Assembly: GCA_026393535.1 (NCBI GenBank)
Contig: JAPKZY010000044.1
Location: forward strand, 1 to 33,845
Direction of reading: 5' to 3'
DNA length: 33,845 bases
Source: Actinomycetota bacterium
GTDB taxonomy: Bacteria > Actinomycetota > Acidimicrobiia > Acidimicrobiales > Ilumatobacteraceae
Shown: positions 1-33,845 of the stretch, one piece after another
How positions within the stretch are numbered: the first letter of the stretch is position 1
Layout of the letters: each line of letters begins with the position of its first letter
Translations under genes and position numbers: made by a program
Notes under the pieces: model-generated
The model's input: the letters and a program-made list of their open reading frames with translations, nothing else
Databases searched by the model: none
Told to the model about the DNA's origin: nothing

Positions 1-30
1 ATTAGTCCATGCCAAATTGGCTATGCAGGA

Positions 31-345
31 TCAGCCGTGGCCGGGAATGTTCTTCCAAGGACCACCGTCAGAGCGTGGCTCTTTCGGAAGACCAAGTACT
101 TGTTCGCCAACAATGCCGCGCTGTACCTGGCTGGTACCTGCATAAATGGTTCCGGCGCGTGCGTTCAAGAAGACACCAATCCAGTTTGCACTGTCGTTTG
201 GTGAGCCTGGTGAGTCAGTAGTGAAAGCAGTATGAGGAGTTTGACCAACTGGTACCAAAGCATCAGCACCAAGAATGTCAACAGCTAGTTCTGTTGCTTC
301 CTTGTGATATTCACTCCACCACAATTTGCCGATTGACGCTTCTGG
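31..345 (-). pseudogene. C-terminal part of acyl-CoA dehydrogenase, cut off by an in-frame TGA
   Basis: This segment continues the frame of the upstream acyl-CoA dehydrogenase piece directly after a TGA at 346-348. It encodes the C-terminal helical domain, including the family-typical stretch IYAGTSQVQRGIVGEQVLGL close to the end. The first residues after the stop read PEASIGKLWWSE, which in intact relatives is normally preceded by Gly, so the stop sits where a GGA codon would be expected. No ribosome binding site is visible that would let this part be made alone; the only early start is a TTG at 322-324. The reading frame ends with TGA at 31-33. It may be the lost end of a pseudogene, a readthrough product, or a sequencing error. 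Confidence 0.8.
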
Positions 346-1284
346 TCATGGCTGATTGCCATTAAGGAAAGCAGTGAGTGCTCGGTATCCGAGAAAACGC
401 ATGATCTCAACCTTGATATGTGCCTGAGCAAGACGTTGGCGAATATGGGGGTTCTTTGTGAGTCCCTTGTCTGTTGCTAAACGAGTGAGTTTGTCGAGTT
501 CTCCACGGAATGAAATACCGGAAACAACTGCACCTGCTCCACGCTCGTTACCGAGAAGTGTCATTGCAACCATCCAGCCGCCGTTGATTTCACCAACAAC
601 GTTTTCTTTCGGACAACGTGCATCTGTAAAGAACACTTCGTTGAATTCAGAATCGCCTGACATCATCTTGATGGGTCGTACTTCCACACCTTTTTGACGC
701 ATATCAACAAGGAGGAACGTAATACCGCGATGCTTCACATCATCTGGCGATGTGCGGGCAAGAACAAAAATATGGTTTGCAAGATGACCTGCTGATGTCC
801 AGATTTTCTGACCATTGATGACCCACTCATCGCCGTCAAGAACTGCACGACATCCCAAGTTTCCAAGGTCGCTTCCGGCCGATGGCTCGCTGTAGCCCTG
901 ACACCAACGATCTTCACCAGATAAAACACGAGCCAAGAAAGTTTTCTTTTGATCTTCGGTACCGACGGCAAGGATGGTGTTGCCCAACATGCCAATTCCG
1001 AATCCATCGTTTGGACCTCCGCTTGGAACCCCTGCCCTAGCGAATTCTTCAGCAAGTACTAATGATTCAACATGAGACAAGCCTTGACCACCGTATTCCT
1101 TTGGCCACGTGATGGCGAGTAGGTCATTCTTTGACAATTTCTCGCGCCAGTTTTCGGTCCACACTGCTGCATCTTTATGATTCAGAGCGCCGATGCCCTT
1201 CCAATCTTTCGGAAGGTTGGTATCGAGAAATGCGCGCACCTTTGTGCGGTACGTATCGGCTTGGGGAGGGTAAACAAAATCCAT
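346..1284 (-). CDS. Acyl-CoA dehydrogenase, FadE type, prematurely terminated
   Basis: FAD-dependent alpha,beta-dehydrogenation of an acyl-CoA is the expected family activity. The 312 residues contain the N-terminal helical domain, with WPKEYGGQG near residue 60, and the middle beta domain, with QGYSEPSAGSDLG and GQKIWTSAGH. They also hold the start of the C-terminal domain. Translation stops at TGA 346-348, and the same frame continues for another 104 codons with the expected C-terminal sequence, giving a normal length of about 417. The ATG at 1284 is preceded by an AGGA-type binding site. It is the last gene of an operon behind a Baeyer-Villiger monooxygenase and an amidohydrolase, so it may act on a CoA ester from a ring-opened substrate. 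Without the C-terminal helices the 312-residue product is unlikely to be active. Confidence 0.88.
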   Translation of the reverse strand: MDFVYPPQADTYRTKVRAFLDTNLPKDWKGIGALNHKDAAVWTENWREKLSKNDLLAITWPKEYGGQGLSHVESLVLAEEFARAGVPSGGPNDGFGIGMLGNTILAVGTEDQKKTFLARVLSGEDRWCQGYSEPSAGSDLGNLGCRAVLDGDEWVINGQKIWTSAGHLANHIFVLARTSPDDVKHRGITFLLVDMRQKGVEVRPIKMMSGDSEFNEVFFTDARCPKENVVGEINGGWMVAMTLLGNERGAGAVVSGISFRGELDKLTRLATDKGLTKNPHIRQRLAQAHIKVEIMRFLGYRALTAFLNGNQP

Positions 1285-1340
1285 CTTCCTACCTTAGTAA
1301 TGGCTGTACGCAGGCTCGGTATCCGAGCCCCCGAATTGGC

Positions 1341-3143
1341 CTATTTGGACATCTCCAGGCCATCGAAATCGCCTGCTGCCCGCCACGCTTCGAGCAACCG
1401 AACGAATGCAACGGGGCCTTTGCCGTAACTGCCATTCTGGGCAGCTCGTTCAGCAGGCTTGCCTTCATTGTTGTAGTAGCCAGGCGTACAAGCCTCGAGG
1501 AACTTCAAGTTCATTGTGGAATTGGTCTTGATGTCTTCCACCCAATCATGTTCGGCCTGAGCACTGGCTTCAATCCGAGTGATGCCATCTTTGGTGGCAT
1601 GACTAATGACATGGGCAATATGAATGGCTTGTTCGTTCAGCATGTGCGGAAAGTTCACAGAGAATCCTGATTGTGCTGTGGACACAATAAAGCAATTTGG
1701 AAATCCGCGAGAGAAGAAACCATGGAAAGTAGAGACGGCATCTGCCCACTTGCCGGTAATTGTGAGATTGTCCGAGCCAGTTACTTCGTACCCAGAACGG
1801 CGCGCATAATCAGTTCCGACTTCAAAACCAGTTGCATAAATTAGGCAATCAAGTTCATACTCAACACCGTTAGCCACAACGCCCTTTGGTGTGATTCGCT
1901 CAACTCCGAGACCACCGGTATCAACCAATGTCACGTTTGGTCGGTTGAAGGTTGGCAAGTAGTCATCATGGAAACATGGGCGCTTACAGAATTGGCGATA
2001 CCACGGCTTCAGTGCTTCTGCTGTTGCAGGGTCAGTCACAATTTCATCAACGCGTGTACGCACTTGATTCATTTTTTCAAAGTCTGCGTTTTCAACAATG
2101 GTGCCGATTTGTTCTGGACTTGTGCCGAGACCGCCTTCTTTGCGTGCACGCAACATGAGGTTGCCCACAATTTCGGTCCAACCGTCGTTCACTAGATCTT
2201 CAGTATCAAAAACTCCAGATGTGAGATTCGTAAAGTTTTCATTACGACGACGCTGCCAACCTGGCTCTAATGACTCAGCCCAATTCGGATCAGTTGGCGT
2301 GTCATTACGCACGTCGATAGACGACGGCGTGCGTTGGAACACAAACAATTGTTTTGCACCCGCGCCAAGGTGTGGCACAGCTTGCACTGCCGTTGCGCCA
2401 GTACCAATGATGCCGACCACTTTGTCCTTTAGCCCAGTGAGATTTCCCTTGCTGGTTCCGCCGGTGTATGCGTAATCCCACCGACTGGTGTGAAACGAAT
2501 GACCCGCGAATGTGCCAACACCTTCGATGCCTGGAAGTTTCGGCCGATGCAACGGACCATTAGCCATGCTGATGTAACGCGCACGAATTTCGTCACCGCG
2601 GTTGGTGCGAATAGTCCAGCGACGTGAAGATTCATCCCAGCGCACATCAGTGACTTCAGTTTGCAACATCGAACGTGAATACAAGTTGAAGTGTTCAGCA
2701 ATGCGATGACAGTGCGCCAAAATTTCTGGTGCAGGTGTGTACTTCGATGCAGGAATGAAACCGGTCTCTTCTAACAATGGCAAATAGATGTACGACTCAA
2801 CGTCGCACGCAGCGCCGGGATACCTATTCCAGTACCAGGTGCCACCAAAGTCGCCACCCTTTTCAATCACAGTGAAGTCATGAACACCTGCTTCATGCAG
2901 TCGTGCTGCAACCAACATGCCGCCGAAGCCACCACCAACAATGGCAACTTGAACGTCTTTGATAATTGGTGCGCGCTCTTCGAATTTGATGTACGGGTCT
3001 TCAAGATAGTGAGCAAACTCGCCCGCTATTTCGGTGTACTGCTCGTTAGCTTCAACCCGCACTCGTTTATCGCGTTCATCGCGGTAGCGCTGGCGTAGTT
3101 CATCAGGGTCAAACCCCAGGTCGTCAGTTGGTGTATGGCTCAT
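1341..3143 (-). CDS. Baeyer-Villiger flavin monooxygenase
   Basis: This 600-residue protein is a class B flavoprotein monooxygenase that should use FAD, NADPH and oxygen to insert an oxygen next to a ketone, giving an ester or lactone. An FAD Rossmann motif GGGFGG lies at residues 70-75, followed by GGTWYWNRYPGAACDVES. The Baeyer-Villiger fingerprint F-x-G-x3-H-x3-W-D is seen at 212-223, and a second, NADPH-binding Rossmann motif GTGATA begins at 247. About 60 residues precede the FAD motif, a little longer than in the simplest members. It lies between an amidohydrolase (44 nt upstream) and an acyl-CoA dehydrogenase (56 nt downstream). Substrate is unknown; cyclic or steroid-like ketones are plausible. 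Confidence 0.93.
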   Translation of the reverse strand: MSHTPTDDLGFDPDELRQRYRDERDKRVRVEANEQYTEIAGEFAHYLEDPYIKFEERAPIIKDVQVAIVGGGFGGMLVAARLHEAGVHDFTVIEKGGDFGGTWYWNRYPGAACDVESYIYLPLLEETGFIPASKYTPAPEILAHCHRIAEHFNLYSRSMLQTEVTDVRWDESSRRWTIRTNRGDEIRARYISMANGPLHRPKLPGIEGVGTFAGHSFHTSRWDYAYTGGTSKGNLTGLKDKVVGIIGTGATAVQAVPHLGAGAKQLFVFQRTPSSIDVRNDTPTDPNWAESLEPGWQRRRNENFTNLTSGVFDTEDLVNDGWTEIVGNLMLRARKEGGLGTSPEQIGTIVENADFEKMNQVRTRVDEIVTDPATAEALKPWYRQFCKRPCFHDDYLPTFNRPNVTLVDTGGLGVERITPKGVVANGVEYELDCLIYATGFEVGTDYARRSGYEVTGSDNLTITGKWADAVSTFHGFFSRGFPNCFIVSTAQSGFSVNFPHMLNEQAIHIAHVISHATKDGITRIEASAQAEHDWVEDIKTNSTMNLKFLEACTPGYYNNEGKPAERAAQNGSYGKGPVAFVRLLEAWRAAGDFDGLEMSK

Positions 3144-3187
3144 GGCTCAACACTATGTCTCAGTCCGCATTGATACGGAGCCGAAGG

Positions 3188-4375
3188 TTATTTGTCTGCA
3201 GTAACGCGAGCGTGCGGGAACACCCGCAGGAAGTTACCCGAGTTGAACTTGTCGACAGATGTCTGAGGCACCTGGGTCATGCACGACTCAAAACGGGCAA
3301 TCGGGTCACGGCCGCCCTCTGTGTGTGGGTAATCGCTAGAGAACAAATAGAGGTCGTCGTTTGATTGGTCGATTAGACGTGCAACATCTTCAAACACGAA
3401 CGGTGTGAATCCGAACTGTTGACGAATCTGCTCAGACGGTGAACGCTTGAAACCGCGAAGACGGTCGTCAACGCGTGAGTACGCCTTGTGGATGTGATCA
3501 AGGCGAACAATCATTTCAGGAACCCAGCCAGCGCCCAGTTCAACAGAAGCAAACTTCAAGTCTGGGAAGTCTTCAAGAACACCGTCAAGAACAAACATGG
3601 AAATAAATGTTTCAATACCCTGATGCATCACTGCAGCGTCACGAGCACGAACATTTTCTCCGCCGCCCATCCAGTCTTTTGTAACACCGCGACCGGTATT
3701 GCTCCACTCTGGCTTCAACTGCAGTGGGTTACCACCAACATGGAATACCACTGGCACTTGTGCTTCTTGCAACAACGACCAAATCGGATTGAAGTCAACA
3801 TGAGTTGGTGAACGCTCGCCAGCCAAACGATGTGGCACCCACATTGCCTCAAGACCATTGTCAAGACTCCACTGCACCTCTTCTAATGCAAGCGCTGGAT
3901 TCTCAAGTGGAATTGCAGCAACTCCCATGAGACGGTCATCAACTGAACAGAAGTCAGACATGTGACGGTTGTGCGCACGTGCGCCGCCGTAACGAACCTT
4001 GTCAGGAATTTTGCTGCTTGGTGAAAACGGCATGTGCAAACTGTGTGTTGGGAATACCAACTGCTTCTTGAAGCCCAACATGTCGCTGGCGATGACACGG
4101 TCATGCTTGTCGAATGCGCCAAGAGCTTGAATTTCTTTGACCTCTTGAATCATGCGATCACCAAGAGCAATAAGAGACTCTTTGTGTTCGTCAGAATGTT
4201 GTGAACCGTTGCCAACAATGATTGCAACTTCTTCGTCAGTCACAAGTGAACGGCCGTAATCAACTTCTGGAAGAAGGTCGCGCACGTCTGGGTCGGCAAA
4301 CTTCTTGAGGAAGTCTGGAAGCTCCATGATGTGTGTATCTGCGTCGTAAAGAACGCGATCGCCTGCGTATGTCAT
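3188..4375 (-). CDS. Metal-dependent amidohydrolase (amidohydrolase_2 family)
   Basis: This 395-residue protein has the layout of the TIM-barrel amidohydrolase_2 family, which includes decarboxylases and hydrolases of cyclic or carboxylated compounds. Visible metal or active-site elements are DADTHIME at residues 11-18, the His in VVFHVGG, the Glu in SVELGAGWVPEM, and the Asp/His of FSSDYPHTEGG near the C-terminus. The ATG at 4375 has a good upstream AGGGGA. It is the first gene of the minus-strand operon with the Baeyer-Villiger enzyme, so it may hydrolyse or decarboxylate a product of ketone oxidation. It is transcribed away from the PhyH-like gene, from a shared region of about 70 bases. 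Confidence 0.88.
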   Translation of the reverse strand: MTYAGDRVLYDADTHIMELPDFLKKFADPDVRDLLPEVDYGRSLVTDEEVAIIVGNGSQHSDEHKESLIALGDRMIQEVKEIQALGAFDKHDRVIASDMLGFKKQLVFPTHSLHMPFSPSSKIPDKVRYGGARAHNRHMSDFCSVDDRLMGVAAIPLENPALALEEVQWSLDNGLEAMWVPHRLAGERSPTHVDFNPIWSLLQEAQVPVVFHVGGNPLQLKPEWSNTGRGVTKDWMGGGENVRARDAAVMHQGIETFISMFVLDGVLEDFPDLKFASVELGAGWVPEMIVRLDHIHKAYSRVDDRLRGFKRSPSEQIRQQFGFTPFVFEDVARLIDQSNDDLYLFSSDYPHTEGGRDPIARFESCMTQVPQTSVDKFNSGNFLRVFPHARVTADK

Positions 4376-4445
4376 ATGGGTCCCCTATCCCTCGAACTTG
4401 GGGAAACGGTACCACCCATACAGGCGGTAACACAGAGGTGAACAG

Positions 4446-5249
4446 TTGGGTCAGGGCTACGCCCAATTGGGGGCTACTCAATACGATGAGGAGGTGCACA
4501 TCACCACCCCTCAGATCGATTCATATCGACGTAATGGCTGGCTTTTGTGCCGCCCGTTTGTGGGTGGAGAAATTCGTGATATCCAGCAGTGGGTTGACGA
4601 AGTTCAGCAGTGGCCCGAAAATGGCGACTGGTTGCATTATCGCGAAATGACCGACGATGGACCGAAGTTGTGCCGCACAGAAAACTTCGTGCCGTTTCAT
4701 ACTCCTCTGCGTGAAATCCTGACTACTGGTGCAATCGTGGAAATTGTCTCTGCCCTCATGGGTGAACAAGCAGTTCTGTATAAAGAGAAGATCAACTACA
4801 AGTTGGTCGGCGGAGCAGGGTTCCTGCCTCATCAAGATGCACCGGCGTACCCGTTTATTGAAACTTCAATCTCGTGCATGATCGCAATTGACCAAAGTAC
4901 AACGTCAAATGGTTGTTTAGAAGTTGTTGACGGACAACATCATGTATTGCTTCCGATGAACGAACGTGGATGCATCGTGAACGATTGGGTGGAAACACAT
5001 GAATGGCATCCAGTAGAGATGGAAGCGGGCGACGTTCTGTTCTTTCACTCGCACACACCGCATCGCAGTGGCACCAATAATTCACAACGTGACCGTCGTG
5101 CCATCTACCCCACCTTTAACGCCGCGAGCCAAGGTGACCTTCGAAGTGACTACTACGAAGAGAAGCTTCGAATTTTTCGCGACACAGAACATACTGCTGG
5201 AAACGTTCGTATTTCTCTAATTGACGACTTTGAAGGAAGACCCGTATGA
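4446..5249 (+). CDS. PhyH-family Fe(II)/2-oxoglutarate dioxygenase, PhnY-like candidate
   Basis: This protein belongs to the phytanoyl-CoA dioxygenase family of non-heme iron, 2-oxoglutarate-dependent hydroxylases. The iron ligands are visible as H129-Q-D131 in FLPHQDAPAY and a distal His at 206 in SHTPHRSGT. A 2-oxoglutarate-binding Arg is expected in RDRRAIYPTFN (numbered from 4446). Its stop overlaps the start of a PhnZ-like gene by four bases, the arrangement expected for a phosphonate hydroxylase acting before a C-P bond-cleaving oxygenase. The start is uncertain: TTG at 4446 has GAGGTG five bases upstream, whereas a perfect AGGAGGTG at 4489-4496 lies inside the frame just before the usual N-terminal sequence. 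The substrate cannot be read from sequence; ectoine-hydroxylase-like or other roles remain possible. Confidence 0.82.
   Translation: MGQGYAQLGATQYDEEVHITTPQIDSYRRNGWLLCRPFVGGEIRDIQQWVDEVQQWPENGDWLHYREMTDDGPKLCRTENFVPFHTPLREILTTGAIVEIVSALMGEQAVLYKEKINYKLVGGAGFLPHQDAPAYPFIETSISCMIAIDQSTTSNGCLEVVDGQHHVLLPMNERGCIVNDWVETHEWHPVEMEAGDVLFFHSHTPHRSGTNNSQRDRRAIYPTFNAASQGDLRSDYYEEKLRIFRDTEHTAGNVRISLIDDFEGRPV
4489..4496 (+). promoter_or_regulatory. Consensus Shine-Dalgarno inside the 5' end of the PhyH-like gene
   Basis: AGGAGGTG matches the anti-Shine-Dalgarno core perfectly. The only in-frame near-start codons are GTG at 4494-4496, which overlaps the motif, and ATC at 4500-4502, which has a five-base spacer. 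It may therefore serve a shorter form of the PhyH protein or only cause pausing. Confidence 0.4.
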
Positions 5250-5803
5250 ACAAATTTACATCACTAGTTGAAATTGAATCTCTCTTTGAAAAATGGGGAC
5301 AGCAGTTCTATAGCGAGAATATTTCGCAAACTGCTCATGCGGTGCAGTGCGCACAGTTAGCCGAAGAAGCAGATGCATCAAGCGCCCTTGTTCTTGCAGC
5401 GTTGCTTCACGATGTCGGCCACCTTGTTGATCTTGAAGACTCTGCGGGCAAAGAAGAACACGAAATAGACACGGCGCATGAGGCAACAGCAGCTCGCTTG
5501 CTGGCTTCGCTCTTTCCTCCGGCTGTCACTGCGCCAATTGCGCTTCATGTCGAAGGCAAACGGTGGCTGTGTGCACGAGAAGATGGTTACTTTGAATCGT
5601 TGAGTTCAGCTTCTGTTGCCAGCCTCGCGTTACAAGGTGGCCCCATGACAGATGCCGAGGCGGATCGATTTATGGCAATGCCGCAATTCGCCGACGCTAT
5701 TGCACTTCGGCGCTGGGATGACATTGGCAAAGACATCAGCAAAGACCAAGTGCCCCTTGATGAATTTCGCCGTCTGCTCCACTTCCATTTCGAACAAATA
5801 TAG
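5246..5803 (+). CDS. phnZ: HD-domain mixed-valent diiron oxygenase, PhnZ-like
   Basis: PhnZ cleaves 2-amino-1-hydroxyethylphosphonate to glycine and phosphate with a diiron HD-domain site. This 185-residue protein has the same length class and, by my memory of PhnZ, matching residues at a near-constant offset. H31, H55-D56, H78, H101 and D158 fit the iron ligands; K105, S123 and R155 fit the phosphonate-binding residues; E24 and Q28 sit in the YSENISQTAH segment that corresponds to the PhnZ lid. These hallmarks separate it from ordinary HD phosphohydrolases. Its ATG overlaps the stop of the PhyH gene (ATGA), implying translational coupling and a shared two-step pathway. The tyrosine before E24 seems shifted by one position relative to PhnZ. 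TmpB-like use of a trimethylated substrate is an alternative. Confidence 0.75.
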   Translation: MNKFTSLVEIESLFEKWGQQFYSENISQTAHAVQCAQLAEEADASSALVLAALLHDVGHLVDLEDSAGKEEHEIDTAHEATAARLLASLFPPAVTAPIALHVEGKRWLCAREDGYFESLSSASVASLALQGGPMTDAEADRFMAMPQFADAIALRRWDDIGKDISKDQVPLDEFRRLLHFHFEQI

Positions 5804-5815
5804 AAACGAATTACC

Positions 5816-6658
5816 ATGAGAATTCTTGTAACCAACGATGACGGCATCGACTCTGTCGGACTTCATGTCCTAGCCCGCGCGATGCGTCCATACGGTGAAG
5901 TTGTGGTCGCCGCCCCAGACCAGGAGTATTCCGGTGCAGGTGCAGCAATCGGCGCATTGCACATCATTCAGCCTGAAGTCCACAAACGAACGATTGAGGG
6001 CATCGATACTTCATGGGCAATCACCGGACCACCCGCATTGTGTGTTTTCTTTGCACGGCTCGGTGTCTACGGTGGCCCGTTTGATTTAGTCGTGTCTGGC
6101 ATTAACCCTGGCGCAAATGTTGGCCGCGCTGTGTACCACTCGGGAACTGTAGGTGCAGCACTTACTGCTCGTAACGGTGGAGTCAGCGGTATTGCAGTCA
6201 GCCAAGCAGTCACCGGTTTCGGGGCAGAAGGCCAAGGTTGGGACGACGCACTGAAGGGCCAGCAATGGGATTCAGCAGCAACAGTTGCGCAACGAGTTGT
6301 AGAGGGCTGGATTGCAGATCGACCAAAAGAGCCAGTCGTCATCAATGTGAACGTGCCGAACTGCGCAGTGGCAGACATGAAGGGTTGGCGTCGCACTGAT
6401 ATTGGGCACATTGTTCCCGTTGCAATGGCAACAGCAGATCTTGAAGCCAAAGAAGGACACGAAGGCGCTTTCTACGTTCGTATGAATTATGGAGCACAAG
6501 TACAAATGCCGCCAGAGACTGACGGTGGTGCTGTAGAAAACGGCGAAGTGGCAATTACATATGTCAGTCGTTTTAATGACGTTCCGTCACTGGGCTCAAC
6601 AGCAGTTAACGACGCGCTCACATCACTTGTGGGCAAGGCGAGCACACTGCACTCATAG
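5816..6658 (+). CDS. surE: SurE 5'/3'-nucleotidase
   Basis: SurE hydrolyses nucleoside 5' and 3' monophosphates and sometimes short polyphosphate. The protein starts with the diagnostic MRILVTNDDGIDSVGL, with metal ligands D8 and D9, has S39 in YSGAGAA, and carries SGINPGANVG with the conserved Asn. The length of 280 is usual. It starts 12 bases after the PhnZ-like gene, so it is probably co-transcribed. Association with a phosphate-releasing pair could reflect a common role in phosphorus recovery, but SurE is a common housekeeping enzyme and the link is only positional. Confidence 0.95.
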   Translation: MRILVTNDDGIDSVGLHVLARAMRPYGEVVVAAPDQEYSGAGAAIGALHIIQPEVHKRTIEGIDTSWAITGPPALCVFFARLGVYGGPFDLVVSGINPGANVGRAVYHSGTVGAALTARNGGVSGIAVSQAVTGFGAEGQGWDDALKGQQWDSAATVAQRVVEGWIADRPKEPVVINVNVPNCAVADMKGWRRTDIGHIVPVAMATADLEAKEGHEGAFYVRMNYGAQVQMPPETDGGAVENGEVAITYVSRFNDVPSLGSTAVNDALTSLVGKASTLHS

Positions 6659-6690
6659 ACACCCCCGTTTCTCACCACTACGGTGAAGAA

Positions 6691-7560
6691 ATGACTGATT
6701 GGCAAAATCTCACTCGGCGCGCATCATTTGCGTCGCACCAACTACTGGGCTGGATCTTTTGGGATTCGCGCGCGAAAGACAATCTCGCAGCACTTGGTGT
6801 GCCCGATGGACTAGGTCATTACATTGTGAACCGCGGTGCACCGCTGGCGCCTGCAGGAGCAGAAGCATTGTTCGCAGCGTTCTATACAATCAAACGCGAG
6901 TTCGTTCACTTCGTACTAAACAATGCTGCTACATACATCACTGATTGGCATCAAGTCACAGTTGCACGTGATTCTGCTGTTCGAGCTGGTCTCGAAGAAA
7001 TGACTCCGCACATCATTGCGCCGTTCGGGGCACTTGCCGATGACTTATGGAAAACAGTTGATGCGATTCCTCCAAGTGGACGCGTTTTGTTTGCCGCACA
7101 CAAATCATGGCCACGGCCAACGGACCCTTTGATGTCAGCATGGAACGCATTGAACTGCATTCGCGAATGGCGCGGTGACACACATTTTGGAATTTTGTTG
7201 AACGACAACATCGGTGTTGTTGAAGCTGGACTTCTGCATGATGCGTGGATGGGCTACCCCAAAGAATGGATCCCTCGCAGTCGCGGCGCAGATGATGCAG
7301 AAATTATTGCTGCCCTTGACAACTTGTCATCACGTGGGTTTGTTACTGATGGTGTCATCAATGACGCGGGTGTCGAGTATCGAGTAGAGCTTGAACGCCG
7401 TACAGATGTGCTGTGTGAAATTCCGTGGCGTCACTTCGGCGAAAAGAATACTGTTGAGTTGCTATCTATTCTCGAACCTGTTGGCGAACGATACGTGCAA
7501 CACATCAACGAGAATGCTGGTGAGAACTGGATGCCAGCAGCTCGGCCTCGTCGCCGCTAA
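6691..7560 (+). CDS. SCO6745-family protein of unknown function
   Basis: The 289-residue protein resembles the actinobacterial SCO6745 family. The segment EWRGDTHFGILL followed by EAGLLHDAW is the pattern I recognise for that family, and the C-terminal third (DNLSSRGFVTDGVINDAG) has the look of a degenerate winged helix. No catalytic motif, signal peptide or membrane segment is evident. It follows surE by 32 bases on the same strand. Its stop TAA shares bases with the stop of the convergent DUF2071 gene. Molecular function is unknown. Confidence 0.75.
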   Translation: MTDWQNLTRRASFASHQLLGWIFWDSRAKDNLAALGVPDGLGHYIVNRGAPLAPAGAEALFAAFYTIKREFVHFVLNNAATYITDWHQVTVARDSAVRAGLEEMTPHIIAPFGALADDLWKTVDAIPPSGRVLFAAHKSWPRPTDPLMSAWNALNCIREWRGDTHFGILLNDNIGVVEAGLLHDAWMGYPKEWIPRSRGADDAEIIAALDNLSSRGFVTDGVINDAGVEYRVELERRTDVLCEIPWRHFGEKNTVELLSILEPVGERYVQHINENAGENWMPAARPRRR

Positions 7561-8264
7561 ACCGAGTGCGGCACACCGATTCGCACAGATACGCCTGGCG
7601 AATACAAAACATGCGCATCACCTGTAGGTGCAGGTAAGCCAGCAGCAATGACCAATGTGTCTTCAAGATGCTCAAGCGTCGCAGTGTGGAGAATCCATGT
7701 CTCATGATCAACAGGCGCATACCGCAGACCTTTACCGAAGCCTTTTGAATACAAACCCCATCGTGCTGATAAGAACACCGACAATTCATCAGGCTGTTCA
7801 ATTCGCTCACCGATAGTTATACGAATTGATGTGGAAGCAACGTGAGGCCAACGACGCTTCACAGTGGTATTCAATGATTCAGAAGTCACCACATGCGAAG
7901 CACTCCCCCAGCAGTACGGCAGGAAGTATGAAGCGCGCGCCGCAAGTGCTGGAAGCAAGCGATTCACATCGAGTGAGAAAAACCACACGCCCGGAATTCC
8001 ATCCTTCTTTACATACGTACGCACATTCACCTCAGGAAACGAACCAAGATATGGAATCGCCGGAGTACCAGGAAACGAGATGTTGCGCATCGAGAAAGGA
8101 ATAAGGCCCACCCATGCGGAACCATCGAATGTGTCTACCTCAAGCCCGTCCGGCAGCAACGCCTGCACAACCGAAGCGTCATAACGCCAATGAATGTAGG
8201 CAAGCTCTTGCCACTGTTGCTTCATAATTGGTCGGCGCACTGGCGCTGGGCAGAAATCTTGCAC
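7557..8264 (-). CDS. DUF2071 (YqjF-like) protein
   Basis: This 235-residue protein matches the YqjF-like DUF2071 family. It shows the typical opening KQQWQELAYIHWRYDAS, then ALLPDGLEVDTFDGSAWVGL, IPYLGSFPEVNVRTYV, and GVWFFSLDVNRL. The family fold is thought to resemble acetoacetate decarboxylase, but no biochemical role is established here. The start could be GTG at 8264 or the ATG at 8225; the family opening fits either. It is divergent from the SRPBCC gene across 66 bases and convergent with the SCO6745-family gene, with the two stops overlapping in CTAA. Confidence 0.85.
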   Translation of the reverse strand: MQDFCPAPVRRPIMKQQWQELAYIHWRYDASVVQALLPDGLEVDTFDGSAWVGLIPFSMRNISFPGTPAIPYLGSFPEVNVRTYVKKDGIPGVWFFSLDVNRLLPALAARASYFLPYCWGSASHVVTSESLNTTVKRRWPHVASTSIRITIGERIEQPDELSVFLSARWGLYSKGFGKGLRYAPVDHETWILHTATLEHLEDTLVIAAGLPAPTGDAHVLYSPGVSVRIGVPHSV

Positions 8265-8330
8265 GCCTCTACCCTACGAATCATTTACAGATTCGGGAAT
8301 GGGGCATCAGTCACCTAGGTTGATATTCCT

Positions 8331-8762
8331 ATGGCTCATTTCGTAACCACTGTTCCTTCGTCCAAATCTCCTGAAGAAGCGTTTGCCTACATGTCAGACA
8401 TCCGCAATTTTGCCCAGTGGGATAAAGGAATCAAGAAAATCGACCAAGTTGTAGGTGACGGCGCTGGTGTGGGGTCTGGTTATGACATCACCGTAAAAGG
8501 GTTTGGCGGCAAAGACTCGGTCTTTCGCTACGTCACTCTTGAGTGCGACTCCCCCACCAATGTTTTGGTGAAGGGCAAGAACTGGATGTTCACCTCAGTC
8601 GATCGCGTGACCATCACACCCACAGCAACCGGATGCGACGTCACCTACGACGCAGTGCTGACTGCAAATCTCATTGCGTGGCCAGTGAACATCATGCTTG
8701 GTCGAGTGTTTGACAAAGTTGGCGCAGTCGCAACGCGGGGCCTGACAAAAGTTCTTGCCTAG
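8331..8762 (+). CDS. SRPBCC / polyketide-cyclase-like lipid-binding protein
   Basis: The 143-residue protein has the START-like SRPBCC pattern: an opening strand MAHFVTTVPSSKSPEEAFAY, then DIRNFAQWDKGIKK (the family's W-xx-xxx turn), two-stranded middle parts, and a long C-terminal helix ending in RGLTKVLA. Such proteins bind hydrophobic ligands in a deep pocket, and no catalytic residue can be assigned. It is monocistronic in this view, divergent from DUF2071. Its stop shares the CTAG tetranucleotide with the convergent zinc-ribbon gene. Confidence 0.83.
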   Translation: MAHFVTTVPSSKSPEEAFAYMSDIRNFAQWDKGIKKIDQVVGDGAGVGSGYDITVKGFGGKDSVFRYVTLECDSPTNVLVKGKNWMFTSVDRVTITPTATGCDVTYDAVLTANLIAWPVNIMLGRVFDKVGAVATRGLTKVLA

Positions 8763-8920
8763 GGGCAACCCAAATCATTGAGGTTGGCGCATTCTCTGCA
8801 CAACCACGCAGTGCCTTCCGAAGTGCTCCACGCTGTAGCAAGAGGCGAACCACACGACATGCAATCGTGCTTTTCCTTTGTTATTGGTTTCACTTCAAAG
8901 TGCGGAGCCTGATCAGACAT
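8759..8920 (-). CDS. Small zinc-ribbon-like protein (53 aa)
   Basis: This is a short protein with two CxxC knuckles, C20-x2-C23 and C41-x2-C44, spaced as in a rubredoxin-like or treble-clef zinc ribbon. An additional Cys lies at 52. The ATG at 8920 lies eight bases inside the end of the upstream flavin hydroxylase gene, so translation is probably coupled and this start is preferred over the in-frame upstream extension to 8941. It is the last gene of the ring-cleavage operon. Its role is not known; structural zinc or a small regulatory or redox role are all possible. Confidence 0.7.
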   Translation of the reverse strand: MSDQAPHFEVKPITKEKHDCMSCGSPLATAWSTSEGTAWLCRECANLNDLGCP

Positions 8921-10322
8921 ACGTAGCGAGATTAGCCGCACACTGATTCAATTCGGCCAAATCACCTGCCACTGCCGCGACGTACCGATCTGGCCGAACC
9001 ACGATTGCAAATGCATCACCAAGAGTTTCCGGTGCCACCACGTTGATGACAGGAATGGAAGAAAATGCTGGCGGGATGACGACTGGCGCTGCAGTGACCA
9101 GCACAAATGACGCGCCGTTAGTGCGAACTGCTTTCGACACTTCAGGGTGGAACCAGAACTGATGCCCAACTCGCGCGTCATCGCCCATCACAATTCCTGC
9201 TTCAATAAATGGGCTCGGCCGTGTGCCGCCGTATCCACTTTCAACATCAACTCCGTGACTAACGCGACCACCTAGTTGATCAATGAGGCGACCCATGTCG
9301 ACTGCGTGGGCAATGGTGCTACGTACATGAGGAACACGTTCAGGTGAATAGGTGTCAAGAATTTTCTCAGAGGCAATTCCTCGAGTGATGAACGAAAGTT
9401 TCCACGCAAGGTTGATGGCATCGCGCATACCGGAATTCAATCCTTGACCAGCGAAAGGCGGAGTCTGATGTGCAGAATCGCCAGCCAGGAATACATTTCC
9501 CCTTTGCATCACTGGCGCAACGACTGCATGAAACCGATACGCAGCACTACGCACAATGCGAGCCACTGATGGTGAAATCATTCCGTCAAGTAACTGCCAG
9601 AGACCCTGTTCAGTATTGAGTGCAGCAGTATCTTCGCCGTCTTGCACTTGAAATTCCCACCGGCGGTAACGGCGCACTCCTTGCACAAAAGTAAACGGGC
9701 GATCCGCATGGCAAAACTGGCGCACACCGACAGGAAGATCAACAACGGCACCTTCATGCAGTTCGGCATCAACCACTAACCATTCCTGATCAAAATGCAA
9801 ATCTTCTAACTGCAGACCCAAGAACTTTCGTGTCCAACTTGATGCTCCATCACAACCAACAAACCAACGCGATTCAATCGTTTCTCCGTTATCAAGAGTT
9901 GTGACGACTTTCTTACCGCCATCTTCTATGTGTGTCACCGTTCGACCCCACATCACGGTTGAACCTCGGGCTTCAGCTTCAGACCGCAACATGGCGTCGA
10001 GTTCAGGTTGATAATGAACGACTACCGGCGGCACTCCCTGCAGACCGACTGGTGGAATATCTGCACCAATGATTACTTCATCATTTGGGCCAACAAAGTC
10101 ACCGCGTTGTAACGGCTCAGTATTGAGCTGTAGCCACTCGCCCATTCCATGGTCATAACACGCACGGAGTATCTCATCATCCATCACGATTGCTCGCGGC
10201 AGTTGATACGGAATGAGGTCGCGATCGATAACGACGTTTGAAACACCCATATCATTCAGAATCGTGGCAAGAAAACTTCCAACTGGTCCTCCGCCAAGAA
10301 TGACGACATCGGCTTTGATCAT
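8913..10322 (-). CDS. FAD-dependent aromatic hydroxylase (MhpA/PheA-like)
   Basis: This 469-residue class A flavoprotein monooxygenase has all three family motifs: the FAD dinucleotide motif GGGPVG at 10-15, the DG motif in VGCDGASSW near 158, and the GD motif in FLAGDSAHQTPPFAGQGLN at 281. It should hydroxylate a phenolic ring using NAD(P)H and oxygen. The C-terminal part keeps the thioredoxin-like remnant (FAIVVRPDRYVAA) typical of phenol hydroxylase and 3-(3-hydroxyphenyl)propionate hydroxylase relatives, although the protein is shorter than MhpA. Its ATG overlaps the TetR stop (ATGA). With the VOC and FAH genes it suggests hydroxylation, meta-cleavage and hydrolysis of an aromatic compound. 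Substrate is unknown. Confidence 0.92.
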   Translation of the reverse strand: MIKADVVILGGGPVGSFLATILNDMGVSNVVIDRDLIPYQLPRAIVMDDEILRACYDHGMGEWLQLNTEPLQRGDFVGPNDEVIIGADIPPVGLQGVPPVVVHYQPELDAMLRSEAEARGSTVMWGRTVTHIEDGGKKVVTTLDNGETIESRWFVGCDGASSWTRKFLGLQLEDLHFDQEWLVVDAELHEGAVVDLPVGVRQFCHADRPFTFVQGVRRYRRWEFQVQDGEDTAALNTEQGLWQLLDGMISPSVARIVRSAAYRFHAVVAPVMQRGNVFLAGDSAHQTPPFAGQGLNSGMRDAINLAWKLSFITRGIASEKILDTYSPERVPHVRSTIAHAVDMGRLIDQLGGRVSHGVDVESGYGGTRPSPFIEAGIVMGDDARVGHQFWFHPEVSKAVRTNGASFVLVTAAPVVIPPAFSSIPVINVVAPETLGDAFAIVVRPDRYVAAVAGDLAELNQCAANLATYV

Positions 10323-10915
10323 TGCAGAAATTCTGAAATAAATTTTGTTCTGAAAGTTCGAACTAGATCGCGCACATCATCTTGCTCATCAGTGGGCACA
10401 TCAGTAACAGCAAATAGAAACGGTTCAAGTGCCGCCCAACCCATTTCCAGAGCCATACCTATCGCCGCTAGTGCTTTTATCTGTGTATCTGGCTCGTCAA
10501 GTTGACGCATTTTTGCAACGTGTTGTAACGCTCCACGCGGAATAGAAACTCCCGCTTCCAACTCCATCGTTGCAAGTTCCATTTCATTATCAAGAACTGC
10601 TCGCACCACAGCACGTAAATACCGTGGTTCACTAGTCAACACAAGTGCATCAGGGATTGGATTCCCGTGAGATTTTTCTCGTACATCTTCCGCGTGTTGT
10701 TCAACCAATAGCAACATGGCAGCCCGCATCAGGCCTTCTTTGCTTCCAAAGTAGTGATGCACGAGTCCATGGTTGACACCAGCACGTTCCGCAACCATGC
10801 GCACACTCATCGCACGCGGGCCAACTTCGCCAAGTAAATCAGCAGCAGCTGCTATCAGCTTTGCCTCTGCCTCTGTTTGTTTTCGTGGCTGCGTTGGTTG
10901 TTCAGCAATACTCAT
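10319..10915 (-). CDS. TetR-family transcriptional regulator
   Basis: The 198-residue protein has a TetR-type N-terminal DNA-binding domain at about residues 14-62. MSVRMVAERAGVNHGLVHHY forms the helix-turn-helix, followed by FGSKEGLMRAA. The rest is the helical ligand-binding domain and is not informative. It sits inside the operon it presumably controls, overlapping the VOC gene upstream and the flavin hydroxylase downstream by four bases each. A perfect palindrome at 11459-11474 in the divergent promoter is its likely operator. Ligand would be an aromatic intermediate or a CoA ester (inference). Confidence 0.93.
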   Translation of the reverse strand: MSIAEQPTQPRKQTEAEAKLIAAAADLLGEVGPRAMSVRMVAERAGVNHGLVHHYFGSKEGLMRAAMLLLVEQHAEDVREKSHGNPIPDALVLTSEPRYLRAVVRAVLDNEMELATMELEAGVSIPRGALQHVAKMRQLDEPDTQIKALAAIGMALEMGWAALEPFLFAVTDVPTDEQDDVRDLVRTFRTKFISEFLQ

Positions 10916-11436
10916 TTTCCGGCTGTTGCGTAGTCAGTGAGCGAAGCGGGACTTTCACCAGATTTGCGTCGTGCGTTTAGCGCTTCAAAATCAACATCAA
11001 TGCCAATTGGGTTGGCTGCAAAAAGAGGCCCGTTCATGAACTCATCAGCTTGTTCCATTGACAATGAATCCACTTGGGTTTCCACCTGGTTGCCATCAGG
11101 GTCCCGGTAATAGGCAGACAGTGTCATGCCGTGATTAATTGTCCAGTACGGTGAAACTCCTTTGGCTTTCATTCGCTCGTATTGTCCGAATAGGTCATCT
11201 ATTGACGCATACGTAAATGCGAAATGTTCGAGGCCTTCAGATTCTGCGGACCTTGCTTCTAGGTGCGGCATATTCACAATTGCAATACGGTGATGCTCAT
11301 CGTCATATGAGAGGAAGGAGATGAAATCGTTTCCATAACGGACCGAACCTTCTAAGAAATCAAGCCACCACTCAAGCATTTCTGCGTATCGCGGGCTCTT
11401 TAAAACGACATGGGCGAATTTGATAGGCGATGCCAT
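10912..11436 (-). CDS. VOC-family extradiol-dioxygenase-like protein
   Basis: This 174-residue protein belongs to the vicinal oxygen chelate superfamily. The three expected metal ligands are visible: H9 in IKFAHVVL, H71 in EGLEHFAFTY and E119 in RDPDGNQVETQVD. Context with a ring hydroxylase and a fumarylacetoacetate-hydrolase-family enzyme favours a ring-cleaving extradiol dioxygenase role, but glyoxalase-like or other VOC chemistry cannot be excluded from sequence. It is the first gene of the minus-strand operon and its stop overlaps the TetR start. The ATG at 11436 faces the palindromic operator. Confidence 0.85.
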   Translation of the reverse strand: MASPIKFAHVVLKSPRYAEMLEWWLDFLEGSVRYGNDFISFLSYDDEHHRIAIVNMPHLEARSAESEGLEHFAFTYASIDDLFGQYERMKAKGVSPYWTINHGMTLSAYYRDPDGNQVETQVDSLSMEQADEFMNGPLFAANPIGIDVDFEALNARRKSGESPASLTDYATAGK

Positions 11437-11458
11437 GAAATTTTCCTACTCTCCATTG

Positions 11459-11474
11459 TTAGTCAAGTGACTAA
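11459..11474. promoter_or_regulatory. Candidate TetR operator, perfect inverted repeat
   Basis: TTAGTCA and TGACTAA are perfect 7-base arms around an AG spacer, in the 57-base gap between the VOC gene (minus) and the FAH gene (plus). A further TGACTA copy begins at 11478. Size and position suit a TetR dimer controlling both directions. Confidence 0.65.
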
Positions 11475-11493
11475 ACATGACTATAGTAGCCAC

Positions 11494-12336
11494 ATGACAT
11501 TGCGATTTGCTTCAAAAAATGGCCGCGCCCAATTAGTGGTCGGCCCCAACAACAATCTTGTCGACCTGGCAGAAGTTAGTGGCGGGAAATTTGATGCAGA
11601 CCCGATCAAGGCTTTTCCACGTTGGGCAGAGTTGCGCGCGTTTGCTGCAACAGTGACAGATGGTGGATCACCTGCAAACCCTGACGAACTGGATGCACCA
11701 TCACCATGGCCGTTGCAAGTTTTTGCAATCGGATTGAACTATCGCTCGCACGCTGAAGAAAGCGGAATGGGCCTTCCCGCCGTGCCACTGACGTTTACTA
11801 AGTTCACGTCGTGCATCGCTGGCCCGAATGCTGACATTCCTATTGATGCGCCGATGGTCGACTGGGAAGTTGAACTTGTAGTTGTTATCAGTAGCGGTGG
11901 TCGCAACATTGCAAAGGCTGACGCATGGAATCACATTGCTGGAATCAGCGTCGGACAAGACATCTCAGACCGTGCATTGCAATTTGCAGCTCAACCTCCG
12001 CACTTCGACCTTGGCAAGAGCAAGAAGAATTTCGGGCCATTTGGCCCATGGCTTGTCGATGCAGCCGATGTTCCGAATCGTGATGTGATGCATATGACAT
12101 GCACCCTCAATGGTGAAGAAGTTCAGAACACTCTGACAGATGACCTTGTCTTCAATGTTGGAGACATTGTGGAATACGTATCCGGAATTGTTGAATTGCT
12201 TCCAGGTGATGTGATCTTTACTGGTACACCAGGCGGAGTAGGCGTTTCCCGCAAACCACCTGTGTTCTTGAAACCTGGTGATGTTTTGGTTTCCACCATT
12301 GATGGAATTGGCACCACAACTAACCGTTGTATTTAG
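11494..12336 (+). CDS. Fumarylacetoacetate-hydrolase-family enzyme
   Basis: This 280-residue protein has the FAH fold signature. FAIGLNYRSHAEESG occurs near 78, the metal ligands E125 and E127 lie in VDWEVELVV, D156 lies in ISVGQDISDR, and GDVIFTGTPGGVG is near the C-terminus. Members hydrolyse, hydrate or decarboxylate 2-oxo-alkenoates produced after meta ring cleavage. I chose the ATG at 11494 because an earlier ATG at 11410 would run across the divergent operator and inside the VOC gene. It is divergent from the hydroxylase operon and probably shares its control. Confidence 0.93.
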   Translation: MTLRFASKNGRAQLVVGPNNNLVDLAEVSGGKFDADPIKAFPRWAELRAFAATVTDGGSPANPDELDAPSPWPLQVFAIGLNYRSHAEESGMGLPAVPLTFTKFTSCIAGPNADIPIDAPMVDWEVELVVVISSGGRNIAKADAWNHIAGISVGQDISDRALQFAAQPPHFDLGKSKKNFGPFGPWLVDAADVPNRDVMHMTCTLNGEEVQNTLTDDLVFNVGDIVEYVSGIVELLPGDVIFTGTPGGVGVSRKPPVFLKPGDVLVSTIDGIGTTTNRCI

Positions 12337-12341
12337 GCTCT

Positions 12342-12368
12342 CGCCGTATTATTCCGAAACGTACGGCG
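12342..12368. terminator. Possible hairpin terminator between convergent genes
   Basis: CGCCGTA at 12342-12348 and TACGGCG at 12362-12368 form a perfect 7-base-pair stem with a 13-base loop, straddling the stops of the FAH gene and the SDR gene. Only a weak T-rich tail follows on the plus strand, so intrinsic termination is uncertain. Confidence 0.35.
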
Positions 12369-13323
12369 CAATTATTTGATTGCACCAGTTCCATAAATTT
12401 GTACGAGCCTCGGCAGTATCGCTGCGGCGGGTCGTGGGCAATTTATGAATGCTACGAACTTCACGATCAGACCAGAACGAACCACTAGCCCCTGGTATTG
12501 GCTGAACTGCTGCCAACCAGGCGATGGTGTCAGCACCTTGTTCGGGAGAGCGCAAAATTGGTTTTGTGATCCGTTGGAAGGCAGGAATTGATTCCTGAAC
12601 TCCAGGAGTATCAGCCCAGCCAGGATGCATTGAATCAAAATGAACAGCACGTTCCTTAGTCGCCCACATTTCATTGAGCGTGACCTGCGCACGTTTTGCA
12701 ATTGCATACTGCTTGGAACCGTTATAGATATCAACACGCATTTCTAAAGTGCGTTTCCCATCAACGTTCGGTAGTTCAGCTGAATACATGCCGCCAGACG
12801 AGACAGTGACAACGCGACCTTGATCTGCAGTCAGGTTGGGAAGCAGAACTGTCGTCAAAAGATGTGGACCGAGAACATGAGACGCAACTGTTTGTTCAAT
12901 ACCTTGAGGTGAGACTTCACGTATGTTGAGAAGTGCACCAGCATTATGAACAACCGCAAAGACCTGTGGGAAACGATTTGCAATTTCTCTGGCTGCATTG
13001 CCAACCGATTGCAGATCGCCCATCTCTGCGACCACACACACCGGCTCTGGCCCTGTGCAGATATTGCGTATAGATGAAATGACCTCCTCGCACTTTTCTT
13101 TGTTTCGCGCGACAAGAACTAACTGGGCTCCTGTCGGAGCAAGAATGCGTACACATTCCTTTCCAAGCCCCGATGTTGGCCCGGTAATCACCACAACCTT
13201 GCCAGTCAAGTCATAACTAGATACTTGATCCCAGTGATTAATACGGGAACGCGCAATAAAACCTATGCGAGAAAATCCTGGAACAATTGCAGTGTCCAGT
13301 AGCGAACTAAAAAAATTACTCAT
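12349..13323 (-). CDS. Short-chain dehydrogenase/reductase (DHRS12-like)
   Basis: This 324-residue SDR has the NAD(P)-binding TGPTSGLG at 47-54, HNAG at 126-129, the catalytic Ser region VSSGG at 174-178, and Y206-x3-K210. An N-terminal extension of about 40 residues with hydrophobic character (residues 1-25) precedes the Rossmann fold, as in DHRS12-like reductases. The C-terminal part ends in WNWCNQIIAPY, which is unusual for small SDRs. It is the last of three closely spaced minus-strand genes, three bases after a membrane-protein gene. Substrate is unknown; a lipid-like or hydrophobic substrate is an inference. Confidence 0.9.
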   Translation of the reverse strand: MSNFFSSLLDTAIVPGFSRIGFIARSRINHWDQVSSYDLTGKVVVITGPTSGLGKECVRILAPTGAQLVLVARNKEKCEEVISSIRNICTGPEPVCVVAEMGDLQSVGNAAREIANRFPQVFAVVHNAGALLNIREVSPQGIEQTVASHVLGPHLLTTVLLPNLTADQGRVVTVSSGGMYSAELPNVDGKRTLEMRVDIYNGSKQYAIAKRAQVTLNEMWATKERAVHFDSMHPGWADTPGVQESIPAFQRITKPILRSPEQGADTIAWLAAVQPIPGASGSFWSDREVRSIHKLPTTRRSDTAEARTNLWNWCNQIIAPYVSE

Positions 13324-13326
13324 TAT

Positions 13327-13761
13327 CTACATCCCTTGTAAAAGCATTACGGCAGCGAGAAAACCACACAGGGTCCACGCAATTGTGCGGGGCCAGTTTG
13401 TTTGTACGAGTTCGCGCCCCACCTGTGCATCAGGTGCCTCGACCATGCGTGCATGTCGCGGTACAGACAGAAAGATGGTGCACAAAAGTGCAACAGCTAA
13501 ACACCCGCCGTTTGCCCATGTCAACCACCACGACACACCAGATGGAGTATTGACCCACAGAATTAATGTCGATACACCTTCAATAGCCATCGGTGGACCA
13601 ACAACAATTCCTGTCCATCGCTGATGCTTCTCAGCGACTTGTTTTGCGCTCTCTACTGGCACCATTGCAAGCAGTGGATAATGCACCAACTGCACAAACC
13701 AAATGACACCTACCATGATGCAGACAGATACGAGATGCACTGTTAGTACAAGATCGTCCAT
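13327..13761 (-). CDS. Small conserved four-helix membrane protein
   Basis: The 144-residue protein has four hydrophobic segments, at roughly 5-30, 47-70, 80-100 and 125-143. The first contains VIWFVQLVHYPLL, with charged and His residues next to it (EKHQRW). I recognise this as a widespread uncharacterised membrane family with a conserved HYPL-type motif but cannot name a function. It lies between a Gfo/Idh/MocA oxidoreductase and an SDR with gaps of one and three bases, so it is part of their operon. Confidence 0.75.
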   Translation of the reverse strand: MDDLVLTVHLVSVCIMVGVIWFVQLVHYPLLAMVPVESAKQVAEKHQRWTGIVVGPPMAIEGVSTLILWVNTPSGVSWWLTWANGGCLAVALLCTIFLSVPRHARMVEAPDAQVGRELVQTNWPRTIAWTLCGFLAAVMLLQGM

Positions 13762-13762
13762 G

Positions 13763-14839
13763 TCAGAGTCCGTATTCTGAAATCAATACAGGCCGTTGCA
13801 AATCGATTGACTTGTGTGCAGCTGCACCAATTACAACTGACCACAGTCCATCGACAACCGTGACTTCAGGTTGCGTATTGTCAAAAACCGCATCAACAAA
13901 GCGTTTGCACTCAATAAAACTTGCACCAAAGTGAAAGCCCATATGGGCAATATCAGGGTCTGTTGGTACATCAATTTCACGCACTGACCGTGATGAACGG
14001 TCACCAAAGAAAATCTTGCCGTTACCAGGGATAAACGCTTCAAGCTTTCCCTTATCCCCCACCACAGTGATCTCTTGTTCATGCTGCCCACCTTCGGCGA
14101 ACATTGATAAGTCGAGCATGGTGCGCACACCATTGGCGTATTCAACAATTACATATGCATTGTCGAGAATGTCGCTGCGCTTTCCGTCGTACACCTCATC
14201 AAGATGATTTACATCTTGACCACCGCTCGCGATCACGCGCACAGGTCGAGAACCCACAGCCACATTCATCAGGTCGAAGAAATGGCAGCACTTCTCCACC
14301 AATGTGCCACCCGTGTTTTGCGAGAAGCGATTCCAGTTGTCAACCTTGACAAGAAATGGAAAACGATGTTCACGAATCGACATCATCTTCATGTTGCCGA
14401 TGATTCCCGAACGTAGTTCATGCAATAGCCCTGCAATCGGTGCCATGTATCGGTACTCAAGCCCAACCCAGGTAATAGCCGAGCGTTGAGATTGAGCTTT
14501 CACTACAGAAATACAATCCTCCACAGTGGTGCACATTGGTTTTTCTACAAGAACTGGAATGTTGGTCTCAAAGATGTCGTCGAGCAATGACTTGTGCGTG
14601 AAGTTGGGTGCAGCGACAAGCACTGCATCAACAAGACCACTACTCAACAGGTCACGGTGGTCCGTGAACTCAGCAACTGCAAATGCTCGGTCGCCCAAGG
14701 TATGACGGGCCCACCCATGTTGTTCTTCGTGGGGGTCACTAACGGCAGTGACTGCAACATTTGTGATGCCCATGAGATTGCGCAGGTGCTCACACCCCAT
14801 CATTCCAGTACCAATGACGCCGATGCGCAGTTCTGACAT
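13763..14839 (-). CDS. Gfo/Idh/MocA-family oxidoreductase
   Basis: The protein has an N-terminal Rossmann fold with RIGVIGTGMMG at residues 5-15 and the family signature LVEKPMCTTVEDC. The C-terminal alpha/beta domain then contains VEKCCHFFDLMNVAV, the usual HxxD-like active-site pattern. Members oxidise or reduce sugars, inositols and related compounds with NAD(P). I used the ATG at 14839 because the upstream in-frame extension to 14923 has no family similarity. It heads an operon with a membrane protein and an SDR and is divergent from an APH-like kinase gene. Substrate is not determinable. Confidence 0.92.
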   Translation of the reverse strand: MSELRIGVIGTGMMGCEHLRNLMGITNVAVTAVSDPHEEQHGWARHTLGDRAFAVAEFTDHRDLLSSGLVDAVLVAAPNFTHKSLLDDIFETNIPVLVEKPMCTTVEDCISVVKAQSQRSAITWVGLEYRYMAPIAGLLHELRSGIIGNMKMMSIREHRFPFLVKVDNWNRFSQNTGGTLVEKCCHFFDLMNVAVGSRPVRVIASGGQDVNHLDEVYDGKRSDILDNAYVIVEYANGVRTMLDLSMFAEGGQHEQEITVVGDKGKLEAFIPGNGKIFFGDRSSRSVREIDVPTDPDIAHMGFHFGASFIECKRFVDAVFDNTQPEVTVVDGLWSVVIGAAAHKSIDLQRPVLISEYGL

Positions 14840-14863
14840 ATAAGTAAGGCTACGCCCCTGCAG

Positions 14864-14880
14864 TTTGCGTTCATCGCAAA
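14864..14880. promoter_or_regulatory. Short inverted repeat in a divergent promoter
   Basis: TTTGCG at 14864-14869 and CGCAAA at 14875-14880 are separated by five bases, in the 98-base region between the Gfo/Idh/MocA gene and the kinase-like gene. It is a possible operator. Arms of six bases can arise by chance. Confidence 0.3.
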
Positions 14881-14937
14881 GACAACTAGTGTTTCCTCTT
14901 GTTGTTCCGGGGGGAATAACCAATAGGGGGAATTCTC

Positions 14938-16044
14938 ATGGCAATCGTTGATCTCATTACATCCGGACTCGGATTACTTGCATCTGAAAAGGACATCACG
15001 ACTACGTGGGTCGAAGGCGTAATGCGCGGCAGTGGAAATCTGGAAGATGGCGTCACAGTCACTGCGGTCTCGACGGAGCGCATCGGTGAAGGTGTCGGAA
15101 TTCTCAGCATTTTGCAGCGAGTGACACCTACTTATTCAGGTGCGACAAAAGCGCCAAAGTCTCTTGTCGTGAAATACCCGACAGATGACCCTGTTCAACG
15201 TGGAACTGCAGACGCTTTGGTGTTCTATATTCGCGAACTAACTTTTTACCGTGACTGTGCACCAAGTGCGCCATTCAAAACTGCAAAGTGCTACGGCCAG
15301 GCAATTGAAACTGAAAACACCAATTTCACAATCGCAATGGAAGACATTGGTCATTACAGAGCACTCAACCAATTAGAAGGTCTCAGCATTAGTGATGCAA
15401 AAATTATGTTGGAAAAACTCGCTGACTTCCATGCGATGTGGTGGAATAGCCCGAAGCTGCCAGACATGCAAAGTATTTTCCCACCAATTCTTAACCCAAC
15501 ATACGAAATGGTCCTGCCAATGCTGTGGGGTCAAGGTTGGCCAAACGTTGAACAATACGTAGGACATCTTCTTCCAGAAAGTGTTCGCGGCATTGGTGAT
15601 ATTTGGGCTGGCAAAGTTCCTTGGATGCTCGGCAACTTAATGGCGCCATTGACATTGATGCATGGTGATTACCGCGCAGACAACATGATGTTCGATGGTA
15701 AAGAACCCGTTCTTATCGACTTCCAGATCGTCGGCACAGGTTCTGGCATGTATGACGTTGGTTACTTTATTAGTCAGTCAATTGCAACCGATGTTCGCAG
15801 AGGTCATGACCAAGAGCTTGTCAACACTTACCTTGACCGTCTTGAATTTCATGGAATTTCAATTGACCGCGCCGAAATGTGGCGTCAATATTTGGTAGCC
15901 ATTTGTTTCTGCGTGACCTACGGTGTCACAACGTTCGGAGGCTTCGCTGAACAGAACGAACGCGGCCAGCAACTCTTGCAAGATATGTTGCTGCGCGCCC
16001 TACATTGCGTAGCCGACAACGATGCACTGAAAGTGATTTCGTGA
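14938..16044 (+). CDS. APH/ecdysteroid-kinase-like phosphotransferase
   Basis: The 368-residue protein has a protein-kinase-like fold of the aminoglycoside phosphotransferase or EcKinase group. K79 in SLVVKYP is the probable ATP-binding Lys, HGDYRADN at 242-249 is the catalytic loop, and LIDFQ at 259-263 contains the metal-binding Asp. EDIGHY near 135 is typical of the hinge in this family. A strong GGGGGA binding site precedes the ATG. Its stop overlaps the GTG start of an AhpD-like gene (GTGA). In actinobacteria such genes are often found near acyl-CoA dehydrogenases and are sometimes annotated as antibiotic kinases, but the real acceptor is unknown. Confidence 0.88.
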   Translation: MAIVDLITSGLGLLASEKDITTTWVEGVMRGSGNLEDGVTVTAVSTERIGEGVGILSILQRVTPTYSGATKAPKSLVVKYPTDDPVQRGTADALVFYIRELTFYRDCAPSAPFKTAKCYGQAIETENTNFTIAMEDIGHYRALNQLEGLSISDAKIMLEKLADFHAMWWNSPKLPDMQSIFPPILNPTYEMVLPMLWGQGWPNVEQYVGHLLPESVRGIGDIWAGKVPWMLGNLMAPLTLMHGDYRADNMMFDGKEPVLIDFQIVGTGSGMYDVGYFISQSIATDVRRGHDQELVNTYLDRLEFHGISIDRAEMWRQYLVAICFCVTYGVTTFGGFAEQNERGQQLLQDMLLRALHCVADNDALKVIS

Positions 16045-16403
16045 CCGATCACACCCATGATCATGGCCGCGGAGTTTTGTCGCAGTTAGCACCTGAGGGT
16101 CGCGAACTGAAGGCCCTGATTCCCGGTGTCTACGACGGGTTTGCCCAATTACATACCGCTGCGTTTGCAGAAGGTGTTCTTGACAAGAAAACGAAGGAAC
16201 TCCTGGCACTTGCAATTGCAATTGCAGTTCGTTGTGATGGCTGCATTGCCAGCCATGCCCGTGGTGCCGCAGTAACTAAGGCCACCGAGGCCGAAGTTGC
16301 CGAAACTATTGGCGTTGCGATTGCAATGAGCGGTGGGCCTGGCACGGTTTATGGCCCTCGCGCGTTGGCGGCCTTCCGCGACTTCGCACCCAAGACTGAA
16401 TAG
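16041..16403 (+). CDS. AhpD-like carboxymuconolactone decarboxylase family protein
   Basis: The 120-residue protein has the CMD/AhpD fold, with the redox-active C65-x2-C68-x3-H72 motif in RCDGCIASHARGA and the helix KTKELLALAIAIA before it. Such proteins reduce peroxides or disulfides. A pair of cysteines rather than a decarboxylase active site points to AhpD-like peroxidase chemistry. GTG at 16041 is preferred because it overlaps the upstream stop and gives a standard length; an ATG at 16005 would lie inside the kinase gene. Confidence 0.9.
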   Translation: MTDHTHDHGRGVLSQLAPEGRELKALIPGVYDGFAQLHTAAFAEGVLDKKTKELLALAIAIAVRCDGCIASHARGAAVTKATEAEVAETIGVAIAMSGGPGTVYGPRALAAFRDFAPKTE

Positions 16404-16453
16404 AACTTCTCTCCAGTTGTGCTCCCCGCATCATGCGGTTCTAGATTGCTGTG

Positions 16454-17689
16454 ATGTCGAATCTCGAAGTAACAGTTGATCCATCAGAAGTCGGGCTGGA
16501 CCCAACACGTCTTGCACGTATTCGTTCCCACTTTGGCAAGTACGTCGATAGCGGCAAGTTGCCTGGATATCACATCACTGTTTCGCGTGCTGGAAAGTTG
16601 GCCTATAGCGATCTTTATGGTCACGCAGATGTGGAAAATAAAAAGCCAATCGAAAACGACACCATCTATCGTGCCTATTCAATGACCAAGCCCATCTGTG
16701 CAGTTGCTGCACTTATGTTGTGGGAAGAGGGCTTGTTTGAAATGCATGATCAAGTGAAATGGTTCATTCCATCATTCGCTGATCAAAAAGTATTCCGCTC
16801 TGGCACTCTCACTGCACCGCGTTACGAACCAATTACTGAGCCAATGGAAATGTGGCATCTGTTTTCACACACTGCCGGTATGACATACGGCTTTGTGTAT
16901 TCAAACCCAGTCGACCAGATGTATCGCAACGCAGGTTTCGAATGGGGAACACCACGCGATGCATCGCTTGCAGACATTTGCGACATCCTTGCTGGCCTTC
17001 CACTGATGTTCCAGCCCGGAACTGAATGGGCATATTCAATGTCAATCGATGTTCTTGGTCGCGTTGTAGAAATTCTCTCCGGCATGACGCTTGGTGAGTT
17101 CATGAAGAAGCGCATCTTTGATCCACTCGGCATGACTGACACCGCGTTCCATTGTTCAGCAGACAAAGCAGACCGACTTGCTGCGTTGTACGTACCTAAC
17201 CCTGCAGACAAGAAAATCTTGCGTAACGATGCTGGTGCTGCTGGTGCATTAAACGAACCGAAGGCGCACATGGGTGGAGGCGGACTCGTTTCCACGACAA
17301 GTGACTATTTGAAGTTTGCAGAAATGTTGCGCGGTGGTGGCGAATACAACGGCACTCGCATTTTGTCGAATCGCACTGTTGCATTTATGGCTTCGAACCA
17401 TTTGCCAAACAACGCTGATCTCAGCGAGTGCGGTCGCCCACTATTTGCAGAGACTGCATTTGATGGTGTGGGCTTCGGACTTGGCGTTAGCGTCACCCTT
17501 GACCCAGTGAAAGCAAAAGTGCCAGGAAGCGCCGGAGATTATGGCTGGGGTGGTGCCGCAAGTACCAACTTCACCGTTGATCCGAAAGAAGATCTCGTGT
17601 ACATGATCATGACGCAGCTGATGCCGTCAAGCACATGGCCATTGCGTCCGCAACTTAAGCAGTTGGTGCACCAGGCTTTAGTTGACTAG
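16454..17689 (+). CDS. Serine hydrolase, class C beta-lactamase/esterase family
   Basis: This 411-residue protein has the penicillin-binding-like serine hydrolase fold. SMTK (S76 to K79) is the nucleophile motif, WAYSMSIDVLG supplies the Tyr of the YxN-type motif, and HTAGMTYGF is a typical core segment. No signal peptide is seen, so it is likely cytoplasmic, favouring an esterase or lactonase role such as EstB-like enzymes rather than antibiotic resistance. GTG at 16451 immediately precedes the chosen ATG. The 3' end overlaps the convergent DUF2157-like gene by 35 bases. Confidence 0.9.
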   Translation: MSNLEVTVDPSEVGLDPTRLARIRSHFGKYVDSGKLPGYHITVSRAGKLAYSDLYGHADVENKKPIENDTIYRAYSMTKPICAVAALMLWEEGLFEMHDQVKWFIPSFADQKVFRSGTLTAPRYEPITEPMEMWHLFSHTAGMTYGFVYSNPVDQMYRNAGFEWGTPRDASLADICDILAGLPLMFQPGTEWAYSMSIDVLGRVVEILSGMTLGEFMKKRIFDPLGMTDTAFHCSADKADRLAALYVPNPADKKILRNDAGAAGALNEPKAHMGGGGLVSTTSDYLKFAEMLRGGGEYNGTRILSNRTVAFMASNHLPNNADLSECGRPLFAETAFDGVGFGLGVSVTLDPVKAKVPGSAGDYGWGGAASTNFTVDPKEDLVYMIMTQLMPSSTWPLRPQLKQLVHQALVD

Positions 17690-18590
17690 CGCGAGCTAAT
17701 TGCTTTCTGAGAACAAGAAGCAGTGCAACACCGCAACCGATGATTGCAAGGCCTTGCAAGATATTGCCAGGCAACCAATAGACAACGGTCATAATCACGC
17801 CCACAATGATGCCGAAGGCGCCCGCCACCAAGTTTTCTGATGAACGTTCACGTGATCCAAGACTGAACAACGCCGCACCAACAGCAATAGGTATCAGACC
17901 GCCAACTCCCATGGTGAAGACATTGGTCAATGTGATTGAACCGATGACAATGAGCAAAGAACCAAACGCACGTGGCAAGAATGCGAGACCAATCCGTCTC
18001 ATACCCATGGAAATCAGGCCAAGGCCTCCGGCAATCAACAGCAGACCAAGCACAAGGGTGTAATTATTCCCACTCACGCTCATGGTCTCCGTTGATGCCG
18101 TAATCGCAATGGGTACTGACGCTGTCATCAAAATTGAACCAGAGAACTGTGAACGTGATGCGCGTAACACTCCCCATGTTCCAGTTGCGATAGCAAGAAT
18201 GGTCAGGGACCACTCAGACGGCATGCTCGTCATATCAAGCAAAATTCCTGATGCGACTGCCGCAGCAAGTACCGAGGCAATCTCCAGCACTTCTCCGAGT
18301 CTCTGCTTCTCGCTCTTCCCACCAGACAACTTGCGTGAGAAGTACCCGACTACTGCAGCAACTACATACAGCAGCACAGCAATTCCAGCCTGCGGAACAT
18401 TGACAACTAGGCCCGCAACCATGAAACCAACACCAATTGTGATGAGTATTGCTGCAAGATATGACACCAATTCGCGCACAGTCACGGCAAGTTTTGGCGC
18501 CCCAGCGATGTCACCAGCTTGTTCCGAAGTCAGATGTCCATCAGTAACTAATTGCTGAAGAATTTCGTTCTGTGATTTGCGTTGATCCAT
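17655..18590 (-). CDS. DUF2157-like multi-pass membrane protein
   Basis: The 311-residue protein starts with a short soluble region (ILQQLVTDGHLTSEQAGDI), which resembles the DUF2157 N-terminal segment. About eight to nine hydrophobic helices follow to the end. No transport or enzyme motif is visible. Its start is 16 bases downstream of the stop of the acyltransferase gene, on the same strand, so the two may be co-transcribed. The C-terminal coding end overlaps the serine hydrolase gene by 35 bases in the opposite direction. Function unknown. Confidence 0.78.
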   Translation of the reverse strand: MDQRKSQNEILQQLVTDGHLTSEQAGDIAGAPKLAVTVRELVSYLAAILITIGVGFMVAGLVVNVPQAGIAVLLYVVAAVVGYFSRKLSGGKSEKQRLGEVLEIASVLAAAVASGILLDMTSMPSEWSLTILAIATGTWGVLRASRSQFSGSILMTASVPIAITASTETMSVSGNNYTLVLGLLLIAGGLGLISMGMRRIGLAFLPRAFGSLLIVIGSITLTNVFTMGVGGLIPIAVGAALFSLGSRERSSENLVAGAFGIIVGVIMTVVYWLPGNILQGLAIIGCGVALLLVLRKQLARASQLKPGAPTA

Positions 18591-18606
18591 GTATTCAGTG
18601 TTGCAC

Positions 18607-20715
18607 TTATTGAGGATGGGTTGATACCCAATTCACCACGTCAACAATTGCAGCATCAAGAAGTGGCGCAATAAATGAGGCAAAGGTAACGGTCATATGG
18701 TTGTCGTCGCGATACACCAAGATGTTTCCCACCACAGTTGGGCAACCTGCTTCTGTGCAAAACCATTGTCGTGTCCACAAGACATGAACCTTTGCAGCAT
18801 CAAAATCTTGCAACATCTGGTGCATGTCATCGCGGAATGCCGAACTAATAATTGGATTACACAGTTGCACATTTGTGTAATGGCGACTGAGGCACGTTGG
18901 AATATCTTGTCCGGGATACGGCGTATCTTCCATCAGTACAGGAGTAATGCCCTTTGCAGTTAACTGGTCAATAGTTGACTGCAATCCGACCCGCCATTCT
19001 TTTTGCCACATCGGCGCACGAGTTGATGCTGATAACAAACGATCAAAATGTGCCACAAAAACAATTTGGACTCCGTCGGTCACCATTTTCTTCAGTACGT
19101 TCTCGCGCCATGGGGCACATTCCTGATAATTCTTTCCCAGCACCTTGCTATACGTGGGTATATCTACTGGTGGGCAACCACGTTTTGTATACGTAATTAA
19201 TTTCCACTGACGCTTGATTGCAATTTTTTCGAATGAGGGAAACCACTCTGCTGCATGTGAGTCGCCGTACAAACCGATGACAGTCGACGATACTGCATCT
19301 CCATAGACACAATTTTTGGGGCGTGTTGTTGAAAATCCTGCATGACAATTATTGCTATAAATCGTTGGCATGTCATTCAGGGCGCTTTGAATTTTAGGTG
19401 TGATGTTCGACGGTAGCCCCGTTGCCGTCATAGCTTGAACGATTGCATCAATTGGCGTACTCGGACCAGGCAGTTCCGGTTCAGTGGGAATAGTCGTTGT
19501 GGAAACAGAAGAATCAATAGTTGTTGATGACTCTGCAATCAATGTTGGTGCCGTAGCCGCCGTGCCACCATCAAGCGACGGTTGATTGTTTTGCGCCAGG
19601 ACCGCACTACCACTGACAACGGCAATAAGAGATACTGATAACACCAACGCACGAATTCCCACAATGTTGTGGTTTCGCCGTACAGGGTTTTCTACACAGC
19701 GATATGAGAACTCTGAGAGCGCAAGGGACATCATGAGGCAAACAAGCCCCTCAAACACAGAGAGTTTTTTGTCAAGTGCTGCCGCAGCAATGATCAGCAC
19801 TGGCCAATGCCATAGATACGCAGAGTACGAACGCGAACCTAACCATTGCATTGGCGATAGACGCAGTAATGCATCAGGTGACCACGATGTAGCGTTTCCT
19901 CCACGCAACAAAAACGCAGTGGCCAAGACAGGGGCAAGTGCCCACGGTCCAGGAAACGTGGTTGTTTCTGAGAACAAGGTCACCGTTGCAATAATTCCGG
20001 CAAGCCCACACCATGCGAGCGTGGCGTTCATTCGGACAACAGTGGTTGAAACTCCAATCGGTACAACTGCTACAAGTGCACCAATTGCTAATTCAAATGC
20101 CCGCGTGTGAGGTGAAAAGAAAGCCCAAGGTTGCGACGTGTTCATGAGTGTCATGCATGCAATGAATGACGCCACCGCCGCAATGCCAGATGCAATGCCA
20201 ACACGAAGACGTACATTGTGCATAGTTCGAGTACCAATACCGATGCACACCAACATCACAAGCGCAGGCCACACCACGTAGAACTGTTCTTCCACAGCCA
20301 AACTCCAGTAGTGCTGTAACGGTGAAGGCGGTAATGTCGACTGCAAGTAGTCAGCACCGCGATTCGCAAACACAAAGTTTGATGAGAACAATGCAACAGC
20401 AAGAACATCATGGGACAGCGATCGCAATCGCAATGGCTCTAGCCAGATCCATGATGCAATAAGAGTTACAACTGCCACTAGTGCTGAGACCGGCAAAATT
20501 CGCCGCGCGCGCCTGGCATAGAACGCCCCTAACGAAACTTTGCCCGTATCGGTCTTTTCTGCCACTAACAAGGAGGTGATGAGGAAGCCCGACACAACAA
20601 AGAAGACATCAACTCCGACATATCCCCCACCGACACCAGGGACTCCGGCGTGATACAGCAAGACCGCGAGGACAGCAATGGCACGAAGCCCTTCTATATC
20701 TGTCCGCCGTTTCAC
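18607..20715 (-). CDS. OafA/YrhL-type acyltransferase with SGNH domain
   Basis: This 702-residue membrane O-acyltransferase modifies cell-surface sugars or peptidoglycan. The N-terminal acyltransferase_3 part shows DIEGLRAIAVLAVLLYH, then VDVFFVVSGFLITSLL and RRARRILPVSALV, with about ten membrane segments to residue 380. A Ser/Thr-rich linker follows at about 390-420. A C-terminal SGNH hydrolase domain carries the GDSHAAEW nucleophile motif and a DDNHM His near the end. This fused arrangement transfers the acyl group outside the membrane. It is divergent from the amino-acid ABC importer genes across 125 bases. Confidence 0.95.
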   Translation of the reverse strand: MKRRTDIEGLRAIAVLAVLLYHAGVPGVGGGYVGVDVFFVVSGFLITSLLVAEKTDTGKVSLGAFYARRARRILPVSALVAVVTLIASWIWLEPLRLRSLSHDVLAVALFSSNFVFANRGADYLQSTLPPSPLQHYWSLAVEEQFYVVWPALVMLVCIGIGTRTMHNVRLRVGIASGIAAVASFIACMTLMNTSQPWAFFSPHTRAFELAIGALVAVVPIGVSTTVVRMNATLAWCGLAGIIATVTLFSETTTFPGPWALAPVLATAFLLRGGNATSWSPDALLRLSPMQWLGSRSYSAYLWHWPVLIIAAAALDKKLSVFEGLVCLMMSLALSEFSYRCVENPVRRNHNIVGIRALVLSVSLIAVVSGSAVLAQNNQPSLDGGTAATAPTLIAESSTTIDSSVSTTTIPTEPELPGPSTPIDAIVQAMTATGLPSNITPKIQSALNDMPTIYSNNCHAGFSTTRPKNCVYGDAVSSTVIGLYGDSHAAEWFPSFEKIAIKRQWKLITYTKRGCPPVDIPTYSKVLGKNYQECAPWRENVLKKMVTDGVQIVFVAHFDRLLSASTRAPMWQKEWRVGLQSTIDQLTAKGITPVLMEDTPYPGQDIPTCLSRHYTNVQLCNPIISSAFRDDMHQMLQDFDAAKVHVLWTRQWFCTEAGCPTVVGNILVYRDDNHMTVTFASFIAPLLDAAIVDVVNWVSTHPQ

Positions 20716-20840
20716 CGTTACGAGTATTGCCGCTTAGGGACGCCGGGTGCAGGCACCGTCAAATCTGGCGAAAATGGCGACCCCTTGGCGAGTGGTCTAA
20801 GGTCGTAGAAACATTTCCAACGACACCCTTAGGAGTCACC

Positions 20841-21650
20841 ATGGCACGTACCACCCGTCTGCTTGCATCGCTTGCAGCACTTTCATTCATTGTCGCTTCA
20901 TGCGGCGGCAGCGATTCAGCATCAGACACAACTGCTGCAGCTAGCACCACAGCTCAGGAATTGACATTCACGCCAGTGGCAGAAGGCAAGTTGACTGTTT
21001 GCTCAGACGCACCATACGAACCATTCGAATTCCAGAACGAAGACAAGACCTGGACCGGATTCGACATGGACATCATGACTTCTATCGCTCAGCGCTACGG
21101 CCTCGCTCTCGAAGTAACTGTTCAACCGTTCGACGGTATTTGGTTGGCTCCAAAAGCTGGTACATGTGACGTAGTGGCATCTTCACTAACCATCACTGAA
21201 GAGCGCGCCGCAAACGCTGCGTTCTCAGAGGGCTACTTTGATTCATTCCAGTCACTTCTTGTCCGCACAGCAGACAAAGACACATTGAATACTCTTGCGT
21301 CACTGAGCGGCAAGACCGTTGCAGTACAAACTGGCACAACCGGTGAAGAGTACGCAAAGGCCAATGCACCCGATGCAAAGATTCAGTCATTCGACGATGC
21401 AGCCGCAATGTTCTTGGCTCTTGAGTCAAAGCAAGTAGATGCAGTTCTTCAGGACTTCCCCATCAATGCATTCCGTGCAACAAAAATGGGTACCTCTGTA
21501 GTGTCCATCAAGTTTGATACCGAATCCGAGAAATACGGTTTCGCAACATCACAAGAAAACACAGAGCTTGTGAAAGCAATCAATGAGAGCCTTGCTGAAT
21601 TCCGCACAAACGGCGTGTACGACGGCATCTACAAGAAGTACTTCGGATAG
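20841..21650 (+). CDS. Amino-acid ABC transporter substrate-binding lipoprotein
   Basis: This 269-residue protein is a type-II periplasmic-like binding protein of the polar amino acid family. It starts with a signal peptide ending in a lipobox FIVASC (C21), so it should be lipid-anchored outside the membrane. A Ser/Thr linker then leads to KLTVCSDAPYEPFEF, GFDMDIMTSIAQRYG and the ASLSGKTVAVQTGTTGEEYA segment typical of GlnH/ArtJ proteins. The ATG at 20841 has AGGAG five bases upstream; an earlier ATG at 20727 has no family similarity and is rejected. It is first in an operon with its permease and ATPase. Confidence 0.96.
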   Translation: MARTTRLLASLAALSFIVASCGGSDSASDTTAAASTTAQELTFTPVAEGKLTVCSDAPYEPFEFQNEDKTWTGFDMDIMTSIAQRYGLALEVTVQPFDGIWLAPKAGTCDVVASSLTITEERAANAAFSEGYFDSFQSLLVRTADKDTLNTLASLSGKTVAVQTGTTGEEYAKANAPDAKIQSFDDAAAMFLALESKQVDAVLQDFPINAFRATKMGTSVVSIKFDTESEKYGFATSQENTELVKAINESLAEFRTNGVYDGIYKKYFG

Positions 21651-21696
21651 GCCACAACAGGTCACTTTCCATTACCCATAACAACCTCTGAGAGCC

Positions 21697-22488
21697 ATGG
21701 CCATCAGCAAGCGCAAGAAGGCGCAATACCGGCGAATAGCCGTGTATGTACTTTCTGTAATCGCCCTGTTGGCCGTGGCTCTTGTTGTTGACTGGGGCCG
21801 ACTACAAAGCGCAATGTTCCAGTGGGACATCGTGGTCGAACAGTTCCCGAGCATCCTTACTAACGCCGCAAAGAACACCATCATCTTCACCATTTTTGGT
21901 TTTGCAGGTGGGCTCTCATTTGGTCTGTTATTCGCGCTCATGCGCCTCAGTACCATTCGCCCGTATCGCTGGTTTGCAGCAACATACATTGAGATCTTCC
22001 GCGGTATTCCGCTTCTCGTCACTCTTTTAATTCTTGGATTTGGTATTCCCATCGCGACTGGTTGGCATTGGCCAAACCCCTACGTTCAAGGTGCAGTTCC
22101 GTTAGCTCTTGTCGCAAGTGCATATATGGCTGAAACGATTCGTGCTGGTATCGAAGCCGTGCCGAAAGGCCAAATGGAAGCTGCTCGCTCATTAGGCATG
22201 TCGTATTCGCGTGCGATGATCACCATCATCATTCCTCAGGCATTACGCATTATCGTGCCACCGCTGACAAATGAATTTGTCCTTCTTATTAAAGACACAT
22301 CACTCATTTCAGTTCTTGGCGTTACCGAAGGAACTCGCGACCTGGCTCGTTTTGGGCGTGACGGCGTGAATCACACAGCAAATGCAACACCCCTTATTGT
22401 TGCTGGTCTTGTGTATTTGGCTATGACCATCCCTCTCACTCAACTTGTGGCCTGGATGGAACGACGTGCAAAGGCAGTGAGCCGATGA
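21697..22488 (+). CDS. Amino-acid ABC transporter permease
   Basis: The 263-residue membrane protein belongs to the HisM/GlnP family. It has a cytoplasmic Lys/Arg-rich start, about five transmembrane helices, the opening pattern [18 protein letters not shown] and [11 protein letters not shown], and the EAA loop at [20 protein letters not shown] that contacts the ATPase. One permease probably forms a homodimer. It lies 46 bases after the binding-protein gene, and its stop overlaps the ATPase start (ATGA). Confidence 0.96.
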
Positions 22489-23228
22489 GCACGGACGTAG
22501 TGGTAAACATCACCAATCTCAATAAATCATTTGGTAACAACCACGTGTTACGTGGAATTGATTTACAAGTGCAACGTGGCGAAGTGGTCTGCATTATTGG
22601 TCCATCCGGTTCGGGAAAAAGCACATTGTTGCGTTGCGTCAACATGTTAGAAACACCAACCGCGGGAACCGTCGTAGTTCTCGGCCGTGAACTGACCGAT
22701 ATCGATTGCGATCTTGATGAAGCACGCGCACATATCGGAATGGTTTTTCAGCAATTCAATTTGTTCCCCCACATGACTGCGCTGGAAAATGTGTGCATCG
22801 CACAACGCAAAGTTTTGAAACGAAGCGCAGACGAAGCAGCAACAATTGCTCACGGTTTATTAGCTCGTGTTGGTCTCATTGAAAAAGACGATGCCTATCC
22901 TGCACAACTATCGGGTGGTCAACAGCAGCGTGTTGCAATTGCGCGTGCGCTTGCCATGAACCCCGACGTCATCTTGTTTGATGAAGCAACAAGCGCACTC
23001 GACCCTGAATTAGTGGGCGAAGTGCTGCAAGTAATGCAATCGCTAGCCCAAGATGGGATGACCATGTTGGTTGTTACTCACGAAATGGGTTTTGCAAACG
23101 GCGTCGCTGACCGAGTTGTATTTATGGATGCCGGTGTCATCGTGGAGCAAGGTCCGCCGTCGCAGGTCATTTCAGCTCCTGTTGAAGAACGCACCCGTGC
23201 GTTCCTTTCAAGCGTCCTTAACCACTAA
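22485..23228 (+). CDS. Amino-acid ABC transporter ATPase (GlnQ-like)
   Basis: This 247-residue ATPase energises the importer. Walker [10 protein letters not shown] lies at 39-47, the signature is [15 protein letters not shown], and Walker B is [17 protein letters not shown]-loop sits in [17 protein letters not shown], and a H-loop His is in VVTHEMGFA. The C-terminal end resembles the polar amino acid subfamily, which fits the binding protein and permease encoded just upstream. Translation is coupled to the permease by a four-base overlap. Confidence 0.97.
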
Positions 23229-23253
23229 CCACCCTGCACGTAAAGTTTCCGCA

Positions 23254-23931
23254 ATGAGCGACCAGCGCGACCGTATTAATGCAATGTTGAATCTGGCGCA
23301 ACATCCCAATACCCCACAGGCTGAAGCCGAATCTGCTCTTGCTATGGCATCAAAGCTGATGCAAAAACATGGACTCTCGCAATCTGACATCACGTCGTCT
23401 CGTCCAGAAGAAGACAGTACGGTCGTTGTCGAACGCGTTCGAGTTGGTGGGCTGTATCGGGTTCGACGTCAGAATATTTTGTACACCATCGCTCTGTTGC
23501 ATTCCTGCGCTGGTTATCGCACAGAAGACGAAAACGATGAATGTGTTCTGGTTCTCTATGGCCGCGCATCCGATATTTTCGCAACTCGAACTTTGTTTGC
23601 TGCTGCTGACGCCATGGGAGCACGTCTCTTGCCTCGCGGTGACAGGTCATGGCGGGTTGCATGGTGGAAAGGTTTCCAGTTAGGTATTCAAGAATCACTC
23701 TCGGTTGCCCGCAAAGATTTCGTATCCGAAACTCCTGGTTCTGGACTTGTCCTTGCAGATCGTATGAAACGTGCTCAGCACGAATTGCGCGTCAATGGCC
23801 CACCACTTCGGGGTGGCTATACATATAGCGATACATCATCTGGTGCATACATCAACGGTAAAAGCGCTGGTAGCGGGTTCGGCGGTTCTGGCCGATCCTT
23901 TACCGCTGGTGTGCGCGGCGAATTGTCGTGA
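23254..23931 (+). CDS. DUF2786-domain protein
   Basis: The 225-residue protein begins with the DUF2786 pattern at residues 5-45: RINAMLNLAQ, then EAESALAMASKLMQKHGLSQ. The middle (GYRTEDENDECVLVLYGRASD) is a beta-rich section followed by a helical region. The C-terminus is Gly/Ser-rich with a run of aromatics. Function of DUF2786 is not established. It follows the ABC operon by 25 bases and overlaps the start of the HExxH gene by four bases (GTGA), so the two proteins probably work together. ATG 23254 is chosen over an upstream start inside the ATPase gene. Confidence 0.82.
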   Translation: MSDQRDRINAMLNLAQHPNTPQAEAESALAMASKLMQKHGLSQSDITSSRPEEDSTVVVERVRVGGLYRVRRQNILYTIALLHSCAGYRTEDENDECVLVLYGRASDIFATRTLFAAADAMGARLLPRGDRSWRVAWWKGFQLGIQESLSVARKDFVSETPGSGLVLADRMKRAQHELRVNGPPLRGGYTYSDTSSGAYINGKSAGSGFGGSGRSFTAGVRGELS

Positions 23932-24404
23932 ACGCACTCAACACATTTGTTCAGGTGGCAGTTGCTCGCGCCAACGAATACCAGAAATGCTCACCTGAAC
24001 AAGCACTGACCTATGCGTGCGAAGACATTGTCGATAATGAACTTGGCTCACGCAATTTCACATCGCGTCACATTGATGAGTGGCTGCAATATGTGTGTAC
24101 TCGAGAAGATATTGATACACCACAGGTAGTCGTTGGACGAGCAGTTCGATCATCCCTAGCTTCTGCTGATATTGAATCGAATACAATTTGTTTTCGCGGC
24201 AAAGTCACCACAGCAGCAACAGCGTTACATGAGGTTGCTCATGTCATCGTGGGGGCAGACTCTCATGGTGTTCTGTTTCGTGATGAGCTTGTTCGTCTCG
24301 CTCGCGCACATATCTCGGTGGACTATGCGGCTTTGCTGTATGGCGTATACCAAGGTGTCGGGCTAGAGATGTCGCCGTGGCCAGCCAGTGCCTCTCAACG
24401 CTAA
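23928..24404 (+). CDS. HExxH zincin-like putative metallohydrolase
   Basis: The 158-residue protein carries HEVAH at 101-105 and a likely third ligand H113 in DSHGVLFRDEL, seven residues on, matching a small zincin such as the TIGR04338-type putative metallohydrolases of actinobacteria (from memory). The N-terminal half is helical without a recognisable domain, and no signal peptide is visible. It starts with GTG that overlaps the DUF2786 stop. A protease or peptidase role is likely in principle, but the substrate is unknown. It could be a partner in processing the DUF2786 protein (inference). Confidence 0.8.
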   Translation: MNALNTFVQVAVARANEYQKCSPEQALTYACEDIVDNELGSRNFTSRHIDEWLQYVCTREDIDTPQVVVGRAVRSSLASADIESNTICFRGKVTTAATALHEVAHVIVGADSHGVLFRDELVRLARAHISVDYAALLYGVYQGVGLEMSPWPASASQR

Positions 24405-24435
24405 GGGCCATCGTCTGACCGATTAGATTGCAGTC

Positions 24436-25086
24436 ATGAGCGACGCTGACAATCTGTATTCCATTCTTTCGACAACCCGATCCATTCGACGCATCAGCGA
24501 TAAACCCGTTGATGATGCAACTCTCGAACGCGTGTTGCAAGCTGCAATTTGGGCACCAAGTGGTGGCAACAGGCAACCATGGCGCATTATTGCAGTACGC
24601 GACCGCGCGCTAAAACAAAAACTTGGACAAATTTACGCGGCCGAATGGGCCACATACGTTGAAATGAACATGAAGCGTGTTGAAGGAATGCCAGAAAATA
24701 TCGTGGAAGCAACACGCACCGGTCTTGCGGTCGGCACACGTCTCGCTGAATCACTTGCCGATGTTCCCGTTGTCGTCATGTTCATTCATGATCCGCGTGA
24801 GGTGTACGTCACCGACGGAAATCTCGGACGTACACCAGTTGTGGGCGGAGCATCCTTATACCCCGCGGTGCAAAACCTGTTACTTGCTGCTCGCGCTGAA
24901 GGATTAGGCGGAGTTCTCACAACTCTTATTTCGGCAAGCGAAGTGAAAGTGCGTGAACTGCTCGAAATACCAGAACCATGGGGCGTCTATGCCATGGTTC
25001 CACTTGGTCACCCAATGGGCAATCATGGTCCGTTACGTCGTGCACCGCTCAGTCAGATGGTCAAATACGACCGCTGGTCTGATTAA
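24436..25086 (+). CDS. Nitroreductase-family FMN oxidoreductase
   Basis: This 216-residue protein has the nitroreductase pattern. RSIRRISDKPVDDATL at the N-terminus contains the FMN-binding Arg residues, WAPSGGNRQPW is near residue 40, and YPAVQNLLLAARAEGLGGVL is near residue 140. It should use FMN and NAD(P)H to reduce nitro groups, quinones or related compounds, or act in dehalogenation or ring reduction. It follows the zincin gene by 31 bases and ends with stop bases shared with the convergent sulfatase-family gene (TTAA). Confidence 0.93.
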   Translation: MSDADNLYSILSTTRSIRRISDKPVDDATLERVLQAAIWAPSGGNRQPWRIIAVRDRALKQKLGQIYAAEWATYVEMNMKRVEGMPENIVEATRTGLAVGTRLAESLADVPVVVMFIHDPREVYVTDGNLGRTPVVGGASLYPAVQNLLLAARAEGLGGVLTTLISASEVKVRELLEIPEPWGVYAMVPLGHPMGNHGPLRRAPLSQMVKYDRWSD

Positions 25087-26546
25087 GACTCAGTACGCCA
25101 CTCAACATTTGTTGGCCACCGGCCAACACCTCCACTGTCAGTAAGAAATCCGGTCAGGGTTCTATTCGCATGTTCCATGCGCCACGTCAACATGGCGCGC
25201 GCGTTCTCAGAGATCACTTCTGCATCGGTGGTCAACGTGCGCCACGTATTGTCAGCTTCTAAGTCGAAACACAAGAAGTCTCCGTCGCCGAATTGAACAT
25301 ATGCATGAGTATCACTGCGTCGCACTGCAAGATTCAGTTGTTCAAGACGTCGACGCCATGGCCACACGTATCTATCGGCGGGAATAAGCGCGAATCGCCA
25401 GTCGTATTCCCAATGAGCAGCATCGCGCCACCACGGTGGCTCCGTACCATTCACAAAATGTGTCAACGGTAATCCATCACATTGGGCCGGAATCGGAATC
25501 TCCATGACTTCGCACAGCGTGGGCATAATGTCAATGTTTTCTGTGAATTTGTCAACCACAGTTCCGTGAACGCTTGCATGACGTGGGTCAGCAACAATTC
25601 CGATGATGTGTTGACTTGTTTCCCAATAGCCAACTTTTTCGCGCAACCCATGATCACCCAACATCTCTGCGTGATCGGCAGTGACAACAATGACCGTGTT
25701 ATCCCATTCGCCTGATTCCACTAATGAATCGAATAGCCGCCCAAGTTGGTAATCAACTTCGCTAATCATTCCGAAATATTGGGCACGCATATGAGCCATC
25801 TCGTCAGGATCTGTCGGGGCTTTAGTTCCATCAAGCATCAACATCACTTCATGGAAGGGATGCACATTCTCTGCGCGCTGAATCGGTTCGCCAACGGAAG
25901 ATGGGTCATACATCGTGGAATATTCGCCAGCTGCCGAATACGGAGGATGTGGACGCAGATAACTCGCGTGTGCAAACCAACCAGTGTCTTGAGAACTAAT
26001 CCATTCAACAAGCCGATTCGTCAGGAAGTTACTGACGCTGACGTCAACTGGTCGTTCATGTTCGGTTGATAACAATTGCAAAATTCCTGGTGAAGTGTCG
26101 TATCCCTTTTCGGTGAGAAGTTCTCGCCATGGAGTCATGCGTCGCGTCAAGTCGAGCGCACACTCGAAACCGGGCAACACTCCTTCATATGTTTGAAGGC
26201 GAGGGTCGTCGGCACCTGTCGTAACTCGAGGGTCAATTGACTGGTCAGTGTATCCGAACAGAGTTGGCGTGTACCCGGCGCGTCGTGCCGCGAGCGCAAT
26301 ATTGTCGAACCCATCATCAAGAGGTGTTCCGTTAGCAACAACGCGATGGTTCATTTGGTACATACCGGTGTACAGCGACGCGCGACCGGGCGAACACGGC
26401 GACGCTTGGCTGTAGTGCCGCGACAACCGAACGCCACGTTCACACAGGCGATCAAGGTTGGGTGTCTTGACGACAGGGTGACCAGCAATAGACAAACAAT
26501 CACCGCGAAATTGATCAAGGGTGATCAGAAGAACATTCATTGCCAT
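25083..26546 (-). CDS. Sulfatase-superfamily hydrolase, phosphonate-monoester-hydrolase-like
   Basis: This 487-residue cytoplasmic hydrolase has the formylglycine nucleophile motif C51-S-P-G-R55 in SPCSPGRASLYTG, metal-site residues in LLITLDQFRGD and VTADHAEMLGDHG, and a catalytic-Lys-like REKVGY. Beyond the generic sulfatase motifs, TLFGYTDQSIDPR, YLRPHPPY and the terminal TWRMEHANRTLTGF match, from memory, the layout of bacterial phosphonate monoester hydrolases/phosphodiesterases of the Rhizobium and Burkholderia type. These cleave phosphonate monoesters, phosphodiesters and some sulfates promiscuously. No signal peptide is present. Activation would require a formylglycine-generating enzyme, which is not encoded here. 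It may therefore be a phosphodiesterase rather than a true sulfatase. Confidence 0.85.
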   Translation of the reverse strand: MAMNVLLITLDQFRGDCLSIAGHPVVKTPNLDRLCERGVRLSRHYSQASPCSPGRASLYTGMYQMNHRVVANGTPLDDGFDNIALAARRAGYTPTLFGYTDQSIDPRVTTGADDPRLQTYEGVLPGFECALDLTRRMTPWRELLTEKGYDTSPGILQLLSTEHERPVDVSVSNFLTNRLVEWISSQDTGWFAHASYLRPHPPYSAAGEYSTMYDPSSVGEPIQRAENVHPFHEVMLMLDGTKAPTDPDEMAHMRAQYFGMISEVDYQLGRLFDSLVESGEWDNTVIVVTADHAEMLGDHGLREKVGYWETSQHIIGIVADPRHASVHGTVVDKFTENIDIMPTLCEVMEIPIPAQCDGLPLTHFVNGTEPPWWRDAAHWEYDWRFALIPADRYVWPWRRRLEQLNLAVRRSDTHAYVQFGDGDFLCFDLEADNTWRTLTTDAEVISENARAMLTWRMEHANRTLTGFLTDSGGVGRWPTNVEWRTES

Positions 26547-26552
26547 AGCGAC

Positions 26553-27368
26553 TTACTGAGCACCTGGACGAATGCCAGTTGAGAGAAACGTACGAATTTC
26601 ACGAATTGCAGTGGGATCTTGGGCTACAAACATGTGTCCACCTTCATACAACGACATTGTCGCGTCAGAAATGCGCTCAATGATGGCTTCTGAGTTAACG
26701 GGCGGTGCAATTCCGTCAAATTTTCCTGCTGCAACAAATGTTGGACAAGTAATCACGTGCAAACGATTCACAACATCGTGTGCGGCTCGAGCAGCAAGCT
26801 GCAGACGTTCACCACGAATCACATCGGCGGCTTTCGTTTTGGCAGCTTGTTCAGCACGCATATTCATCATCTGTGCATCAGCAGGGTGAGATGCCAACCA
26901 TTCAGGAGTAAAGCGAGTGTCACTTAAGGTCAGCATTTTTGAAGCACGCTCATCTGCTGACAGTGCACCTAGTTCATGCAACGGATACGAGGATCCGGCA
27001 CTACCGCCAGCTGAGGTGCACAACAGAGCCAAACGTTCAACACGCGTCGGAAATGTCACTGCAAACTCTTGCGCAACCATTCCACCAAAACTGATACCGA
27101 CAACTGCGCATGTCTTCCACCCCACATGATCAAGAAGTGCTTCAGCGTCTGCTGCATATTGCGCCATGGTGTACGGGCCCTCAGGAATGGAAGTGAGACC
27201 TAGACCACGTTGGTCGTGTGCAAGCACTTCGCACTCTTTCGAAAGCGAGCGAATGAGAAGTTCGGTGGACTGCAATGTTGCGCCAGACCCGTTGAAAAAC
27301 AACACTCGGGGACCAGCACCAGTGATCTGATAATTGATTGAGATGTCGTGTGAAGCATACATTGGCAT
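26553..27368 (-). CDS. Alpha/beta hydrolase
   Basis: This protein of about 271 residues has the alpha/beta-hydrolase fold. The nucleophile elbow is GISFGG with S93, the oxyanion region is FFNGSG near residue 25, an acid residue lies in GKFDGIAPP and the His in YEGGHMF. The start at 27368 is selected because the in-frame extension to 27557 crosses the divergent gene. An ATG at 27362 is equally possible. It is six bases upstream of the sulfatase-like gene in the same direction, so these may form an operon. Likely an esterase or lactonase. Confidence 0.9.
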   Translation of the reverse strand: MPMYASHDISINYQITGAGPRVLFFNGSGATLQSTELLIRSLSKECEVLAHDQRGLGLTSIPEGPYTMAQYAADAEALLDHVGWKTCAVVGISFGGMVAQEFAVTFPTRVERLALLCTSAGGSAGSSYPLHELGALSADERASKMLTLSDTRFTPEWLASHPADAQMMNMRAEQAAKTKAADVIRGERLQLAARAAHDVVNRLHVITCPTFVAAGKFDGIAPPVNSEAIIERISDATMSLYEGGHMFVAQDPTAIREIRTFLSTGIRPGAQ

Positions 27369-27435
27369 GTGGCAAGTCTCGCATTCGTGGGGGTATCCAC
27401 CATTCTCGGGCCATTTCACACCAACATGAACATTC

Positions 27436-28041
27436 GTGCATACGTTTGTAGATGGGGTGAGACGATCACTCGCCGAACACCCCGAATCTCTGACATGGCG
27501 TCGCGTCACCATGCCTGGTCTCGATGTCGCATGGGTAGGCATGAATGTTCCCATCATTGATACGGGTGGTCGTCCGTGGGTATGGGAAGTGGTGACACCT
27601 ACTCAATACAACGCTTCAGCTCGTATGCAAGACGACCTGATGGTGCTGCCCGTCGCTCATGACACCGTGGTTGCCGAGGTAAATCATCGCGATCCCTCCG
27701 GGCCAATTATGCGGATGCAGGTCCCCGTCACTAATGCCCCCGACGCCATCAGCCTTCCCGACGAGCCGGCAGGACCATGGTCTGTCCATCTGGAAACGGG
27801 CTGGACTATTCAGGCACTTGGCTCGGCCGCCCAATGCTGGATTGACCGCGAATCGCCCGGGACAGCCCGCCTCGAGACCCCTGAACCGCCGCTTCCCGCC
27901 CATCAGCGCTACCAGTTGCACCCTGCTATTGACTTCGAGTCTTCTGCCTTTGACCGTTTGCTTACACTCGATCCTGATGACGCAGCCACAGTTACTTCCC
28001 TTTTGTCGCTCGTTCACGATGCGCTCACGCCGTACCGCTAG
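27436..28041 (+). CDS. Unrecognised protein, first gene of a three-gene unit
   Basis: I do not recognise this 201-residue protein. It appears soluble, rich in Trp, Asp and Pro, with segments such as DTGGRPWVWEVVTPTQYN and QCWIDRESPGTARLE and a C-terminal helical end (DPDDAATVTSLLSLVHDAL). There is no membrane segment or signal peptide. GTG at 27436 or GTG at 27457 could be the start. It lies 27 bases before the coiled-coil protein gene and is divergent from the alpha/beta hydrolase. Its base composition looks somewhat more GC-rich than that of its neighbours. Confidence 0.6.
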   Translation: MHTFVDGVRRSLAEHPESLTWRRVTMPGLDVAWVGMNVPIIDTGGRPWVWEVVTPTQYNASARMQDDLMVLPVAHDTVVAEVNHRDPSGPIMRMQVPVTNAPDAISLPDEPAGPWSVHLETGWTIQALGSAAQCWIDRESPGTARLETPEPPLPAHQRYQLHPAIDFESSAFDRLLTLDPDDAATVTSLLSLVHDALTPYR

Positions 28042-28068
28042 TTCTCCTTGTAGCAATTCGAGCCGTCG

Positions 28069-29550
28069 ATGATTACGACGTACGCCCTGTCACTTGCCAC
28101 GCGCGACTGCGGTAATTCACAACGCATGGCTCTCATTGATGTGGTTGATGATTGGCTCGTCGCGAACTACCCCATCGATTCATATGGCCCTGGCACAACA
28201 GTGCGGACGCGTCACTCATCTGATGACCCAGTCTTTCGTCTCACTATTACCGAAAGTGCTCCTGGCAGTACGCACGTTGAAACTCTGACTATCAGTGTTG
28301 TGCTGTTGGAAACTGTGTTGACGTTCGACGTGCGTATTGTGTCAACTCCCAGCACAGCAAAAGTTGTGCCGTACACCCCGCCACTGTTGCCACCACGTGT
28401 TGTGCAATTAGTCCGAACAGCCCTGCGCGCGGTGCCGTCAGAAGATGCAAACAGATACATCACCGATGCAGCCACCTTGGTCGACACTGAATTAGGCGGA
28501 CAAGAAGTTGCAGCATTTATTCTTGCACCAGGTCGTCGACTTCCCGCGATTGTTGAAATCATCGACTATGAACGACGCACTCAACCTCTCGTTGCAATTG
28601 GTGCAGGCCCACTTGTCGGATTAGCTCATGTTTTTCAAATAACAAGTGCTGCCGCACTCAAGGGTTTCACAGAACTAGCCGGCTACTCGCTCATCGGACC
28701 TGGTTGCATCATTGTTCAGTGGGCGGGAAATTCTGAACCAGATATAACACGACGTCGCGAATTGCCCGCAGCATACGAAATGCGTGAACAACACCGAATC
28801 ATTCGATTAGTCATAGATACCGCAGCTCGTTCTGTCGCGGCGCCACGCATGCCTCCTCCACCGCGGCGAGACTTCGACATTATTGATCTTCCAGTTCGTG
28901 AACAACCAGACGAAGAAACAGAAAGCGAAGAGCAAGCCCTACACATTGAACAGCTTGAAGCATCGGTCGATGAACTTGAAGCTGCACTTGCTGATGCTGA
29001 CCGATTGTTATCGGAACAACGCACACAGTTAGAACGTAAAGGTGGCCAACTCGATGAACTAATTCTTCGCAATGTTTCACTTGAAACGCAAGCGGGACAT
29101 ACAGCTCAGGTTCGTGCCGTGCCGTCAATGACCGAGGCGTTGCGTCTTGCGCGTTTGCATTGCCCATTTCTTGTGTTTCACGACAGGGCAATTGAATCGG
29201 GTGAAGGTCTTGAAGGGCCAGAGCCGGTCAGTGTGTTACAAGACTTGGTCCGCCTGAATGAGGTAGCGCGCGCATGGATGTCAGGTGAAATCACCGGTAC
29301 CAGTATCAAATTGGCATGCCGGCAAATGGGACTCGACTTCGTGCCAGCCATTTCAGTAACAGCCCGCCAGAAATACGAAGAGGATTACCTCATCGACTGG
29401 CGGGGCCACACCGTTCGCGCAGAAGCGCATCTTCGCCGAGGACGCAAAACTCATTTAGTTCGCATCCACCTATATTTCGATGATGAAACTCAGCAGGTTG
29501 TCGTTGCCTATATCGGTAGACATTTGCGAGATAAGGGCAGTGCTTCCTAG
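28069..29550 (+). CDS. Large coiled-coil protein of unknown function
   Basis: This 493-residue protein has no domain I can name. The N-terminal 250 residues form an alpha/beta-looking region that includes VAAFILAPGRRLPAIVEI and AHVFQITSAAALKGFTEL. A Pro-rich linker and acidic stretch precede a predicted coiled coil at about 285-345 with regular Leu/Glu heptads (LEASVDELEAALADADRLL). A distinct C-terminal domain of about 140 residues contains WRGHTVRAEAHLRRG, RIHLYFDDETQQVVVAYIG and an ending GRHLRDK. It starts 27 bases after the unrecognised gene and ends three bases before the exported glycosidase-like gene. A nucleic-acid or toxin-like C-terminal fold is only a guess. Confidence 0.65.
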   Translation: MITTYALSLATRDCGNSQRMALIDVVDDWLVANYPIDSYGPGTTVRTRHSSDDPVFRLTITESAPGSTHVETLTISVVLLETVLTFDVRIVSTPSTAKVVPYTPPLLPPRVVQLVRTALRAVPSEDANRYITDAATLVDTELGGQEVAAFILAPGRRLPAIVEIIDYERRTQPLVAIGAGPLVGLAHVFQITSAAALKGFTELAGYSLIGPGCIIVQWAGNSEPDITRRRELPAAYEMREQHRIIRLVIDTAARSVAAPRMPPPPRRDFDIIDLPVREQPDEETESEEQALHIEQLEASVDELEAALADADRLLSEQRTQLERKGGQLDELILRNVSLETQAGHTAQVRAVPSMTEALRLARLHCPFLVFHDRAIESGEGLEGPEPVSVLQDLVRLNEVARAWMSGEITGTSIKLACRQMGLDFVPAISVTARQKYEEDYLIDWRGHTVRAEAHLRRGRKTHLVRIHLYFDDETQQVVVAYIGRHLRDKGSAS

Positions 29551-29553
29551 GTA

Positions 29554-30900
29554 ATGCGCATAGCCTCTATTCGCATGACACGCCGCTTATTTCTCCGTGT
29601 TATTGGCGCACTTGTTGCCGTGTTCCTCCTAGTTGCCGCCATATCGGCCACACAATACGTTCGTGCTCATCCTCGCGATCCACTGCAACAAAACCTTGCA
29701 TCATGGGCGCGCGAACACAACATGGGGCCAGTTGTCGACAAACTCGAAGCGTGGCTGCACAATGATCCGCCAGCAGTTGCACCAGCAGACTCACTTGCTC
29801 TTGCGATAACACCGATCACTGACCCAACAGTCCAAACTTCGACAACGTTGACAGCGTTGCCAAGTGACTCGTCAACTTCCACCACCGTTCCTGACATCAT
29901 CACACCACTACAAATTCGACCAACTGTGGCAACTGCGTCATGTCCAGTTGATAACACCGTCGCCACCGTAGTTACGTCAACTACTACAACATCGTCGACT
30001 ACGACCACTGTTCCTGTTCTTGGCACATCAACGACAACGACATCGACAACCATCCCTGCAAAACCTGCAGATCTACAGTCGCAACTTCTTCCAGCGTTGG
30101 CGGGAGAAGGAACATGGCAAGCCATCATGCGTGTGCGTACAAAACCAATTGTGTATGCCACATCGATTCGACCTCTGTGGTGTTTCGGTTCTGTCGTAGC
30201 GACAATGGCCACCTTTGATCCAACCCGAGTTCACACCTCAATGTTCAACGGCACTGAGATGCCCGGAGGTACAGGTTGGAAGAACGGTTCAAAGATTCGC
30301 GGCACTGCATTGCGATCATTAATTGCTAGCTTCAATGGCGGATTCAGATTTGAGCATCAACCAGGTGGCTATATCACCGAGGGTAAGACCGTGCGTAAGA
30401 TGCGCAAAGGGTACGCCACGCTTGCAATTTCTCAGGAAGGCACAAGCACAGTTGGCGTCTGGGGAGACACAATCACCGATGAAGGTTCTTGGGCGTCATT
30501 GCGACAAAACTTGCCGCCACTCGTGCACAACGGAAAATCGGTGTATGCCAACTACCCCAAAGTTGATTGGGGTAATGATTTTGGTAACAAGGTCTACAAC
30601 TTTCGATCAGCCATTTGCCTCCGTACAGATGGCCTCATGATGTTTGTCGCTGTCGGCAAAGTAAACATCGGCATGTTGGCAGACACGCTTCTTGTGCTCG
30701 GATGTAAAACCGGAATGGAACTAGATATCAATGGTCAGTGGCCATATTTTGCGGTGTATAGCGATTTCGGTAAGGCAACCCGATGGGGTGAAATCATTGA
30801 CAATCGAATGGGTGACCCGAATCGTCACCTCAATGGTTCTACGAAGGATTTTTTTGCTCTCTTCGACCCTCAGACACTGCCAACAGGCGCTGTCAAGTAG
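29554..30900 (+). CDS. Exported phosphodiester-glycosidase-family (NAGPA-like) protein
   Basis: This 448-residue protein has one N-terminal transmembrane segment at about 14-36, a Ser/Thr-rich linker at about 95-168 (with repeated TTT), and a C-terminal NAGPA-like domain. That domain is marked by SFNGGFRFEHQPGGY and the DGLMMFVAVGKVNIGMLAD segment. NAGPA-type proteins cleave the bond between a sugar and a phosphate-linked group. Here it is anchored outside the membrane, perhaps acting on wall polymers. The nearest upstream start is ATG 29554, and ATG 29575 is also plausible. The gene is packed against the coiled-coil gene. Confidence 0.85.
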   Translation: MRIASIRMTRRLFLRVIGALVAVFLLVAAISATQYVRAHPRDPLQQNLASWAREHNMGPVVDKLEAWLHNDPPAVAPADSLALAITPITDPTVQTSTTLTALPSDSSTSTTVPDIITPLQIRPTVATASCPVDNTVATVVTSTTTTSSTTTTVPVLGTSTTTTSTTIPAKPADLQSQLLPALAGEGTWQAIMRVRTKPIVYATSIRPLWCFGSVVATMATFDPTRVHTSMFNGTEMPGGTGWKNGSKIRGTALRSLIASFNGGFRFEHQPGGYITEGKTVRKMRKGYATLAISQEGTSTVGVWGDTITDEGSWASLRQNLPPLVHNGKSVYANYPKVDWGNDFGNKVYNFRSAICLRTDGLMMFVAVGKVNIGMLADTLLVLGCKTGMELDINGQWPYFAVYSDFGKATRWGEIIDNRMGDPNRHLNGSTKDFFALFDPQTLPTGAVK

Positions 30901-30949
30901 CCGTTCGGTAATTGAATACAGTGTGAAGTAACCACGAAGGACAACTCAC

Positions 30950-31216
30950 ATGATTGACGATGACAAATCCGAACTAGAAATTGATAAAGGTGCTGGCCTT
31001 GGCACTGTTGCGGCCATCGTTGGCTCTCTCATCATCATTTCACTTATCGCGGCAAATACCACGCGCATCAATATCAACTTTGTGGTGTACAAAGCTCACA
31101 ACGTTCCCTTGTGGTGGTACACCGTCATCATTATTGCTCTCACAATTCTCACTGACCGTGTCGTGCGATTCGTTATGCGTCGCCGCCGGATACGCAAAAA
31201 TAATAAAGAGCGTTAA
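30950..31216 (+). CDS. LapA-domain small membrane protein
   Basis: This 88-residue protein has two hydrophobic helices (about residues 19-35 and 56-69) around a central NTTRININFVVYKAHNVPLW segment, which is the LapA (DUF1049) pattern, and a basic C-terminal tail RMMRRRR-like in composition (RRRRIRK). AAGGA lies upstream of the ATG. LapA in Gram-negative bacteria is linked to lipopolysaccharide regulation, but in an actinobacterium the role is unclear. Its stop shares TTAA with the convergent MBL gene. Confidence 0.85.
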   Translation: MIDDDKSELEIDKGAGLGTVAAIVGSLIIISLIAANTTRININFVVYKAHNVPLWWYTVIIIALTILTDRVVRFVMRRRRIRKNNKER

Positions 31217-32175
31217 CCGACTAGGTGGTACGAGCCAAGCAGTCGCGGTTCTCCACCATCGTCTGTTGCAACCACACCATCATCTACCAATTTGCGTAGA
31301 TGAGACCACACACTGCGACGTGCTGGCCTGTGCAGTTTTTTGTCAATCGCCGCGTACAACACTTTGACAATTCCTGGAATGGTGTTATTACCATTTGCAA
31401 TTTGCACGACTATCTGACGTTCCCGTTCTAAACGGTGTTCGTGATACGCAATCAGAAACGGTTGTGGGTCTTTCACTGGTCCACCATGCGTTGGCCACAA
31501 AATTCGGTCATCACGCGCAATGACCTTACGCATCGAATCCATGTATTGGCGCATGTCACCATCAGGTGGAGACACGATTGTGGTTGACCAACCCATCACG
31601 TGGTCACCTGTAAACAAGGCACCTTCTGTATCCATAGATACACACAAGTGATTTGACGTGTGACCAGGAGTAGCAACTGCGGTGAGAGCAAACTCTTTAG
31701 TGGCCAAAAACTTTTGGCCATCAATCACTGCGGCATCAGGAGAAAAAGCCAGGTCAGTTGTTTCCTTCTCTTCATCAGATGTAACAGCATCTGCCGGATC
31801 ATTTTCCGATGCGTCATGATCATCTTCTTCAACGAAGCCTTCGTACACACGATGTGGTCCTATCGCATATCGAGTAGCGCCAGTTTCGCCGTGAAGCCAT
31901 TCGGTCAATGGAGAATGATCTGAATGACAATGTGTCACCACAATTCCTACAACGTTTCTGCCATCAAGTGCCGCACGTAACGCATCACGATGACTATCAA
32001 GTTTCGGACCCGGGTCAATCACAACGACATCGTTCGTGCCCAATATGTAGGTACCTGTTCCGTGATAACTGAACTTCGATGGATTCTTCGCAATCACTCG
32101 CTGAATCAGCGGCGACACCTGAGTGATCTCTGCGTATGGTGCATCATCTATGCGTGGGACAAACGGAATAGCCAT
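31213..32175 (-). CDS. MBL-fold hydrolase, LACTB2-like
   Basis: The 320-residue protein has the metallo-beta-lactamase fold with the binuclear zinc motif HCHSDH at 82-87, further ligands in VATPGHTSNH and in ALFTGDHVMG, and a His in ILWPTHGGP. A C-terminal winged-helix domain (KLHRPARRSVWSHLRKLVDDG) is the BLACT_WH feature shared with LACTB2-like endoribonucleases and related hydrolases. An unusual acidic insertion lies at 114-141 (EEDDHDASENDPAD). It precedes no close gene in its direction. Ribonuclease and thioesterase-like activities are both possible. Confidence 0.93.
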   Translation of the reverse strand: MAIPFVPRIDDAPYAEITQVSPLIQRVIAKNPSKFSYHGTGTYILGTNDVVVIDPGPKLDSHRDALRAALDGRNVVGIVVTHCHSDHSPLTEWLHGETGATRYAIGPHRVYEGFVEEDDHDASENDPADAVTSDEEKETTDLAFSPDAAVIDGQKFLATKEFALTAVATPGHTSNHLCVSMDTEGALFTGDHVMGWSTTIVSPPDGDMRQYMDSMRKVIARDDRILWPTHGGPVKDPQPFLIAYHEHRLERERQIVVQIANGNNTIPGIVKVLYAAIDKKLHRPARRSVWSHLRKLVDDGVVATDDGGEPRLLGSYHLVG

Positions 32176-32177
32176 GT

Positions 32178-33143
32178 TCAGTCAAACCCAATTGCTCGTA
32201 CTGAACCAACTGGTTTCCCATGTCCACGCACAATTTCCACAATGCTGTTGTCAACACGCGTGATATCAACTCCAAGTTTTTGAAGAGCCGCAAGAAGAAC
32301 CGTTGGCGTTCCCCGCCCATACCCATCAGAAATTTTCAGGGCAACAGCACGACCATCGGGCAATGCAGCTGCATACACAGCATCAGCCCCGTCTTTTGCG
32401 AACAAACCATTAATGCCCGACACAATAGTCGTCACATCACGACCTTTGCCGCCCACCATGTACGGGAATTGCGACATTGCTGTATAGATCTGTGTTCCTG
32501 AATCACCGGCATCACCAGTGGCCATTGCGCGCATTGCGCGAGCAAGCCCGACTAGTTCAACAACATGGGCCGGCGCACCACAACCATCTATTCCAATTGC
32601 AAAAGCTTCTTGACCAGTTACTTCTGCAACGGTGCGCGTAATTGCTTGCTGCAATGGATGGTCTTGTTCTAGGTAATTCTCTAATGACCACGCGTTAATG
32701 ACACATGTGGCCACCATGCCGGAATGCTTTCCGCTGCATCCCATCTGCAATGCAGATTTTGGAAGTCCCTCGCGAATCGCATCATGAGCAGAACTTGTAT
32801 GCATTGGGTAATCGTGTGTATTACCTAATGCGCTTTCATCAAGTCCGAACTCGGCCAAGATTGCAAGCGCAGTTTGTTGATGAATTGCTTCGCCGTTATG
32901 GCTAGAGCACACCAAGGCCAACTTTTCTGCCGGAAGTGACAACCCAGAGCGCACCATGGCCAAGGCCTGCATTGGTTTCGTAGATGAACGCGGGAAGATT
33001 TGAGCATGAGGGTCACCAAGTGAAAACTCAATGTCACCATTTCTGCCTAAACACACCACTGCACCGAAATGTGCACTCTCGTCAACTCCACTACGGGAAA
33101 CAACTGCGACTGGCACAAATTGTGAAGGCGAAATGCCTGTCAC
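32178..33143 (-). CDS. L-asparaginase, Rhizobium etli type (PF06089)
   Basis: The 321-residue protein is similar to the metal-dependent asparaginase family first defined in Rhizobium etli, not to E. coli AnsB. The likely Ser/Lys pair is in RSSTKP at 52-57. C136 and K139 lie in MGCSGKHSGM and C188 in GIDGCGAP, matching the zinc-binding Cys-Lys-Cys set that I recall for that enzyme. It converts asparagine to aspartate and ammonia. The start is GTG at 33143, overlapping the upstream permease stop (GTGA). The downstream MBL gene starts two bases after it ends. Confidence 0.93.
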   Translation of the reverse strand: MTGISPSQFVPVAVVSRSGVDESAHFGAVVCLGRNGDIEFSLGDPHAQIFPRSSTKPMQALAMVRSGLSLPAEKLALVCSSHNGEAIHQQTALAILAEFGLDESALGNTHDYPMHTSSAHDAIREGLPKSALQMGCSGKHSGMVATCVINAWSLENYLEQDHPLQQAITRTVAEVTGQEAFAIGIDGCGAPAHVVELVGLARAMRAMATGDAGDSGTQIYTAMSQFPYMVGGKGRDVTTIVSGINGLFAKDGADAVYAAALPDGRAVALKISDGYGRGTPTVLLAALQKLGVDITRVDNSIVEIVRGHGKPVGSVRAIGFD

Positions 33144-33845
33144 GCTGATGGTTTCTTTCGAGAACCACGTTTAGCACGAGGAGGTTTTGAAGTTTGCAAG
33201 AATGTCAACGGATCATCTATCACTTCATGACGTGTGCCCCATGACGAGGCCAGCGCCTGACCCATTGCAACAGCAGGTAAGGCAAGAATGGCACCAACTG
33301 GCCCGAGAACAGCGCCGCCAACAAGTGCGCCGCCAAATGCCAGCGCAGGGTGTAATTCCAATGTTCGTGCAGTCACCTTTGGTGCAAACAGGTAATTCTC
33401 CACTTGTTGATACACCGCGATGAATCCGATGACGACCAAGGCTTTAATTGGTGAATCCACAAATGTCAACACCAATGGCAACACACCGGCAATGTATGTA
33501 CCGATGACGGGCAAGAACTGCGAAACGAACCCGACCCACAGCGCCATTGCAATTGGTGCAGGAATTCCAATGGCTTGAAATGCGATCCAGTGAAAGAAAG
33601 CTGAAATCACTGCAAGCAACGCGCGCGAGTACAGATACCCACCAGTTTTCGTAATTGCTAACTCCCATGCATTCAACACTTGTCGTTGACGGTCGGGCCG
33701 CAAACGGGAGCAAATTGAACGGCGCAATCGTGGTCCATCCGCAACTAAGTAATACGAGAACAGCATCACAGTAAACATCTGAAAGAGCACGCCAAGAGCT
33801 TGGACTGAAAGGTTAAACACTTTGTCTTGTTGTGAATTAATAAAA
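33140..33845 (-). CDS. AI-2E family permease, N-terminal part outside the window
   Basis: The 3' part of an AI-2E family transporter (PF01594) is present, and the reading frame stays open to the window edge. Features are SYYLVADGPRLRR, a membrane-rich core with FVSQFLPVIGTYIAG, QQVENYLFAPKVTARTLELH and the final GAVLGPVGAILALPAVA, all characteristic of this family. The C-terminus is basic (PRAKRGSRKK). Members are diverse; most are of unknown transport function, and quorum-signal export is not implied. It overlaps the asparaginase start by four bases. Confidence 0.92.
   Translation of the reverse strand, partial: FINSQQDKVFNLSVQALGVLFQMFTVMLFSYYLVADGPRLRRSICSRLRPDRQRQVLNAWELAITKTGGYLYSRALLAVISAFFHWIAFQAIGIPAPIAMALWVGFVSQFLPVIGTYIAGVLPLVLTFVDSPIKALVVIGFIAVYQQVENYLFAPKVTARTLELHPALAFGGALVGGAVLGPVGAILALPAVAMGQALASSWGTRHEVIDDPLTFLQTSKPPRAKRGSRKKPSA

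Follow-up and report, generated by a model that had tools for sequence, protein, structure and literature searches.

The question raised by this locus is whether two overlapping genes of an acidimicrobial actinobacterium encode a pathway for the breakdown of phosphonates. Both genes lie on a stretch of 33,845 nucleotides (hereafter the window), which is contig C48 of a genome of 1.96 Mb in 113 contigs that is 94% complete and holds one HD gene of the PhnZ kind. The first gene encodes a PhyH-family oxygenase and the second an HD-domain protein, and the first-pass annotation had read them as a phosphonate degradation pair of the PhnY/PhnZ type. Family scores, PDB sequence matches, active-site residues, predicted fold, tree and gene context support this reading, and we put the probability of an oxidative phosphonate-degrading module, formed by both genes and expected to free phosphate, at about 0.88. 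The PhnY/PhnZ-type pathway is already known; what is added here are members from the Acidimicrobiia whose gating loop is shortened and which are more widespread in this class than the first-pass annotation had expected. The host is probably an aquatic, lake-dwelling acidimicrobial actinobacterium, and by HD protein identity its kin include L031 (92%), a bin with the title uncultured Acidimicrobiaceae, and L032 (87%), an Ilumatobacteraceae bin from Lake Baikal.

Organization of the gene pair

The following features of the window are referred to below:

3188-4375, divergent: amidohydrolase gene, seventy bases upstream of the PhyH gene
4446..5249, + strand: PhnY-like PhyH-family Fe(II)/2-oxoglutarate oxygenase gene (putative phosphonate alpha-hydroxylase), 267 aa, TTG start called
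5246..5249, + strand: four-base ATGA overlap at the junction of the PhyH and HD genes (putative coupling), from the ORF calls
5246..5803, + strand: PhnZ/TmpB-type HD-domain mixed-valent diiron oxygenase gene (putative C-P cleaving enzyme), 185 aa, ATG start
5816..6658, + strand: SurE-type 5'/3'-nucleotidase gene, 12 bp past the pair (TIGR00087, 137.5 bits, above the cut-off of 135.1)
6691..7560, + strand: gene for a SCO6745-family (HTH_67) protein, following the SurE gene in the same direction (NF047719, 172.8 bits, above the cut-off of 120)
25083..26546, - strand: gene for a PehA-like phosphoric/sulfuric ester hydrolase of the sulfatase superfamily (Pfam Sulfatase, E 1.2e-43; NF045661, 377 bits against a cut-off of 900)

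The four-base overlap had already been noted in the first-pass annotation, and the ORF calls agree with it. We are unsure whether the true start of the PhyH gene is the TTG at 4446 or the GTG at 4494. The sequence AGGTG is found five bases upstream of the TTG, residues 1-14 of the predicted structure are weak (pLDDT <50), and several relatives in an alignment of 30 PhyH sequences start near the position of the GTG. Both genes appear to be under strong purifying selection. For the PhyH gene the dN/dS was 0.078 in comparison to L076 and 0.045 in comparison to L077, both close relatives, and for the HD gene it was 0.066 and 0.045. In the comparison with the more distant L078 the synonymous sites of the PhyH gene were saturated, and the HD gene gave 0.124. 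The gene pair is real, and the residues of the HD protein named in the first-pass annotation are not there by chance, being invariant in 40 chosen sequences.

The SurE gene is perhaps co-transcribed with the pair. It adjoins the HD gene in 4 of 74 loci that we compared (the window, L076, L077 and L078) and also in L003, L005 and L006, so the linkage appears to be limited to the closest relatives only. The gene for the PehA-like hydrolase lies ∼19 kb from the pair in the window, and in ten other loci a blastp relative of it adjoins the pair. From these loci the enzyme looked like a feeder that would act on phosphonate esters, but this lead is weak: the family has matches in all 32 genomes of the genus, with or without an HD gene, and because of this any link to the pair is carried by adjacency alone.

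The first-pass annotation had stated that no C-P lyase lies nearby. This holds for the window proteins that were scanned (18 of the 35 called), among which no C-P lyase genes were found, and the pair adjoins no recognised phosphonate gene in its genome, which counts against an oxidative module. The statement does not extend to the whole genome, as another contig (C43, locus L152) carries phnHIJKLM-type genes together with phnDCE. Of these, phnJ, phnI and phnH exceed their Pfam cut-offs and phnM exceeds those of two models; for phnK and phnL the best matches stay under the cut-off. The divergent phnD-type, phnC and phnE genes were all over their cut-offs.

The PhyH-family protein

The product of the first gene matches the Pfam family PhyH with an E-value of 5.7e-25. 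Its best NCBIfam match is NF052437, the methylphosphonate hydroxylase of Gimesia maris, with 251 bits (E 8.7e-75) against a cut-off of 500. We aligned 30 PhyH sequences, including that of the window, which were picked by hand from the fetched loci for a structure-type alignment, and found H129-x-D131, H206 and R217 to be invariant. From general knowledge of the fold we take H129, D131 and H206 to be the facial triad (HxD...H) and R217 to be the Arg for 2-oxoglutarate. With this triad and the Arg the window protein has the residues expected of an Fe(II)/2-oxoglutarate PhyH oxygenase, and it is predicted to be one. The predicted structure has a pLDDT of 92.4. The first fold matches in the PDB were proline hydroxylase H11, EvdMO1, AviO1 and EctD, and human PhyH (phytanoyl-CoA hydroxylase) was found at rank 46.

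The HD-domain protein

For the second protein we found a Pfam HD match (E 2.8e-6), and its best NCBIfam match is the Phn-HD model TIGR03276 with 205 bits, which is below the cut-off of 214.6. The PhnZ reference segment, which is partial (173 aa), is also under this cut-off with 189.5 bits. The next-best models were NF052439 (hydroxymethylphosphonate, HMP, dioxygenase) with 145 bits and the TmpB model NF049941 with 141 bits, in both cases against a cut-off of 300. That all three phosphonate HD models, like the PhyH model, were under their cut-offs counts against an oxidative module. The PDB sequence search returned TmpB (9.5e-26) and PhnZ (2.3e-23), and the sole other match listed was at chance level (E 0.82).

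The first-pass annotation had named eight PhnZ residues as retained at a near-constant offset. All eight (H31, H55, D56, H101, K105, S123, R155 and D158) are present and were placed correctly, with an offset of -3 from PhnZ; it had omitted three further counterparts, H78 (PhnZ H80), H59 (H62) and E24 (E27). The diiron ligand set H...HD...H...H...D is thus complete with H31, H55, D56, H78, H101 and D158. We take K108, S126 and R158 of PhnZ to be the residues that contact the phosphonate. In 40 HD sequences, including that of the window and again picked by hand from the fetched loci for a structure-type alignment, these eleven positions and Y22 were invariant. A larger alignment has 85 HD rows and omits L089, whose HD protein is partial, and L023, which represents the L100 gene a second time. 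Among its 12 columns for ligands, loop and contacts, the one of PhnZ H62 alone shows substitutions: W in L135, Q in L156 and R in L022. Two additional columns, PhnZ 129 and 132, are variable.

The predicted structure of the HD protein has a pLDDT of 95.3. In the PDB fold search 10 chains were found at E ≤ 0.001, all of them PhnZ or TmpB with TM scores of 0.79-0.85, and the next match had an E-value of 0.11.

We compared the pair with known systems. PhnY*/PhnZ of HF130_AEPn_1 has the same two-gene logic, all diiron ligands and a fold that matches at a TM of about 0.8. Its partner PhnY* is likewise of the PhyH type. GmPhnY/GmPhnZ1 of Gimesia maris and PhnY/PhnZ of Prochlorococcus MIT9301 likewise consist of a hydroxylase and an HD oxygenase; for Gimesia maris, where the comparison was made via models and not sequences, the window proteins reach about half the equivalog cut-offs (251/500 and 145/300). 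TmpB of Leisingera caerulea, which together with TmpA acts on 2-trimethylaminoethylphosphonate, shares the fold and the ligands and is the best PDB sequence match, but TmpA is gamma-butyrobetaine-hydroxylase-like (GBBH/TauD), whereas the partner in the window is PhyH. The first-pass annotation had named the architecture of both PhnY/PhnZ and TmpA/TmpB. The former stands; membership in TmpA/TmpB is ruled out by the PhyH partner and by the NF049941 score. Finally, PhoF of the fungus Fonsecaea multimorphosa, which we compared by description only, is a fused PhnY-PhnZ with the same two activities (PMC10574752); it is one protein, whereas the window has separate overlapping genes.

The gating loop and the HD tree

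According to PMC8177086, PhnZ and TmpB have a YxxE loop in which the Tyr leaves the iron on substrate binding and the Glu nears the amino group of the substrate. The window protein departs from this pattern: the loop reads Y22-S23-E24 (YxE), so the Tyr and the Glu are kept but stand one residue closer together. The shorter loop counts against an oxidative module. However, an alignment-free count showed that 49 of the 51 rows with a PhyH partner have YxE and that L106 and L124 have YYxE, and we therefore take it as variation within the PhnY/PhnZ kind. The same count gave YxE in 8 of 11 TmpA-paired and 6 of 21 other rows, and YxxE in the PhnZ and TmpB references. YxxE is also kept by the Bacteroidota, Variovorax-type, Verrucomicrobia and Nostoc HD proteins of the set. 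As YxE thus also occurs in TmpA-paired and other rows and YxxE elsewhere, the shortened loop appears to be a clade trait and no marker of the partner type.

For the HD tree the near-copies L005 and L006 were additionally left out, giving 83 rows. The window protein belongs to a group of 33 rows that are all PhyH-paired (88/90 support, without a star), within which it is nested in groups of 3, 4 and 7 rows from the same genus, which are starred. It does not fall among non-phosphonate HD oxygenases, a placement that the first-pass annotation had held to be damaging to its reading. The TmpB reference clusters with proteins that are paired with TmpA (96/86, starred). The PhnZ reference is placed elsewhere, together with proteins of Bacteroidota, and its branch is long and unsure in position. 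With PhyH pairing as a label, six changes were counted on the tree.

Gene context in relatives

We compared 74 loci, comprising the window, 60 regions chosen from the stronger HD matches and 13 others, which is not a random sample. A separate PhyH gene lies directly upstream of the HD gene in 43 of them, and in three (L097, L100 and L118) both are fused into a single ORF. These counts speak for an oxidative module. The 28 loci in which blastp found neither a PhyH neighbour nor a fusion speak against it; 12 of these 28 are TmpA-paired or fused. The four-base overlap is seen in 34 of the 43 loci with separate genes and a one-base overlap in 3; in the other 6 it is unreadable, as the open HD frame begins ahead of the PhyH stop. 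As a side observation outside the window, eight genomes encode single proteins that combine a phosphodiesterase, a Phn-HD and a TmpA-type domain, and these joined proteins are more novel than the window pair.

Across relatives the pair stays together and the flanking genes change. The recurrent neighbours phnC, phnD, phnE and phnM form clusters 1, 8, 9 and 30, for each of which one member was typed over the cut-off. As cluster 1 is broad, consisting of ABC ATPases that include the window's own amino-acid-type transporter ATPase, further members were typed. In L096, from the same family, the order on one strand is phnM-PhyH-HD-[phnD-type]-phnC-phnE, with phnM, phnC and phnE over the cut-off and the phnD-type substrate-binding gene typed by its blastp cluster alone. 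In L101 a divergent phnDCE lies one gene from the pair (phnC and phnE over the cut-off, PhnD with 206 of 261). In the congeners G018 and G024 (L080 and L081) phnJ precedes the pair by ∼3.6 kb in the same orientation, and in G024 the pair comes after phnM and a gene of the inositol-monophosphatase family. The linkage to phnM, phnDCE and phnJ in these four relatives counts for an oxidative module. Further afield, the pair with the same overlap is carried by one plasmid of Rhodococcus NJ-530 and one of Dietzia, and Nostoc has an HD gene within a C-P lyase operon. One phage record matches (E 2e-13), at an unannotated place near the record end, and one locus was found among viral contigs.

Distribution

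HD homologs were found in 25 of the 61 genomes searched, including the window's own, a few of them weak. Across 395 Acidimicrobiia genomes TIGR03276 has matches in 188 at E ≤ 0.001; only 4 of these exceed the cut-off, and many are low-scoring general HD matches. For counting pairs we used the matches listed with at least 57 bits (107 matches in 102 genomes) and left weaker ones, listed or not, aside. NF052437 matches at E ≤ 1e-30 occur in 60 of the 395 genomes, none over the cut-off. On this basis 46 of the 395 genomes have a same-strand neighbouring pair, 43 in the order PhyH-HD (including 3 single-ORF fusions) and 3 in the order HD-PhyH. Seen from the 61 strong PhyH matches, 46 have a same-strand HD neighbour, 1 is adjacent on the opposite strand, 3 have an HD match within 6 kb and 11 have none; the 15 without a listed HD match next to them on the same strand count against an oxidative module.

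The first-pass annotation knew of few such pairs in actinobacteria, an estimate that is contradicted by these 46 genomes and by the Rhodococcus and Dietzia plasmids. The pair seems to be fairly common in the little-studied Acidimicrobiia, where it outnumbers the phnJ C-P lyase (46 versus 6 of 395 genomes). In a phylum-wide sample the PhyH protein was found in 15 of 396 genomes, 14 of them Acidimicrobiia, though the class make-up of the sample is unlisted and the count is thus no measure of the remaining phylum. In the single genome from outside the class (G525, locus L176) the HD gene adjoins the PhyH gene as well.

We then compared the occurrence of phnJ and the HD gene. Five of the six phnJ genomes of the class are among the 102 with a listed HD match (hypergeometric p 0.005, ignoring shared ancestry), which counts for an oxidative module. 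Within the genus six of seven phnJ genomes (the window's own and five others) have the HD gene compared to 18 of 32 overall; with p 0.087, again ignoring shared ancestry, this is not significant and counts against it.

One survey, which covered 19,425 complete genomes, reported only 7 phnY*Z clusters (PMC8154272), with search criteria that differ from those behind our 46 of 395, and another counts 2,688 genomes with phnZ homologs, most of them proteobacterial (PMC10574752). Due to the different criteria and the count of 2,688, the term underrated fits the class and not the gene. Among the literature matches listed, seen as titles and first lines, there was no published description of the PhyH-HD pair in Acidimicrobiia. 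Earlier studies report phnJ of Ilumatobacteraceae in a lake (PMC10734540) and an acidimicrobial isolate with phnCED and phnA (PMC12263773).

Proposed pathway, substrate and alternatives

Going by its family, the PhyH protein would use Fe(II), O2 and 2-oxoglutarate to hydroxylate a small phosphonate at the carbon next to phosphorus. Family, residues and fold suggest that the resulting 1-hydroxyphosphonate would then be bound by the HD protein at an Fe(II)/Fe(III) pair of mixed valence, where the C-P bond would be split with O2 to give phosphate and a carboxylic acid. This acid would be formate from methylphosphonate and glycine from 2-aminoethylphosphonate. The products named in the first-pass annotation, phosphate plus an amino acid, therefore hold for an aminophosphonate only. 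The phnDCE transporter whose genes lie on contig C43 could take up the substrate.

As to the substrate, we place methylphosphonate slightly ahead of 2-aminoethylphosphonate. Specialization on methylphosphonate or hydroxymethylphosphonate falls somewhat short of an even chance. In this case, as described for Gimesia maris and Prochlorococcus MIT9301, the PhyH protein would form hydroxymethylphosphonate, which the HD protein would convert to formate and phosphate. The sole strong NCBIfam match of the PhyH protein, the Gimesia maris methylphosphonate hydroxylase, points this way. Furthermore, on the HMP dioxygenase model of the same organism the fused L097 scores 217 bits and the Dietzia pair 202, both of which share the YxE loop; L115 scores 173. 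However, a model for PhnY*, the 2-aminoethylphosphonate hydroxylase, is absent among the NCBIfam matches, so the PhyH score does not discriminate and is a lead, and the window HD protein scores alike on the HMP and TmpB models (the PhnZ segment gives 121 and 141 bits, respectively). Specialization on 2-aminoethylphosphonate, with glycine and phosphate as products as for HF130 PhnY*/PhnZ, is the less probable of the two. E24 is invariant and is the counterpart of PhnZ E27, which comes near the substrate amino group (PMC8177086), yet GmPhnZ and TmpB are described as having a similar set of substrate-binding residues (PMC11203657), so E24 does not discriminate either. PhnZ also stands apart in the tree, though weakly placed, and the loop register of the window protein differs. 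To another phosphonate, or neither, we give the same low standing as to 2-aminoethylphosphonate.

Two readings outside phosphonate degradation are very improbable. The first takes the HD protein for an ordinary phosphohydrolase, metal-dependent and only by position a neighbour of PhyH. The protein has the general HD Pfam match, and the motif H...HD...H...H...D also occurs in some unusual dimetal hydrolases (PMC11203657), but good sequence and fold matches are limited to PhnZ and TmpB, PhyH is frequently adjacent and sometimes fused, and the loop Tyr and Glu are kept together with K105 and S123; on fold and residues we rejected this reading. In the second the pair tailors a phosphonate in biosynthesis without degrading it. 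PhyH-type oxygenases are known from biosynthetic pathways, and EvdMO1, AviO1 and SnoK are among the fold matches of the PhyH model. However, the pair is linked to uptake and C-P lyase genes in some relatives, and in the 32 genomes of the genus, many of them incomplete, neither PEP mutase nor PhnW was found over the cut-off, which counts against a biosynthetic role. For PEP mutase 20 of the 32 have matches below the cut-off (64.5 bits in the window's own genome compared to a cut-off of 319.55), and with 0 of 32 over it we rejected the biosynthetic reading. For PhnW there are sub-cut-off matches in 28 (125.7 bits at best, in G027), and a PhnW route in the genus was likewise rejected.

Returning to the oxidative module, the PhyH-paired, YxE-loop Phn-HD clade of the Acidimicrobiia could be a distinct oxidative phosphonate branch whose loop tunes substrate or oxygen gating in a manner unlike PhnZ and TmpB, and which in lakes possibly diverts methylphosphonate from methane; we regard this wider proposal as speculative and rather unlikely. 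If the substrate is methylphosphonate, bacteria with the pair would release phosphate and formate without the methane of C-P lyase. In Lake Taihu phnZ transcripts were observed, and three of six were typed as methylphosphonate-specific (PMC10291797).

Fusion proteins

In eight genomes of the class Acidimicrobiia, a type I phosphodiesterase, a Phn-HD oxygenase (PhnZ/TmpB type) and a TmpA-type hydroxylase are encoded as one protein. The respective open reading frames are listed below together with the two-domain fusions, where L-numbers denote individual loci.

Single-ORF fusions that include an HD oxygenase (locus and coordinates, strand, type)
L130:5872-8184, +, phosphodiesterase/Phn-HD/TmpA-type
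L131:6012-8372, -, phosphodiesterase/Phn-HD/TmpA-type
L132:5891-7918, +, phosphodiesterase/Phn-HD/TmpA-type, off contig end
L133:3324-5768, +, phosphodiesterase/Phn-HD/TmpA-type
L134:5942-8281, +, phosphodiesterase/Phn-HD/TmpA-type
L172:1295-3643, -, phosphodiesterase/Phn-HD/TmpA-type
L173:1481-3703, +, phosphodiesterase/Phn-HD/TmpA-type, off contig end
L174:1457-3805, +, phosphodiesterase/Phn-HD/TmpA-type
L097:7269-8903, -, PhyH-HD
L100:5881-7797, +, PhyH-HD
L118:6174-7583, +, PhyH-HD
L095:6040-7782, +, TmpA-TmpB

The complete three-part copies are 771-815 aa long, while L132 and L173 are cut by contig ends and hence incomplete. With L130 as the blastp reference all eight matched over all three parts, and the Pfam phosphodiesterase and TauD domains were found in each of the seven fusions tried. 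The L130 and L131 proteins also matched the TmpA and Phn-HD models, with scores under the cut-off. Such a protein could convert a phosphonate ester to phosphate within a single polypeptide.

PhyH and HD are joined as a single bacterial ORF at three loci. For the TmpA-TmpB fusion the TmpA part scored 468 bits, over the model cut-off of 400.

Neighbouring genes and genomic settings

At ten loci we observed a gene for a PehA-like ester hydrolase (cluster 2 of the neighbouring genes) adjoining the pair at position -2 from HD, in both orientations: L079, L087, L088, L089, L094, L099, L104, L105, L108 and L127, with the family typed on the L087 member alone. The window itself carries such a gene:

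25083-26546, -, PehA-like ester hydrolase

As matches to this family are present in 32 of the 32 genomes of the genus, its link to the pair is one of adjacency only. The HD genes of L110, L120, L122 and L126, all Phn-HD with the shortened YxE loop, have no recognised PhyH or TmpA neighbour.

Plasmids of Rhodococcus NJ-530 and Dietzia (L153 and L154) have one cassette in common, comprising a cobalamin-independent methionine synthase II-like gene, a 2-oxoglutarate oxygenase, a GPR1/FUN34/YaaH transporter, PhyH and HD. Two genes on an IMG/VR contig are of note:

L159:1671-3370, +, gamma-butyrobetaine-hydroxylase-like gene and Phn-HD gene

These genes lie near DNA polymerase I-like ORFs (functions judged by eye, HD by match), and the contig is perhaps a prophage edge.

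The window's own genome also contains a C-P lyase gene set (in the region 56000-75500 of contig C43), divergent from phnDCE; together with the pair this gives two possible routes for breaking C-P bonds.

Three MAG entries in public databases that go under the title Bifidobacterium breve (L028, L029 and L030) also contain the locus of the pair. These titles look wrong, the apparent counterparts being G022:C5, G005:C86 and G025:C13, placed in the window's genus.
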